Below, one piece after another: positions 1 to 54,760 of a DNA stretch of 54,760 bases. A program made the position numbers and the translations under genes. The notes beneath the pieces were generated by a model that saw only the letters and a program-made list of their open reading frames with translations, had not been told where the DNA came from and ran no database searches. Position 1 is the first letter of the stretch. Each line of letters opens with the position of its first letter. Source of the stretch: Bacteroidota bacterium (GTDB lineage Bacteria > Bacteroidota > Bacteroidia > Flavobacteriales_F > PHOS-HE28); assembly GCA_014584605.1 (NCBI GenBank), contig JACTMO010000040.1, forward strand, positions 1 to 54,760. Direction: 5' to 3'.

Positions 1-537
1 GTTATTTGAAACACCAGTTCCCGTACCTGGGCAATTACCATTTGGTAACCAGGGCATATCTGAGCCACAGGATTGCCATCCCTGATTACAATCCGGGGAA
101 TAGGTGTCCGGGAACACGTCGTCACCACAATCGGCTGTGGCCGTGCTACATCCGGTAAAGGTATGTGGAAGGCCTAGGACATGGCCTAGTTCATGGGCAA
201 GCAAGTTTTCACCTCCTATCGGATTGCAATTGACCATATTGATGGCCATTGATGAGGACAGTCCACATCCATAGTTGCCATTATATTGATTCTCGAAATA
301 GAAAATGTTTATTACGTGGTTCACGTTCACTCCAAGCATGTCCCTAAGCCCGCTTGAGCAATAGGGCGTTGGAAGCAGGTAGGCCATTGTGTGCGTGTTG
401 TCGTCATCGTGGTAGTAGACACCGTCGTAGACAAACCGAATTCTAGAGTCATTAATATACTCCGTACCCGGGACGACCAAGGAAGGAGGGAGAATGTCAG
501 AGTAGTACCAATTCAAAACATTCACCTTGCTCAGCAT
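1..537 (-). CDS. M43-like secreted metalloprotease, partial and lacking its 5' end
   Basis: The minus strand is open from here to base 1 with no stop, so the C-terminus lies outside the window. The zinc-protease signature HELGHVLGLPH is at 195-163, followed by a Cys-rich segment (DDVFPDT, CNQGW, CG) typical of the cytophagalysin/pappalysin family M43, in which HExxHxxGxxH carries the zinc ligands and the catalytic Glu. Members are normally secreted prepro-enzymes. Here no signal peptide or propeptide can be found: the family-like sequence begins near 537 (an in-frame ATG; another lies at 588), directly where an esterase reading frame starts on the other strand and where base composition jumps. 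GC is about 40-45%, unlike its right-hand neighbours. I am confident of the family but not that this gene is intact; it may be a fragment at a recombination or assembly junction. Confidence 0.7.
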   Translation of the reverse strand, partial: MLSKVNVLNWYYSDILPPSLVVPGTEYINDSRIRFVYDGVYYHDDDNTHTMAYLLPTPYCSSGLRDMLGVNVNHVINIFYFENQYNGNYGCGLSSSMAINMVNCNPIGGENLLAHELGHVLGLPHTFTGCSTATADCGDDVFPDTYSPDCNQGWQSCGSDMPWLPNGNCPGTGTGVSNN

Positions 538-1519
538 CGTGCTCGCAGCCTTGCTCGCCTTCTCGCTCAGCGTGTGGCCCGGCGCCATGGTGGTCCGGAT
601 CACCTTCAAGAAAGGCGGTAAGGAGATGCGGCAAGGACTGGTGCCCTTCGAGCGGAACGATGTGCATGTGATCCTGGATGAAGTGTATACGGCCGGCGAC
701 CCGGATACCCGCATGGACATCTACATCCCGCAGCGGATGATGGGCGGGGATCACCGACTGCCCGTGGTGGTCTGGACCCATGGCGGCGGATGGATCGGTG
801 GCGACAAGAGCGAGATGCGTGGCTACCTGATGCACCTGGCCCATGAAGGGTACGTGGTGATCGCCATCAAATACGGCCTGGCCCCGGAGCACCGTTATCC
901 TGCACCGCTGCACCGGATCAATGCAGCCCTGGCCCATATCCGCGCGAATGCCGCACGCTTCCAGGCGGACATGGATCGGGTGTTCATGGCGGGCGACAGC
1001 GCCGGTGCGCAGCTTACCGCGCAGACCGCAGCGACCATTACCAACCCGGACCATGCGAAGGCGGTCGGCATTGCCCCCACCCTGGGTCCCGGACAGCTGC
1101 GCGGGTTGATCCTGCACTGCGGGCTCTACGACATGCCCATGTATGTGCAGCGTGCCAACGACGCCGGCGGCATGGTGGGCTATCTGGCGAACATCCTGCC
1201 CTGGGCCTATCTCGGCGAGCGCAAGCCTGCGGAGGACGCATTGCGGGCGATGTCACCGATCCACCACGCCACGTCGGCATTCCCACCCGTCTTCATCAGC
1301 GGTGGCAACGGCGACCCCCTCACCGCGCACCAGAGCCGTCCCATGGCCACCCGGCTCGAGGAACTGGGTGTACCGGTGACCAGCCTGTTCTTCCCTGATG
1401 ACCATTCGCCCGCGTTGCCCCACGAATACCAGTTCCGTCTGGCCGAGCCCGAAGCTCAACAGGCCTTCGCGATGACGCTTGAGTTCCTGAAGGCACGGAC
1501 GAATCCATCAAGCTTCTGA
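527..1519 (+). CDS. alpha/beta hydrolase (carboxylesterase/HSL-like), N-terminus uncertain
   Basis: Alpha/beta-hydrolase-fold esterase. The oxyanion-hole motif HGGGW is at residues 85-89, the nucleophile elbow GDSAG at 156-160 with Ser158, and the acid/His part is in the C-terminal GDPLTAHQ...DDHSPALPHE segment. YGLAPEHRYPAPL is the usual lid/strand signature of the hormone-sensitive-lipase and kynurenine-formamidase-like esterases. Residues 1-25 are hydrophobic (LLSIVLAALLAFSLSVW), which suggests a membrane anchor or signal sequence, but the only start is TTG and no ATG precedes the hydrophobic stretch; an in-frame TAG lies at 503-505. The real start may have been lost at the composition break near 525. 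The substrate cannot be read from the sequence. Downstream convergent neighbour is a GIY-YIG gene. Confidence 0.85.
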   Translation: MLSIVLAALLAFSLSVWPGAMVVRITFKKGGKEMRQGLVPFERNDVHVILDEVYTAGDPDTRMDIYIPQRMMGGDHRLPVVVWTHGGGWIGGDKSEMRGYLMHLAHEGYVVIAIKYGLAPEHRYPAPLHRINAALAHIRANAARFQADMDRVFMAGDSAGAQLTAQTAATITNPDHAKAVGIAPTLGPGQLRGLILHCGLYDMPMYVQRANDAGGMVGYLANILPWAYLGERKPAEDALRAMSPIHHATSAFPPVFISGGNGDPLTAHQSRPMATRLEELGVPVTSLFFPDDHSPALPHEYQFRLAEPEAQQAFAMTLEFLKARTNPSSF

Positions 1520-1638
1520 TCGCTGAACACCTGAGTGCTTCGTGCTGGGTGAAGCGATCGACAGCCAGGAGATGCACATGACGGGGATCGACCGGTCGTA
1601 CTGCGAAGTGAAGTGATGGGCCAGGTCGCCGTGCCCCC

Positions 1639-1983
1639 TCAGTTCGTCCACACCGCATACCCCTTCCGACGCAGCTCCAGCGCGAGGCCTTTCTCCACCT
1701 CGAGCGCTTCGGCCCGGCTCAGCGGTCCGATGTGCTGGTACAAGCTGGGACGCAGGTAGCGCCCGTACTTCTTCACGATGGCGCTGCTGAGGTCGTGCCC
1801 CTTCCTGCTCAGCGCGCCGGTCTTGTGTTGGGCGAAGCGCTCCTGCGGCGTTCTGCTGGTCATGCCCACGTACAGGCATTCCAGCGCCCCGTTGTACTGC
1901 GGGTTCGCCGCGCGGAACCTCCAGTTCTCCGTGAAGACCTTCCGGCTCAGCTCGATGACGTACACCGTGTAGACCGTCGGCAT
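1639..1983 (-). CDS. GIY-YIG nuclease family protein
   Basis: A 114-residue protein with the N-terminal GIY-YIG type core: VYTVYVIEL (residues 4-12) is the first strand, LYVGMTSRTPQERFAQHKTG the second strand and following helix with the conserved Arg. The family includes UvrC-type and homing nucleases, but small stand-alone forms like this are common in Bacteroidota and have no assigned role. The protein has no obvious extra DNA-binding domain; its C-terminal half (EALEVEKGLALELRRKGYAVW) is the helix that in nucleases carries the metal-binding Glu. The sequence before the ATG is TATCCTTG followed by four bases, close to the promoter form seen at other genes in this window. It stands alone between the esterase and the heat-shock gene. 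Confidence 0.82.
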   Translation of the reverse strand: MPTVYTVYVIELSRKVFTENWRFRAANPQYNGALECLYVGMTSRTPQERFAQHKTGALSRKGHDLSSAIVKKYGRYLRPSLYQHIGPLSRAEALEVEKGLALELRRKGYAVWTN

Positions 1984-2076
1984 GGAGCAAGGATAATGCG
2001 CAGCAAGGAGGACCTGAACGAGAAAGGGCGGAACGCTCCTGCGCCCCGCCCCTCCCCAAGGACCGACGACTGCCGA

Positions 2077-2547
2077 TCAGTCGATGGTGATCTCCTTCGC
2101 CTTGCTTTCGGGCACGGCCTTGGTCTTGTTCAAGGTGAGCTTCAACACACCGTCCGTGAAGCTCGCCTTCAGGCTGTCGGCATCGGTGTTCTCCGGCAGC
2201 ACGAACGACCGGCTGAAGGAGGCGTAGCTGAACTCCTTGCGGGTGTACCCCTTCTTCTCCTCCTCGCTCTCGTGCTTCTTCTCACTGGCGATGGTGAGCA
2301 GGCCGTCCTTCACGGTCACCTTCAGGTCGTCCTTCTTGTAACCGGGCGCGGCGAGCTCAATGGCGAAGTGGTCGGTGTTGTCCTTGATGTTCACCGCCGG
2401 CATCTTCATCTCCTTGAAGAAAGGCCGGTCGAACACGCGGGCGGGCATCAGCCCGGCATCGTCCAGGAAACCTTCGGGGAAGCCGAAGGCATCATCATCC
2501 AGGAAACGCGACAGCAGGGAACGGCGGGAGGGAATGAGCGTTGACAT
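2077..2547 (-). CDS. Hsp20/alpha-crystallin small heat shock protein
   Basis: A 156-residue ATP-independent holdase chaperone. The N-terminal ~45 residues (LIPSRRSLLSRFLDDDAFGFPEGFLDDAG) form the variable arm. The alpha-crystallin domain runs from about residue 48 (MPAVNIKDNTDHFAIELAAPG) to 145, with the class I-type signature SFSRSFVLPENTDADSLKA and the strand GVLKLTLNK. The tail ends KAKEITID; an I/V-x-I/V anchoring motif is visible in that form (ITI). Length is normal for bacterial Hsp20. It is followed upstream by ~270 non-coding bases that should hold its promoter; no clean TAnnTTTG element or CIRCE repeat is visible there. No partner chaperone is adjacent. Confidence 0.95.
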   Translation of the reverse strand: MSTLIPSRRSLLSRFLDDDAFGFPEGFLDDAGLMPARVFDRPFFKEMKMPAVNIKDNTDHFAIELAAPGYKKDDLKVTVKDGLLTIASEKKHESEEEKKGYTRKEFSYASFSRSFVLPENTDADSLKASFTDGVLKLTLNKTKAVPESKAKEITID

Positions 2548-2749
2548 GGCGTCGATCGGTTAGTGAGTGAACCTTGCCCCGAAGGTGCACACCCGACCAG
2601 CCCTTGTCCATGACGGAGGTCAAGGTGCTTCGGCCGTTGGGGGCACCGGGCCAAGAGCCACTGGATGTCAGGGTGCGAGCCGTTCAAAAAGCCGGATCGC
2701 GCATCCTCGCATCAGTGCATCCCATCATCCTGGTCCCCTACCCACGCTT

Positions 2750-2800
2750 CTGGCGCCCGGCTTAGCCCGTTCATCCACAGCCAGCACGGCTGAGCATCAG
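2750..2800 (+). repeat. 51-bp dispersed repeat, copy 1
   Basis: This 51-bp stretch matches 4272-4322 at 45 of 51 positions, in the same orientation. Shared blocks are CTGGCGCCCGGCT, AGCCCGTTCATCCACAGCC and GAGCATCAG. It lies 18 bp beyond the stop codon of the FISUMP gene, in the non-coding region 2548-2818, which otherwise shows nothing I can name apart from the heat-shock gene's leader. Confidence 0.8.
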
Positions 2801-2818
2801 AGCTCAATAGCGAGATTG

Positions 2819-4150
2819 TCAATCCCGAACGCAGCGCACGCTGAATCCGAGTCGTTTACTCCAGCTGTCTCGTCCGATGGCGGTGTAGGTCACGCTCAAG
2901 GAACGGAACCAACTGAGGTCTGGATCAATGGCAGTATCAGTCCACCAGAATCCATGGTAGCCAAGGGAAACAAAAATACCGGTACCGTCCAAGCGCCAAC
3001 CGCCACCAGTCCCAGTGAAGCCGGTTTCGTTCGTTCCACCCGGCGGGTGAATGTCATAGAACGTCGAAGCCTTGAGCAATGTACCTACGCCCGAACCTCT
3101 CGGACCAATGCTGTCCAACTCGATGATCGGCATGCCCAAGGCCGCTTCAAGTTGCTGCCATTCAGCATCCGTAGGCACATGCCAGCCTTGGGGACAGAGG
3201 CCAGAGGGATCAACCACGGTGTACCAGTTGTAGAGTTTGCCGTAGATGTCATCGTTGGCCGCGTTGTTGCCGTGATTGCACCAAGCGCCGCTGTTCAATT
3301 GGGTCCAGGCGGTATTGTCCGTGACGTTGGGAATTGAGCTGCCATCGCGGTAGGTTGCAGTGCGCAGGTTCTCTGCCATCCAGCACTGGCTGCCGATCTG
3401 CACCGTCCCGTAGGTGTTGCCATCGATGTCCGTCACCGAGGGGCTGTCCGGGCACACCAGCCCACGGGCAAGCTGAAAGAGCTCCGTCGCGGAGGACATT
3501 GGATCATCCTCGATGAAGGCGCTCAGCGGCCCGATGCTATCCGATGCATATCCGAGATAGCGAAGCGTGTCCCCCGGCTGCCAGGGAAAGGACACGCTCT
3601 TCGGCCCGTCGACCGGGAGCGGACTTGAACCCGCCCAGTGCAGAACACCCGGCTGCGACGTTGATGACAGACCCACCATGCGCTGCACGGTCCGTTCTCC
3701 GTTCCAGCGCGCCACCGCATACAGCAGCCCGACCGGACCGCCGGCGAAGCTGAAGGTGTGCTGACCCGGCCCCACGCGCCGACGCAGATCCGACACCGTC
3801 TTACCCACCGCATCCAGCACGGTCAGTTCCAGCGCTCCTTCCCCGGCCACTGTCACCACCAGCTGCGTGTGCTCCTCGAACGGGTTCGGGCGCGGGGTGC
3901 TCAGCCTCAGTCCCGTCAACGCCTCGGATCCGGGCGATCCGATGGCCGTGCTGATGTCCAGCACCAGCACGGAGTCCGGTGCATGCAACACCGTATCCCC
4001 GCCCTGGGTGAGGTTGATGACCCGCACGCTGTCCAAGGGGATGTGCCCCCCGTTCAGCTCGGCGGTGAAGGTGAGGGTGACGCTCTGCGCGTGGAGGCCG
4101 GCGGTGAGCAGGGCCAGGGAGAAGGCGCCGAGGGCGGATCGGAAGGTCAT
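2819..4150 (-). CDS. secreted FISUMP-domain protein with an internal T9SS-like sorting domain
   Basis: A 443-residue exported protein. Residues 1-22 (MTFRSALGAFSLALLTAGLHAQ) are a signal peptide. Around residues 80-165 there is a segment that looks like a T9SS type A sorting domain (STPRPNPFEEHTQL ... LELTVLDAVGKTVSD ... YAVARWNGERTVQRMVGL), yet it is internal. Residues from about 235 to the end are a FISUMP domain: VTDIDGNTYGTVQIGSQCWM, AENLRT, KLYNWYTV, CPQGWHVPTDAEWQQLE and the closing FSVRCVRD. FISUMP domains are surface or secreted modules of unknown ligand in Bacteroidota and Fibrobacter. A GTG three bases upstream (4153) could also start it. A TACCTTGG element lies 19 bp before the ATG. 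The gene is bracketed by the 51-bp repeat. Confidence 0.88.
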   Translation of the reverse strand: MTFRSALGAFSLALLTAGLHAQSVTLTFTAELNGGHIPLDSVRVINLTQGGDTVLHAPDSVLVLDISTAIGSPGSEALTGLRLSTPRPNPFEEHTQLVVTVAGEGALELTVLDAVGKTVSDLRRRVGPGQHTFSFAGGPVGLLYAVARWNGERTVQRMVGLSSTSQPGVLHWAGSSPLPVDGPKSVSFPWQPGDTLRYLGYASDSIGPLSAFIEDDPMSSATELFQLARGLVCPDSPSVTDIDGNTYGTVQIGSQCWMAENLRTATYRDGSSIPNVTDNTAWTQLNSGAWCNHGNNAANDDIYGKLYNWYTVVDPSGLCPQGWHVPTDAEWQQLEAALGMPIIELDSIGPRGSGVGTLLKASTFYDIHPPGGTNETGFTGTGGGWRLDGTGIFVSLGYHGFWWTDTAIDPDLSWFRSLSVTYTAIGRDSWSKRLGFSVRCVRD

Positions 4151-4169
4151 CACGGCGAGGTTGGTTCAT

Positions 4170-4177
4170 CCAAGGTA
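4170..4177 (-). promoter_or_regulatory. -7 element of the FISUMP gene (TACCTTGG)
   Basis: TACCTTGG on the minus strand, one base away from the Bacteroidota -7 consensus TAnnTTTG, lies 19 bp before the ATG at 4150. Similar TACCTT variants precede many genes here. Confidence 0.45.
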
Positions 4178-4271
4178 GTGGTCGTGCTCGAACACCGGGG
4201 GCTGCGCGTGCGGGGAGCACGACCACAGCGCGACCTTGCACCATCACGCACTGCACTCCACACCCGCGCCC

Positions 4272-4322
4272 CTGGCGCCCGGCTCAGCCCGTTCATCCAC
4301 AGCCCCACCGGTTGAGCATCAG
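4272..4322 (+). repeat. 51-bp dispersed repeat, copy 2
   Basis: Second copy of the element at 2750-2800 with six mismatches, clustered in the part between CACAGCC and GAGCATCAG. It lies 121 bp upstream of the FISUMP start codon, so the two copies bracket that gene with a spacing of 1,522 bp. Confidence 0.8.
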
Positions 4323-4424
4323 GGGATCGAGCGTCGGATCGTGCATAAAAACGTATCGCAGATCATTCCCCATATTGCCGTGCGGGCCTAGTTTGCCCCC
4401 GGAAGAACCTGTCGAGGACAAGAA

Positions 4425-4871
4425 GTGATGACCTTCACCACCCAACTGGACGACCTGTCCACCGCCCTGCGCCGCACGCGCTCGCGCCTGCTGGCCCCCG
4501 TCGATCACCGCCAGCACCAGCTCCCCACCGACCCCGAGGTCTTCGTGGAGGACGTGCTCCTCTTCGTCATGGACCAATGGGCCGACGACCTGCGCGAGCA
4601 GGGCCATGTGCTGGAGGAGGACTACGGCTGGAAGGATGTCGTGAACCACTACCCGCACTACGTGCTGCGCATGGCCGGTGGCGAACCGCTGGACCTGCAC
4701 TTCACCGGCGCCTATCCGGACACGCTGCACCTCACCATCAGCAAGGTCGGGCGCCGCAACGTCCAGTTCAGCGATGCCCATGCCGTGCAGGTGCACCTGC
4801 GCCCCAGCATGGACCATACCATGCTGCTGAACGGACTGGTGGAGGGACTGAAGCGCTACCACGCGCACTGA
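4425..4871 (+). CDS. conserved-looking hypothetical protein
   Basis: A 148-residue soluble protein that I do not recognise. It has no signal peptide or membrane segment. It starts MMTFTTQLDDLSTALRRTRSRL, continues with an acidic helix-rich part (EDVLLFVMDQWADDLREQGHVLEEDYGWKDVV) and then alternates short strands (YVLRMAGGEPLDLHFTG, TLHLTISKVGRRNVQF, AHAVQVHLRPSMDHTMLLNGLVEGLKRY). The codon use and GC match the neighbouring housekeeping genes. The second codon is also ATG (4428). It ends 13 bp before the SixA-like phosphatase gene and the two probably share a transcript. A near-consensus promoter sequence CTAGTTTG lies about 35 bp upstream. No function can be assigned. Confidence 0.75.
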   Translation: MMTFTTQLDDLSTALRRTRSRLLAPVDHRQHQLPTDPEVFVEDVLLFVMDQWADDLREQGHVLEEDYGWKDVVNHYPHYVLRMAGGEPLDLHFTGAYPDTLHLTISKVGRRNVQFSDAHAVQVHLRPSMDHTMLLNGLVEGLKRYHAH

Positions 4872-4884
4872 TCGCCGCGCCGTC

Positions 4885-5373
4885 ATGCGCACGCTCCTGC
4901 TCACCCGGCACGCCAAGAGCAGCTGGGACGATCCACGGCAGAGCGACTTCGACCGACCGCTGAACGCGCGTGGTGAACGCGATGCGTCGGCGATGGCGGA
5001 GCGTTTCGTGCGACGTGGCCTTCCTCCACCCCTGCTGGTGAGCAGCACCGCCCGCCGCGCCTGGCAGACCGCCCAGGCCTTCGCTGCGGCGCTCGACATC
5101 CCGGAACGGGACATCGCGCCGGTGCATACCGCCTATCACGCGGACGAGGACACGCTGCTGGACATCGTGCAGGCGCTGCCCGATGCGGCCGGCACCGTGA
5201 TGCTCTTTGGCCACAACCCGGGCATCAGCGGTTTCGCCTACGCCCTGTGCGGCGCCACGGGCGAGATGGCCACCTGCCACACGGTGTGCCTCGAACTGAA
5301 GGTGCGGCATTGGGCCGAGGTGGGCCGGGCCAAAGGCCGCCTCGTGTGGGAGGACTTCCCGAAGTTGGGCTGA
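4885..5373 (+). CDS. sixA: SixA-like histidine phosphatase
   Basis: A 162-residue phosphatase of the histidine phosphatase (phosphoglycerate mutase-like) superfamily. The catalytic RHAKSSW motif is at residues 8-14 with His9 as the nucleophile, and the second catalytic His is in FGHNPGIS (His110). SSTARRAWQTA (residues 53-63) supplies the conserved Arg. In E. coli SixA removes phosphate from phosphohistidine in the phosphotransferase system; proteins of this short length in Bacteroidota are annotated as SixA-like without a proven substrate. It follows the hypothetical gene by 13 bp and converges on ilvE, whose stop is only 11 bp away. Confidence 0.88.
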   Translation: MRTLLLTRHAKSSWDDPRQSDFDRPLNARGERDASAMAERFVRRGLPPPLLVSSTARRAWQTAQAFAAALDIPERDIAPVHTAYHADEDTLLDIVQALPDAAGTVMLFGHNPGISGFAYALCGATGEMATCHTVCLELKVRHWAEVGRAKGRLVWEDFPKLG

Positions 5374-5384
5374 TCAACAGCGCT

Positions 5385-6452
5385 TCAGCCCACCGGCACC
5401 ATCCAGCCGTAGGGATCGCGCTCCACGCCACGCCGGATCGCGTCCAGCCGCCTGCCAACGAGGTTGGCCAGTTTGCGCACGGCCACTTCCGGCAACTCGA
5501 ACTCCTCGTCGCCGTATGCGATAGAGGCGATGTTGGCGATGGTGGCCGCCGTGCCGGCACCGAAGGCCGAACGCAGCCGGCCGTTCCGCGCAGCGCTCAC
5601 CACCTCCTCCACGCTCACACGCCGCTCCTCCACGCGGATGCCCTCGTCGCGCGCGATCCGCAGGATGCTGTCCCGGGTGATGCCGTGCAGGATGGTGCCG
5701 TCCAGGGCCGGGGTGATCAGCGTGCCTTCGATGTTGAAGAACACGTTCATCGTACCGCTCTCCTCGATGTACTGGTGCGTAAGCCCATCGGTCCAGATGA
5801 GCTGGTGGTAGCCCTGGTCCTGCCCCAACTTGGCGGGATACAGCGCACCCGCGTAGTTGCCGCCGCACTTCGCCTCACCCGTGCCGCCCGGGAAGGCCCG
5901 GCCGTATTCCGTCTCGATCTTCACCCGCACCGGCTCGTTGTAATAGCCGCGCACCGGGCACAGGAAGATGATGAACCGGTAACCGTCGCTGGGCTTCACC
6001 CCGATGTACTCATCGGTGGCGAACATCACCGGCCGCAGGTACAGCGCCGCGTCCTCGCCCTCCGGAAGCCAGCCCTGGTCCATCCGCACCAGCTCCCGCA
6101 TGGCCTCCAGGAACAGGTCCTCCGGAAGCTGCGGCATGCACATGCGGTGCGCACTGCGGTTCATGCGCGCGATGTTGGCCTGCGCCCTGAAGAGGCACAC
6201 CCCGCCGGGGGTACGGTAGGCCTTGAGGCCCTCGAAGATGGTCTGGCCATAGTGCAGCACCAGGGCCGCAGGGCTCATCGACAGGTCGGCGAAAGGGGTG
6301 ATGCGGGCCTCCTGCCACCGTCCGTCCCGAAAGTCCATCACGAACATGTGGTCGGTGAACACCCGACCGAACTTCACATGGGCCAGGTCGGTGCCCGGCA
6401 GGCGCGATGCCGCGGTGCGGTGGATGGCTATCTTTTGCCCGGTGGTGATCAT
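5385..6452 (-). CDS. ilvE: branched-chain amino acid aminotransferase
   Basis: A 355-residue PLP-dependent fold-type IV enzyme that interconverts leucine, isoleucine and valine with their 2-oxo acids. The catalytic Lys195 is in EAKCGGNYAG; the cofactor-binding segments are IEESGTMNVFF and LHGITRDSILRIA, and the substrate-side motif YGQTIFEGLKAY is at residues 68-79. The length fits the long BCAT type. An upstream extension of the frame to 6659 overlaps recQ and has no similarity to the family, so I start at the ATG at 6452, 23 bp after a perfect TACCTTTG element. The gene is divergent from recQ; the start codons of the two overlap this same promoter zone. Confidence 0.95.
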   Translation of the reverse strand: MITTGQKIAIHRTAASRLPGTDLAHVKFGRVFTDHMFVMDFRDGRWQEARITPFADLSMSPAALVLHYGQTIFEGLKAYRTPGGVCLFRAQANIARMNRSAHRMCMPQLPEDLFLEAMRELVRMDQGWLPEGEDAALYLRPVMFATDEYIGVKPSDGYRFIIFLCPVRGYYNEPVRVKIETEYGRAFPGGTGEAKCGGNYAGALYPAKLGQDQGYHQLIWTDGLTHQYIEESGTMNVFFNIEGTLITPALDGTILHGITRDSILRIARDEGIRVEERRVSVEEVVSAARNGRLRSAFGAGTAATIANIASIAYGDEEFELPEVAVRKLANLVGRRLDAIRRGVERDPYGWMVPVG

Positions 6453-6468
6453 GCAGCACGGTGCGTTG

Positions 6469-8304
6469 ATGTGTCCAAAGGTAACCATCCCCCATGGCGG
6501 CGCCCCCCCGGCGCAGCATACCGCGTCGGCGCACGACCTGCACGGTCTGCTGCGCCAGTATTGGGGGTACGAACACTTCCGGCCCGTGCAGGAACAGGTG
6601 GTCCGCGCGGTGCTGGAAGGCCGCGACACCCTGGCACTGCTGCCCACCGGTGGCGGCAAGAGCCTGTGCTACCAGCTGCCCGCACTGGCCCTCGGAGGCC
6701 TCACCATCGTCGTGAGCCCGCTGATCGCCCTGATGCGCGACCAGGTGGACCACGCGCGCCGGCGGGGCATTCCGGCCAATGCGGTGATGAGCGGCATGGC
6801 CGCGTTCGAGATCGACAACGTGCTGGAGGACGCCGCCCTGGGTCTGTTGCGCCTGCTGTACGTCTCGCCCGAGCGCCTGGGCACCGACGCCTTCCGCGGC
6901 AGGCTTCCCCGCATGCCCGTGAAGCTCATCGCCGTGGACGAGGCGCACTGCATCGCCCAGTGGGGCTACGACTTCAGGCCGGCGTACATGCGCATCCCCG
7001 CGCTGCGCGAAGTGTTCCCGCACGCACCCATCGTGGCGCTCACCGCCACCGCAACGGCCGCCGTGGCCGACGACATCCAGCACCGCCTCGGCTTCCGCAC
7101 GCCGCACCTCCTGCGCTCGCCCCTCCACCGCGAGGAGCTCACCTTCTGGTGCAGCCGCGGTGAGGACAAGCTGGCGCGGCTCCGCCGCATCACCGAGCAC
7201 GTGCCGGGCTCGGGGATCGTGTACATGCGGGACAGGCGCGGTACGGTGGAGATGGCCGCCGTGCTGCGCAACTTCGGTGTGCCCGCCGAGGCCTACCACG
7301 CTGGCATGCCCCACGCCGACCGTCTGCGCGTGCAGCGCGACTGGCAGGAAGGCCGCCTGCGCTACGTGGCCGCCACGAACGCCTTCGGCATGGGCATCGA
7401 CAAGGGCGACGTGCGCGCCGTGGTGCACCTGGGGCCGCCGCCCGACCTGGAGAGCTACTATCAGGAGGCCGGAAGGGCGGGGCGCGATGGCCGGCCCTCC
7501 TACGCCTTTCTGCTGATGGACGACGGCGATGCCCTGCGGCTGCGCCAGCGCGTGGAGGCCGGATACCCCACCACCGCCGAGGTGCGCCGCACCTATCAGG
7601 CCTTCGCCGACACCCACCGCATCGCCCTGGGCAGCGGCCTGCACGAAGCCTACGCCCTCGACCTGCGCGACCTGGCCCGCCGCTGCGACCTGCGTCCCGG
7701 CACCGTGCTCGGCGTCCTGAAGGCGCTGGAGCTGAACGGCGACCTCGTGCTCAGCGAAGGGGTGCACACCCCCTCCCGGGTGCTGTTCACCTGCAGCCCC
7801 TCCACCGTGCACGGCCTCCGCCTCCACGACACGCGCCTGGGCCCGTTGCTGGAGGTGATGCTCCGGCTGTACGGCGGCCTCTTCGAGGCACCGGCATCGA
7901 TCGAGGAGGAACGCATCGCCCAGCTCCTCGCCACCTCCACCAACGCCGTGCGCGATGGCCTGCGCGAGCTGCAGCGCAAGGACGTGCTGCGCTACGCGCC
8001 CCGCACGGACGATCCCCTGGTGACCCTGATGACGCCGCGACGCGATGCGCAACGGCTCACCCTCGACCCCGAGGCGCTCGACCTGCGGCTGCAAGGCGCC
8101 CTGGAGCGCGCCGATGCCATCATCGCCTGGTCCGCACCGAACACGCCCTGCCGCGAGGCGGGTCTGCTGGCCTACTTCGGCCAGGGCGCCCCGAAGCCCT
8201 GTGGCCGTTGCGACCGTTGCCGGTCCGTCGCAGCCGCAGGGGCACCCATGGCGGTGGACGGCCCCGATGCGGAGCTGCTGCGCTGGGAACGGAGCGAACC
8301 CTGA
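6469..8304 (+). CDS. recQ: RecQ-family ATP-dependent DNA helicase
   Basis: A 611-residue superfamily 2, 3'-5' DNA helicase. Walker A TGGGKS has Lys64, the DEAH box is at residues 157-160, motif 0 is YWGYEHFRPVQEQV and motifs V-VI are TNAFGMGIDKGDVR and YQEAGRAGRDG. The four-Cys zinc motif, which lies right after the helicase core in E. coli RecQ, appears here at the very C-terminus (PCREAGLLAYFGQGAPKPCGRCDRC). There is no HRDC domain. This short form occurs in Bacteroidota next to a longer RecQ. I chose the ATG at 6469; further upstream ATGs lie deep within ilvE on the other strand. The glycosylase gene follows after 3 bp, so recQ, the glycosylase and fmt look like an operon. Confidence 0.93.
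   Translation: MCPKVTIPHGGAPPAQHTASAHDLHGLLRQYWGYEHFRPVQEQVVRAVLEGRDTLALLPTGGGKSLCYQLPALALGGLTIVVSPLIALMRDQVDHARRRGIPANAVMSGMAAFEIDNVLEDAALGLLRLLYVSPERLGTDAFRGRLPRMPVKLIAVDEAHCIAQWGYDFRPAYMRIPALREVFPHAPIVALTATATAAVADDIQHRLGFRTPHLLRSPLHREELTFWCSRGEDKLARLRRITEHVPGSGIVYMRDRRGTVEMAAVLRNFGVPAEAYHAGMPHADRLRVQRDWQEGRLRYVAATNAFGMGIDKGDVRAVVHLGPPPDLESYYQEAGRAGRDGRPSYAFLLMDDGDALRLRQRVEAGYPTTAEVRRTYQAFADTHRIALGSGLHEAYALDLRDLARRCDLRPGTVLGVLKALELNGDLVLSEGVHTPSRVLFTCSPSTVHGLRLHDTRLGPLLEVMLRLYGGLFEAPASIEEERIAQLLATSTNAVRDGLRELQRKDVLRYAPRTDDPLVTLMTPRRDAQRLTLDPEALDLRLQGALERADAIIAWSAPNTPCREAGLLAYFGQGAPKPCGRCDRCRSVAAAGAPMAVDGPDAELLRWERSEP
6476..6483 (-). promoter_or_regulatory. ilvE -7 element (TACCTTTG)
   Basis: A perfect match to TAnnTTTG on the minus strand, 23 bp before the ilvE ATG. 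It lies inside the first codons of recQ, so transcription of the two divergent genes could interfere. Confidence 0.7.
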
Positions 8305-8307
8305 ACG

Positions 8308-8880
8308 ATGCGCCTGCACCGGGACTTCTACGAACGCACCGATGTGGTGTCCATCGCGCGCGAACTGCTCGGGATGGTGGTGCATACCCGCATCGGCGGA
8401 AGCCATGTCGCGGCCGCGATCACCGAGACCGAGGCCTACGCCGGCGTGGACGACCGCGCCTCGCATGCCTTCAACGGACGGCGCACCGCGCGCAACGGGA
8501 CCCTCTACGCCCAGGGAGGCACGGCCTACGTGTACATCTGTTACGGCATCCACCACCTCTTCAACGTCGTGACCCATGTGGAGGGCGTGCCGCACGCCGT
8601 GCTCCTGCGCGGCGTGCAGGTGCTGGAGGGCCGTGCGATGGCCGACCGGCGCAGGGGACGGACGGGAGCGGCCACCGACGGGCCCGGCACGGCCGCACAG
8701 GCGCTCGGCATCCGCCGCACGCACGACGGCACCGACCTGCTCGGGGAACGCATCTGGATCGCCGACGAGGGCCGCATCATCGACCCGGCCACCGTCCGCA
8801 TCGGCCCCAGGATCGGTGTGGACTATGCCGGCACCGACGCCCTGCTGCCCTACCGCTTCCGCATCCAGCGCCCATGCTGA
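8308..8880 (+). CDS. 3-methyladenine DNA glycosylase (AAG/MPG family)
   Basis: A 190-residue base-excision repair enzyme of the alkyladenine glycosylase family, which removes alkylated purines. The N-terminal FYERTDVVSIARELLG, the active-site segment AAITETEAYAG with the catalytic Glu, DRASHAFNGRRTARN and the YVYICYGIHHLFNVV core are all present, as is the C-terminal RIGVDYAGTDALLPYRF. The length is normal for bacterial members. It starts 3 bp after recQ and ends 10 bp before fmt, so it sits in a DNA-repair/translation operon with no internal promoter visible. Confidence 0.95.
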   Translation: MRLHRDFYERTDVVSIARELLGMVVHTRIGGSHVAAAITETEAYAGVDDRASHAFNGRRTARNGTLYAQGGTAYVYICYGIHHLFNVVTHVEGVPHAVLLRGVQVLEGRAMADRRRGRTGAATDGPGTAAQALGIRRTHDGTDLLGERIWIADEGRIIDPATVRIGPRIGVDYAGTDALLPYRFRIQRPC

Positions 8881-8890
8881 CCTTCGCAGC

Positions 8891-9844
8891 ATGAGCGTAC
8901 CGCGCATCGTCTTCCTGGGCACACCGCCCTTCGCCGTCACCTCCCTGGAAGCCCTGCATGCCGCAGGGATCCCCATCGCCGCCGTGGTCACCGCCCCCGA
9001 CCGACCCGCCGGACGCGGCCGGCAGCTGCGCCCCTCGGCGGTGAAGGAGGCCGCATGGCGCATGGGCCTGCCGCTGATGCAGCCCGTGCGCCTCCGCGAT
9101 GCGGGCTTCCTGGAGGAACTGCGCAGTTGCGGCGCCGACCTCTTCGTGGTGGTGGCCTTCCGCATGCTGCCGGAGCTGCTGTGGCGCATGCCCCCCAGGG
9201 GCACCATCAACCTGCACGCCTCGCTGCTGCCCCGGTACCGAGGGGCCGCACCCATCAACTGGGCCGTGATGCACGGCGAGCCCCGGACCGGCCTCACCAC
9301 CTTCCTGCTGAAACAGGAGATCGACACCGGTGATGTGCTGCTGCAGGAAGCCCTGCCCATCGGCGCCGACGAGACCGCCGGCGAACTGCACGACCGCATG
9401 GCCATCCTGGGTGCCGCGCTCCTCACACGCACCGTGCTCGCCCTGGGCGAAGGCAGCCTGACCCCACGGCCCCAGCACGCCATGACCGAAGGCCTCGTGC
9501 TGCCCCAGGCACCGAAGCTCACGCCCGCCATCTGCCGCATCGACTGGGCGCGCCCCGCCGTAAAGGTGCATGACCATGTGCGGGGGCTCGCGCCGCTGCC
9601 CGGTGCATGGACCGAACTGCTGCGCGAGGATGGCGGCACCGAGCACTTCAAGGTGCTGCGGACGGAGCGTACCGACGCGGTGGTGCACGGCGCGCCCGGA
9701 ACGGTGCATGGCGATGAACGCGGCCTGCTGGTCGCCTGCGGCGAAGGTGCGCTCCGGCTGTCGGACGTACAGCCCGAAGGCCGTCGGCGCATGCCCGGAG
9801 CCGCGTTCCGCGCGGGTTTGCGGGGCAGCATCCGCCTGCAATGA
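8891..9844 (+). CDS. fmt: methionyl-tRNA formyltransferase
   Basis: A 317-residue cytoplasmic enzyme that formylates Met-tRNA(fMet) from N10-formyltetrahydrofolate. The formyltransferase core starts with RIVFLGTPPFAVTSLEAL, the family signature NLHASLLPRYRGAAPINWAV holds the catalytic Asn and His, and the Asp is in KQEIDTGDVL. The C-terminal OB-like domain (about residues 205-317) ends in GAAFRAGLRGSIRLQ. The ATG at 8891 gives the exact family N-terminus; earlier in-frame codons overlap the glycosylase gene and are not family-like. No deformylase gene is adjacent. It is the last gene of the recQ operon. Confidence 0.95.
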   Translation: MSVPRIVFLGTPPFAVTSLEALHAAGIPIAAVVTAPDRPAGRGRQLRPSAVKEAAWRMGLPLMQPVRLRDAGFLEELRSCGADLFVVVAFRMLPELLWRMPPRGTINLHASLLPRYRGAAPINWAVMHGEPRTGLTTFLLKQEIDTGDVLLQEALPIGADETAGELHDRMAILGAALLTRTVLALGEGSLTPRPQHAMTEGLVLPQAPKLTPAICRIDWARPAVKVHDHVRGLAPLPGAWTELLREDGGTEHFKVLRTERTDAVVHGAPGTVHGDERGLLVACGEGALRLSDVQPEGRRRMPGAAFRAGLRGSIRLQ

Positions 9845-10003
9845 GCCCGGGGCACCGACCGGACCCCAAAGCGTTGAACCAACGACTGCCCGATCTCCGA
9901 CCACCCCCACTTCCGCAAACCCTTGCTGGGGGCGGGCTGTAGGCGCACTTATCAACAAAACCCCTGATTTTTCAACATTTTCCGGACGCCCGCCCGGAAA
10001 CCC

Positions 10004-10033
10004 TTGACAGACGCGGGTCTCCGAATACTTTTG
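10004..10033 (+). promoter_or_regulatory. promoter of the HU gene
   Basis: TTGACA at 10004-10009 and TACTTTTG at 10026-10033 are 16 bp apart, matching a Bacteroidota housekeeping promoter (-33 TTG-type box and -7 TAnnTTTG). The HU ATG follows 42 bp later. The preceding region 9845-10003 is non-coding and its part near 9950-9985 is AT-rich. Confidence 0.8.
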
Positions 10034-10075
10034 CGACGAGTTCACACAAACACTCACCCAAAACCCTCAACGAAC

Positions 10076-10354
10076 ATGGGATTGAACAAAGCTGAACTGA
10101 TCGAGTCGATCGCCGCTGAAGCGAAGATCTCCAAGGCGGATGCCAAGCGTGCCCTGGATGCCTTCGTGAACAACACCACCAAGGCCCTCAAGAAGGGCGA
10201 CCGTGTGGCCCTCGTGGGCTTCGGAACCTTCTCGATCTCCAAGCGCGCCGCGCGCAAGGGCCGCAACCCCCAGACGGGCAAGGAGATCAAGATCGCGGCC
10301 AAGAAGGTCGTGAAGTTCAAGGCCGGTGCCGACCTCTCCAACAAGGTGAAGTAA
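10076..10354 (+). CDS. hup: HU family DNA-binding protein
   Basis: A 92-residue nucleoid protein that binds and bends DNA as a dimer. The helical N-terminus ([31 protein letters not shown]) is followed by the strands [29 protein letters not shown], the DNA-contacting beta-arm with the conserved RNPQTG, and the final helix. Length is the standard one. An earlier in-frame ATG at 10004 lies in the promoter's -33 box and is not used. The gene has its own strong promoter and a perfect hairpin terminator, as expected of an abundant protein transcribed alone. Confidence 0.97.
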
Positions 10355-10370
10355 GCACCACCGCACTTGC

Positions 10371-10400
10371 AAAAGGGTCCCTCCTGCGAGGGACCCTTTT
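10371..10400 (+). terminator. rho-independent terminator after HU
   Basis: A perfect 13-bp stem, AAAAGGGTCCCTC with loop CTGC and the complementary GAGGGACCCTTTT, starting 16 bp after the HU stop. The T-rich 3' arm runs into CTTTTG. Confidence 0.9.
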
Positions 10401-10411
10401 CTTTTGCACCC

Positions 10412-11080
10412 ATGGACGATCATGCACTGCTCGAACAACTGGGCGGGTTCATCACCCCGCACAAGCGCGCGTTGTTCGACCGTCTGGCGCCCGAACGCAC
10501 CCGGCATGTGACGGTCGTGCTCGAGGACCTGTACCAGGCGCACAACGCCAGTGCCGTGCTCCGCACCTGCGACCTGCTCGGCATCCAGGAGGTGCACGCG
10601 ATCGAGGCGCACAACCGCTTCACGGCGAACAAGGAGATCGCCCTGGGCAGCGACAAGTGGGCCACCATCCACCGCTACGCGGGAGGAGACGGCGCACTCG
10701 CCTGCATCGAGGCCCTGCGCGCATCGGGTCACCGCATCGTGGCCACCACGCCGCACGCCGAGGCCTGGACCCCGGAGAACGTACCGATCGACCGGCCCAT
10801 CGCCTTCTGCTTCGGCACCGAGCTCAAGGGGTTGAGCGCCCCCCTGATCGAGGCGTGCGACGGTGCGCTGCGCATCCCTATGCACGGCTTCACCGAGAGC
10901 TTCAACATCTCGGTGTCCGCCGCCATCGTGCTCTACACCGTGATGCAGCGCCTGCGTGCGAGCACCGTGCCCTGGCGGCTGAACGAGGCCGCGATCACCG
11001 CACTGAAGCTGCAATGGACACGCGCCGCTCTGCATGACGCCCGCGCCATCGAACAAAGGCTGCGGGAAGACACACCGTAG
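10412..11080 (+). CDS. trmH: SpoU/TrmH-family RNA 2'-O-methyltransferase
   Basis: A 222-residue SPOUT methyltransferase using S-adenosylmethionine. The three family motifs are present: NASAVLRTCDLLG (motif 1 with the conserved Asn and Arg), FCFGTELKGLS (motif 2) and IPMHGFTESFNISVSAAIVLY (motif 3, trefoil knot). The architecture, with an N-terminal helical part and a C-terminal helix after the knot, matches tRNA (guanosine-18-2'-O)-methyltransferase TrmH more than the rRNA enzyme RlmB, which carries an L30e-like N-terminal domain that is absent here. The ATG at 10412 is 11 bp past the HU terminator; the earlier in-frame codons are the terminator itself. Confidence 0.88.
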   Translation: MDDHALLEQLGGFITPHKRALFDRLAPERTRHVTVVLEDLYQAHNASAVLRTCDLLGIQEVHAIEAHNRFTANKEIALGSDKWATIHRYAGGDGALACIEALRASGHRIVATTPHAEAWTPENVPIDRPIAFCFGTELKGLSAPLIEACDGALRIPMHGFTESFNISVSAAIVLYTVMQRLRASTVPWRLNEAAITALKLQWTRAALHDARAIEQRLREDTP

Positions 11081-11350
11081 CAGCGTTGCATGCCTCCGGC
11101 ATCACACGGTCCTTCCTACCGGTGCCGGTCAGGCCGTTGTGCGTTCACGGGCCCGCTGGAGCGACCTGAGGTGCGGCACGTCGATACACACCGTGCCCCC
11201 GGGTGCGGACGATGAGCAGGATCAATCGGCGGCAACGGCCCCGGGCCATCGCCTGGTATGAACAGCACCGCGTGGAGAAGTGCGCCCCATCCTGACCTGA
11301 CGGCGGCGCCGGATGCCGGTTCTTTGCGATGAACATCCAAAACACGCAGC

Positions 11351-11593
11351 ATGGGCAAAGGCGATATCCGTTCCAAGAAAGGCAAGCGTCGGGCGGGCAG
11401 CCGTGGCAAGTCCCGGCCGAGCAAGCGCAAGGTGCGCGCGAACGACCGTGCGAAGGCCGCGGCCGGGGCCACCGGTGCCAAGGCAAGCCCGGCCAAGAAA
11501 GCCGCCGCCAAGAAGGCCGCTCCTAAGAAAGTCGCCGCCAAGAAGGCCGCTCCGAAAAAAGCCGCCGCCAAGAAAGCCGCTCCCAAGAAGTGA
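11351..11593 (+). CDS. ribosomal protein bTHX with a histone-H1-like Lys/Ala tail
   Basis: An 80-residue highly basic protein. Residues 1-26 (MGKGDIRSKKGKRRAGSRGK and following) match the small 30S protein THX, which sits in the head of the 30S subunit and is only about 25-30 residues long in Thermus. Here it is followed by about 50 residues rich in Lys, Ala and Pro, ending in repeats of the form AAKKAAPKK, which are typical of histone-H1-like proteins. The tail codons (GCCGCCAAGAAGGCC) are repetitive and could vary by slippage. The gene is alone after a 270-bp non-coding stretch (11081-11350) in which I find no exact TAnnTTTG element, only GTTCTTTG 27 bp before the ATG. A hairpin terminator follows. 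Confidence 0.88.
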   Translation: MGKGDIRSKKGKRRAGSRGKSRPSKRKVRANDRAKAAAGATGAKASPAKKAAAKKAAPKKVAAKKAAPKKAAAKKAAPKK

Positions 11594-11611
11594 CCGGCCC
11601 CTAAGAGCACG

Positions 11612-11638
11612 GAAGCCCTCCGCACAGCGGAGGGCTTC
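11612..11638. terminator. bidirectional terminator between bTHX and pdxH
   Basis: An 11-bp perfect stem, GAAGCCCTCCG and CGGAGGGCTTC, around the loop CACAG, lies between the convergent stop codons of the bTHX and pdxH genes and can serve both. Confidence 0.8.
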
Positions 11639-11655
11639 GTCGTTCATGGAGGTCT

Positions 11656-12312
11656 TCAGGGTTGGAGCCGCATCCGGCTCCACGACCCGTCCGTGAAATG
11701 CTCGAAGACGATGCGGTCGTGCAACCTGCTGGGCCTTCCCTGCCAGAACTCGATCCGCACCGGACGCACCCGCAGGCCGCCCCAGTGCAGGGGCCTCGGA
11801 ACCTCCGCCTCGTCCTTGAAACGTTCCATCCAGCGCGCATAGCGCTCGTCCACCTGCGACCGGTCGTCGGCGATCCTGCTCTGGTCGCTCGCCCAGGCAC
11901 CCACCTGGCTCTCGCGCGGTCGTTCCTTGAAGTACGCCTCGCTCACCGCAGCGTCCACCTTCTCCACCTTGCCCTCGATGCGCACCTGCCGCTCGTGCTG
12001 CGGCCAGAAAAAGGACAGCGCCGCGCGCGGGTCGCGCTCCATGTCCATGGCCTTGCGGCTGTTGTAGTTGGTAAAGAACACGAAGCCCTGTGCATCGAAG
12101 GAGCGCAGGAGGACCACCCGACAACTGATGCTGAAGGAGCCCGCCGTTGCCAGCGTCATGGCATGCGGTTCCGGCAGACCGTCCTCCTCGGCCGCACGCA
12201 GCCACCGCCCGAAGAGCGCGATGGGATCGTCGCCCGCATCCTCCTCCAACAGGACGGTCTTGCTGTAATCGGTCCGATGGCCCACCTGGCGTGCGCTGTC
12301 CATGCTTCGCAT
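11656..12312 (-). CDS. pdxH: pyridoxamine 5'-phosphate oxidase
   Basis: A 218-residue FMN-dependent oxidase that makes pyridoxal 5'-phosphate, the cofactor of the two aminotransferases in this window. Typical segments are DPIALFGRWLRAAEEDGLPEPHAMTLAT, SCRVVLLRSFDAQGFVFFTNYNSRKAMDMERDPRAALSFFW (FMN binding), RQVRIEGKVEKV and the C-terminal RVRPVRIEFWQGRPSRLHDRIVF with WSRMRLQP, the product-binding end. Length is standard. Start options are the ATGs at 12312 and 12303. The gene is divergent from yqgE, with both promoters in 50 bp. Confidence 0.96.
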   Translation of the reverse strand: MRSMDSARQVGHRTDYSKTVLLEEDAGDDPIALFGRWLRAAEEDGLPEPHAMTLATAGSFSISCRVVLLRSFDAQGFVFFTNYNSRKAMDMERDPRAALSFFWPQHERQVRIEGKVEKVDAAVSEAYFKERPRESQVGAWASDQSRIADDRSQVDERYARWMERFKDEAEVPRPLHWGGLRVRPVRIEFWQGRPSRLHDRIVFEHFTDGSWSRMRLQP

Positions 12313-12321
12313 TTGATGCGC

Positions 12322-12349
12322 CGAAGATACCCGTTCGGACGTACCTTGA
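12322..12349. promoter_or_regulatory. divergent promoter pair, pdxH and yqgE
   Basis: On the minus strand TATCTTCG (12329-12322) is 9 bp before the pdxH ATG. On the plus strand TACCTTGA (12342-12349) is 12 bp before the yqgE ATG. Both are one or two bases from TAnnTTTG and match variants seen elsewhere in the window. Confidence 0.5.
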
Positions 12350-12361
12350 CCTCCGTTCGCC

Positions 12362-12949
12362 ATGGGCAAGGACTTCTTCAACCTGGACCCGGAGAGCACC
12401 GTGACACCTGCACGGGGTCGGCTCCTGATCAGCGAGCCCTACCTGCCCGACCCCTACTTCCGCCGCACGGTGGTCCTGCTGTGCGAACACAACACGGAGG
12501 GTTCCTTCGGCTTCGTGCTGAACCGCTATCTGGACATGGACATCGGCGACCTGATGGAGAACATGCCGCCCATCCACACGCGTGTGAGCATCGGAGGGCC
12601 GGTGCAGAGCGGCAACCTGTACTACCTGCATGCCTTCGGACCGCGGGTGGAGGGCAGCATGGAGGTGCTGGACGGTGTGCACATGGGCGGGGATTTCGAG
12701 CAGCTCAGGTCCCTGCTGGCCACCGACCCCCGCCTGTCCCGGCACGTGCGCTTCTTCGTGGGCTACTCCGGCTGGGGGGAGCAACAGTTGGAGAAGGAGC
12801 TCGGGCAACGTTCGTGGATCGTGGGCCCGGCCACCAAGCGGCATGTGATGAACACCCAGGTGAAGGACCTGTGGGGCGACTCACTCCGGGCCATGGGCCG
12901 TGCCTTCGCCCCTCTGGCCAACTTTCCCGAGGATCCCGGCCTCAATTGA
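12362..12949 (+). CDS. yqgE: YqgE/AlgH family protein
   Basis: A 195-residue protein of the UPF0301 (YqgE/AlgH) family, a compact alpha/beta fold of unknown biochemical role; AlgH was named for an effect on alginate production in Pseudomonas. Family landmarks are GRLLISEPYLPDPYFRRTVVLLCEHNTEGSFGFVLNR near residues 19-55, VSIGGPVQSGNLYYLH, RFFVGYSGWGEQQLEKEL and SWIVGPA. No signal peptide is present, so it is cytoplasmic. Its last 8 bases overlap the 3' end of the convergent aminotransferase gene. Confidence 0.95.
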   Translation: MGKDFFNLDPESTVTPARGRLLISEPYLPDPYFRRTVVLLCEHNTEGSFGFVLNRYLDMDIGDLMENMPPIHTRVSIGGPVQSGNLYYLHAFGPRVEGSMEVLDGVHMGGDFEQLRSLLATDPRLSRHVRFFVGYSGWGEQQLEKELGQRSWIVGPATKRHVMNTQVKDLWGDSLRAMGRAFAPLANFPEDPGLN

Positions 12950-13790
12950 GCACGCTGCGGGCCAGCAGTTCGGTGACCTGTTGCGCGGTGCGGTGCGCAT
13001 AACGCTTGGTGCGGTAGGTGACCGCCCATTGCACGCCCCGTACCGCGTTGGTGAAGAACAACTCGTCGGCGGCCAGCAGGTTCTGCGGGTTCAAGGAGCA
13101 CTCGTACACCTTGATGCCGTTGGACAACGCCAGGTTGATCACCTGCATGCGCATCACCCCGCCCAGGCAGCCATCGGCCAGCGACGGCGTATAGAGCACC
13201 CCGTTGCTCACGATGAACAAGTTGCCCGTGCTGCTCTCGATGATGTTGCCCCGGTCGTTCTGCAACAGGCAGTCGTCCAGCCCGCGGGCCTCGCTCCACA
13301 GCGAGGCCATCACGTAGTACTGGCAGTTGAGCGTCTTGTGCACGGCCAGGGCGTTCACCGGTTTGCGCATCTCGGGGTAGATGTCCACCATCAGGCCCCG
13401 CTCGTTCAGGGTATAGTTCTCATCCGGCATGGGCTGCATCTCGATGGCATAACCACCGCGGTGGCCTTCGGGCCGGTAGTGGCCGCGGGCATCGCGGTAC
13501 ACCGTGAGCCTGCAGCGGGCGCTGCGCATCGCGTTGCGGTCCACCAAGCGCAGGATGGCCCGCTCCAGCGCATCGCGATCGAAGCCGGGCGGCAGTTCGA
13601 TCCGCAGCACCTTGCAGCCCTCGACCAGCCGCGCCCAGTGGGCGTCCAGGAAGCACGGGCGCCCGCCCACCACACGGATGCTCTCGAACAGACCGTCGGC
13701 GTAATGGAACGCCCGGTTGTCCAGGGTGATCACGGGCCGGTCCGCCCGCATCAGCTCCCCGTTCAGGTCCACGTACCGCTCCGTGCTCAT
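12942..13790 (-). CDS. class IV PLP aminotransferase / aminodeoxychorismate lyase-like
   Basis: A 282-residue fold-type IV PLP enzyme. The entry motif ITLDNRAFHYADGLFESIRV is at residues 21-40, the PLP-binding Lys152 in VHKTLNCQYYVMA, Glu185 in IIESSTGNLFIV and the phosphate-binding loop GCLGGVMR near 210. Size and motifs fit PabC-type aminodeoxychorismate lyases (4-aminobenzoate for folate) and D-amino-acid or branched-chain aminotransferases equally; a dedicated BCAT is already encoded at 5385-6452, which makes PabC-like activity somewhat more likely. The start codon overlaps the stop of gmhB (ATGA), so the two are translationally coupled. Confidence 0.85.
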   Translation of the reverse strand: MSTERYVDLNGELMRADRPVITLDNRAFHYADGLFESIRVVGGRPCFLDAHWARLVEGCKVLRIELPPGFDRDALERAILRLVDRNAMRSARCRLTVYRDARGHYRPEGHRGGYAIEMQPMPDENYTLNERGLMVDIYPEMRKPVNALAVHKTLNCQYYVMASLWSEARGLDDCLLQNDRGNIIESSTGNLFIVSNGVLYTPSLADGCLGGVMRMQVINLALSNGIKVYECSLNPQNLLAADELFFTNAVRGVQWAVTYRTKRYAHRTAQQVTELLARSVLN

Positions 13791-14281
13791 ACGATACCGG
13801 CGCGTTGAAGGGCGGCGCCAAGCCCGGAGTTGGGTGCGATGAGCAGTCCGCGCACGCCGACGCTCGCCGCCGCTTCGATGTCGCGTTCACGGTCGCCCAC
13901 CATCACCGAGCGCGAGGCGTCGATGCCATGCAGGGCGATGGCGCGTTCCAGCAGCAGGCCCGAAGGCTTGCGACAGAGGCAGCGCCCCCGTGAGGGATGA
14001 TGCGGACAGTAGAGGATGTCGTCCATGTGCGCCCCGAGACCGTGGAGGTGGTCGTGAAGGTAACGGTGCAGGCGTTCCACATCGGCGTGGGTGTACAGGC
14101 CCAGGCCGATGCCGCTCTGGTTGCTCACCACCACCACGGCCCATCCCCTGCGGTTGAACGCGGCCACCACGCCGGCCACATCGGGCAGCACTTCGAACTC
14201 CTCCGGTCGCCAGGTGTGCGCGCCCCGCTCGCGGTTCACTACACCGTCGCGGTCCAGGAAGAGGGCAGGCCGCGCGTTCAT
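13787..14281 (-). CDS. gmhB: HAD-IIIA phosphatase, GmhB-like
   Basis: A 164-residue HAD phosphatase of the D-glycero-D-manno-heptose-1,7-bisphosphate 7-phosphatase type, an early step of LPS-core or S-layer heptose synthesis. The nucleophile motif FLDRDGVVN has Asp10 and Asp12, SNQSG is motif II, the Zn-binding insert is CPHHPSRGRCLCRKPSG, and motifs III-IV are KPSG and MVGDRERDIEAA. The Cys/His cluster and the length are diagnostic for the GmhB/HisB-N branch. It overlaps the rhomboid gene upstream and the aminotransferase gene downstream by 4 bp each. No heptose kinase or isomerase gene is in the window. Confidence 0.88.
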   Translation of the reverse strand: MNARPALFLDRDGVVNRERGAHTWRPEEFEVLPDVAGVVAAFNRRGWAVVVVSNQSGIGLGLYTHADVERLHRYLHDHLHGLGAHMDDILYCPHHPSRGRCLCRKPSGLLLERAIALHGIDASRSVMVGDRERDIEAAASVGVRGLLIAPNSGLGAALQRAGIV

Positions 14282-14901
14282 CCGGGCAACAGTTCGGTCA
14301 TGGCGCCGAAGAAGGCCGGCACCAGCGAGGGCCGCAGTACGGCCACGAACAACACCCCGTGCAGCGCACCCATCAGGTGCGCGTCGTGCGCCACGTTGTC
14401 GCCGCCCCGCCGGTGCATGGTGCCCTCGTAGATCAGGTACAGGGCGCCGAAAACCGCCGCTGGCATACCGAACGGCAGCAGGAACAGACCGACCTCGGCG
14501 TTGGGCATGATCAGGATGTGCGCGAAGAGCACGGCCGATACCGCTCCGCTGGCGCCCACCGCCCGGTACCCCGGATCGTGCCGGTGTCGGCGGTAACCGG
14601 GGATGCAGGCCACCACGGCCGCCGAGGCGTACAGCAGGACGAAGAGCCAGGCCCCGGACAGCGGAGTGAGCCCCGTGAGGTATCCCTCCACGAAGGGACC
14701 GAAGCCGTGGAGCACGTACATGTTCACGAAGAGATGCATCCAGTCGCCATGCACCAGCGCGTGGGTCAGGAAGCGATGGTGGTCACGCCGGGCCTCCACC
14801 ACGAAGGGCTCGAAGGCCAGCGCGTCGAACAGCCGCCGGTCGCTGAAAGCGAACAGGGAGACCAGCACCGTTACGGCCAGTATGGCCAGCGAGGCGGACA
14901 T
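14278..14901 (-). CDS. rhomboid family intramembrane serine protease
   Basis: A 207-residue integral membrane protease with about six hydrophobic segments. The first helix is residues 1-20; HGDWMHLFVNMY (51-62) is the conserved loop/TM2 region, the catalytic Ser118 is in VGASGAVSA and the partner His175 is in AHDAHLMGALHG. These are the residues of active rhomboids, which cleave membrane proteins inside the bilayer. The gene starts 5 bp after a TACTTTCG promoter-like element, which predicts a leaderless mRNA, and is the first of three overlapping genes (rhomboid, gmhB, class IV aminotransferase). Its substrate is unknown. Confidence 0.92.
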   Translation of the reverse strand: MSASLAILAVTVLVSLFAFSDRRLFDALAFEPFVVEARRDHHRFLTHALVHGDWMHLFVNMYVLHGFGPFVEGYLTGLTPLSGAWLFVLLYASAAVVACIPGYRRHRHDPGYRAVGASGAVSAVLFAHILIMPNAEVGLFLLPFGMPAAVFGALYLIYEGTMHRRGGDNVAHDAHLMGALHGVLFVAVLRPSLVPAFFGAMTELLPG

Positions 14902-14906
14902 GCCGG

Positions 14907-14914
14907 CGAAAGTA
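14907..14914 (-). promoter_or_regulatory. -7 element of the rhomboid operon (TACTTTCG)
   Basis: TACTTTCG on the minus strand ends 5 bp before the ATG at 14901. One mismatch to TAnnTTTG. The spacing leaves no room for an untranslated leader. Confidence 0.5.
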
Positions 14915-14919
14915 GCGGC

Positions 14920-15366
14920 TCAATAAGTGTGGTCGCGCAGCACCAGCCAGCCGTCGGGCCCCTTGCGCCAGAGCAGGCTGAAGCCACCGTTCAGCGTGTC
15001 GGCCTGCCGCACCAGCGTCCAGGTGCCGGTGCACCAGGCATGCGCGTTCCCCACGGCGAGCACCTCGCCGATGCCGAAGCGCAGGTCGCCCATCGTGGCC
15101 TTGTCCGGATAGCTCCGCAGGTAACGGCGGGTCACCTCCTCGCGGCCGCAGGTGCGCTCCCTGGCCGTGATGAAGCAGGCGTCCTCCGCATAAGCGGCCA
15201 TGAAACCGCGCACATCGCCCCGGTCCCACGCAGCCTCCTGTGCGGCCATCGCCGCATGCACGCCTTTGTAAGCCTCGGTCTCCTTGAAGTCCTGTTCCCC
15301 ACCGCTGCATCCCACCAGCAGAAGGAGGGGAATAAGGTGGACCGCCCACGATGCCGCCGTTCTCAT
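14920..15366 (-). CDS. NTF2-like (DUF4440/SnoaL-type) lipoprotein
   Basis: A 148-residue protein with a lipoprotein signal peptide: MRTAASWAVHLIPLLLLVGC places the lipobox LVGC with Cys20. The mature part is an NTF2-like cone fold: a first helix AYKGVHAAMAAQEAAWDRGDVRGFMAAYAEDACFI, then strands around YLRSYPDKATMGDLRFGIGEVLAVG, AWCTGTWTLVR and GFSLLWRKGPDGWLVLRDHTY, as in DUF4440 and SnoaL-like proteins. Such domains often bind small ligands, but no substrate can be inferred. It sits behind the tRNA terminator and ends 18 bp before the rhomboid start, possibly a separate transcript. Confidence 0.88.
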   Translation of the reverse strand: MRTAASWAVHLIPLLLLVGCSGGEQDFKETEAYKGVHAAMAAQEAAWDRGDVRGFMAAYAEDACFITARERTCGREEVTRRYLRSYPDKATMGDLRFGIGEVLAVGNAHAWCTGTWTLVRQADTLNGGFSLLWRKGPDGWLVLRDHTY

Positions 15367-15378
15367 GATCGTATGAGA

Positions 15379-15400
15379 AAGCCCCCGGTGAGGGGGGCTT
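15379..15400 (-). terminator. terminator of the tRNA transcript
   Basis: Stem AAGCCCCC and GGGGGCTT (8 bp, 6-base loop) immediately after the tRNA 3' end on the minus strand; the strand continues with TTCTCAT. It separates the tRNA from the lipoprotein gene. Confidence 0.7.
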
Positions 15401-15402
15401 CG

Positions 15403-15476
15403 TAGCGCGGGAGAGACTTGAACTCTCGACCTCAGGATTATGAATCCTGCGCTCTGACCAGCTGAGCTACCGCGCC
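15403..15476 (-). tRNA. tRNA with CAU anticodon (elongator Met or Ile2)
   Basis: A 74-nt cloverleaf on the minus strand. The acceptor stem GGCGCGG pairs with CCGCGCT (one G-U), the D-arm is GCTCAGCTGGTCAGAGC, the anticodon stem CAGGA/TCCTG closes the loop TTCATAA with anticodon CAT, and the T-arm contains GAGAGTTCAAGTCTCTC. CCA is not encoded. The stem lacks the three G-C pairs and the unpaired first base of initiator tRNA, so this is elongator tRNA-Met or the lysidine-modified tRNA-Ile; sequence alone does not settle which. Confidence 0.93.
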
Positions 15477-15517
15477 ATTTTCATCCGTCGGCATCCGCAT
15501 CCGGGCGAAAGGGGCGG

Positions 15518-15525
15518 CAAATATA
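15518..15525 (-). promoter_or_regulatory. tRNA promoter -7 element (TATATTTG)
   Basis: An exact TAnnTTTG match on the minus strand, 41 bp upstream of the tRNA 5' end, and the only AT-rich spot in this 240-bp non-coding stretch. Confidence 0.7.
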
Positions 15526-15701
15526 GCAGGGCAAAGGTCCCATCCCGGTCGGTGGCCGGAAGACCTTGGCCACGGCGGGGGCGCCACCGGCCACCCCATC
15601 CGACCTCGCTCCGGAACCGGCGGGCATCATGACCGTACGGCCGCCGCCCGAACGCCAAGGCCCCGGCTGACGGGCGTTCTTGCACGGGCGAAAGGAATTT
15701 C

Positions 15702-15709
15702 TACCTTGT
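15702..15709 (+). promoter_or_regulatory. -7 element of the H1/START fusion gene (TACCTTGT)
   Basis: TACCTTGT ends 7 bp before the ATG at 15717. Its position supports the long, fused reading frame rather than an internal start at the START-like domain. Confidence 0.5.
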
Positions 15710-15716
15710 CCGGACC

Positions 15717-16940
15717 ATGGCCAGCTCCCGCACCCGTACAAAACCCGCGCAGCGCAAGCGCACATCCGCCCCGAAAAAGGCGGCGCGCCCGGCGCGTACC
15801 GCGGCCACGCGCAAGGGGAAGGCCCCTCCCCGAACGGCCAAGGCCCGCAAGCCGGTCCCGAAACGTTCGGCGAACGCGAGACCTGCCGCGGCAGCCAAGC
15901 GGAGCAAAACCGGGCGCCGATCGGCTTCCAGGGTGAAACCGTCCCCGCGCGTACAGGTCGCAAAGAAGGCGGCCAGGCCCAGGGTCCGGAAGGCCGTGGC
16001 GGACAAGGGCCGTGGAAAAGCCGGTTCCTCGGCACGCCGCACTGCGGTGCGCAAGCGGACCACGGCCGGTCGAAGCGCCCCGATGGCCCGCAAGGCCGCC
16101 CCCCGGAAGGTCGTGAAGGCCGCGCGGAAGCCTGCGTCCACCGCGAAGAGGACGGCCCAGCGCAACCGCGTCGCCGCACCGCGCAAAGCGCACCGGCCGG
16201 CCCGCCCGGTGATGAAGTCCCCGGCGAAGGCGAAAGCGCCCGTACGGACCGCAGCAGCACCAAGGCCCTCCGCGCCACCCGCGAAGCCGACCCCGCCCCA
16301 GGCCAAGGCCAAGGTCGGAAAGGGCCAGGCCCGGCCGGTCGGCAAAGCGCCGACGCCACCGCCCGCAAAACCTGCGGCGGTGAAGCCGGCGGTGGCGAAG
16401 CCGACGGCTCCTGCCGCAAAGCCCGCCGCACCAGGCCCGAAGCCCGCGCCGAAAACAGCGCCGCGGACAGCCCCCGCCCCAAAGCCACCGCCCGCTCCGG
16501 TCCATGCCGTGATGATGGGTGTGGAACCCGTCCCACACCCCATCGGGCCATTGCGCCGTGCGTTGAAGGAACGGTACCAGGCGGAGTTCTACATGCGCGC
16601 CACCCCCAACGTGCTCTTCGAGCTCATCAGCACCCCCAGCGGGTTCAGCGAGTGGTTCTGCGACGACGTGAACGTGCGGGGGGACGAGTTCGCGTTCGAG
16701 TGGGACGGCGAGGTGCAGAAAGCCCTGTGCATCGGCCGCCGGGCGGGCGAGCTGATGCGCTTCCGCTGGCTCGACGACGAGGACCCCGGCGCCTTCTTCG
16801 AACTGCGCATCCGTATCGACCCCATGACGAACGACGTGGCCCTGGTGGTCACCGACCATGCCTGGCCGCAGGACATGGAGAGCGCGCGCCAGCTCTGGGC
16901 GTCGCAGGTGGCCCATCTCATGCGGGTGATCGGCTCCTGA
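15717..16940 (+). CDS. START-like domain protein with a long histone-H1-like N-terminal arm
   Basis: A 407-residue protein in two parts. Residues 1-263 are a low-complexity, strongly basic arm of Lys, Arg, Ala and Pro (for example KAARPARTAATRKGKAPPR and AAKPAAPGPKPAPKTAPR), with no acidic stretch, as in histone H1 tails. Residues about 281-407 are a START/SRPBCC-like domain (ALKERYQAEFYMRATPNVLF, STPSGFSEWFCDDVNVRG, FRWLDDEDPGAFFELRI), which in other Bacteroidota is a stand-alone protein of about 130 residues. One frame covers both parts without a stop, and the promoter-like TACCTTGT lies 7 bp before the first ATG. Internal ATGs near 16507 could give the START part alone. The arm suggests nucleic-acid binding; the ligand of the START part is unknown. 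The LptF/G gene follows. Confidence 0.85.
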   Translation: MASSRTRTKPAQRKRTSAPKKAARPARTAATRKGKAPPRTAKARKPVPKRSANARPAAAAKRSKTGRRSASRVKPSPRVQVAKKAARPRVRKAVADKGRGKAGSSARRTAVRKRTTAGRSAPMARKAAPRKVVKAARKPASTAKRTAQRNRVAAPRKAHRPARPVMKSPAKAKAPVRTAAAPRPSAPPAKPTPPQAKAKVGKGQARPVGKAPTPPPAKPAAVKPAVAKPTAPAAKPAAPGPKPAPKTAPRTAPAPKPPPAPVHAVMMGVEPVPHPIGPLRRALKERYQAEFYMRATPNVLFELISTPSGFSEWFCDDVNVRGDEFAFEWDGEVQKALCIGRRAGELMRFRWLDDEDPGAFFELRIRIDPMTNDVALVVTDHAWPQDMESARQLWASQVAHLMRVIGS

Positions 16941-16946
16941 GGCCGG

Positions 16947-16974
16947 TACCTTTGCGGTGCGGCGCCGCCGCACC
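16947..16974 (+). promoter_or_regulatory. lptF/G promoter -7 element and leader hairpin
   Basis: TACCTTTG at 16947-16954 is a perfect -7 element, six bases after the preceding stop. It is followed directly by a perfect hairpin, GGTGCGGC and GCCGCACC with a 3-base loop (16956-16974), and the ATG at 16983. The hairpin would form at the 5' end of the transcript. Confidence 0.7.
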
Positions 16975-16982
16975 CTTTGCCG

Positions 16983-18410
16983 ATGAAGCGTCTGCACCGC
17001 ATGATCGTCGCGGCCTATCTGGGGCCGCTGGTGGTCACCTTCGGCATCGTGCTCTTCATCCTGAGCATGCAGTTCCTGTGGAAGTACGTGGACGACCTGA
17101 TGGGCAAGGGACTGCCGTGGCACACCATCACCGAACTGCTGGTGTACGCCACGGCGAGCTTCGTCCCCCTGGCCCTGCCGCTGGCGGTGCTGCTCAGCTC
17201 GATCATGACCATGGGCGGGCTGGGCGAGAACAGCGAGCTGGTGCCGATGCGCTCGGCGGGCCTGCACCTGTTCCGCATCCTGCGCCCCCTGTTCGTGGTG
17301 GTGCTGCTGCTGGCGGGCCTGTCCTTCCTGTTCAGCAACAACGTGCTGCCCGTGGCCAACCTGCGCTTCCACAGCCTGCTGTGGGACGTGACGCGCAAGA
17401 AGCCGGCCATGAACCTGCGTCCCGGCGTTTTCTACAACGGCATCGACGGGTTGAGCATCCGGGTGCGGGACAAGGCCGAGGACGGCACGCTCGGCGACGT
17501 GCTCATCTACGACCATCGCGACCCCTTCCAGGGAAATCGCACCGTGGTACGTGCGCGCAGCGGCACCATGCAGCGCACCGCCGACGGCGGCAGCCTGCTC
17601 CTCACCCTGCGCGACGGCCATTTCTATGATGCCCGCGACCCCTCCGGCGGCAAAGGGCATCCCGACGCCCTGGTCCACGGCACCTTCGCCACCGACGTCC
17701 TGCGGCTGGACCTGAGCGGCCTGGGCCTGAAGCGGACCGACGAGGACCTGTTCCGGGACAACTACAAGATGCAGACCATCGGTCAGCTCTCGCGCACCGA
17801 GGACTCGTTGACCGCCGCGTTCGCCGAGCGGAAGGTCATGCAGGACGGTTACCTGCACAACGCCTTCCGCCCCTTGCGCGGCCATGCGCCGGGCGCTGCT
17901 GCGGCCATGACGACCGGCGGGGATGCGGCGCACCCGGCCGCCCTCTACGACCAGGCCATCGACATGGCGCGCGCCACGATGACCTTCCTGGAGCGCACCG
18001 ATGAAGAGCGCAAGGCGGCGCAGGAGCAGATCGCACGGCACCAGGTGGAATGGCACCGCAAGCCCATGCTCGCCGTGGCCTGCCTGATCTTCTTCTTCAT
18101 CGGCGCCCCGCTGGGGGCCATCATCCGCAAAGGCGGCATGGGCCTGCCCACCGTGTTCGCCATCGTCTTCTTCCTGATCTTCCACATCGTCTCCTTCAGC
18201 ACCGAGAAGCTCGTGATCAGCCTGAAGGTCCAGGCCTGGCCCGGCATGTGGACCAGCACCCTGGTGCTGCTGCCCATGGGTCTGTGGCTCACCTGGAAGG
18301 CGGCCACCGACAGTCCGCTGTTGGACCGTGATGCCTATTATCGCGGCTGGGACCGGGTAAGGTCCCTGTTGCGCGGACGGCGCGATGCGAATACTCCAGC
18401 TGTGCCATAA
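16983..18410 (+). CDS. LptF/LptG-family LPS-export permease
   Basis: A 475-residue inner-membrane protein of the YjgP/YjgQ (LptF/LptG) family, the transmembrane part of the ABC machine that extracts LPS from the inner membrane and hands it to the periplasmic bridge. Three N-terminal helices lie in residues 1-120 (MIVAAYLGPLVVTFGIVLFILSMQF; LLVYATASFVPLALPLAVLLSSIMTMGG; LRPLFVVVLLLAGLSFLFSN), then a long periplasmic beta domain from about 125 to 345, then three C-terminal helices (MLAVACLIFFFIGAPLGAI, VFAIVFFLIFHIVSF, STLVLLPMGLWLTW). E. coli homologues are about 360 residues; the extra length is in the periplasmic part. The following glycosyltransferase gene overlaps by 26 bp. Confidence 0.9.
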   Translation: MKRLHRMIVAAYLGPLVVTFGIVLFILSMQFLWKYVDDLMGKGLPWHTITELLVYATASFVPLALPLAVLLSSIMTMGGLGENSELVPMRSAGLHLFRILRPLFVVVLLLAGLSFLFSNNVLPVANLRFHSLLWDVTRKKPAMNLRPGVFYNGIDGLSIRVRDKAEDGTLGDVLIYDHRDPFQGNRTVVRARSGTMQRTADGGSLLLTLRDGHFYDARDPSGGKGHPDALVHGTFATDVLRLDLSGLGLKRTDEDLFRDNYKMQTIGQLSRTEDSLTAAFAERKVMQDGYLHNAFRPLRGHAPGAAAAMTTGGDAAHPAALYDQAIDMARATMTFLERTDEERKAAQEQIARHQVEWHRKPMLAVACLIFFFIGAPLGAIIRKGGMGLPTVFAIVFFLIFHIVSFSTEKLVISLKVQAWPGMWTSTLVLLPMGLWLTWKAATDSPLLDRDAYYRGWDRVRSLLRGRRDANTPAVP

Positions 18411-19584
18411 GCCTCCCTATCCGCCCATCGACGGCGGCAGCAAGGCCATGCACAACATCACCCGCGGCCTGCTGGCGGACGGCCATGCCGTGAAGGTGCT
18501 CTGCATCCACACCCCCAAGCATCCGCTGGACACCGAGGCCCTTCCCGCCGACTATGTGAAGGCCACCGACCATCAAGGCGTGTTCGTGGACACGCGCCTC
18601 AACGTGGTGGACGCCTTCACCGACCTCATCACCGCGGACAACTACAACATCAGCCGGTTCTTCTCGCCCGACATGGACATCGCCCTGATCCGCGTGCTCA
18701 GCGCGCAGACCTTCGATGTGGTGTTGCTGGAGAGCCTGTTCATGACCCCGTACATCCAGACCATCCGCCGGTACTCGGATGCCCTGGTGGTGCTGCGGTC
18801 GCACAACCTGGAGCACGTGCTGCAGGAGCGCATCGCCAGCGGTGAGCGCAACCCCATCAAGCGCCCCTACCGCCGTTTCCTGGCCCGCCAGCTGAAGGCG
18901 TACGAGATGGCCGTCCTGGACCGCGTGGACGGGGTGGCGGCCATCAGCCCGGCGGACGCCGCGCACTTCGAGGCCCACGGGACACGCACGCCCGTGGCCA
19001 CGGTCCCCTTCGGGGTGGACCCCGCCGAGCACGACCGGCCCCTGCCCGGCGGCCGCCCGGTGTTCTTCCACCTGGGCAGCATGGACTGGGAGCCCAACCT
19101 GGAGGGGGTGCGCTGGCTGGTGGCCGAGGTATGGCCTCGGCTGCTCGCCCGCCATCCCGAGGCCCGCCTGCACCTGGCCGGCAACCGCATGCCGGACGAC
19201 CTGCTGCGCCAGGACCAGCCCGGCTTGCAAGTGAAGGGGCGTGTGAAGAGCGCCGAACAATACATCGCCGACCGCCATGTGATGGTCGTGCCCCTGCACA
19301 GCGGAGGCGGCATGCGCGTGAAGATCATCGAGGGCATGGCCATGGGACGCTGCGTCATCAGCACCACCATCGGGGCCGAAGGCATCGCCGTGAAGGACGG
19401 GCACGACATCCTGCTGGCCGACACGCCCGCCGCCTTCGCACGCCAGATGGCGCGCACCCTGGATGAGCCGGGCCTGGTGGCCACCATCGGGGCCAACGCC
19501 CGCGCCACCATCGTGGCCCGCTACAGCGACAGCTGCATCATCGCCGACCTGGTGGCCTTCCTCCGCAGCCTGAAGCGCGCATGA
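18385..19584 (+). CDS. GT4-type glycosyltransferase (first of a tandem pair)
   Basis: A 399-residue GT-B fold retaining glycosyltransferase. The N-terminal acceptor half starts RILQLCHKPPYPPIDGGSKAMHNITRGL, the typical glycine-rich opening, and the donor half has GRPVFFHLGSMDWEPNLEGVRWL and the ExxxE-like sugar-nucleotide motif region GGGMRVKIIEGMAMGRCVISTTIGAEGI. No signal peptide; it acts at the cytoplasmic face. It begins inside the end of the LptF/G gene and its stop overlaps the next glycosyltransferase start (ATGA), so LPS export and glycan synthesis genes are transcribed together. The donor and acceptor sugars cannot be read from sequence. Confidence 0.9.
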   Translation: MRILQLCHKPPYPPIDGGSKAMHNITRGLLADGHAVKVLCIHTPKHPLDTEALPADYVKATDHQGVFVDTRLNVVDAFTDLITADNYNISRFFSPDMDIALIRVLSAQTFDVVLLESLFMTPYIQTIRRYSDALVVLRSHNLEHVLQERIASGERNPIKRPYRRFLARQLKAYEMAVLDRVDGVAAISPADAAHFEAHGTRTPVATVPFGVDPAEHDRPLPGGRPVFFHLGSMDWEPNLEGVRWLVAEVWPRLLARHPEARLHLAGNRMPDDLLRQDQPGLQVKGRVKSAEQYIADRHVMVVPLHSGGGMRVKIIEGMAMGRCVISTTIGAEGIAVKDGHDILLADTPAAFARQMARTLDEPGLVATIGANARATIVARYSDSCIIADLVAFLRSLKRA

Positions 19585-20783
19585 GGCTGCTCGTCCTGCT
19601 CTCGCGCGTGCCCTATCCGCTGGAAAAGGGCGACAAGCTGCGCGCCTACCACCTGGTGAAACGCCTGGCCGAGCGCCACGAGGTGCTCCTGCTCTGCCTC
19701 AGCGACCAGCGCATCCAGGAGGCCCACCTGGACCACCTCCGCAGCTTCTGCCACCACCTGGAGGTGATCCACCTGCCCCGCTGGCGCATCGTCTGGAAGC
19801 TCATCACCGCCGTCTTCTCCCGGCTGCCCTTCCAGGTGGCCTACTTCCACCATGCCGCCGCACAACGACGGGTGGACGAGCTCATCCACCGCTTCAAGCC
19901 CGACCATGTGCTGTGCCAGCTGGTGCGCACCACCGAATACGTGCGCTGGCATCTCACCACGCCCAAGACGCTGGACTACATGGACACGCTGAGCAAGGGC
20001 ATGGAGCGCCGCACCGAGACCTCCAGCCCCCTGCTGCGCCCGCTGTTGATGACCGAGACACGCCGCCTGCAGGCGTACGAGAACCTGATGTTCGACCTGT
20101 TCGACCACCGGATCATCATCTCCGCCCAGGACCGCGACTACCTGTACCACCCCGAACGCCACTGCATGACTGTGATCCCCAACGGGGTGGACACCGCGCA
20201 CTTCCATCCGATCCAGGGCCAGGTGACGCACGACCTGCTGTTCACCGGCAACATGAACTACCCGCCGAACATCGACAGCGTGCTTTACCTGGTGCATAAG
20301 GTGCTGCCCCTGGTGCGGCGCGAACGGCCCGATGTCTCGCTGTTGATCAGCGGAGTTGACCCCAGCCCCCGGGTGCGTCAGCTGGCCGAGGCGGACCCGC
20401 GCATCACCGTCACCGGCTGGGTGAAGGACATCCGCAGCAGCTATATGTCGGCGCGCATCTTCGTGGCCCCCATGCAGATCGGCACCGGCCTGCAGAACAA
20501 ATTGCTGGAGGCCATGGCCATGGGTATGCCCTGCATCACCTCCGCACTGGCCAACAACGCGGTGGGGGCCGTTCCCGGGGAGGGCATCCTGATCGGGCAT
20601 GGCCCGGCGGACTATGCGGCCCACATCCTGCACCTGCTGGCCGACGAGGAGGAGCGCCGCCGGATCGCGGCCAACGGCCACCGCCACGTGCTGGCCACCT
20701 TCGACTGGACCCGTGCCGCGGACACCCTCGACGGGCTGATCACGGCTCCCCTGCGTACGGCGCCTCCCCTGCCGATGGGCTAA
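19581..20783 (+). CDS. GT4-type glycosyltransferase (second of the pair)
   Basis: A 400-residue GT-B fold glycosyltransferase related to the first but clearly diverged. The opening [34 protein letters not shown] matches the acceptor half of PEP-CTERM/exopolysaccharide-type sugar transferases; [13 protein letters not shown] joins the halves; the donor-binding end is [25 protein letters not shown]. The 4-bp overlap with the preceding gene means coupling. Its TAA stop (20781-20783) is at the same time the first three bases of the ribBA -7 element, a very tight packing of signals. Confidence 0.9.
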
Positions 20784-20788
20784 CTTTG
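20781..20788 (+). promoter_or_regulatory. ribBA -7 element (TAACTTTG) overlapping the upstream stop
   Basis: A perfect TAnnTTTG whose TAA is the stop codon of the glycosyltransferase. A short hairpin, TCCGGC and GCCGGA (20796-20813), follows before the ATG at 20819. The leader is far too short for an FMN riboswitch. Confidence 0.7.
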
Positions 20789-20818
20789 CCGCCGCTCCGG
20801 CGCTCGTGCCGGACACCC

Positions 20819-22048
20819 ATGCCCATGAACGACATCCGGCTGGACCCCATCGAGGAGGCCATCGCCGACATCCGCGCCGGCAAGGTGGTGATCGTGGTGG
20901 ACGACGAGGACCGGGAGAACGAAGGCGACCTGGTCACCGCGGCGCGCAACGCCACACCCGAGCTGGTGAACTTCATGGCCCGGCACGGACGCGGCCTCAT
21001 CTGCGCGCCGCTCACCGAGGAGCGCTGCGAACAGCTCGGCCTGGCCCTGATGGTGCGCGACAACACGGCCTTGCACGAGACACCCTTCACCGTGAGCGTG
21101 GACGTGAAGGGCCGCGGCACCACCACGGGCATCTCGGCCCATGACCGGGCCGCCACCATCCAGGCCCTGATCGATCCGGCCACCGCTGCCGTCGACCTCG
21201 CACGCCCCGGGCACATCTTTCCCTTGAAGGCCCGCAATGGCGGTGTGCTGCGCCGCGCCGGCCACACCGAGGCCGCCGTGGACCTGGCCCGCCTGGCCGG
21301 CATGGAGCCTGCAGGCGTGATCGTGGAGATCCTCAACGAGGACGGTACCATGGCCCGGCTGCCCGAGCTGCGCGAAATGGCCGACCGCTTCGACCTGAAG
21401 CTCGTCAGCATCGCCGACCTGGTGGCCTACCGCATGCGGACCGAGAGCCTGGTGGAACCACAGGTGGAGGTGCAGCTGCCCACCGCCTTCGGCGACTTCA
21501 CCCTGCATGCGTTCCGCCAGACCAACACCGGGGAGGAGCACCTCGCCTTGGTGAAGGGCAGCTGGCGTGCGGACGAACCCGTGCTGGTGCGTGTGCACAG
21601 CAGCTGCGTCACCGGCGACATCTTCGGCAGCTGCCGCTGCGACTGCGGGCCGCAGCTTCACCGGGCCATGGAGATGATCGATGCGGCCGGCAAGGGGGTC
21701 ATCGTGTACATGCAGCAGGAAGGCCGGGGCATCGGGCTCATCAACAAGCTGAAGGCGTACAAGCTGCAGGAGGAGGGGGCCGATACCGTGGAGGCCAACC
21801 TGATGCTGGGCTTCGACATGGACGCCCGGGACTACGGCGTGGGGGCCCAGGTGCTGCACGCGCTCGGCGTGCGGCGCATGCGGTTGCTCACCAACAACCC
21901 GCGCAAGCGCACCGGCCTCATCGGCTACGGCCTGGAGATCACCGAGAACGTGGCGATCGAGATCGACGCCAACCCGCACAACGAGCGCTACCTCCGCACC
22001 AAGAAGCACAAGCTGGGGCACTTGCTCCGCCTGGGCGACCGGGCCTGA
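20819..22048 (+). CDS. ribBA: bifunctional 3,4-dihydroxy-2-butanone-4-phosphate synthase / GTP cyclohydrolase II
   Basis: A 409-residue two-domain enzyme supplying both precursors of riboflavin. The RibB domain is residues about 8-210: [12 protein letters not shown], the catalytic-site [13 protein letters not shown] and [32 protein letters not shown]. The RibA domain follows: [23 protein letters not shown] with the three zinc Cys residues, [21 protein letters not shown] and the GTP-binding [15 protein letters not shown]. Starts at 20819 or 20825 (both ATG) fit the promoter. Its last base is directly followed by the last base of the convergent tamB gene, with no gap. Confidence 0.96.
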
Positions 22049-25000
22049 TCAGGGCGCCCCCTCCTGCCCCGCCGGGTCCTGGGCTGCGGGCACCTTGGCT
22101 GCCTTGCGCCGGAAGCCGAGCATGCCGGTGAAGTTGCGCCAGAACTCGCGCAGCGTGTCGAAGTCCTCGCGGTAGGCCAGACCGGCCCCCTGGGTGGTGG
22201 CCGCCTGGTCCGCCTGGTTCAGGTTGCGGTCGTTGCTCTGGCTGTAAGCCTTGAGGCGAATGCGACCGTCGTTGGTCAGCAGGTACTCCAGCTGGAAATC
22301 GCCCACCAGCGCGTTGCTCTGCTGCCCGCTCCCCGACCCGTACTGCACGCCCACGTTGGTGCTCAGCACCAGCCGCTCGTCGAACAGCTGGGTGCTCACG
22401 GCAAGCTCCAGTTCGTCCTGCGTGAGCGCATCACCCGGCCGGTAGTTGAAGCCCAGGTCCACGTCGTTGCTCAGCCGGCTCAGCCAGTTGCTCACCTGGT
22501 TGCTGAGCAGCTCGCTGCCCGAGGTGCCCACCACGTTGCCGCGCGCCACACTGGGCCCGGAGGCCGCCCCCAAGCGGTCCACCGGCAGGAAGCGGTTGAG
22601 CACGATCAGGCTGAACACCTGCCGGTTCATCTCGTCCGGTTCGCTCAACACGCTGTTCACCTGGGTGCGCACGCCCTCGTCCACCGACGGCAGGCGCACA
22701 TCGAACCCGATCTCCGGGTTGGCCAGCCGGTCCGTCAGGCGCATCACCACCTCCACGGGCACCCGCTTGCCCAGGCCGTCGGCGCGCTCGGCCGGGATGA
22801 TGTCCACCAGCGGCGCACGCAACTTGTACACCGCGTTCAGGGCCAGCTGGGCGTCCAGCGGATCGCCGTACCAGGTGATGTTCCCCCCGGGGTCCACGTC
22901 GAAGCGCTTGTTCACCACGTTGCGCAGCGTGAAGAGGTAGGAGCCGTCCACCACTTCCATGTCCCCGCGCATGGACAGGTTGCCCGTGGGGCTCACGGTC
23001 AGCGCCAGGTTGCCCCGGCCACGGCCGCTCAGGATGTCGCCCACGGTGGGGTCGAAGATGAGCTCGAAGCGTGCGTCCGGGGTCACTTCCACGTTCAGGT
23101 CGAGACGCACGCCGCTGAGGTCCACCGGGGCCTCCAGGGAGTCGATGTCCATGTCGCCCGCATGGAAGTGCACGAAGTCGATCGCGCTGAGGTCCTTGCC
23201 CGTGCCCAAGGGCAGGCTGATGGTGGTGCCCGGGGCCGTGCTTCCGTTGAACACCACTTCCAGGTTGTCCTGGTAGCCGCTCACCTGAAGGTCGCCGGTG
23301 GCGTATGCCTTGCCGTAGAAGAGCTCGTTGTCGTTGACCGTGGTGTTCAAGCAGAGGAAGCGGTCGAGTTCCAGGGTCACGTCGTAGTCCCAATGCGCAA
23401 AGCCCCGGTGGTTGATGGTGCCCACGGCGCGGGCCGTCCGGCCCTCCTGGTCCTTGACGCGCACCAGGTCGAGCCAGAAACCGTCCGGCCTGATCCGCAC
23501 GCGGTCGCTCAGGCTGTAGAAGGTGTTGAGGTAGTCGATCCGCAGGCCGGCCTCGTCCAGCAGCGCCTCACCCTCCACGCGTGGTTCGGCGAGGCGGCCG
23601 CCCACGCGCACATCGCCTGTGACCCGCCCCTGGATGTCGCTGACGCCTTCGGGCAGGTAGGGCCCGATGAAGGCCAGGTCGAAGGAGTCGAGCTCCAGGA
23701 CCAGGTCCAGCTGCTCGACCTCGGCCTGCGGCGCGATGCGACCGCCGAACTCCAGGGCCTTCAAGGTGCCGCGTTGCAGGGTGCCGCTCACGTTCATCTC
23801 CCGGCTCTGGTTCCGCCAGTTGGCCGCGAACACAATGTCGCCCACCGGGTGCCGGTCCACCTTGAGGGAGTCCACGCACAAGTAGCTCAACAGGCGCGGA
23901 TCACCCAGGAGGTCGAAGATCCGGCCTTCGCCACTCACTGTTCCGCTGAGCGACGGCCCCTGGTAATAGGGGCGCAGGTGCTTGAGGCGCACCCCTTCCA
24001 GGTTGAAGGCCAGGGAGCGCTCCGGATCGTTGGCGAGCCAGCCGTCCAAGGCGATGTGCTCCGCCTCGTTGACCACCGACAGATGCCCCACCTCCAGGCC
24101 ACCGTCGTGGTAGTGCAGGCGCGCCGCTTCCGGATTCCTCCATGTACCAAGGCCGAGCTGCACCGAACTGGGCAGCAGGTCCAGTTCCACATCCTCGCGG
24201 CTGTTGACCATTCCGGCCACGCGCAGGTCGCCTCGCGTGTTGTGGGTGCTTCCGTCCCACGCCAGGCGCAGCTCCACTTCGTCCTGGTAGGCCTTGCCGG
24301 AGAGGTCGATCCCGTCGAAGAAGGTGCTGTCCGACAACTGCTGGCGCTGGCTGCGCATGCTGAAGGCCAGCAGGTCCAGCGTCCGGTCCACGATCAGCTG
24401 CACCGAGTCGCCACCCACCGACCCGTAGGCGATGCGCGGCAGGTCCGCACTGAGGGCCATGTCGAAGGTGCGCGAATCGAACCGCCCTTGGAAACGGGCG
24501 TCCGGAGCAAGCTCCAGACCCGGCACGAGTCGCCCGACCAACGGCTCGGCCCGCTTCACATGCACGTCGAAGGCGAAATACTGCTCTTCCAGATCGTACT
24601 TCACCTGGTCGGACAGCGCGGGGAAGATGCTGTACACCACGCTGGTGAAGGCCACCGGCAGGCGTGTGGGCAGGAAGGTCCCCTGTACCTGGGCGTCCAG
24701 CAGATCGGACCGCAAGGAGAGCAGGGGCTCCCCGTGCTGCCGGTCGCTGGCCAGCTCCACGTCGCCGAGGTCCAGCACGCCACGGTCGTCGCAATAGGTC
24801 AGGTCCTCGATCGCCAACCGGCCCTTGAGGCTGTCCGGTGCCAGTTCGCCCCGGGCGCGCACGAGCCCGCTCACCTCGCCCAGATGGAGCTTGGGCAGGA
24901 TGTTGAGCTCGTGCAGGTCCGCGCGGTCCACCTGTGCGGTGAAATCCACCTTGGGCCAGCGACCGCGCAGATCGGCCAGGCCATCGAAGCGCAGCTTGAG

Positions 25001-26488
25001 GTTGGGATCGTCGCAGGTGAGCTGCCCGTTGAACAGGCGCCGTTGCAGGCGGCCGGTGGTGGTGATCCCGGTCAGGGGGCGGTCGTTGAGGGTGATCAGC
25101 GGCACGCGCCCCTCGAGGTCGGCCTGCATGGTGGCCAGGTTGCGCCCACGGGCGTTCACTTTCACATCGCAGGCGATCGGGCCGAGCGCGGGGTCCCCGG
25201 CCAGCGGGCCCAGGTCGAAGCCGGTGGTGGCCAGCGTACCGTTGAAGCGGAAAACGTCGCTCACCGTGTCGCGCGTGTAGGACAGGTCGGTGGAGAGCCG
25301 GCCCAGGGCGGTGCTGGCCTCGCCGTAAGCGGTGAAGGCCGAAGCGAAGCCGGTGAAGTTGCCGCTGAAGGCCATGGCGCCGAGGGTCTGGACCTCACGG
25401 GGAAGCTCCAGCCGTCGCCCTTGGGTGAAGGGGGGCACGGGCACGGTGGCCAGGTCGGCGGCATCGGTCCGCAGGGTGCGGGCATCCACCACGATAAAGG
25501 TCCCCGCCAGGTCCGGCAGGCCGCTCATCTCCACCGAGCCGTCGAATCGGCTGTTGCGGCCATAGGCCAGATGCAGGTCGCGCGCCTTGAGCTCACGCAC
25601 CGTGCCCTGGGCCCGGCCGCGAACATCGATCGTGGCCGCCAGCCCCTCCAGGTCCGGTGCGAACCAGGCGATGTCGCGCAGGTCCACGGAGGAGCTGTCC
25701 AGGACGGCGCTCATCTCCACGCGGTCGATGTACGCGCCATAGTCGCGCCACGACGCCGTGCGCATGGCGTACCGGCCCCGCACCCTGCTGTACGGGGTGC
25801 GCAACAGCAGCTCGTCCACGCTGATGCCCGTACCGCTCACCGTGGTCCGGCCTTGCAGGCCCGTGCAGGCCAGCCCGCTGCGTTCCCGGAACCGCACCTG
25901 GTCCAGCACCGCACGGATGCTGTCCTTGATCACCAACAGCTCATGGCCCGCCACATCACCCACCACGTCCACATGCTTGAGATCGACCCCGAAGGGCTGC
26001 ACCGGCGCATCGGCCTGGTGGAAGGTGAAGCGCAGGTCGCGGATGTCGAAGGCATCGGCCTGGATGGTCCACGGACCGCCACCGGCGGTGCTGTCGCCGG
26101 AGGAGAGGGCCGCTGTCCACCGGGTGAAGTTGCTGGGGCTGTCGTCCGAGGCCTGGCGCAGGTACCACCGGGCACCTTCCACGGTGACGCCCCGGAGATG
26201 CACCTGCCGGCGTTCGGGGTTCACACGCCACCGCCGCAGGTGCAGACGCCGCACGGCGAACAGGGTGTCGCCCTCCAGGTCGCACACCAGCACGCCGCGC
26301 AGCTCGGCCGGCCCCGTGAAGGTGAGGTGCACACGATCCACCTGCACGCAGCTGCCCAGGGCTTCGGACGCATAGGCACCGAGCCTGTCGGCCAGCCAGG
26401 TCTGCACCGAAGGCAGCCGGAGGGCGAACAGCCCCAGCATGCCGGTCACCACCAACGCGAGCAACAGCCACGCCACGGCGCGAAGCAC
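22049..26488 (-). CDS. tamB: TamB-like translocation/assembly module protein (DUF490)
   Basis: A 1,479-residue AsmA/TamB-type protein. A single N-terminal membrane anchor (residues about 3-25, AVAWLLLALVVTGMLGLFALRL) is followed by a very long periplasmic beta-rich region made of repeated strands, and the conserved DUF490/TamB C-terminal domain in the last ~450 residues (GRGRGNLALTVSPTGNLSMRGDMEVVDGSYLFTLRNVV; GDPLDAQLALNAVYKL; the closing part with LSNQVSNWLSRLSNDVDLGFNYRPG). Such proteins form lipid-conducting bridges between the two membranes or help outer-membrane protein assembly. The start is a GTG; no ATG occurs upstream in frame although LLKWSGR before it also looks protein-like. Adjacent tsaD is divergent. 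Confidence 0.93.
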   Translation of the reverse strand: MLRAVAWLLLALVVTGMLGLFALRLPSVQTWLADRLGAYASEALGSCVQVDRVHLTFTGPAELRGVLVCDLEGDTLFAVRRLHLRRWRVNPERRQVHLRGVTVEGARWYLRQASDDSPSNFTRWTAALSSGDSTAGGGPWTIQADAFDIRDLRFTFHQADAPVQPFGVDLKHVDVVGDVAGHELLVIKDSIRAVLDQVRFRERSGLACTGLQGRTTVSGTGISVDELLLRTPYSRVRGRYAMRTASWRDYGAYIDRVEMSAVLDSSSVDLRDIAWFAPDLEGLAATIDVRGRAQGTVRELKARDLHLAYGRNSRFDGSVEMSGLPDLAGTFIVVDARTLRTDAADLATVPVPPFTQGRRLELPREVQTLGAMAFSGNFTGFASAFTAYGEASTALGRLSTDLSYTRDTVSDVFRFNGTLATTGFDLGPLAGDPALGPIACDVKVNARGRNLATMQADLEGRVPLITLNDRPLTGITTTGRLQRRLFNGQLTCDDPNLKLRFDGLADLRGRWPKVDFTAQVDRADLHELNILPKLHLGEVSGLVRARGELAPDSLKGRLAIEDLTYCDDRGVLDLGDVELASDRQHGEPLLSLRSDLLDAQVQGTFLPTRLPVAFTSVVYSIFPALSDQVKYDLEEQYFAFDVHVKRAEPLVGRLVPGLELAPDARFQGRFDSRTFDMALSADLPRIAYGSVGGDSVQLIVDRTLDLLAFSMRSQRQQLSDSTFFDGIDLSGKAYQDEVELRLAWDGSTHNTRGDLRVAGMVNSREDVELDLLPSSVQLGLGTWRNPEAARLHYHDGGLEVGHLSVVNEAEHIALDGWLANDPERSLAFNLEGVRLKHLRPYYQGPSLSGTVSGEGRIFDLLGDPRLLSYLCVDSLKVDRHPVGDIVFAANWRNQSREMNVSGTLQRGTLKALEFGGRIAPQAEVEQLDLVLELDSFDLAFIGPYLPEGVSDIQGRVTGDVRVGGRLAEPRVEGEALLDEAGLRIDYLNTFYSLSDRVRIRPDGFWLDLVRVKDQEGRTARAVGTINHRGFAHWDYDVTLELDRFLCLNTTVNDNELFYGKAYATGDLQVSGYQDNLEVVFNGSTAPGTTISLPLGTGKDLSAIDFVHFHAGDMDIDSLEAPVDLSGVRLDLNVEVTPDARFELIFDPTVGDILSGRGRGNLALTVSPTGNLSMRGDMEVVDGSYLFTLRNVVNKRFDVDPGGNITWYGDPLDAQLALNAVYKLRAPLVDIIPAERADGLGKRVPVEVVMRLTDRLANPEIGFDVRLPSVDEGVRTQVNSVLSEPDEMNRQVFSLIVLNRFLPVDRLGAASGPSVARGNVVGTSGSELLSNQVSNWLSRLSNDVDLGFNYRPGDALTQDELELAVSTQLFDERLVLSTNVGVQYGSGSGQQSNALVGDFQLEYLLTNDGRIRLKAYSQSNDRNLNQADQAATTQGAGLAYREDFDTLREFWRNFTGMLGFRRKAAKVPAAQDPAGQEGAP

Positions 26489-26531
26489 GCGGCCGGACCA
26501 TTTCAGGAGCGGTGAGCTGCTCAGGAGCGGG

Positions 26532-26539
26532 TAGTTTTG
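26532..26539 (+). promoter_or_regulatory. tsaD -7 element (TAGTTTTG)
   Basis: An exact TAnnTTTG, 28 bp before the tsaD ATG, in the 79-bp space between the divergent tamB and tsaD genes. Confidence 0.65.
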
Positions 26540-26567
26540 GGCACGAACAAGCAGATCGCGGGCCCGG

Positions 26568-27620
26568 ATGGCGAAAATAGCGGAGCAGGAGCGCCCGGCA
26601 GGCCCGGTGCGGATCCTGGGGATCGAAAGCTCATGCGACGAGACCGCGGCCGCCGTGCTGGTGGATGGCTGCGTAAGAAGTAACGTGGTGGCCGGCCAGG
26701 ACGTGCATCGGGCCTGGGGAGGCGTGGTGCCCGAGCTGGCCAGCAGGGCCCACCAGGAGCATATCGTGCCCGTGGTGGACCAGGCGCTGCATCAGGCCGG
26801 CATGAAGCCGTCGGACCTCACGGCCGTGGCCTTCACCATGGGCCCGGGGCTCATCGGGGCCCTGCACGTGGGTGCAGCTTTCGCCAAATCCTACGCCCAG
26901 GCGCTGGGCGTGCCCCTGCTGGCCGTGGACCACATGCGGGCGCACGTGCTGGCCCACTTCATCCGCGACCACGACCCACGCCCCGTTCCCGTGTTCCCCT
27001 TTCTGAACCTCACCGTGAGCGGCGGGCACAGCCTGATCGTGGAGGTGCGCTCCGCGCTGGACATGGTGGCCATCGGCAGCACCCTGGATGATGCGGCCGG
27101 GGAGGCCTTCGACAAAGGAGCCAAGCTCCTGGGCCTGCCCTACCCCGGCGGCCCGCAGGTGGACGCCCTGGCCGCAAAGGGCCAGCCCGGCAGGTTCCGC
27201 CTGCCGAGGACCGCGGTGCCCGGCCTCGACATGAGCTTCAGCGGCATCAAGAGCGCCTTCCGCAACCTGGTGCTGCCGCTGCGTGCGGCCGATGGAACGG
27301 TGCCCAACGAGCTCCTGCCGCATCTGTGCGCCGCGCTCCAGGGCGCCATTCTGGACCAGCTCCTCGCCAAACTGGAACTGGCCGTGGAGCGCACCGGCAT
27401 CACCCGGATCGGCATCGCGGGCGGCGTCTCGGCCAACAAGGGCCTGCGGCAGCGGCTGTCGGCACAGGCCGAGGCCCGCGGATGGACCGTGCACATCCCA
27501 CCGCTGGCGTACTGCACGGACAACGCGGCCATGGTGGCCATGGCGGGCGACCTGTTGCTGCGCGCCGGGCACATCGCCGATGCGGGTACGGCGCCGCGCG
27601 CCCGCATCCCGCAGGCTTGA
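26568..27620 (+). CDS. tsaD: tRNA N6-threonylcarbamoyladenosine transferase subunit TsaD
   Basis: A 350-residue ASKHA-fold enzyme that transfers the threonylcarbamoyl group to A37 of ANN-decoding tRNAs, working with TsaB and TsaE. The nucleotide-binding opening is ILGIESSCDETAAAVL (residues 16-31); the metal-binding HMRAH is at 122-126; NLTVSGGHS, GLPYPGG, FSGIKSAFRN, GGVSANKGLR and YCTDNAAMVA are all present. The length is standard. Neither TsaB nor TsaE is nearby. The next gene starts 33 bp after its stop behind a promoter-like element of its own. Confidence 0.97.
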   Translation: MAKIAEQERPAGPVRILGIESSCDETAAAVLVDGCVRSNVVAGQDVHRAWGGVVPELASRAHQEHIVPVVDQALHQAGMKPSDLTAVAFTMGPGLIGALHVGAAFAKSYAQALGVPLLAVDHMRAHVLAHFIRDHDPRPVPVFPFLNLTVSGGHSLIVEVRSALDMVAIGSTLDDAAGEAFDKGAKLLGLPYPGGPQVDALAAKGQPGRFRLPRTAVPGLDMSFSGIKSAFRNLVLPLRAADGTVPNELLPHLCAALQGAILDQLLAKLELAVERTGITRIGIAGGVSANKGLRQRLSAQAEARGWTVHIPPLAYCTDNAAMVAMAGDLLLRAGHIADAGTAPRARIPQA

Positions 27621-27639
27621 GGCCCACCGGGCAAGCCCG

Positions 27640-27647
27640 TACCTTCG
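27640..27647 (+). promoter_or_regulatory. -7 element of the TPR gene (TACCTTCG)
   Basis: TACCTTCG ends 6 bp before the ATG at 27654. One mismatch to TAnnTTTG; predicts a leaderless transcript. Confidence 0.5.
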
Positions 27648-27653
27648 CCGCCC

Positions 27654-28598
27654 ATGCCGCGCTCCCCGATCCTTCCCCTGGCCATGGCCCTGCTGACCAC
27701 CCTGGCCGGCCAGGCCCAGACGGTGGAGCGCCTGCTGGCCGAAGGGGACAGCCTGCTCGCGCAGCAACGGTTCAGCAAGGCCGTGGAGGTGTACACCCGG
27801 GCCATCACCCAGCACCCATCGGCCACCACTTACACCGCGCGTGCCCGGGCCTGGTACGCCATGGACCGGACGGACCGCTTCCTGCAGGATGTGGAACAGG
27901 CGCTGAAGGCGGACAGCACCTTCGCGGAGGCCAACTACCAGCGCAGCCTCTACGCCCTGCGCGGCGAGGACCACCGCTCGGCGGAACGGTTCAGCGACCG
28001 CGGCCTGCGCAACGGTGCCGTGGGCAGGCTCCGCGCCCAGTTGCTGCTCGTGCACGGCGAGGCACTCGCCGAGCTGCGTCGCCCCGAACTGGCCATCGCC
28101 GACCTGCGCGACGGTCTGGTGCAGATCCCCGATGACCTGGACGCCAACCGTACGCTGGCGCGGATGCTGGACGAGACCGGCGACCACGAGGGGGCCCTGG
28201 TGGTGCTGGAACGCCTGTGTGCGCTGGAACCGCGCAACCCCGGGCACTGGACCAACCGCGGATTCGAGCTTTCGCGCCTTGGCCGGTGGACCGACGCGCT
28301 CGGCATGTTCGAGCAGGCGCTGGACATCGACAAGGATGAGCCTGTGGCCCTGAGCAACCGGGCCTACGCCCTGCTGCACCTGGACCGCAACGAGGAGGCC
28401 TGGAAGGACGTGGAGCGGAGCCTGCGCTACTATCCGGCCAACGCCTTCGCGCTGCGCACCCGCGCCCTGTTGCGCCTGCGCAAGGGCGACCTGGAGAAAG
28501 CCTGCGCCGACCTGTCGCTCGCCCGGATCCTGGGCGGTATCAGCGACGTGGACGCCCTGATCCAGGAGCACTGCGCCACCGTGCCCGGCCGCCGCTGA
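27654..28598 (+). CDS. secreted tetratricopeptide-repeat protein
   Basis: A 314-residue TPR protein. Residues 1-22 (MPRSPILPLAMALLTTLAGQAQ) are a signal peptide with an AQA-Q type cleavage site, so the protein is periplasmic or surface-exposed. About seven TPR-like helical pairs follow, for example LLAEGDSLLAQQRFSKAVEVYTRAITQHP, TLARMLDETGDHEGALVVLERLCALEPRNPGHW and AYALLHLDRNEEAWKDVERSLRYYPANAFA. It ends in a short Cys-containing cap (LEKACADLSLARILGG). TPR proteins act as protein-binding scaffolds; no partner is evident. Its stop codon abuts the stop of the convergent T9SS gene with no spacing. Confidence 0.9.
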   Translation: MPRSPILPLAMALLTTLAGQAQTVERLLAEGDSLLAQQRFSKAVEVYTRAITQHPSATTYTARARAWYAMDRTDRFLQDVEQALKADSTFAEANYQRSLYALRGEDHRSAERFSDRGLRNGAVGRLRAQLLLVHGEALAELRRPELAIADLRDGLVQIPDDLDANRTLARMLDETGDHEGALVVLERLCALEPRNPGHWTNRGFELSRLGRWTDALGMFEQALDIDKDEPVALSNRAYALLHLDRNEEAWKDVERSLRYYPANAFALRTRALLRLRKGDLEKACADLSLARILGGISDVDALIQEHCATVPGRR

Positions 28599-30980
28599 TC
28601 ACTGCAACATCAAGGTCGCCGTGGCCGCCCGGCCGTCGGTGGTCCGCAAGGTCACGGCATAGGCGCCCGGGGCCCACGGGGCCGCCACGACCGCCCGCTC
28701 TCCGCTGGCGCGCTGGGCATGCACCAACCGCCCCTGGGCGTCCCGCACTTCCAAAGCCTCCAGCAGGGCACCCGGCACCCGCACCTCGAACCGGTCGTCC
28801 GCCGGGTTGGGCCAGAGCTCGAAATGCGCGAGCGTCCGCTCGGCGACCGCTTCGGACCAGGTCTCGACCACCTCGAACACGTCCACGGCGGCTTCCACGA
28901 GGTGGCCCGGCTGGTCGTCGGCGGTGCGGAAGAGCACCTGCATGGTGGCCGCCGGAGCGAGGTGGTCGGCGATGGTCCATTGGGCGGGCTGCCAGCTGCC
29001 CATGCCCGGAGTGGTGGCCGTGATGGTCTCCACCACCGCAGTGTCGGTGCCGTCGGTCAGCAGTACGACGAGCTCATCATTCGCCCCACCGTTGCCACCG
29101 CTGTTGAAGAACCAGCGATCATAGCGCACGCCCGGCGCGAGGAAACCCGTGGCGTCGAACACCGGCGAGGTCAGTTGCACCATGCCGTCGTCCACGTCGT
29201 CGTCGCCCGCCTGCCCGCCACCGTTGCCGGTGACCATCGCTGTGTTGAGGCAATCGCCGGCGGCATCGTCGCCGGGCGCACAGGGCCCGCCGAGGTAGGT
29301 GGTGCCCACGGGTGCCCCGCGCTCCCAGTCCCCGCTCGACGCGTTGCCCGCGACGGTCCAGCCGAGGTCCAGCGCGAAGTCGTCCGCATAGCCGGGATCG
29401 AGCTCGATGGTGAGCGCGGGTGTGTTGGCATCGATGGCCTGGGGTGCCAGGCACGCGGTGTGCCAACCCCAATGCCCCGCCGTGAGGGCATAGGTGTCCG
29501 CGAAGACCGCCGGAAAGGTGAACTGGCCGTTGGCGTCGGCGGTGGTCTGGCCATCGGTCATGGTCCCGTCCAGCTGCACGATCGCGCCGGGTACCGGGTC
29601 GCCGGTGCCGACCTCCACCACCTGGCCGGAGAGCACGAAGGGCACCATGGGCTGCAGCGGTATGTCCAGGAAGGTCACCTGTCCGGTGGTGAGCACCACG
29701 GCCGTCACCGTGTCGGGGAAATAGCCGGGGGCGCTCGCGGCCACGTCGTAGGTGCCGGGCGCAAGCGTGCCAAGGGCGTACTGCCCATCGAAGGCGGTGG
29801 TGTCCGAGGCCAGCGGCCCCAGCAAGGTCACGGAGGCCAGGTTCACCGGTGAGGTGGTGATGGCATCGGTGACCGTGCCCTCGAGCCAGCAGGCGTGCGT
29901 GTAGGTGGGCGCCAGAATGAACAGGCCTTCCTCGATGTCGGAGATGATCAGCCGGCCCGAGGCGAAGAAGGGGTACACGCCCCAGGCCCCGTTGAAGCCG
30001 CCTCCGCTGAGCGGCGACGTGTCGAAGCTCCCGGTCTCCACCAGGTTCCACGGCCGGGTGGCATCGTAGATGGTCACCCCGTAGGTGTAATAGCTCGTCA
30101 CCACGAAATCGTTCAACCAGTAGGTGTTGTGCGGAATGGTGTTGCTGCCCGGATCGCTCTGCAGCTTCTCCACGTACTGGATGTCCGCCGGATCGCTCAC
30201 GTCGTAGACCCCCACGTAGGCGTCTTCGCGCTCATCCGTGGTGAAGAGGTATTGCCCGCTGTCGTCCAGCCAGGTGTTGTGCGAGAAGTTGTCCGGGGTG
30301 GCCTGGGTGCCCAGGAGCACCGGGTTGGCCGGGTCGCTGACGTCCACGATGCTGAAGAAGCCGTCGTAGATGTGGGCGGCATACAAGGTGTCCCCGCGCG
30401 CATAGCTGTCGTGGCAGTACCAGGTGTCGAACTCCCCCACCTCCACGGGAGCCATGGGGTCCTGTGTCAGGTCGTACATGATCACCCCGCCGTTGCCGCG
30501 GTTGGCGCCGTGCAGGTAGAGCCGCCCGTTCTCGTCGACGAACAGCGAGTGCGAGGTGTCCCAGTTGTTGCCCTGGAAAAGCGTCACCGGCAGGTTGGTG
30601 CTTTGCGGCAGCGGGCTCAGGTCCACGATCAGCAGGCCGGCGGTGGCCTCGGTGGTCATGTACGCATGGTCGCCCCAGGTCTTGATCTCCCGCCAGATGC
30701 TGTTGGGGCCCGGGGTGAAGAAGACCTCCACCGGGTTGGCCGGGTCGGTGATGTCCACCACCGAAAGCCCCCCGGAGTTGGGCACATTGTCGTCGCCGTT
30801 GACACCCACCAGGGCGTACTCATTGCCGAACTCATCGGTGTAGCCCCACAGGTTGCTGAGGTGGCTGTTGCGCGCGGCCTGGTAATCGTAATGGCCCAGC
30901 AGGCTGATGTTCACCTGGGCATGGAAGCTGCAGGCCCACAGGACCGTGGCCAAGGCAGCAAGCGGACGGAGCATGGTCAT
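28599..30980 (-). CDS. choice-of-anchor B family protein (LVIVD-type repeats) with T9SS sorting domain
   Basis: A 793-residue secreted protein. The signal peptide is MTMLRPLAALATVLWACSFHAQ. Residues about 25-380 form a beta-propeller of LVIVD-like blades (GGLSVVDITDPANPVEVFF, FFSIVDVSDPANPVLLGTQ, VGVYDVSDPADIQYVEKL) that define the choice-of-anchor B family. Then come carboxypeptidase-regulatory-like beta-sandwich repeats (GTVTDAITTSPVNLASVTLLG; SGQVVEVGTGDPVPGAIVQLDG), a jelly-roll-like part and the C-terminal T9SS type A domain starting ELWPNPADDRFEVRV. Expected on the outer-membrane surface or in the medium. TACCTTGC lies 4 bp before the ATG at 30980; an ATG six bases further in is an alternative, and another at 31001 would include the promoter in the gene. 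Confidence 0.9.
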   Translation of the reverse strand: MTMLRPLAALATVLWACSFHAQVNISLLGHYDYQAARNSHLSNLWGYTDEFGNEYALVGVNGDDNVPNSGGLSVVDITDPANPVEVFFTPGPNSIWREIKTWGDHAYMTTEATAGLLIVDLSPLPQSTNLPVTLFQGNNWDTSHSLFVDENGRLYLHGANRGNGGVIMYDLTQDPMAPVEVGEFDTWYCHDSYARGDTLYAAHIYDGFFSIVDVSDPANPVLLGTQATPDNFSHNTWLDDSGQYLFTTDEREDAYVGVYDVSDPADIQYVEKLQSDPGSNTIPHNTYWLNDFVVTSYYTYGVTIYDATRPWNLVETGSFDTSPLSGGGFNGAWGVYPFFASGRLIISDIEEGLFILAPTYTHACWLEGTVTDAITTSPVNLASVTLLGPLASDTTAFDGQYALGTLAPGTYDVAASAPGYFPDTVTAVVLTTGQVTFLDIPLQPMVPFVLSGQVVEVGTGDPVPGAIVQLDGTMTDGQTTADANGQFTFPAVFADTYALTAGHWGWHTACLAPQAIDANTPALTIELDPGYADDFALDLGWTVAGNASSGDWERGAPVGTTYLGGPCAPGDDAAGDCLNTAMVTGNGGGQAGDDDVDDGMVQLTSPVFDATGFLAPGVRYDRWFFNSGGNGGANDELVVLLTDGTDTAVVETITATTPGMGSWQPAQWTIADHLAPAATMQVLFRTADDQPGHLVEAAVDVFEVVETWSEAVAERTLAHFELWPNPADDRFEVRVPGALLEALEVRDAQGRLVHAQRASGERAVVAAPWAPGAYAVTLRTTDGRAATATLMLQ

Positions 30981-30984
30981 GCGC

Positions 30985-30992
30985 GCAAGGTA
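30985..30992 (-). promoter_or_regulatory. -7 element of the choice-of-anchor B gene (TACCTTGC)
   Basis: TACCTTGC on the minus strand, 4 bp before the ATG at 30980. The same octamer with the same 4-bp spacing precedes the metalloprotease gene at 45349. Confidence 0.5.
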
Positions 30993-31101
30993 GGGGTTCA
31001 CCCCCCTCGCCCCCCTGCCGGCCCGCCAACGTTCCGCGTCGATCGTTGGAAGGGTATCCTGAACCGATGGAAAGGGAAGCCGCGAAACAGGCGACGGCCG
31101 C

Positions 31102-31109
31102 TAACTTGC
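31102..31109 (+). promoter_or_regulatory. -7 element of the universal stress gene (TAACTTGC)
   Basis: TAACTTGC, 18 bp before the ATG at 31128, in the 147-bp space between divergent genes. Confidence 0.4.
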
Positions 31110-31127
31110 CGCCCTGATCCGGCCACC

Positions 31128-31919
31128 ATGCGCGACCTGCTCTGCCCTGTGGACATGACCGAGCTGGCGGGAACGGCGCTCGCTCACGCGGTCCGGCTCG
31201 CCCAGCGGTCGGCGGCGAGCGTCACCCTGCTACATGTGCGCGACAGGCACGAGCGTGAGGGGCCTGTGGGCGACCAGGTCCGCGCCGAACTGGACGAGCT
31301 GGTGCGCCGGCATGGCCAAGGAGCCTCCGTGCGGACCCTGTACCGGGACGGCAACTTCATGAAGGAGATCGCCGAAGAGGCCGCAAGGGACCATGGCGTG
31401 ATGGTGGTCGGCACGCACGGCCCGCGTGGGCTGCGCCAGAACCTGATGGGCGCCGACATCCTGAAGCTGGTGCGCCACGTACGGCTGCCGAGCTGGGTGA
31501 TGCAACAGGACAGCCCCGCACGCCCGGTGGAACGCCTGGTGGTACCCGTTTCGGGGCATGAGCACATCAGCGGGCTGCTGGATGCCATCACCTGGCTGGC
31601 CGGGCTTGATGACACCGAGGTCCATGTGTACCAGGTGATGCGACCCAACGAGGGGGCTTCCGAGCAACTGCAGGCCAACAAGCAACGCATGCTGCGCCAT
31701 CTGGTGCAGGCCCGCGTCCGCACCGTGGAGGTGAACGAGCCCAGCACCGTGTTCTCCGTGGGGTTCGCCGAGCAGACCATCCGGTACGCCGAACGGGTGA
31801 ACGCCCATGGCCTGGCCTTCATCGCCGACGCCTCCGACGAGTACCGCTACATCGCCGACGCCGAGAAGGAACGGCTGATCACGAACAAGTTCGACATCCC
31901 CGTGCTCTGTGCACATTGA
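31128..31919 (+). CDS. universal stress protein, tandem UspA type
   Basis: A 263-residue cytoplasmic protein with two Usp domains. The first (residues 1-130) has the opening MRDLLCPVDMTELAGTALAHAVRLAQRSAASVTLLHV, and MVVGTHGPRGLRQNLMGADILKLVRH, a version of the G-2x-G-9x-G ATP-binding signature. The second half (about 135-263) begins RLVVPVSGHEHISGLLDAITWLAGL and is degenerate: its nucleotide loop is missing and it ends in HGLAFIADASDEYRYIADAEKERLITNKFDIPVLCAH. Two-domain Usps of this sort are common in Bacteroidota. A GC-poor promoter element lies 18 bp upstream. The protein probably responds to growth arrest or energy stress, as in the family, but this is not shown here. Confidence 0.88.
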   Translation: MRDLLCPVDMTELAGTALAHAVRLAQRSAASVTLLHVRDRHEREGPVGDQVRAELDELVRRHGQGASVRTLYRDGNFMKEIAEEAARDHGVMVVGTHGPRGLRQNLMGADILKLVRHVRLPSWVMQQDSPARPVERLVVPVSGHEHISGLLDAITWLAGLDDTEVHVYQVMRPNEGASEQLQANKQRMLRHLVQARVRTVEVNEPSTVFSVGFAEQTIRYAERVNAHGLAFIADASDEYRYIADAEKERLITNKFDIPVLCAH

Positions 31920-31934
31920 CCGGCGTGGCCGGGC

Positions 31935-31942
31935 TACCTTTG
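31935..31942 (+). promoter_or_regulatory. -7 element of the FG-GAP protein gene (TACCTTTG)
   Basis: A perfect TAnnTTTG, 7 bp before the GTG start at 31950. The short gap predicts a leaderless transcript starting at a GTG. Confidence 0.65.
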
Positions 31943-31949
31943 CCGGAGC

Positions 31950-34900
31950 GTGATCCGCTTCGACCCTGTACTGGTCGCCCTGTTGGCGTCCCTTCCCGCC
32001 GGGCCGGTCCTCGCCCAGTTCGACGGCTACCAGCTCGTGGACGGCTGTGCGGCCGGTCAGGTGCAGGCCGTCGACCTCACGGGCGACGGCGCCCTGGACC
32101 TGCTGGTGGTCAAGGACAACGGGATCGACCGCTACGACAACCTCGACGGCCAGGGCAGCTTCGGGCCTTCGCACACCATCCTGCCGAAGCCACCCGGCTT
32201 CCGGCTCCTGGTGCGCCCGGGCGACATCGATGCCGATGGCGATGTGGACCTGGTGGTGGCCTGCGACAACGACAGCACGCTCTACGTCCTGGAAGCCACC
32301 AACGGTCAAGGGAACTTCGCACCGCCCCAGCCCATCGCCACCCTTCCCGCACGGCTGCTGCCCACCGGCTTTACCGCCCTGGCCGTGGTGGACCTCAACG
32401 CCGACGGCCTCCCCGAGGTCCTGGCCCTCTACGGCGGCCATGACACGGTGTTCCGTTGCCGCAACCTGGGCGGCAGCTTCGATCCACTGGACAACATCCC
32501 GGACGTGCTGCCCGACCCTGGTTCCGGCCTGTTCGCCACCGGCGATCTGGACGGCGATGGCCATCCGGACCTGCTGCTGAACGATCTGGCCGGCCATTTC
32601 GTGGCCGCGTGCAACACGGCCGGTGACGGCAACACCTGGACCGCGGCCCCCTTGTTCACCGCACCATCCGATGCGCTGCACCCCGCCCAAGTGCTGGACC
32701 TGGACGGGGACGGCGATCTCGACATCGGGATGCACGGCCCCGTGCTCCAATGGGCGCGCAACGAGGGATCGTGGCCGGCATTCACCGTGCTGCCCTTCGC
32801 CTCGGGGCCCGATGCCGGCGAAGCAGCGTATGGACGACCGGGCTGCGGCCCGTGGGCCTCGGTGGTGAACTTCCCCACGGAACCGGGTTCGCCCACGCAA
32901 TGGCGACAGCTCTGCGACGGCCAACAGGGCACGGCACCCCCGCTGCCGCTGACCGGCGTGCTCAAGGGCGTACGGGTCACCTGGGCCGACCTGGACGGGG
33001 ACGGCCGCGACGACCTGCTGGTGAACTATCCCAACGCCTTCGGCTGGTACCGCAGCCAGCTGCCGCAGGCCGCCCCGGCATGGGCGCTCACCATGCCCGC
33101 CCTCGATACGCTCTGCTGGTACGGCGGCGATTACGTGCTGCCTGCACCACAACCCGTCACCGGCACCTGGTCCGGGCCGTTGGTGGACCAGGGCGAGTTC
33201 CACGCGTACCAGGCGGCCGTCGGCACATACATCCTGCAACACCTGGTGGTGGACAGCAGCGGCTGCCCGGTGCGGGGTGAAGCCGCGTTGCAGGTGGTGG
33301 AGGGCCCCACCGTCGAACCGCTCTCCGCGCCGATCCCCACCTGCCCGGAGGGACCCGTGCAGCTCGTCGCAAGCCCTTCCACGGGCCAGTGGTTCGGGCC
33401 GGTGGACAGCACCGGGCTGGTGGACCTGGCGCAACGCCCCATCCTGGGCGAGGCCATCTTCGTGTTCCAGGACGCCGCCGGCGGAAGCTGTGCGAGCGAA
33501 GGCCTATGGCTCGACCTGCCCGCACCGGCACCCATGAGCCTGCTGGTGGACACGGTGATGTGCGCCAACGAGCCGCCGCAGACCCTCATCCTCACCGGCC
33601 CCTCCCCCGGCTCGGTCTCCATCAGCGGCGCGGTGTTCGGCGTACAGTACGTGCAACCCCACATCCTGGCCGTTCAGTTCGACCCCGCCCTGGGGCCAGG
33701 AAGCTACCCCCTGGTCACCGCCGCCGAGGGAGGCGCCTTCTGCGCGGACACGGTCACCCACTGGATCACTGTGCATGCCGTTCCTGAGGTGGCCCTCACA
33801 CCGTTCGACACCCTGTGCAGCAGCTCCGGGCCCTACGCCCTTCAACATGCACAACCCCTGGGCGGCGCCTGGAGCGGATTCGGCGTGCTGGGCGGACACT
33901 TCGACGTGTCCACCCACCAGTTCGGCAACTACGTGCTGCACTACGCCTATACGGACAGCAATGGCTGCAGCACCACGGCCAGCCAGACCATCACCGCACT
34001 TCGACGCCCCACGGTGTTCGGCCCGCCGGATGCTGCGGTCTTCTGTGCGGACGAGGGCCTTCAGGATTACAACGCCGTGCCGCTCGGTGGCCTGTGGTCG
34101 GCCCCGCTCAACGCGGCCACCGGCACGCTGGACCCCACCTTCGTCTCCCCGCTCCCCTACGACGGCGTGGCGATCTACACCTTCACCGATGCCACCGGCG
34201 GCCAGTGCAGCAACCTGCCGCGCACCTTCACCGTGCAGGCCCGGACGGCGCCGATGCTGACCGCTGCGGGACCCTTCTGCGACAATGACCCGGTGGCCTC
34301 GGTGACGGGAACACCGGGAGGCCTCTGGGGCGGTGCGGCCACGGGCTCGGGCACCACCGGGCTTTTCGACCCCGCTGCGGTCGGCCCCGGCACGCACTTC
34401 ATCACCCTGACGGCGGCCGCTGCGGACGAATGTGCCGGCACCGGCTCGCTCGAAGTGGTCGTCCTGCCCGCCCCGGTCGTCGCGCTCGATCTGCCTGTGG
34501 ACACCGTGGACCTGCATGGACCGGCCCAGGTCCTTGGCGGTGGCGTACCCGTCGGTGGCACCTACACGGTGAACGGTGTGCCGGTCACGGCCGTCGATCC
34601 GCAGTCGCTCGGACCGGGATGGGCCGTGGTGCGCTACGAAGTGACCGACGGCCCCTGCACCGGCTTCGCACTGGACAGCATCCTGGTGCAGGACGATACG
34701 GGCCTGGGCGACCTCGGCGGAGAGGATGCGCTGCACCTGTGGCCGAACCCGGCCACGGACCAGGTGCTCGTGGTGGCGGGGCAGCAACGGGCGAAGGTGC
34801 TGGTGCTCGACCCCACCGGCCGCACCGTCGTCGGGCCCGTGAGCGGCCTTACGCCCCTGCCGATCGACGTGCGGACCCTGGCACCCGGACGTTATGTGGT

Positions 34901-34958
34901 GCAGGTGTGGCGGAGCGATCAGGCGCAAGTGCTGCCCTTGGTGGTGACCCGCCCGTAG
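31950..34958 (+). CDS. FG-GAP/VCBS-repeat secreted protein with T9SS sorting domain
   Basis: A 1,002-residue secreted protein starting with GTG; residues 1-22 (VIRFDPVLVALLASLPAGPVLA) are a signal peptide. Residues about 30-360 contain FG-GAP/VCBS-type calcium-loop repeats (VDLTGDGALDLLVVKDNG, GDIDADGDVDLVVACDND, GDLDGDGHPDLLLNDLAG, LDLDGDGDLDIGMHG, ADLDGDGRDDLLVNYP), forming a beta-propeller as in integrin-like adhesins. The middle is a series of PKD/Ig-like segments with paired Cys (DTLCWYGGDY, PTCPEGPVQL, DTLCSSSGPY). The C-terminus is a T9SS domain (LHLWPNPATDQVLVVAG ... GRYVVQVWRSDQAQVLPLVV). It probably acts in adhesion or matrix binding. It stands alone. Confidence 0.9.
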   Translation: MIRFDPVLVALLASLPAGPVLAQFDGYQLVDGCAAGQVQAVDLTGDGALDLLVVKDNGIDRYDNLDGQGSFGPSHTILPKPPGFRLLVRPGDIDADGDVDLVVACDNDSTLYVLEATNGQGNFAPPQPIATLPARLLPTGFTALAVVDLNADGLPEVLALYGGHDTVFRCRNLGGSFDPLDNIPDVLPDPGSGLFATGDLDGDGHPDLLLNDLAGHFVAACNTAGDGNTWTAAPLFTAPSDALHPAQVLDLDGDGDLDIGMHGPVLQWARNEGSWPAFTVLPFASGPDAGEAAYGRPGCGPWASVVNFPTEPGSPTQWRQLCDGQQGTAPPLPLTGVLKGVRVTWADLDGDGRDDLLVNYPNAFGWYRSQLPQAAPAWALTMPALDTLCWYGGDYVLPAPQPVTGTWSGPLVDQGEFHAYQAAVGTYILQHLVVDSSGCPVRGEAALQVVEGPTVEPLSAPIPTCPEGPVQLVASPSTGQWFGPVDSTGLVDLAQRPILGEAIFVFQDAAGGSCASEGLWLDLPAPAPMSLLVDTVMCANEPPQTLILTGPSPGSVSISGAVFGVQYVQPHILAVQFDPALGPGSYPLVTAAEGGAFCADTVTHWITVHAVPEVALTPFDTLCSSSGPYALQHAQPLGGAWSGFGVLGGHFDVSTHQFGNYVLHYAYTDSNGCSTTASQTITALRRPTVFGPPDAAVFCADEGLQDYNAVPLGGLWSAPLNAATGTLDPTFVSPLPYDGVAIYTFTDATGGQCSNLPRTFTVQARTAPMLTAAGPFCDNDPVASVTGTPGGLWGGAATGSGTTGLFDPAAVGPGTHFITLTAAAADECAGTGSLEVVVLPAPVVALDLPVDTVDLHGPAQVLGGGVPVGGTYTVNGVPVTAVDPQSLGPGWAVVRYEVTDGPCTGFALDSILVQDDTGLGDLGGEDALHLWPNPATDQVLVVAGQQRAKVLVLDPTGRTVVGPVSGLTPLPIDVRTLAPGRYVVQVWRSDQAQVLPLVVTRP

Positions 34959-35007
34959 TTCAGCGCGCGGGCCCAGGCTCCTTCGGGCCCCGCCCGCAGG
35001 CGAGACC

Positions 35008-35391
35008 TCACTCCACGGTGTAGCGCCTTTCCTCGCGGACCAGCTTCACGGGCTCCTTGCCGCACCGGCCCTTGTCGCTCGCGGTGCTGCAGGTGACGAT
35101 CGCCTCGGAACGCACCAGGCAGCGCGAGTCGCAACACACTTCCACCCGGTTCAGCACCCAGCGGTCGCCGCCACCGGGCCGCATGGGCACAATGGCGCTG
35201 TCCGCCGGAACGGTGTAGATCACCGCAGTCTCCTTCAGGACATCGCCCGGGCATTCGGTGCCGGGCCTCCAATGGCAGAGCAGGTACGCTTCGCTCGGGC
35301 GCGTGTTCACGAGGTTCTGCGCAAGGAGCGGGACGGCGGGACCGCAACAGGCCAGGATGGTGGCGAGCAGGTAACGACCGTGGGTGATCAT
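35008..35391 (-). CDS. small secreted Cys-rich protein of unknown function
   Basis: A 127-residue protein that I do not recognise. Residues 1-25 (MITHGRYLLATILACCGPAVPLLAQ) look like a signal peptide ending in LLAQ. The mature part has seven Cys residues (LLCHWRPGTECPGD, VEVCCDSRCLVRS, VTCSTASDKGRCG), probably forming disulfides in the periplasm, and ends in charged REERRYTVE. TAGCTTCG, a promoter-like octamer, lies 17 bp before the ATG. It converges on the FG-GAP gene across 49 bp that include a GC-rich imperfect hairpin. GC and codon use match the surroundings, which supports a real gene. Confidence 0.75.
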   Translation of the reverse strand: MITHGRYLLATILACCGPAVPLLAQNLVNTRPSEAYLLCHWRPGTECPGDVLKETAVIYTVPADSAIVPMRPGGGDRWVLNRVEVCCDSRCLVRSEAIVTCSTASDKGRCGKEPVKLVREERRYTVE

Positions 35392-35408
35392 GGCGTCGGC
35401 TTGTGCGC

Positions 35409-35416
35409 CGAAGCTA
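35409..35416 (-). promoter_or_regulatory. -7 element of the Cys-rich protein gene (TAGCTTCG)
   Basis: TAGCTTCG on the minus strand, 17 bp before the ATG at 35391, one mismatch to TAnnTTTG. Confidence 0.4.
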
Positions 35417-35472
35417 CATCGACGGCACCGACCTCGCGCAAGGACGGGCCGGCCCGTTGACCCCGGAGCGGC

Positions 35473-38247
35473 TCAGTCCAGACCCAGGGTGATCTGCTTG
35501 CCGGGCTCGTAGCCGATGAGCGGGTCCTCCGGGGAGCGTTCCACCTCCTGGGCGGCCTGCTGACGCTTGAAGCGTTTCACGGGGCTCTCTTCCAGGCCTT
35601 CCTCCTCGGGCGCCTCGAGGTTGCCGATCTCGTCCTCGCTGATCAGCATGCCCTGCACCTCCTCCAGCTCCGGCGTCATCGGGATGAACACGGCGTCGAG
35701 CAGTTCGAGGTCCTTCACCTTGAAGGGCGTGAGCCGGTTGCCCAGGGCCTTCGCCCCTTTCACGGCGATGAAGGCCTCCAGGTCCACCTCCTCGTCGGGC
35801 CGGTCGCTGCTGCGCTTGTCGAAGCTCACCCGTACGCGGGGATGTGCCACCAGGCTGTGCACGGCCAGGCGGCTGTCCGGGTGGTCCGTGATGAAGGACA
35901 TGATCTCGCGCGAGGGTTCCACTACGAAGCGTTTCACCTGGTACTGCTGCTTCTCCCCCTCCCAGTACACCGCGCTCACTGCGGCCTTGGGGTCCCACTT
36001 CACCACGGTGACCGCATTGTCCGGGAAGTGGGTGCTGAGCACGAAGGGGAAGAGCTGGCAGGTGCCGTTGCTCATGATGGCCAGGATGCGGTCCTCGCCG
36101 GAGAAGCGTCCCAGGTAACGCCCATGGCCCGTGTCGTTGAGGCGGCGCACCGTCTCGTCGAACCAGATCGGGATGGCGCCGAGGGTGCTGCCGCCGCGTT
36201 CCTTCAAGAGCACCTTCTGCACCATGTAGCGCGTGAGCAGGTTGCCCTTGCTGGCGCGTCCCTTCACCGACAGCTGGCTGAAGTCCACGTCGAACTTCGT
36301 CTTGCGCAGATTGGGCCGCGGCCGCAGGGTGACCTGCAACACCTCCGCCGCGCCATCGGGGTTGGCGCTGAAGTACTCCACCTTGCTTCCGGGAGTGCCG
36401 TTGGTGAGGTCGTACTCCTTGTCGCGCGTGATGCCGGTGACGGCGAAGCGCTTCATGTAGTAGGCGCCCTTGGGCCCGTCCTGGTACACCATGTGGTAGA
36501 TGGTGCGCTCGTCGTTCTTCTTCCAGACCCCTACGTGCAACACGCCCTTACCGATGAACTTCTTGTCGGCCACCTTGGTGACGAGCATGGTGCCGTTGTC
36601 CCGGAAGACGATGATGTCGTCGATGTCCGAGCACTCGTCCACGAACTCGTGGTTGCGCAGGCTCCAGCCCATGAAGCCTTCGGCCTTGTCCACGTAGAGC
36701 TTGCGGTTGGCCACGGCCACCTTGGTGGCCACGATGGTGTCGAAGGTGCGCAGCTCGGTGCGTCGCTCGCGACCTGCGCCGTACTTGCGCTTGAGCTCCT
36801 TGAAATGCTCCACGGCATGGTCCACCAGATGGGCCAGCTTGTCCTTCACCTCGGCGATCTGGTCCTCCAGGCCACGGATGTGCTCGTCGGCCTTGAAGCT
36901 GTCGTACTTGGAGATGCGCTTGATGCGGATCTCGGTGAGGCGCAGGATGTCCTCCTCGGTCACCGGACGGCGCAACTCCTTGATGTGGGGCTTGAGGCCC
37001 TTGTCGATGAAGCTCAGCACCTCCTCCCAGGTCTCGGCCTCCTCGATCCTCCGGTACACCTTCTTCTCGATGAAGATGCGCTCCAGTGAGCTGAAGTGCC
37101 ACTGGGCCTCCAGTTCCTCGAGCTTGATCTCCAGCTCCAGCTTCAGCAGGCGCAGGGTGTTCTCGGTGCTGATGCGCAGCAGCTCCTTCACCCCCACGAA
37201 GCGCGGCTTGTCGTTCTCGATCACCACGGCGTTGGGCGCGATGCTCACCTCGCAGTCGGTGAAGGCGAAGAGCGCGTCGATGGTGGTGTCGGGGCTCACC
37301 CCGGCGGCCAGATGGATGAGGATCTCGGCGTTCTCGGCCGTGTTGTCCTCGATGTGGCGCACCCGGATCTTCCCCTTCTCGTTGGCCTTGATGATGCTCT
37401 CGATCAGCGAGGTGGTCGTGGTGCCGAAGGGGATCTCGGTGACGACCAGGGTCTTATTGTCCTCCTTGCGGATGCGGGCCCTGCAGCGTACCCTTCCCCC
37501 GCGCTCGCCCTCGGCATAGTTGCTCACATCGGCCAGACCGCCCGTGGGGAAGTCGGGCACCAGGTCGAAGGACCGCTTCCGCAGCACCGCGATGCTGGCG
37601 TCGATGAGCTCGTTGAAGTTGTGGGGCAGCACCTTGCAGCTGAGGCCCACGGCGATGCCTTCGGCGCCCTGCGCCAGCAACAGCGGGAACTTCACCGGCA
37701 GGAAGATGGGTTCCTTGTTGCGGCCGTCGTAGCTGAGCTGCCACTCGGTCGTCTTCGGGTTGAAGACGACATCCTTGGCGAACTTGCTGAGGCGGGCCTC
37801 GATGTAGCGCGGGGCGGCCGCGCTGTCGCCCGTGAGGTTGTTGCCCCAGTTGCCCTGGCAGTCGATCAGCAGGTCCTTCTGCCCCATCTGCACCAGGGCA
37901 TCGCCGATGCTGGCGTCGCCGTGCGGGTGGTACTGCATGGTGTGCCCGATGATGTTGGCCACCTTGTTGTAGCGGCCGTCATCGAGCTCCTTCATGGCGT
38001 GCAGGATGCGCCGCTGCACCGGTTTCAATCCGTCGTAGAGCGCGGGCACGGCACGCTCCAGGATCACGTAGCTGGCGTAATCCAGGAACCAGCTGCGGTA
38101 CATGCCGCTCACGCTGAAGGCACCGCCGCTGCCCGGTGCCGGGCCCGGCACACCCCGTTCACCGGCCTCCTGCGGCGCGCCCTCCACCGGCCCTTCACCG
38201 GCTCCCGCGCGCTCCTCCGACCCGTCCTTTTCGTCGTTCATGGCCAT
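35473..38247 (-). CDS. parC: DNA topoisomerase IV / gyrase-type subunit A
   Basis: A 924-residue type IIA topoisomerase subunit that cleaves and rejoins both DNA strands. After a 45-residue Gly/Glu/Ala-rich N-terminal extension, the winged-helix core starts YRSWFLDYASYVILERAVPALYDGLKPVQRRIL; the active-site Tyr148 is in SAAAPRYIEARLSKF. The tower and coiled-coil parts follow, and the C-terminal part (about 590-860) has beta-pinwheel-like strands but no clear GyrA box (QRRGGKG), as is usual for the ParC-like protein of Bacteroidota. The tail EEEGLEESPVKRFKRQQ is acidic/basic mixed. It is the last gene of the parE operon and overlaps the lipoprotein gene by 10 bp. Confidence 0.93.
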   Translation of the reverse strand: MAMNDEKDGSEERAGAGEGPVEGAPQEAGERGVPGPAPGSGGAFSVSGMYRSWFLDYASYVILERAVPALYDGLKPVQRRILHAMKELDDGRYNKVANIIGHTMQYHPHGDASIGDALVQMGQKDLLIDCQGNWGNNLTGDSAAAPRYIEARLSKFAKDVVFNPKTTEWQLSYDGRNKEPIFLPVKFPLLLAQGAEGIAVGLSCKVLPHNFNELIDASIAVLRKRSFDLVPDFPTGGLADVSNYAEGERGGRVRCRARIRKEDNKTLVVTEIPFGTTTTSLIESIIKANEKGKIRVRHIEDNTAENAEILIHLAAGVSPDTTIDALFAFTDCEVSIAPNAVVIENDKPRFVGVKELLRISTENTLRLLKLELEIKLEELEAQWHFSSLERIFIEKKVYRRIEEAETWEEVLSFIDKGLKPHIKELRRPVTEEDILRLTEIRIKRISKYDSFKADEHIRGLEDQIAEVKDKLAHLVDHAVEHFKELKRKYGAGRERRTELRTFDTIVATKVAVANRKLYVDKAEGFMGWSLRNHEFVDECSDIDDIIVFRDNGTMLVTKVADKKFIGKGVLHVGVWKKNDERTIYHMVYQDGPKGAYYMKRFAVTGITRDKEYDLTNGTPGSKVEYFSANPDGAAEVLQVTLRPRPNLRKTKFDVDFSQLSVKGRASKGNLLTRYMVQKVLLKERGGSTLGAIPIWFDETVRRLNDTGHGRYLGRFSGEDRILAIMSNGTCQLFPFVLSTHFPDNAVTVVKWDPKAAVSAVYWEGEKQQYQVKRFVVEPSREIMSFITDHPDSRLAVHSLVAHPRVRVSFDKRSSDRPDEEVDLEAFIAVKGAKALGNRLTPFKVKDLELLDAVFIPMTPELEEVQGMLISEDEIGNLEAPEEEGLEESPVKRFKRQQAAQEVERSPEDPLIGYEPGKQITLGLD

Positions 38248-38666
38248 GTTCCACAGATCGTCTCCGGACGACCGAATGCGTTGTTGTTGGTGAGCCGCAG
38301 TTCCAGGCAGACCTCCTGTCCGGGCGTGAACTCCAGGCGGTGGAAACGCAACAGGTGCGACCCCGGCGGCACCTGGCCCACCAGGGTCCGCGTGCCCTCC
38401 AGCAGGTCATGCACCTCCACCTGGTAGCTGGCCGGGGCCAGGAACAGGCCGTCGTTCACCTTGAACTGCACCACCTGGCGGGAATAGGACGGCGGACCGA
38501 CCACCTGTTCCACGAAGATGCTGTCCAGTGCGAAGACCGTCGGCCCGGTGTAGTCCGCGTCGAAGGGATTGTCGGTGCGGGCCGACACGTCGACGTCGTC
38601 CTTGTAACAGCCGGCAAACCCCAGCCATAGGGCGCACAGGAGCAGGGGGCGGCAGGTGCTCCTCAT
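38238..38666 (-). CDS. small lipoprotein encoded between parE and parC
   Basis: A 142-residue lipoprotein. [20 protein letters not shown] places the lipobox GFAGC with Cys20; the mature part begins YKDDVDVSARTDNPFDADYTGPTVF. The rest is beta-rich (FALDSIFVEQVVGPPSYSRQVVQFKVN, ASYQVEVHDLLEGTRTLVGQVPPGSHLLRFHRLEFTPGQEVCLELRL), resembling a short Ig-like domain, but I recognise no family. Its start overlaps the stop of the preceding PEGA-like gene by 4 bp and its end overlaps the parC start by 10 bp, so its translation is tightly coupled to both. An upstream in-frame extension to 39404 runs antiparallel inside other genes and is not used. Confidence 0.82.
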   Translation of the reverse strand: MRSTCRPLLLCALWLGFAGCYKDDVDVSARTDNPFDADYTGPTVFALDSIFVEQVVGPPSYSRQVVQFKVNDGLFLAPASYQVEVHDLLEGTRTLVGQVPPGSHLLRFHRLEFTPGQEVCLELRLTNNNAFGRPETICGTWP

Positions 38667-39493
38667 CGCATGGGGATCGTCAGTCCGGCCACCCACGCAC
38701 CGCCCAGGCCATCGGGACCCGGCAGCCATACCAGCCCCTCGAAGCGCAGTTTCTCCCGGTCGTCGAACACCGGCAACGGTCGGCGGTCGGCACGCCGATA
38801 GGCCCACACGGTGACGGCGGCGGCCACGGCGAACACGCCGGTGCTCACGCCCAGCATCACCTTGCTGCGGCGGAAGTCCGCACGATGGTCGGGGAACACC
38901 TCGTCCTTCAGCACGGCGATCTCCCCGGGGTCGGCGCTGTGCTCGTACAGGTCCCGATCGTCCTGTAACCGCCGGCCGGCCTTGCGGTAGGTGAGGTACG
39001 AGGCGGTGGCCCATGCGGCGGCGCCCGCCGTGGCCACCGTGGGCAGGGCCTTGTTCAGCCACATGCGTTCGCGGAACCTCTTCATCTCCTTCAGGTGCTC
39101 GAGGTACTCCGGCGCGTAGGGTAGCCGCACCAGCAGGTCGCGGCTGCTGCCCGCGCGCACAAAGACCGTGGTATCGACGATCCGCCGGGTGGGAGCCCAC
39201 AATTGCAGCCGGTGGTTGCCCTCGGGCAGGTCCAGCACGCGCTCCTGCAGCCGATGCTTGCCGTCCAGCACCACCTGGAAGTCGTGCCCGGGATCCACCA
39301 CCAGGCGCAGCTGGCCCATGGTCTGTGCCGCAGCCTCCGGCCCGCAGGTGCCGAGCACCGCGGTCAGCAGCAGGAGCGGCCACGCCCAGGCCATGGTACG
39401 CCAACGCCGGGCGGCGGCCACCGCGCCGGGTCCGCTTCCCGCCCGGCGGAACGGCCCTGTGGCCGCCCGGGTCCGATCGGTCTCCGTGCTCAT
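38663..39493 (-). CDS. membrane-anchored PEGA-like protein in the topoisomerase operon
   Basis: A 276-residue envelope protein. A hydrophobic segment at about 35-57 ([24 protein letters not shown]) is a signal peptide or anchor; the real start may be the ATG at residue 34. Residues 58-125 look like a PEGA-type beta-sandwich ([41 protein letters not shown]). Then comes a charged helix ([18 protein letters not shown]), two further hydrophobic segments ([20 protein letters not shown] and [21 protein letters not shown]) and a short C-terminal strand part. It is translationally coupled to parE (4-bp overlap) and to the lipoprotein gene (4-bp overlap). Function unknown; the partner is presumably the lipoprotein. 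Confidence 0.82.
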
Positions 39494-41397
39494 GCCTCCT
39501 GCTCCACTTCGTCCAGTTTGCGGGCGATCGCCTTCACAGGGTCCTCCGGCCTGTTGTTCACCACGTCCTTCTCCACGCGCAGGTTGCCGATGATGAACTC
39601 CTGCCGTTCGGGCGTGTTCTTGCCCATGTAAAAGTCCAGCAGCTGCTGCACGGCGGCCTCCTTGGTGATCATCACCGGCTCCAGGCGCATGTCCGGGCCG
39701 ATGAAGTGCTTGAACTCGTCGGGGCTGATCTCGCCCAGGCCCTTGAAGCGGGTGATCTCCGGGTCGCGGCCCAGCCGGGCGATGGCCTGCTGGCGCTCCT
39801 CATCGCTGTAACAGTACACGGTCTCCTTGCGATTGCGCACGCGGAACAGGGGCGTCTGAAGGATGTACAGGTGATCGTTCTTCACCAGGTCGGGGAAGAA
39901 CTGCAGGAAGAAGGTCATCAGCAGCAACCGGATGTGCATGCCGTCCACGTCGGCGTCGGTGGCGATGACGATGCGGTTGTAGCGCAGCCCGTCCATGCCG
40001 TCCTCGATGTCGAGCGCCGCCTGGATGAGGTTGAACTCCTCGTTCTCGTACACCACCTTCTTGGTGAGGCCGTGGCTGTTGAGCGGCTTGCCCTTGAGGC
40101 TGAAGACGGCCTGTGTCTCCACGCTGCGGCTCTTGGTGATGCTGCCGCTGGCGCTGTCGCCCTCGGTGATGAACAGGGTGGACTCCTGCTTGCGCGGATC
40201 GTTCTTGGGGTCGCTCAGGTGGATGCGGCAGTCGCGCAGCTTGCGGTTGTGCAGGCTGGCCTTCTTGGCGCGTTCGCGGGCCAGCTTGCGGATGCCGCTC
40301 AGCTCCTTGCGCTCGCGCTCGCTCTCCAGGATCTTCGACTGCAGGGCCTGCGTGGTCTCCGGATGCTTGTGCAGGAAGTTGTCCAGCTTGGTGGCCAGGA
40401 AATCGCCCACGAAGCTGCGCATGCTCTGCCCGCCGGGCTCCACCTCCAGGCTGCCCAGCTTGGTCTTGGTCTGGCTCTCGAACACCGGCTCGATCACCTT
40501 CACGGCAATGGCCGCCACGATGCCGGTGCGGATGTCGCCGGCCTCCCAGTCCTTCTTGAAGAACTCCTTGATCACCTTGGCCACGCCTTCGCGGAAGGCG
40601 CCCTGGTGCGTGCCGCCCTGCGTGGTGTGCTGGCCGTTGACGAAGCTGTAGTACTCCTCGCCGTAATGGTTGGCGTGGGTCATGGCCACCTCGATGTCGT
40701 CGCCCACCAGGTGGATGATGGGGTACAACGGCTCGCCGTCCATCTTGGTGGTCAGCAGGTCCAGCAGGCCGTTCTTGCTCTGGAAGCGCTGTCCGTTGTA
40801 CACGATGGTGAGGCCCGTGTTCAGGTAGCAGTAGTTCCACAGCAGCCGTTCGATATGCTGGTCGCGGAACTGGAAATGCCGGAACATCTCGGGGTCGGGC
40901 TCGAAGACCACCCGCGTGCCGTTGGCCTCCTCGCTCTTCATCAGCTTCTCGTCCTTGCGCAGCACACCCCGGTCGAACTCGGCGCGCTTGAGCTGCCCCT
41001 CACGCACGCTCTCGATCCTGAAGTAGGTGCTCAGGGCGTTCACCGCCTTGGTGCCCACGCCGTTGAGGCCCACGCTCTTCTTGAAGGCCTTGCTGTCGTA
41101 CTTGGCGCCGGTGTTGATCTTGCTCACCACATCGATCACCTTGCCCAGCGGCACGCCGCGGCCGTAGTCGCGCACCTCCACCCGTGGACCCTCGATCTTG
41201 ACCTCCACCTTCCTGCCGTGGCCCATCACGAACTCGTCGATGCAGTTGTCCAGCACCTCCTTCAGCAGGATGTAGATGCCGTCGTCGTAGCTGCTGCCGT
41301 CGCCCAGCTTGCCGATGTACATGCCCGGTCGCAGCCGGATGTGCTCCTTCCAGTCCAGGGACCGGATATGCTCCTCACCGTAGTTGGTCTCGCTCAT
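39490..41397 (-). CDS. parE: DNA topoisomerase IV / gyrase-type subunit B
   Basis: A 635-residue ATPase subunit of a type IIA topoisomerase. The GHKL ATPase domain shows [12 protein letters not shown] (motif N), [11 protein letters not shown] and [18 protein letters not shown]; the TOPRIM domain has [32 protein letters not shown], and the metal-binding [13 protein letters not shown]. The length (no insertion in the TOPRIM region) matches the short subunit B typical of topoisomerase IV in Bacteroidota. It is the first gene of a four-gene overlapping operon ending with subunit A. A candidate promoter, TACCTTCG, lies about 105 bp upstream. Confidence 0.95.
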
Positions 41398-41501
41398 CGT
41401 GCTTCATCGCCCACCCGGCCCGGAAGCACCTATCAACGCGGTGGACGCCCGGGCCCGAACGCCGGAGATCCAACAGGGACAAGGGTTCCGACGGGGCGCC
41501 A

Positions 41502-41509
41502 CGAAGGTA
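41502..41509 (-). promoter_or_regulatory. candidate promoter of the parE operon (TACCTTCG)
   Basis: TACCTTCG on the minus strand, one mismatch to TAnnTTTG, 104 bp before the parE ATG. It implies a leader of about 100 bases, longer than for other genes here, and is less certain. Confidence 0.35.
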
Positions 41510-41567
41510 AGTCCGCACCCGCCAGCCCCGGTCGGTTGTTCCGGGGAACGGTTATCAACGATCGGGC

Positions 41568-42350
41568 TCAGTTTTCAACAGACCGGACGGTCGCGGCCTG
41601 CAGCGGCGCAAGCCACCCCACGGTCAAGGCTCCGAAGGCCTGCCTTCCGCCGTAAAGGGCCCGGTCGGTGGCTCCGAACTCCACGCCGCCCACAAGGCTG
41701 AGCAGCAAACCGGGCAGCGGCTGGTAGCGAAGGCCGGCCTGCAAACCGGCCACCAGCATCATCCGCTCCTCCACCGATGGCTGCACGACGTAACTGCTGC
41801 TGGTCACCTCCGTCCACTGCGGCACCCAGCCCGGATCATAGTGGATGGTCGTGGTCTCCACGGTGCCGGCCTCGCGCGTCGACGTGACGTAGGCGAGCCG
41901 CACCGCCGGTCCGGCGGTGACCGCCAACGGCGGCAAGGCCTGCCACCACCCGTGCACGGCCAGACCGCCCTGGAACATGTGCGCGTCGAAGCGCCCCGTC
42001 CATCGGTACACTTCACTCCGCAGCGAGGATGGCGCCGTGGATGTGCTCTCCGAGCGGATCATGGCGCGCTGGCTCCCCAAGCACACCTCCGGGCCGATCA
42101 GCAGTCCGCCGCGGCCGCCCTCCGGCCGGACGAGCACCGCGAGCCCCGCACGGAACCCGAAAGCGTGTGACCGATCGCTCCCCAGGAATTTGCGCTCCTC
42201 TCCGTCCCGATAGCCCGGCACCAGCCCGCCCTGGACCACTGTCGGACCCACATCCACCAGCAACGCGGGCTGTGCGTTCCCCATCGTGATCCATGTCGCC
42301 GCGGTCCAAAGCAGCGCCAACGATCGGAGGTGGGAGGCGCGTCGCCGCAT
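41568..42350 (-). CDS. probable outer-membrane beta-barrel protein
   Basis: A 260-residue exported protein. MRRRASHLRSLALLWTAATWITMGNAQ is a signal peptide. The mature part consists of alternating amphipathic strands and Gly-rich turns (LLVDVGPTVVQGG, FGFRAGLAVLVRP, GLLIGPEVCLG, MFQGGLAVHGWW, LAVTAGPAVRLAYVT, MMLVAGLQAGLRYQPLPGLLLSLVGGVEFG), as in small porin-like barrels of Bacteroidota. It does not end in a typical aromatic C-terminal residue. An upstream GTG at 42383 overlaps the stop of the preceding metalloprotease gene by 4 bp (GTGA) and is an alternative start that would imply coupling. No specific family recognised. Confidence 0.72.
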   Translation of the reverse strand: MRRRASHLRSLALLWTAATWITMGNAQPALLVDVGPTVVQGGLVPGYRDGEERKFLGSDRSHAFGFRAGLAVLVRPEGGRGGLLIGPEVCLGSQRAMIRSESTSTAPSSLRSEVYRWTGRFDAHMFQGGLAVHGWWQALPPLAVTAGPAVRLAYVTSTREAGTVETTTIHYDPGWVPQWTEVTSSSYVVQPSVEERMMLVAGLQAGLRYQPLPGLLLSLVGGVEFGATDRALYGGRQAFGALTVGWLAPLQAATVRSVEN

Positions 42351-42379
42351 GTCGATCCAACGCAGGGTCTCCTCGGATA

Positions 42380-45349
42380 TCACGGCAGTTGTTGTGGCAC
42401 CGTCCCCGTAGGCACCGTACCGCCCACGTTGCTCAGGATCGGGTCGCGGTCGTTGGCCGAACCCGTGTATTTCACCTGCCCGTCCATGGTCACGTCGGCC
42501 GGAAGGTAGCCGGAGACCGTGCTCGTGGGCACCGTGCCTCCGATGGCCGTCAGGATCGGGTCGCGGTCGTTGGCCCCACCGGCATACTTCACCACACCGT
42601 CGTGCAGCACGTTGCCGGACCAGAGCAGGGCGCGGTTGCCGGCGACCTTGCGCGCGTTGGCACCCCAGGTGGCGGTGCCCGGCAGGCCCAGGTCCAGCGC
42701 CGTGGCCGTGCTTCCCAGCGCCAGGGGCTGCGCGGTCATCACCGCCAGATGGTTGCGATGCCGAACGGCCACGTGGTAGTCGCCCGTCGGCTGGCAGAAA
42801 CCCAGGGGCGAGAGGCCGTCAGTGCCCACGATGTCGCCGTCGCGCTGCACCAGCGCGGCCCGGGCCTCCAGCACCTGTGCCGGCACGGTCGCCGAACGCA
42901 GTTCCACCAGCACCCAATCCGTGACAGCGTTGGCGCCCGTGACCGCCAGGACCGAAGCAGTGGTGGTGGTGGCTCCGGTGATCGTGTGGCCCATGGCGCT
43001 GTACGGCTCGGTGAGCGGCAGCACGCCCTGCCGGCGCAGGCTGTCCACCATCAGGTTGGCCGCGCTGCGCCACGCACCGTCCAACAGCACCCGTGCCGCC
43101 AGCACCGTGGGCGGCGCCAGCTCACAGGGCGGTGCTCCGGTGGTGAAAGTGGTGGGCTGCGTCCAGGACGAGCTGCCCCCCTGGCCGCCCGTGCCTCCGC
43201 ACACCGCCCGCACCCTGAACTGATGGGCCGTGCTCCAGGCCAGCCCGGTGAGCGGCAGGCTGTCTCCAACGACCCCGGACACCAGCGTCCAGGAGGGTGC
43301 GGCGCTCTCCTTCCACTGCACATCGTAGGTGGTCGCGCTCAGCACGCCGGACCAATGCAGTGTGGCGCTGTTGTGGGTGATGTGGTCGGCCCACTGGATG
43401 TCCGGCGGCTCGCAAACGTTCGCCCAGAAGTTCATCGCAAGGCTGTAGCACGCCACCGGGTTGCTGGCCCCGCCCACGCCGTACACGTGCACCACGTACG
43501 CACCGGGCGATGCGTTCGAATAATAGATGGTCTCGCCGGAGGTCCCCGTGTTCTGCGCCAGGGCCAGCTGCGCGCCGCCCGCATCCAGCAGCCGCATGTC
43601 GTAGTTGGCCATCAGGCCCGAGAGCTGAAGGTGGATGGTGCCCGATGAACCGATGGTGAACCCGTAGTGGTCCACGTCCGTCGGGGTGGCGATGAGGGCG
43701 CTCACCGTGGTGGGCAGCGTGACCGCCGCAGCACCGGCGAACGTATCGTTGGGTTCCAACGCATCGGGGCACGGCGACGGCGTGGTGAACACGGCGGTGC
43801 TGCTGAACGCCGAGGTGTCCGCACCGCAGTCGCTCTGCACCTTGAACTCGTACGTGGTGTTCTGTGTCAGGCCCGAGATCGCCTGGCTGTTCGCCGTGAG
43901 CCCGTTCATGACGTTCCACACGCTGGCGGACGCCTCCTTCCAACGCAGGTTGTACGAAACGACGCCGAGGTTCGTCCAGTTCAGCGTGGCGCTTACGCTG
44001 GTGAGCCCCGTGGTGAACAGGTTGCCCGGCGGATCGCAACTGGTGCCGCACTGGGCCAGGCACGCGGCCGCGTTCACCCGGTTGCGGATCAGGGCCGCCG
44101 GCTGGGGCCCGAACCCGTTGTTGAAGTTGATGCCGACCCCGCCGATCAGGTGGCAATAGCTCATGACCGTTCCGCCGCCCGTGGGCAAGGCCGCCGTGCA
44201 TCCTTCGCTGTAGCCCGCCGAGGGCCCGCAACCATCGATGGCCGTGCCGTTGCCGTTCCAGGAACAGGCGTGGGTGTGCGGAGACCCCAGGTTATGGCCT
44301 TGCTCGTGGGTCACCACGTTCACGCTCCAGCTGTAGGTGGGCACGTTGGCATAGGTGCTGTTGATGTCGCTGTAGGCCATGCGGATCGAGGTGGGGCCGC
44401 ACAGCACGTTCAGGTAGGCCACGCCGCCGTTGCCGGCATAGCCCAGCAGGTGCGCCAGGTCGCCATTGAACGAGGTCCGGTAGCTGCCGAACTGGCTCAG
44501 GTACGCATTGGTGGTGGGCCCCGTGTACGGGCTCGGCACGTCCCAGACGAACACCTCCTGCAGCTGCACATCCACGCCGTCGTTGTCGAACAGGATGGCG
44601 CTCTGGTTGAAGAGCCCGGTCACGTAGTTCGTGGCGGCCGTCACGCTGCCCTTGCCCTGGAAGATCGGATAGTCCACCTCCCAGTAGAACTTCACGCAGC
44701 GGATGCTGCGGTCGTCCGGGTCCCCCATCAGGTCGGCCGCGTGCAAGGGGCCGCCGTCATCGATCGTGCCGCAGGTCATCGGGGGGGCGGCCCGCAGGTC
44801 GGCCGCGCGGTAGGCGATGTGGACACCGGCCTCCGCACCTTTCAACCGGCCCAGCACCAGGGTGCCCTGCGCATCGTGCACCAGGCCCATGAGCTCATCG
44901 CCGAACACGCTGAGCCCGGCGACCGTGCCGTTGTCGCCCCGGACCCGGCCGCGGTAATGCGCCGCTCGGGCCGGCCGCACGGCACCATGCGCGGCGGTGA
45001 TCACCTTGAACCCCTCCGCCAGCGGCTCCCAACGTTCCAGCTCCAGCGTCAGCGGCCCGTCGGGCGTGGGCAGCGTCAGGCTGAAGGCCGCAGGCGCATC
45101 GACCAGGAAGGCCTCCACGGCCTCCGGCGCCAGGGTCAGCAGGGCCGCCCGCCGGCACTCCTCCTGCCAGAGCACCGTCGTCCGGGCATCCCCGACCTCC
45201 CCATGCACCAACGCCACGGGCGGGAATTCCACGCCGCGGTCGCGCAGGGCCTGGATGCGCCCGGCCACCTGCCCGCCGCCGGGATGCTGGGCCAGGAGCA
45301 CTACGGCATGGAACGCGAGGGAGAGCAGGAGGACGTGACGGGCGGTCAT
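42380..45349 (-). CDS. secreted reprolysin-like zinc metalloprotease with fibronectin III domains
   Basis: A 989-residue secreted protease. Signal peptide MTARHVLLLSLAFHAVVLLAQ; a propeptide-like region to about 190; then a metzincin catalytic domain with HEQGHNLGSPHTH at 348-360 (zinc-binding HExxHxxxxxH) and the Met-turn in TGGGTVMSYCHL. Two fibronectin type III modules follow (DPPGNLFTTGLTSVSATLNW; EPPDIQWADHITHNSATLHW) around a pre-peptidase C-terminal-like domain (LEPNDTFAGAAAVTLP ... YDMRLLDAGG). The C-terminus lacks a T9SS PNP motif; it ends in two tandem 39-residue units with the core KYxGxANDRDPIL and a dockerin-like DVTMDGQV loop. TACCTTGC lies 4 bp before the ATG; upstream in-frame codons to 45526 cross that promoter and are unlikely. 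Confidence 0.92.
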   Translation of the reverse strand: MTARHVLLLSLAFHAVVLLAQHPGGGQVAGRIQALRDRGVEFPPVALVHGEVGDARTTVLWQEECRRAALLTLAPEAVEAFLVDAPAAFSLTLPTPDGPLTLELERWEPLAEGFKVITAAHGAVRPARAAHYRGRVRGDNGTVAGLSVFGDELMGLVHDAQGTLVLGRLKGAEAGVHIAYRAADLRAAPPMTCGTIDDGGPLHAADLMGDPDDRSIRCVKFYWEVDYPIFQGKGSVTAATNYVTGLFNQSAILFDNDGVDVQLQEVFVWDVPSPYTGPTTNAYLSQFGSYRTSFNGDLAHLLGYAGNGGVAYLNVLCGPTSIRMAYSDINSTYANVPTYSWSVNVVTHEQGHNLGSPHTHACSWNGNGTAIDGCGPSAGYSEGCTAALPTGGGTVMSYCHLIGGVGINFNNGFGPQPAALIRNRVNAAACLAQCGTSCDPPGNLFTTGLTSVSATLNWTNLGVVSYNLRWKEASASVWNVMNGLTANSQAISGLTQNTTYEFKVQSDCGADTSAFSSTAVFTTPSPCPDALEPNDTFAGAAAVTLPTTVSALIATPTDVDHYGFTIGSSGTIHLQLSGLMANYDMRLLDAGGAQLALAQNTGTSGETIYYSNASPGAYVVHVYGVGGASNPVACYSLAMNFWANVCEPPDIQWADHITHNSATLHWSGVLSATTYDVQWKESAAPSWTLVSGVVGDSLPLTGLAWSTAHQFRVRAVCGGTGGQGGSSSWTQPTTFTTGAPPCELAPPTVLAARVLLDGAWRSAANLMVDSLRRQGVLPLTEPYSAMGHTITGATTTTASVLAVTGANAVTDWVLVELRSATVPAQVLEARAALVQRDGDIVGTDGLSPLGFCQPTGDYHVAVRHRNHLAVMTAQPLALGSTATALDLGLPGTATWGANARKVAGNRALLWSGNVLHDGVVKYAGGANDRDPILTAIGGTVPTSTVSGYLPADVTMDGQVKYTGSANDRDPILSNVGGTVPTGTVPQQLP
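42434..42575 (-). repeat. two tandem 117-bp units encoding the NDRDPIL C-terminal repeats
   Basis: 25 bases at 42434-42458 recur exactly at 42551-42575, a period of 117 bp or 39 codons. They encode the core NDRDPIL part of two tandem protein repeats at the end of the metalloprotease. Confidence 0.85.
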
Positions 45350-45353
45350 GGAG

Positions 45354-45361
45354 GCAAGGTA
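45354..45361 (-). promoter_or_regulatory. -7 element of the metalloprotease gene (TACCTTGC)
   Basis: TACCTTGC, 4 bp before the ATG at 45349, same octamer and spacing as at 30985-30992. Confidence 0.5.
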
Positions 45362-45456
45362 TAAGAAAGACCGGCCCGTGCCCTTGCCCTGCGTCCCCTG
45401 CGTACGGATGCACGATGAGCGGACGCCGCTGAGGCCCCCTCCACCGCCGACCGCGC

Positions 45457-45482
45457 GATAACCGGTGGGGAACGTACGGAAT
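45457..45482 (+). promoter_or_regulatory. bipartite GATAACC-N13-CGGAAT element, copy 1
   Basis: GATAACC at 45457-45463 and CGGAAT at 45477-45482, separated by 13 bp, then GGACC and GAAC. It lies 21 bp before the likely start of the first LuxI-like gene. Four more copies with exactly the same spacing occur in the next 4.6 kb and nowhere else I could find in the window. Confidence 0.8.
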
Positions 45483-45503
45483 GGACCGCAAGAACCCCAC
45501 GCC

Positions 45504-46115
45504 ATATGCACGCTCCACCCCATCACCTCCCGCGCCGACCTGCTCGACTACCACAGGTTCCGCTACTGCATCTATGCGAACAGTCAGCAGCGCGGCTTCC
45601 TGGCTGGGCCGCAGGGCTTCGACACGGACGTGTACGACTCCCGGGCGCTGCACCTGGGCTGGTACGAGAACGACCGTCTGGTGGGCTGCGTACGCCTGCT
45701 GGACCCGATCGCGGGCCGCGACCCGCTCCATTTCTTCAAGGACCTGCCCGATGGCCCGCGCCGGGAAGCGGCTCTGGCCCTGGTCGCGCAGGCCCGGAAG
45801 GAGGGCCTGCCGGTGTGCGAGGTGAGCCGCTTGTGCCTGGCGCCGGAAAAGCGCTCCCTGGCCACCGTGCGCCGCTTCGTGCTGGCCGTGATCGCCACCG
45901 CCCACCGGTATGGCCGGGATCATTGCCTGTTCACCTGCGATGCGCCCCATGCGGCCTTCTGGCAGCGGATGGGCTTCGAGGTGGTCGAGGGCTTCAGCGG
46001 GTACGACCGCCCTCGGAGCCCGCACCAAGGCTACCTGCTTCGCGGGAATTACGCGACGCTGCTCGCCCTGCACCGCGGGGAACTGCAGGAACTGGGGCAT
46101 CTGCTGGCGGCATAA
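45504..46115 (+). CDS. LuxI-like (autoinducer-synthase fold) acyltransferase 1, apparent ATA start
   Basis: A 203-residue protein of the GNAT-related acyl-homoserine-lactone-synthase fold. Residues that are nearly invariant in LuxI proteins are present: Arg20 (in YHRFRY), Asp42 and Asp45 (FDTDVYD), Arg64 (GCVRLL), and Glu106 with Arg109 (EVSR). LuxI enzymes join an acyl group to S-adenosylmethionine; related enzymes make N-acyl amino acids, so the product is uncertain. Two paralogues follow at 48644 and 49460. Ungapped alignment to them (LxPIT at residues 4-8) puts the start at codon ATA (45504), where both paralogues have ATG. The only other in-frame start, GTG at 45465, lies inside the promoter element. 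No LuxR-type receptor gene is in the window. Confidence 0.8.
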   Translation: MCTLHPITSRADLLDYHRFRYCIYANSQQRGFLAGPQGFDTDVYDSRALHLGWYENDRLVGCVRLLDPIAGRDPLHFFKDLPDGPRREAALALVAQARKEGLPVCEVSRLCLAPEKRSLATVRRFVLAVIATAHRYGRDHCLFTCDAPHAAFWQRMGFEVVEGFSGYDRPRSPHQGYLLRGNYATLLALHRGELQELGHLLAA

Positions 46116-46124
46116 GCCATGGAT

Positions 46125-46150
46125 GATAACCCATGCTACGGATCCGGTAT
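46125..46150 (+). promoter_or_regulatory. bipartite GATAACC-N13-CGGTAT element, copy 2
   Basis: GATAACC at 46125-46131 and CGGTAT at 46145-46150 (13-bp spacer), followed by TGACC and GAAC, 31 bp before the crystallin-like gene's ATG. Starts 9 bp after the stop of the first LuxI-like gene. Confidence 0.8.
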
Positions 46151-46181
46151 TGACCATTGAACCCATCGAACAAACAACACC

Positions 46182-46586
46182 ATGAAAACGCTCCTCACCC
46201 TCCTCGTCGCATTGGCCGCTCAGGCCACCATCGCCCAGTCCGACGCTGCCCTTGTTCTCTACGCGGACGCCAACCAGTCGGGAAAGCGGCATGTGGTTCG
46301 GCAGGCCGCTGGATACGCGGACATGCGCATCGACCTGCAGCACGCCGTGAGCTCCCTGACCCTCGCGGCCGGCTACACCCTGACACTTCATGATGCCATG
46401 GACGGAGGCGGACAGGACAGTCTTCTCATCACCGGACCATGCGTGATCAGTGATCTGAAGGTGCTGCCGCGGCTGCACGGCAACGGCAACTGGGACAACA
46501 CGGCGGTAGCGCTGACCCTGGACCTGAACCCGAGCCCGACGCCTGCCCCCATGGTTCCTTCAGGAACGCTGGCATCAGCCGAGTGA
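46182..46586 (+). CDS. secreted beta/gamma-crystallin-like small protein
   Basis: A 134-residue secreted protein. MKTLLTLLVALAAQATIAQ is a clear signal peptide. The mature part reads like one beta/gamma-crystallin domain: VLYADANQSGKRHVV (first Greek-key strand pair), then AVSSLTLAAGYTLTLHDAMDGGGQDSLLI, which has the SSL..xxGYxxTLxxxxxxxG pattern of these domains, then VISDLKVLPR. Such domains often bind calcium and stabilise extracellular proteins. The resemblance is at pattern level only, so the family call is moderate. The last 15 residues are Pro/Ala/Ser-rich. The gene belongs to the shared-motif set and is followed after 39 bp by the LytTR gene, with which it may be co-transcribed. Confidence 0.75.
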   Translation: MKTLLTLLVALAAQATIAQSDAALVLYADANQSGKRHVVRQAAGYADMRIDLQHAVSSLTLAAGYTLTLHDAMDGGGQDSLLITGPCVISDLKVLPRLHGNGNWDNTAVALTLDLNPSPTPAPMVPSGTLASAE

Positions 46587-46625
46587 CCCACGCGGTATGA
46601 ACGAAGAAATAGTACTGGAAAGCTC

Positions 46626-46973
46626 ATGCGCTTCCCCCTCCTCCTCCGCACGGCGCACGGCCCGCAGGTCTTTGATGCACGCACCCTGCTGCGCATCGAT
46701 GCCGAGGACAAGTACGCCCGCGTGACCTGCCTTGCCGGACCGAACACCGTGGTGCTCCATGCGCTGAGCGATCTGGAAGAACGCCTCCGCTGCGGTAAAA
46801 GGATCGGCGACCTGCTCTTCGCGCGCACCCACCGCAGCTGCATCGTGGCGCTGCATCATGTGCACGGCCTGGACCGGGACCGCAACCTGGTCCTGATTGA
46901 AGGCCTCTCCGCCCCCCTCAGCAAGCGGGCCTGGCCGATGCTCGACAAGCTGCTTGGAACTCTCCAGAACTGA
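46626..46973 (+). CDS. stand-alone LytTR DNA-binding protein
   Basis: A 115-residue protein that is almost entirely a LytTR domain: LLRIDAEDKYARVTCLAGPNTVVLHALSDLEERLRCGKRIGDLLFARTHRSCIVALHHVHGLDRDRNLVLIEGLSAPLSKRAWPMLDKLL. The RTHRSCIV part (with the conserved H-R) and the final basic helix KRAW are typical. LytTR proteins bind direct DNA repeats and usually carry a receiver domain (AgrA, LytR); this one has none, so another signal or partner must control it. It lies inside the LuxI-like cluster. Upstream at 46593-46598 CGGTAT followed by GAAC resembles the second box of the shared element, but the first box is degenerate. Confidence 0.88.
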   Translation: MRFPLLLRTAHGPQVFDARTLLRIDAEDKYARVTCLAGPNTVVLHALSDLEERLRCGKRIGDLLFARTHRSCIVALHHVHGLDRDRNLVLIEGLSAPLSKRAWPMLDKLLGTLQN

Positions 46974-47019
46974 CCGGATCGCCCGGCACCAGCGCGGACA
47001 TGAAAGTGCCGGGCAATGC

Positions 47020-48195
47020 TCAGCGCAGCGCCTTCTCCAAGTGACCCCACAGCGTGCCGAGCGAACACACCTCGATGCCCTTGCCGTACGGAAAGTCGTC
47101 GGATGAAGGTGTAACGATCAGCTGCACGGGGGCCTTCACCGCTTCAAAGGCCAGGTGGTTGCCCTTGCTCAGCGCGGGCGAGTTGGTGGTCTTTATCTCC
47201 AGGGCGATGACCGGTCGCAACGAACGGGTGATCAACAGGTCGAGCTCCGAACCATCGTGCGTGCGGAAATAGTGCAGTTCAGCACGGCCCTTCAACCAGG
47301 CCCGCACTTGCTGGATCACGAAGCCCTCCCACGAGTTGCCCGCCAGAATACCCGAACGCAACGAAGCCAGATCGTTGATGCGCAGTTGGCCATGCAGCAA
47401 TCCGGTATCAGCGAAATAGACCTTGGGCGCCGAGGTCAATCGCTTGCGCAGGTTCATGTGGTAGCTGGGCAGCACCGTGATGAGCATGGCCTGCTCGAAC
47501 CACGAGAGGTAGCGCTTCACCGTGGGACCCGTCATGCCGATGGACTTGGCGATCATGCTCATGTTCAGCGGTGTGCCGTGCACCGAGGCGAGCATGGCCA
47601 GCATGGCGCGGGTATCCTTGGGATCCGCGTTCAGGCCCAGGATCCGCATCTCCCGCTCGGTGAAGTCGCGGAGATAGTCTTGCGCCCAAGCGAAGGCGCG
47701 CGCATCGCTCGATGCCAGGAAGGCGCGCGGGAAGCCGCCGCGCAACCACAATCTGTCGCGGTCGCGCTGCGCCACCTCGTGCAGGCAGAACGGGTGCAGG
47801 TCCAGGTAGGCGATGCGGCCTGCCAGCGACTCGGCGCTGCGCCGAATGACCTCCGGCGACGATGAGCCCAGCAGCAGGAAGCGGCCCGCCCGGCGGTCCC
47901 GGTCGATCAGCGAACGGAGCAAGGGGAACAGTTCCGGCTTGCGCTGCACCTCGTCGATCACCACCAGCTTTTTGCGGTTGACATGCAGGAAGGCTTCCGC
48001 GTCGCGCAGGCGGTCCAGGGCGGCAGGGCTCTCCAGGTCCAGGTACAACACCTCCCGTTGCGCGGCCTTGGCCAGTTGCATGGCAAGGACCGTTTTCCCC
48101 ACCTGCCGCGCGCCGAGGATGCCCACGGCGGGCGCCCGCTTCAGCGCAGCGAGCGCATCCGCATGCAGGTAACGCGTGCGTATTCGGTTTCCCAT
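47020..48195 (-). CDS. AAA ATPase of the DUF4143 (AAA_14) family
   Basis: A 391-residue protein with an N-terminal P-loop ATPase and a C-terminal DUF4143 domain. Walker A is GARQVGKT (Lys34), Walker B is KLVVIDEVQ, and sensor-like LLLGSSS follows; a winged-helix-like part includes SMIAKSIGMTGPTVKRYLSWFEQAMLI, and the C-terminus has the restriction-endonuclease-like LDLLITRSLRPVIALEIKTT (D..ExK pattern). Members are numerous, often duplicated, in Bacteroidota; their function is not known. It is transcribed against the surrounding LuxI-like genes and interrupts that cluster. The promoter is a palindromic element directly at the start codon (48194-48232); a broken paralogue with the same element lies just upstream. 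Confidence 0.92.
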   Translation of the reverse strand: MGNRIRTRYLHADALAALKRAPAVGILGARQVGKTVLAMQLAKAAQREVLYLDLESPAALDRLRDAEAFLHVNRKKLVVIDEVQRKPELFPLLRSLIDRDRRAGRFLLLGSSSPEVIRRSAESLAGRIAYLDLHPFCLHEVAQRDRDRLWLRGGFPRAFLASSDARAFAWAQDYLRDFTEREMRILGLNADPKDTRAMLAMLASVHGTPLNMSMIAKSIGMTGPTVKRYLSWFEQAMLITVLPSYHMNLRKRLTSAPKVYFADTGLLHGQLRINDLASLRSGILAGNSWEGFVIQQVRAWLKGRAELHYFRTHDGSELDLLITRSLRPVIALEIKTTNSPALSKGNHLAFEAVKAPVQLIVTPSSDDFPYGKGIEVCSLGTLWGHLEKALR

Positions 48196-48232
48196 GACCG
48201 CAAATCTAATATCAGATATTACATCTACGGTC
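48194..48232 (-). promoter_or_regulatory. palindromic promoter/operator of the DUF4143 ATPase gene, copy A
   Basis: Outer arms GACCG and CGGTC enclose the perfect inner palindrome TAATATC-A-GATATTA. Read on the minus strand it contains TAGATTTG (48208-48201), an exact TAnnTTTG, 5 bp before the ATG at 48195. The repeat could therefore be a promoter with overlapping operator. A second copy lies at 48402-48442. Confidence 0.7.
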
Positions 48233-48294
48233 TTTAATTGGACACCGACCGTGCGCGGGGGTCATGGGAATTTGCGCGCAACTGACCCGCCTGG

Positions 48295-48400
48295 GGGCTT
48301 GCCCCCCCTGGCGCGGACCCAGCATGGCAACGGCGGGCCGCTCCGCAAGCCGTTCCAACACCACGGCCATCAGGCTTCTGGTTATCAGCGCATGAGCCAT
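48295..48400 (-). pseudogene. relic 5' end of a second DUF4143 ATPase gene
   Basis: From the ATG at 48400 the minus strand reads MAHALITRSLMAVVLERL, then AERPAVAMLGPRQGGQ. Ungapped against the N-terminus of the intact neighbour (MGNRIRTRYLHADALAAL, then KRAPAVGILGARQVGK) 15 of 34 residues are identical, ending in the Walker A motif. Removing one G from the run of seven at 48302-48308 restores GPRQGGK. Beyond that point no further ATPase sequence is visible, so this is a frameshifted and truncated paralogue with its promoter palindrome still in place. Confidence 0.75.
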
Positions 48401-48401
48401 G

Positions 48402-48442
48402 ATGACCGCAATTTTAACATCGATTATTACAATTGCGGTCAT
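48402..48442 (-). promoter_or_regulatory. palindromic promoter/operator, copy B (in front of the relic)
   Basis: Perfect 11-bp arms TGACCGCAATT (48403-48413) and AATTGCGGTCA (48431-48441). It shares ATGACCGCAA, the central ATC-GAT-ATTAC-like core and CGGTC with copy A. On the minus strand TAAAATTG, one mismatch to the -7 consensus, stands 8 bp before the relic's ATG. Confidence 0.7.
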
Positions 48443-48593
48443 AGGTGGGCCGCCCTTGCCCAGCGCGGCCTTCCTGCACGGAAGTGGCGGGCAATGACCG
48501 GCGCCACGATCACAGCGATTGCGACGGCTACCCTTGGCCGTGCGTCTGGCAAGTGCCTCGGCGACCGGCCCAGAATGACCGCCGGGGCCGGGT

Positions 48594-48619
48594 GATAACC
48601 GCATGCTCACGGACGGAAT
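48594..48619 (+). promoter_or_regulatory. bipartite GATAACC-N13-CGGAAT element, copy 3
   Basis: GATAACC at 48594-48600 and CGGAAT at 48614-48619 (13-bp spacer), then GAACC, 24 bp before the ATG of the second LuxI-like gene. Confidence 0.8.
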
Positions 48620-48643
48620 GAACCTCCAGAAACACGCAACGCC

Positions 48644-49270
48644 ATGATCACCCTCACGCCCATCACCGCCCCGGAAAAGTTGGAGGAGTACTACCGCTTC
48701 CGCTACCGGATCTACAACGAGAGCCGCTGGAAGGGCTTGGTTTCCGAATGTGATGGCATCGAAAAAGATGCTTTCGATGCGCGCGCCCATCACTACGGTT
48801 GGTACATCAACGGCGAGCTGGCCGGTTGTGTGCGCTTCATCGAGGCGGACGGCAGCGCGACGCCGATCCCGATGCTGAACTACATGGCCACAGCGGCCGC
48901 AGACCGTGTTCGGGACTACATCGCCGAACGCCGGGCGCAGGGCCAGCCCATGCTGGAGGCCAGCCGCTTCTGCCTTGCCCCGGTACACCGGGGCCTGCGC
49001 ACCGCACGCGCATTCGTGCTCGCCATGGTGCGCACCATGCAGCCGCTGGGCTATGCGCATGGCCTGTTCGACTGCGACGACGCACATGTCCCCTTCTACC
49101 GCCTCTGCGGCTTCGAGCCTTTACAAGGCGCTGTCCAGTTCACACAATCGGTCAATTCAAGAAAGTGGACCTGCCTCACCTACAGCTACGACCGTATCGC
49201 GTGCAAGCAGGGCTGGGACCGTGATCCGATGGGGTTTAAGCGGCCTTGCGCGATACGCAAGGCGGCGTAG
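48644..49270 (+). CDS. LuxI-like acyltransferase 2
   Basis: A 208-residue paralogue of the protein at 45504 with the same hallmark residues at the same positions: Arg20 (YYRFRY), Asp42 and Asp45 (EKDAFD), HHYGWY at 49-54, Arg64 (GCVRFIE), and Glu105 with Arg108 (EASR). The C-terminal half keeps CLAPVHRGLRTARAFVLAMVRTMQPLG, the acyl-binding platform region of the fold, and ends with a longer basic tail (KQGWDRDPMGFKRPCAIRKAA). ATG start, 24 bp after a bipartite element. A perfect 8-bp hairpin (GCCTTGCG, CGCAAGGC, 49243-49263) overlaps the last codons and may aid termination. The product is unknown; acyl-homoserine lactones or N-acyl amino acids are the candidates. Confidence 0.85.
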   Translation: MITLTPITAPEKLEEYYRFRYRIYNESRWKGLVSECDGIEKDAFDARAHHYGWYINGELAGCVRFIEADGSATPIPMLNYMATAAADRVRDYIAERRAQGQPMLEASRFCLAPVHRGLRTARAFVLAMVRTMQPLGYAHGLFDCDDAHVPFYRLCGFEPLQGAVQFTQSVNSRKWTCLTYSYDRIACKQGWDRDPMGFKRPCAIRKAA

Positions 49271-49407
49271 TGCAGCGAAGTGGATGGACCATTCACGCCG
49301 TTCGGCGCCCGCTCGGTCCGCCCTTTTACCCGTTGTGCGGAAAACTCGATCCGTGCTGGTAGGTATACACCCAGGTCGGTAGCCTTGAGCAAGTGGAACG
49401 CATGATC

Positions 49408-49433
49408 GATAACCGGTCGGCGGCACCTGGAAT
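49408..49433 (+). promoter_or_regulatory. bipartite GATAACC-N13-TGGAAT element, copy 4
   Basis: GATAACC at 49408-49414 and TGGAAT at 49428-49433 (13-bp spacer), then AGACC and GAAC, 26 bp before the ATG of the third LuxI-like gene. Confidence 0.8.
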
Positions 49434-49459
49434 AGACCCTTGAACAACGCCCCGCCGTC

Positions 49460-50062
49460 ATGATCCACCTCCGCCCCATCACCCCTGAAGAGCACCCCGC
49501 CTACCACGCCTTCCGCAGGACCCTCTATGCCACTAGCAAGATCTGCGGATTCATTGATCCCACAACCGGAACGGACATCGATGCCCACGACACCCATGCT
49601 CAACACTACGGTTGGTTTCCCTGCAGCGAGCAGAAGGCCAGCGTGCGCCTAATCGAACTTGCGGACACAACAGAGCCGCTACCGCTCTTCAGCATCTTGG
49701 ATGCGCATCGCCGATGGCTAACGGAACGCTTCATCAAAGGTCATTGCATGGTCGGTCGCCGCCTGGCGGAAACCAGTCGCCCCTGCTTCGCTCCGGAGCA
49801 CCGCTCTCTGTGTAATGTCATGCGCTTTGTCATGGGCATTGTCCGCTGCGCGCATGAGCAAGGCATCGTCAACGGCATCTTCGATGTGAGCGCCCACCAT
49901 CGGGACTTCCACCTACGCATGGGCATTACAGAACTGGAAGGTGGTCGAAGCTTCCCCGCGCGCGTCGGCCCGGCCGTACTTATGACCTACAAGCATTCCA
50001 AACTCGTCGTCTTCGCACGTTGGCAACCGCAACGCAACATCGCGGGGGCGATCGCCGCGTGA
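49460..50062 (+). CDS. LuxI-like acyltransferase 3
   Basis: A 200-residue paralogue, more diverged than the other two. Hallmark residues: Arg19 (FRRTLY), Asp41 and Asp44 (TDIDAHD), HYGWF at 49-53, Arg63 (SVRLIE), Glu104 and Arg107 (ETSRP). The stretch CFAPEHRSLCNVMRFVMGIVRCAHEQG matches the equivalent part of the others. GC is lower than in copies 1 and 2, so its history may differ. Three paralogues with conserved catalytic residues but divergent acyl-pocket halves suggest that different acyl chains or acceptors are used. ATG start fixed by alignment with the paralogues (MIHLRPIT versus MITLTPIT). Confidence 0.83.
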   Translation: MIHLRPITPEEHPAYHAFRRTLYATSKICGFIDPTTGTDIDAHDTHAQHYGWFPCSEQKASVRLIELADTTEPLPLFSILDAHRRWLTERFIKGHCMVGRRLAETSRPCFAPEHRSLCNVMRFVMGIVRCAHEQGIVNGIFDVSAHHRDFHLRMGITELEGGRSFPARVGPAVLMTYKHSKLVVFARWQPQRNIAGAIAA

Positions 50063-50066
50063 AGAT

Positions 50067-50092
50067 GATAACCTGTTCGTGGCACCGGGTAT
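50067..50092 (+). promoter_or_regulatory. bipartite GATAACC-N13-GGGTAT element, copy 5
   Basis: GATAACC at 50067-50073 and GGGTAT at 50087-50092 (13-bp spacer), followed by GAAC, 30 bp before the ATG of the collagen-like lipoprotein gene. It starts 4 bp after the stop of the third LuxI-like gene. Confidence 0.8.
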
Positions 50093-50122
50093 CAATACTG
50101 AACGATCAAACGCACAAACAAC

Positions 50123-50629
50123 ATGAAAACGCTCAAGATCTCCCTCTCTGCCGTCACGGCGATCATGCTCACGGCTTGCGAAAAAGAAGGACCCGTTGGA
50201 CCGCAAGGACAACAAGGGGACCCCGGTGCTGATGGAAGCGCCAATGTCACCAGTATAACGGGAACATCCGAGGATACTTATACAGGAGGGGCTTCGGACT
50301 TCTACTATACCCTGTCCACAAGCCTCATAACACAGAGTATCATTGATGAAGGTGTGGTGCTTGGATATTTGAGCACTTCCAGTGGTTGGACACCCTTGAA
50401 CTGGCAACGATCACTGGAAGATGGTGATGTACTCCTCATGTACCGCGGATACTTCGACGTTGGCGAGTACCGCGTGAACATGAAACGCAGCGATGGTGGG
50501 ATTATTCAGCCATCGGATCCGTTGGATAGCATGAACCCACTCTCCCTGAAACTAGTGATCATCGAAGGGGGACAACGTATGCAGCAAGCAGAGATCGATC
50601 GGATCACGGCTACGGAACTGGCGCGCTGA
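50123..50629 (+). CDS. lipoprotein with a short collagen-like segment
   Basis: A 168-residue lipoprotein. MKTLKISLSAVTAIMLTAC gives the lipobox MLTAC with Cys19, followed by EKE and a short collagen-like run of G-x-y triplets (GPVGPQGQQGDPGADG, residues 23-38). The rest is a beta-rich domain of unknown type (TSEDTYTGGASDFYYTLSTSLITQSIIDEGVVLGYLS ... WQRSLEDGDVLLMYRGYFDVGEYRVNMK). Collagen-like lipoproteins of this architecture are common in Bacteroidota and are probably surface-exposed, but the function is unknown. It is the fifth gene with the shared bipartite element. GC about 50%, lower than the chromosomal average here. A hairpin follows the stop. Confidence 0.85.
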   Translation: MKTLKISLSAVTAIMLTACEKEGPVGPQGQQGDPGADGSANVTSITGTSEDTYTGGASDFYYTLSTSLITQSIIDEGVVLGYLSTSSGWTPLNWQRSLEDGDVLLMYRGYFDVGEYRVNMKRSDGGIIQPSDPLDSMNPLSLKLVIIEGGQRMQQAEIDRITATELAR

Positions 50630-50646
50630 GAAGGAACACTGGCTCC

Positions 50647-50677
50647 GTCGCGGCCATCGATCACCGGTGGCCGCGAC
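50647..50677 (+). terminator. hairpin after the collagen-like lipoprotein gene
   Basis: A perfect 10-bp stem, GTCGCGGCCA and TGGCCGCGAC, with an 11-base loop, 18 bp after the stop. There is no T-run, so it may act as a weak terminator or as an mRNA-stabilising structure. Confidence 0.5.
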
Positions 50678-50699
50678 AATGCCGAACAAACCTGTACCG

Positions 50700-51338
50700 A
50701 TGAAAAAGACCCTCACCACCTTCGGCTTCCTCTGCATCTTCTACCTGGCACCACTGTGGCAGCGGACGGAACTGCTACTCTCATGGCCCGTGCTGGTCCT
50801 CTCCTCATTCTGCACGGTGCTCTTCCTCACACAGCCGGCCTTGAGTATCGAGGAAAGCAAGGCGCACAAGGCCACCGATGGCTGGACGATCTGGTTGATC
50901 CTGGCCGTGAGCGGCGCGGGCCAGATCCTCAGCCTGCTGGACTGGGCCTACCGGCTGGGCGCTCCGCAAGGCCTCGACCCCTGGGCCATCGCCGGCCTGT
51001 GCGGTCTGCTCTTCGGTACGGTCTTCCGCCTCTGGGCCATCAGCACGCTCAAGAGCAACTTCGCCGCCACGGTGCAGATCAAGCAGGGGCAGCAGCTCAT
51101 CACCACCGGCCCGTACCGCTGGCTGCGCCACCCCAGCTACACCGGGGCGTGGCTCGCGATGATCGGCGCGGCATTGCTCATGCACAGCTATATTGGTCTT
51201 GTGATCCTGGGGCCGGGCATGCTGCTGGTGTACGTGCGCAGGATCGCGGTGGAGGAGCGCACCTTAGAGCAGGCGTTCGGGGCGGCGTTCTTGAACATGA
51301 AACAAGACACGCAACGGCTCCTGCCAGGGCTCTGGTAG
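50700..51338 (+). CDS. isoprenylcysteine carboxyl methyltransferase-like membrane protein
   Basis: A 212-residue integral membrane protein of the ICMT/phospholipid methyltransferase type. Five to six hydrophobic segments are visible (TTFGFLCIFYLAPLW; LLLSWPVLVLSSFCTVLFL; WTIWLILAVSGAGQILSLL; WAIAGLCGLLFGTVFRLWAIS; WLAMIGAALLMHSYIGLVIL). The cofactor-binding motif is present: GQQLITTGPYRWLRHPSYTGAWL (residues about 133-155) followed by the RIAVEERTLEQAFG helix, both typical of the family that methylates small molecules or lipids using S-adenosylmethionine. An in-frame ATG at 50667 lies in the preceding hairpin; I start at 50700. No bipartite element precedes it, so its tie to the LuxI-like cluster is only by position. 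Confidence 0.85.
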   Translation: MKKTLTTFGFLCIFYLAPLWQRTELLLSWPVLVLSSFCTVLFLTQPALSIEESKAHKATDGWTIWLILAVSGAGQILSLLDWAYRLGAPQGLDPWAIAGLCGLLFGTVFRLWAISTLKSNFAATVQIKQGQQLITTGPYRWLRHPSYTGAWLAMIGAALLMHSYIGLVILGPGMLLVYVRRIAVEERTLEQAFGAAFLNMKQDTQRLLPGLW

Positions 51339-51362
51339 AACAGCAACCGTCAACACAAGAAC

Positions 51363-52565
51363 ATGAAAACGCTTACTCTCACATTGATAGGTGGTTTAGC
51401 AGCCCTTGTTGCCCATGGCCAGCAGCAAATGTTCTCGGATGAGTTCGATGGCACGACATTGGATCCCCGATGGATCTTGATCAACCCGAACACGCCATCC
51501 TCTGTTGTCGATGTGAATGACGGTACTCTGCATCTACACGCATCGCCGGAGGATGGCGGCTCTGATTATTTCATGCCTACCAACTTTGACGGCCCACGGA
51601 TCCTTCAAGCAGCTTGTGGGAATTGGAGGCTAGAGGTCGCCTTTACGGCGGTCATGTCCAGCAATTTTCAAGGTGCTGGCATCCTAGTTCTTGATCATGA
51701 CACGAGTACTGCCATGGAAGGTGATCGATGGCTTGAACGTCGCTTCAATGACCAATGCGGCGGCCCAGCGACACATGGATTCTGGCTATTGGACACGCTC
51801 CTTTGTGGACTCGAACAGGACGATGATACCATGATCATTCAACTTGAAAAGATCGACTCCCTCGTTACTGCGCGCGTTCGCGTCGATCAGAACCCCGTTT
51901 GGATCTCGGCCATTGATACCATAGCGAGCAATGTCCAGTACGTCGGCCTCTGCGCGCTGCGATATGACTATGACGGCAATGCGACCACCAGCACGGATGC
52001 ATATTTCGACTACTTCCGGTTCTTGGATATGGACACGCTGTCCATTCAGTCCTCAGATACTGGAACCATCTGTGTTGGTGCACCGGTCACCTTATGGGTG
52101 GACAGCATATCGGGTGGGACCTATTCGTGGTCGAGTCCAGTTGGAGTACTCCCGGACACGGGACCTCAAGCGTCGATCCCCGCAGTATCCGTCGCCGACA
52201 GCGGGTGGTACCACGTAACAGTGAGTAGCTTGAATTGCTCCTTCTTGACGGACTCATTCCTGGTCAGTATTGAACCCTGTATGGGCCTTAGCGCATGGGA
52301 ATCGCTCGATGAATCCATCTTGCAGCCGAATCCCACCAGTGATTTCCTCACCGTCGCACTACCCGGTGCCTCGGGCCTAATCGAACGCCCGGTTTTCGTG
52401 GATCAGATGGGCAAGGTATTCCACCTGCAACCGAATGCGCAACCAGGTCCGGCGGACCGGTCGAGCACGTTGCAGTATGACGTGAACGTACTGCCGACGG
52501 GAATGTACTCGGTGCGGTTCATTGATGCAGAACGATCGTACGTGGCGCGTCTGATAAAGCTCTGA
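51363..52565 (+). CDS. secreted T9SS protein with a lectin-like N-terminal domain
   Basis: A 400-residue secreted protein. Signal peptide MKTLTLTLIGGLAALVAHGQQ. Residues about 23-215 look like a concanavalin-type beta-sandwich as in DUF1349 proteins (FSDEFDGTTLDPRWILINPN, NWRLEVAFTAVMSSNFQGAGILVLD, YVGLCALRYDYDGNATTSTDAYFDYFRFL). A PKD/Ig-like segment with Cys follows (TICVGAPVTLWVDSISGGTYSWSSPVG ... VSSLNCSFLTDSFLVSIEPC). The end is a T9SS type A domain (SILQPNPTSDFLTVALPG ... LPTGMYSVRFIDAERSYVARLIKL). It may bind carbohydrate. It begins 24 bp after the methyltransferase-like gene and has visibly lower GC (I count 31 of 60 at 51481-51540). Confidence 0.87.
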   Translation: MKTLTLTLIGGLAALVAHGQQQMFSDEFDGTTLDPRWILINPNTPSSVVDVNDGTLHLHASPEDGGSDYFMPTNFDGPRILQAACGNWRLEVAFTAVMSSNFQGAGILVLDHDTSTAMEGDRWLERRFNDQCGGPATHGFWLLDTLLCGLEQDDDTMIIQLEKIDSLVTARVRVDQNPVWISAIDTIASNVQYVGLCALRYDYDGNATTSTDAYFDYFRFLDMDTLSIQSSDTGTICVGAPVTLWVDSISGGTYSWSSPVGVLPDTGPQASIPAVSVADSGWYHVTVSSLNCSFLTDSFLVSIEPCMGLSAWESLDESILQPNPTSDFLTVALPGASGLIERPVFVDQMGKVFHLQPNAQPGPADRSSTLQYDVNVLPTGMYSVRFIDAERSYVARLIKL

Positions 52566-52763
52566 GGAGCTACATTCGGCATGCTCAAATGGCACCTTGT
52601 CCTGGACAATCGTCCTTACGGTCAAGGACTGCCTACGTGCTATTGGGATGCGCTTGTCAGAAGTACGGACAGCAATAGGATCTGGAATGCCGAAACTGGT
52701 TGCTCATTGATGCATATGCTCTTGCTGAAGCATCGGATCTTGCCGCTCATTCATCGTATTCCG

Positions 52764-54680
52764 ATGATGCTTTTCCGAAGCGGGATGTGGCTGACCGCGC
52801 TCGCTATTCCGATAGTCGAAGGGTGCCGCTCAACAGACCCATCGGGACAGGATCACCATGAACGGACGCGTCCGAGTGCCAAGCGTACAAGGACTGATAG
52901 CTCGAATATCGAGATCGGGCGCATCTGGGAATCCCGCGCAAGGGCCTGCGTTCGCCGAGGCTCCCTGGATAGTGCATTGATCATGACCGATTCGGCTCTG
53001 ACATGTTTTGTCGAAGCTGACGATACGGTCGGCATGGGCGATAGCTGGTTCATGAAATGCTCCATTCTCGATAAGGCCGGACGTAAGCGGGATGCGATAT
53101 CCGCAGGATGGCGGTCGATCGCGCTCCGAACCCGTCTTCAGCAGGACACTCTTCTCCGCCTACCTAGAGTGTTGCACAACGTGGGGATTCTCTATTGCAT
53201 GATCGGGAGGCCGGATAGCGGGCTGGTATTGTTCGAGCGAAAGGACAGTCTGTTCCAGCGCCATCATGACATTCCCCCCTTGGATCTGATCATGCATCAA
53301 TGGTTCCTCAATACGTTCTTCTTGGATCAACTGGACCATGGGCGCGCACTGGAGCATGGACTGCGATGCCTGCGCTTACTCGACGAGCAGGGCGGTCGGT
53401 TGCCGCCGCCATACAGAGCCGATGGAATGATCGCTGCGATCGAAGGGAATGTGGCTCATTCCCTTTCCGAATTGGGGGCGTATGAGGAGGCCATCAGCCA
53501 TGCTGAACGAGGCTTGAGATCGAATGCAGCCCTCCTATCCTCCTTGCAAGGCCAGGAACGATCCGAAGCCTTGGGGACCGCGATCAGACTCCATGGTGCG
53601 CTTTGCGACCCGCTCCGCCGCCTACATCGCTACCAGGATGCCCTTGCGCATAGCCGTGAGATAATCCAGATCAGCGATCAGCTTCTTAGTGATCGTGACC
53701 TTGAAGCCTGCACATCGCGCACGAATATGGCTATCACCCTGAAAGGCATGGGTAACCTCCAAGAGGCAGCAGCATACGCCGACTCGGCCATCAACCTGTT
53801 CGACCGATACGGCTTGGAACCCGGATATGCCGACAATGAGGAGGTCGTGAACTTGGACAAGTTATTCTCAATTCGTGGTTCCATAGCGGCCGCGATGAGG
53901 GATACTGTGGGCTTTCGAGTGTACTTCGATCGAGCTTCCGATCATATCGAGAAGCACCTTCCACTTCGACTTATCCAGGCCGAACCCTCCCTGCGCACCA
54001 GGCATCTGCCACTGATACACTATGGAGAGATCCTTGGTGAGCGAGCGCGATCGAATTACGAACTGTATTCGATCACCGGGGACGCTGATCATCTGGCCGC
54101 GAGCGTGCTTGACTATGACCGAGCGTTGGACTCCATCGCCCAGTTGGAAGCCACATCTGACATTACAAATCGTTCGATGGTTGCCGGAATATTCTGGGAT
54201 GTTCTAAGCGATGCGATAAGAGCACACGTTGATGCTTATGGTCTGGATGGACGTACAGAGCACCTTGACCGCATTCTTGGGATCATGGAGATGGCTCGTA
54301 ATGCTATGGCCGACAAAGCGAATCGTTCCTGGGTGGGGGATCTGGCTCCAACGCAGAGGGAAGCCATTGCTCAATTGGGCCGCATCGAGGCGAAGCTCTT
54401 CCAGCTGGAGAAAGACCCCACAAGCAAGGCCGATACCATTCAGCGCACACGCAATGACCTGTCATACCGACGCAATACCCTGCGCCGCAGCAATCCCGGA
54501 ATTTTCGACCGGATCTATGCCCGTTCTGCGCCGGGTATCAGTAAGGTGCAACATCATTTAGGACCGGGGATGCTTGCAGTAGAGTATCAGATCGGTAACG
54601 AACGGTTGCACGCGCTTTGGATATCAGCAGATACGGTGATGGTTCAGCAGATAGATCTGGACTCATTGCTGTCCGGTTAA
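52764..54680 (+). CDS. TPR lipoprotein with a truncated CHAT-like C-terminus
   Basis: A 638-residue protein read from the ATG at 52764, chosen because MMLFRSGMWLTALAIPIVEGC is then a lipoprotein signal with Cys21. Earlier ATGs (52581, 52710) add a stretch without family features. Many TPR-like helical pairs fill residues about 45-460 (for example GAYEEAISHAERGLRSN, GNLQEAAAYADSAINLF). Residues 470-600 resemble the helical region before a CHAT domain, and the end (LGPGMLAVEYQIGNERLHALWISADTVMVQQIDLDSLLSG) matches the first strands of a CHAT caspase-like domain. The stop at 54680 cuts the domain before any catalytic His or Cys; after the TAA the same frame stays open for 23 codons, and no other frame continues the domain. 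It is therefore either decayed or a non-catalytic variant. GC is low. Confidence 0.75.
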   Translation: MMLFRSGMWLTALAIPIVEGCRSTDPSGQDHHERTRPSAKRTRTDSSNIEIGRIWESRARACVRRGSLDSALIMTDSALTCFVEADDTVGMGDSWFMKCSILDKAGRKRDAISAGWRSIALRTRLQQDTLLRLPRVLHNVGILYCMIGRPDSGLVLFERKDSLFQRHHDIPPLDLIMHQWFLNTFFLDQLDHGRALEHGLRCLRLLDEQGGRLPPPYRADGMIAAIEGNVAHSLSELGAYEEAISHAERGLRSNAALLSSLQGQERSEALGTAIRLHGALCDPLRRLHRYQDALAHSREIIQISDQLLSDRDLEACTSRTNMAITLKGMGNLQEAAAYADSAINLFDRYGLEPGYADNEEVVNLDKLFSIRGSIAAAMRDTVGFRVYFDRASDHIEKHLPLRLIQAEPSLRTRHLPLIHYGEILGERARSNYELYSITGDADHLAASVLDYDRALDSIAQLEATSDITNRSMVAGIFWDVLSDAIRAHVDAYGLDGRTEHLDRILGIMEMARNAMADKANRSWVGDLAPTQREAIAQLGRIEAKLFQLEKDPTSKADTIQRTRNDLSYRRNTLRRSNPGIFDRIYARSAPGISKVQHHLGPGMLAVEYQIGNERLHALWISADTVMVQQIDLDSLLSG

Positions 54681-54760
54681 CTGAAGCTCGAACATGAGCT
54701 GAACCGAGCATGGACGCTGGTTCTCGAAAGAAAGAGCGTGGGGCGGATTTGAATCGGGGT

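Follow-up and report, generated by a model that had tools for sequence, protein, structure and literature searches.

Five neighbouring genes in a draft Bacteroidota genome are each preceded by the same pair of short sequence boxes, and the questions raised by this locus are what the boxes do and which protein reads them. The window analysed here is the whole 54,760-nt stretch of contig JACTMO010000040.1, part of a draft assembly of 3.74 Mb (89 contigs, 99.9% complete). The favoured reading, to which a probability of roughly one half is assigned, is that the bipartite element serves as promoter/operator for a small, self-contained gene island that seems to be mobile, and that the element is most likely read by a LytTR-only protein that the island itself encodes.

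A first-pass annotation, made from the sequence alone, described five copies of the element GATAACC-N13-(C/T/G)GG(A/T)AT, and the window sequence bears out the coordinates, the boxes and the 13-bp spacers of all five (Table 1). Box 2 ends 21, 31, 24, 26 and 30 bp ahead of the start codon in copies 1-5, in line with the 21-31 bp given there. The description of the sequence behind box 2 needs amending: (G/A)ACC is present in copies 1-4 and GAAC in copies 1, 2, 4 and 5, but these are not the same four copies. In the genome-wide scan that the annotation had proposed, GATAACC-N14-GGWAT occurs five times, always within this 4.6 kb and always oriented towards a gene, and a reversed-pattern control gave no match in the whole genome. 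By chance, 0.01 copies would be expected in the window, and no shuffled sequence reached five.

Table 1. Element copies and genes of the island in the window. The Pfam FeeM cut-off is 27 bits; acyltransferases 1 and 2 score above it and acyltransferase 3 just below.
Feature	Position	Strand	Remarks
Element copy 1 (GATAACC-N13-CGGAAT-G-GA)	45457..45485	+	before acyltransferase 1
FeeM-like acyltransferase 1	45504..46115	+	Pfam FeeM E 1.6e-11, 44.6 bits
Element copy 2	46125..46153	+	heads crystallin-like/LytTR operon
Secreted betagamma-crystallin-like protein	46182..46586	+	betagamma-crystallins match best in Foldseek
LytTR-only DNA-binding protein, 115 aa, no receiver domain	46626..46973	+	Pfam LytTR PF04397
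AAA_14/DUF4143 ATPase, island member without element	47020..48195	-	91% identical in MAG_34
Element copy 3	48594..48622	+	before acyltransferase 2
FeeM-like acyltransferase 2	48644..49270	+	Pfam FeeM E 6.6e-10, 39.4 bits
Element copy 4	49408..49436	+	before acyltransferase 3
FeeM-like acyltransferase 3, divergent	49460..50062	+	FeeM E 6.7e-6, 26.4 bits; aligns with acyltransferases 1 and 2
Element copy 5	50067..50095	+	heads lipoprotein/methyltransferase genes
Short collagen-like repeat lipoprotein	50123..50629	+	weak Pfam Collagen match, E 0.019
ICMT/PEMT-type methyltransferase	50706..51338	+	Pfam ICMT E 4.4e-20

Every plus-strand transcription unit of the island has one element. Gene spacing suggests that the genes behind the first in each unit are co-transcribed, and copy 5 probably heads an operon comprising the lipoprotein and methyltransferase genes. 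Profile comparison with the PDB matched the acyltransferases to AHL synthases, and acyltransferase 2 is also weakly of the LuxI family (Autoind_synth E 1.1e-5). At the position where homologues of acyltransferase 1 begin, this gene lacks an in-frame ATG and reads ATA instead (45504); it may use a rare start codon or carry a one-base change. An ATG is present in this region at 45506 in another frame, and a GTG at 45465 inside the element. The secreted protein has no Pfam match, and its predicted model, of moderate confidence, gave no Foldseek match with E below 0.001; the crystallin-like label is thus moderately supported. The DNA-binding protein matches the LytTR profile at E 2.3e-8 and 34.6 bits, above the cut-off of 22.6.

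A search with the acyltransferase encoded at 48644-49270 returned one relative, in Flavobacteriales MAG_34 (JABWBQ010000022.1 = L036 = G005:C118), the draft assembly of a second genome of the same genus (G005). Six copies of the element, all without mismatch, are found there before genes homologous to those of the window island: the crystallin-like/LytTR operon, four acyltransferase genes, one of which is split by a frameshift (at about 3496-4097 of L036), and the methyltransferase gene. A further acyltransferase gene (L036:6001) has no intact copy. Between the two islands the acyltransferases are 76 and 63% identical, the methyltransferase 76.5%, the LytTR protein 73% and the crystallin-like protein 40-44%. 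The ATPase is the most conserved island protein (91%; others 44-77%) although it has no element, and it may have a separate history. Because the MAG_34 element directly precedes the methyltransferase gene and the collagen-like lipoprotein is missing from that island, the methyltransferase, not the lipoprotein, is on this comparison the conserved target of copy 5. The targets originally listed, namely the acyltransferases, the crystallin-like protein and the lipoprotein, do carry the element, but the lipoprotein is not a conserved target and the ICMT-type methyltransferase has to be added. When the whole window was set against some 70 kb surrounding the cluster in MAG_34, the clear homologues were the island genes, with one weak 96-aa match outside them. 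Since the flanks are unrelated and the gene order differs between the two genomes, the island occupies a different locus in each and probably changed place in the past.

The second island sharpens the definition of the element. Over the 11 copies from the two genomes both boxes are invariant at every position except W, and the refined form reads Y-GATAACC-N14-GGWAT-N-R-A, with C or T directly before GATAACC and mostly G three positions further upstream. Compared in pairs, the copies are on average 100% identical in box 1 and 90% in GGWAT, whereas the 13-bp spacer and the 20 bp upstream are each at 31%, near the 27% expected by chance, in agreement with the initial statement that the spacers are unrelated. 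Because the spacers have diverged while the boxes have not, also between species, the plain reading is that selection has kept the two boxes at a fixed distance, and the comparison supports a real shared regulatory element that was retained in the second species. This same contrast bears on the idea that the repeats are relics of gene duplication or gene-start recombination and have no regulatory role. Some MAG_34 acyltransferase copies (L036:2789-6642) hardly differ between box 2 and the first codons but diverge beyond, as relics might, which suggests conversion or shuffling of acyltransferase gene starts in that genome; however, the element spacers of these copies are unrelated, the element is found before unrelated genes too (crystallin-like, lipoprotein, methyltransferase), and the invariance of boxes beside diverged spacers needs selection. 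An origin of the repeats as mere relics is thus very improbable.

If the element is regulatory, its position points to the promoter. The primary Bacteroidota promoter, recognised by sigma-ABfr, has TTTG near -33 and TAnnTTTG at -7 (PMC7366714), and the boxes of the element lie at like positions relative to the presumed start, but neither box matches. As the first-pass annotation had held, the element does not resemble this promoter, and no exact TAnnTTTG was found from 200 bp 5' of each copy to the start codon. No shared upstream motif besides the element was found before the element-headed genes, and at two of the copies the whole intergenic gap measures 60-66 bp. For these reasons the element is probably the promoter itself, or a site overlapping it, and not an add-on to an ordinary promoter; the invariant spacing, the two unlike boxes, the short distance to the start codon and the lack of a primary-sigma promoter nearby all fit such a geometry. 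The nearly fixed distance of 21-31 nt before the start codons could also be taken to mean that the element acts in the mRNA, in translation, processing or protein binding. Against this, nine leaders showed no structure beyond that of shuffled sequences (z -1.3 to +1.2), and no plus-strand gene stands immediately before copies 1 and 3, so that a nearby promoter would be needed, of which none was seen. Action at the RNA level is hardly credible, and from the lack of an RNA-fold signal we infer that the element acts in DNA, as a promoter/operator. A short upstream ORF beginning at an ATG inside box 2 was rejected by eye, copies 2, 4 and 5 having no ATG there.

The reach of the element was then defined by its distribution. 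Among 45 genomes of the genus, only the host and MAG_34 have more than one copy, the others having 0-1, like the control; among 395 genomes of the class, a sample that covers a subset of it, no element cluster was found elsewhere, and at E 1e-14 none of the other genomes searched in the class has a member of the acyltransferase family. Relatives of the acyltransferases were not found in plasmid records, nor were relatives of the LytTR protein in plasmid records or viral contigs. With one mismatch allowed, the host and MAG_34 genomes together gave three matches outside the islands, where chance predicts about 0.94 per genome. Two of these fall inside genes; the third, GTTAACC-N14-GGTATGAA, lies in a MAG_34 intergenic gap directly 5' of a decayed LytTR-only gene (L106:1501-1700; G005:C127:138665), whose product is 55% identical over 40 residues to a LytTR-only protein of another genome, G038. 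By a rough estimate, a chance match would land before such a gene with a probability of 1e-5 to 1e-4, for what is a single case noticed after the fact. A longer pattern with up to 3 mismatches gave many matches, and the two best that were checked (C9, C31) lie inside genes. A host-wide regulon was rejected, the exact and one-mismatch searches of both genomes having returned the island copies and a chance number of others. The undescribed regulon proposed in the first-pass annotation is therefore upheld as a local, island-borne one and not as one that extends across the host genome. The open-access literature yielded no account of an element of this kind or of FeeM-like clusters under the control of LytTR. 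The sequence is best regarded as a new regulatory element carried by the island, most likely serving it as a private on/off switch.

Which protein, then, operates this switch? Promoters of ECF sigma factors have two short boxes of differing sequence, which are separated by a fixed distance and lie near the start codon, and the upstream one contains AAC. The element shares this layout in 11 of 11 copies, including the AAC core and the closeness to the start codon, and could accordingly serve an alternative sigma factor of the ECF type whose gene lies elsewhere in the genome, with GATAAC(C) as the -35 and GGWAT as the -10 box. Candidates would not be lacking, as each genome has about 20 Sigma70_r4_2 matches, and the Bacteroides ECF factor SigW-1 has been reported to control a distant locus (PMC12596196). 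However, a co-occurring ECF gene, which the first-pass annotation had suggested looking for, is not present on the window contig among the Sigma70_r4_2 matches, and in MAG_34 the nearest ECF gene is about 36 kb from the island. Among the ECF loci fetched, which are a part of those in the two genomes, the element is found within two mismatches at 0 of 30, and no sign of autoregulation of an ECF gene through the element was seen at them. It would also be odd if a host sigma factor that serves an island found at differing loci had no host targets outside it. The promoter-like layout behind the ECF suggestion thus stands, but the linked gene, the element at the ECF loci fetched and the host regulon do not, and an ECF factor as reader is somewhat unlikely.

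A further candidate is a different transcription factor of the host, not linked to the island, or the primary sigma factor in an unusual form. It draws on an imperfect inverted likeness between the boxes (TGAT-A-ACC versus GGTAT), which gave the best dyad scores; yet it too would have no further targets in the host genome, and the island supplies a DNA-binding protein of its own. Such a factor is quite unlikely.

That DNA-binding protein, the LytTR-only protein, fits better than an ECF sigma factor as the reader of the element. Exact copies of the element are confined to the island in both genomes, and in both the lytTR gene belongs to an element-headed operon. The gene is better conserved (73%) than its operon partner, the crystallin-like gene (40-44%). 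Clear relatives of the protein are found only in the two element-bearing genomes, apart from one lone diverged copy in G038, and of the three off-island near-copies one stands directly before the decayed second LytTR-only gene of MAG_34. The known LytTR-regulated promoters (CoxC, RcoM, AgrA-type) are alike in that a LytTR-domain protein is encoded with its presumed targets and in that the site is bipartite, with about two helical turns between boxes; the CoxC operator overlaps the -35 box (PMC11347149). The island protein differs in having the LytTR domain alone, and its candidate boxes differ in not being direct repeats. The usual target of LytTR proteins is a pair of direct repeats spaced by two helical turns (PMC11347149), whereas the two boxes of the element are neither direct repeats nor a clean palindrome, and the canonical arrangement of ~9-bp direct repeats 10-13 bp apart is not seen. 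In a profile self-comparison of the 11 copies over shifts of 10-32, with scores that are descriptive and not tests, the best direct shift was 24 bp, at a weak score, and 21 bp was negative; no convincing symmetry, direct or palindromic, emerged. The intact LytTR-only gene of G038, which does not have the element before it, also speaks against this reader. Linkage, moreover, accounts for LytTR and element occurring together just as well as a functional tie. The LytTR protein, whose binding was suggested at the outset beside an ECF factor, thus fits better than the latter, although the element lacks the canonical direct repeat, and the chances that LytTR is the reader are about even.

If the LytTR protein does read the element, the switch might work as follows. 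Box 1 (GATAACC) would occupy the -33/-35 position and box 2 (GGWAT-N-RA) the -10 position, and transcription would probably begin a few bases after box 2, giving a short leader. The protein, made from the gene behind the crystallin-like gene, would bind the element and govern access of RNA polymerase to the element-headed genes of the island, so that the acyltransferases, the methyltransferase and the secreted protein would be switched together. Because its own operon is headed by the element, lytTR would be autoregulated, the protein feeding back on its own synthesis.

These findings describe a regulatory code that is private to one small gene island and apparently travels with it. The island also brings together several FeeM/LuxI-related synthases, in a lineage with few descriptions of such systems. 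As in LuxI and FeeM signal-synthase loci, its acyltransferases match Pfam FeeM and, weakly, Autoind_synth; it differs from these loci in having three to five copies in tandem, almost every one with an element of its own, and in adding a LytTR-only regulator and an ICMT-type methyltransferase. It is enticing, if rather unlikely to prove right in every part, to picture a mobile, self-regulating signalling or lipid-modification module, in which tandem FeeM/LuxI-type synthases and the methyltransferase are controlled by a receiver-less LytTR protein reading an asymmetric, promoter-embedded site unlike known LytTR operators and in effect defining the promoter. Were LytTR shown to read the element, the direct-repeat rule for LytTR sites would need widening; were an ECF sigma factor to read it, this would be an unusual case, the island drawing on a host sigma factor without other visible targets. 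The locus offers a compact test system, with a single element and a single candidate regulator to consider, and with five promoters in the window and six in MAG_34.

Two minor observations concern the surroundings of these genes. The G038 relative of the LytTR-only protein (L051:7210-7650, G038:C32) is 36% identical and its gene stands beside unrelated genes; this gene is intact, with no such element upstream and no acyltransferases nearby. In both islands, a near-palindrome of 37-41 bp (GACCGCAAATCTAATATC...GCGGTC type) occurs twice 5' of the ATPase gene, about 208-210 bp apart (window 48194-48232 and 48402-48440; L036 1346-1386 and 1556-1596), and is a candidate operator or mobile-element end.
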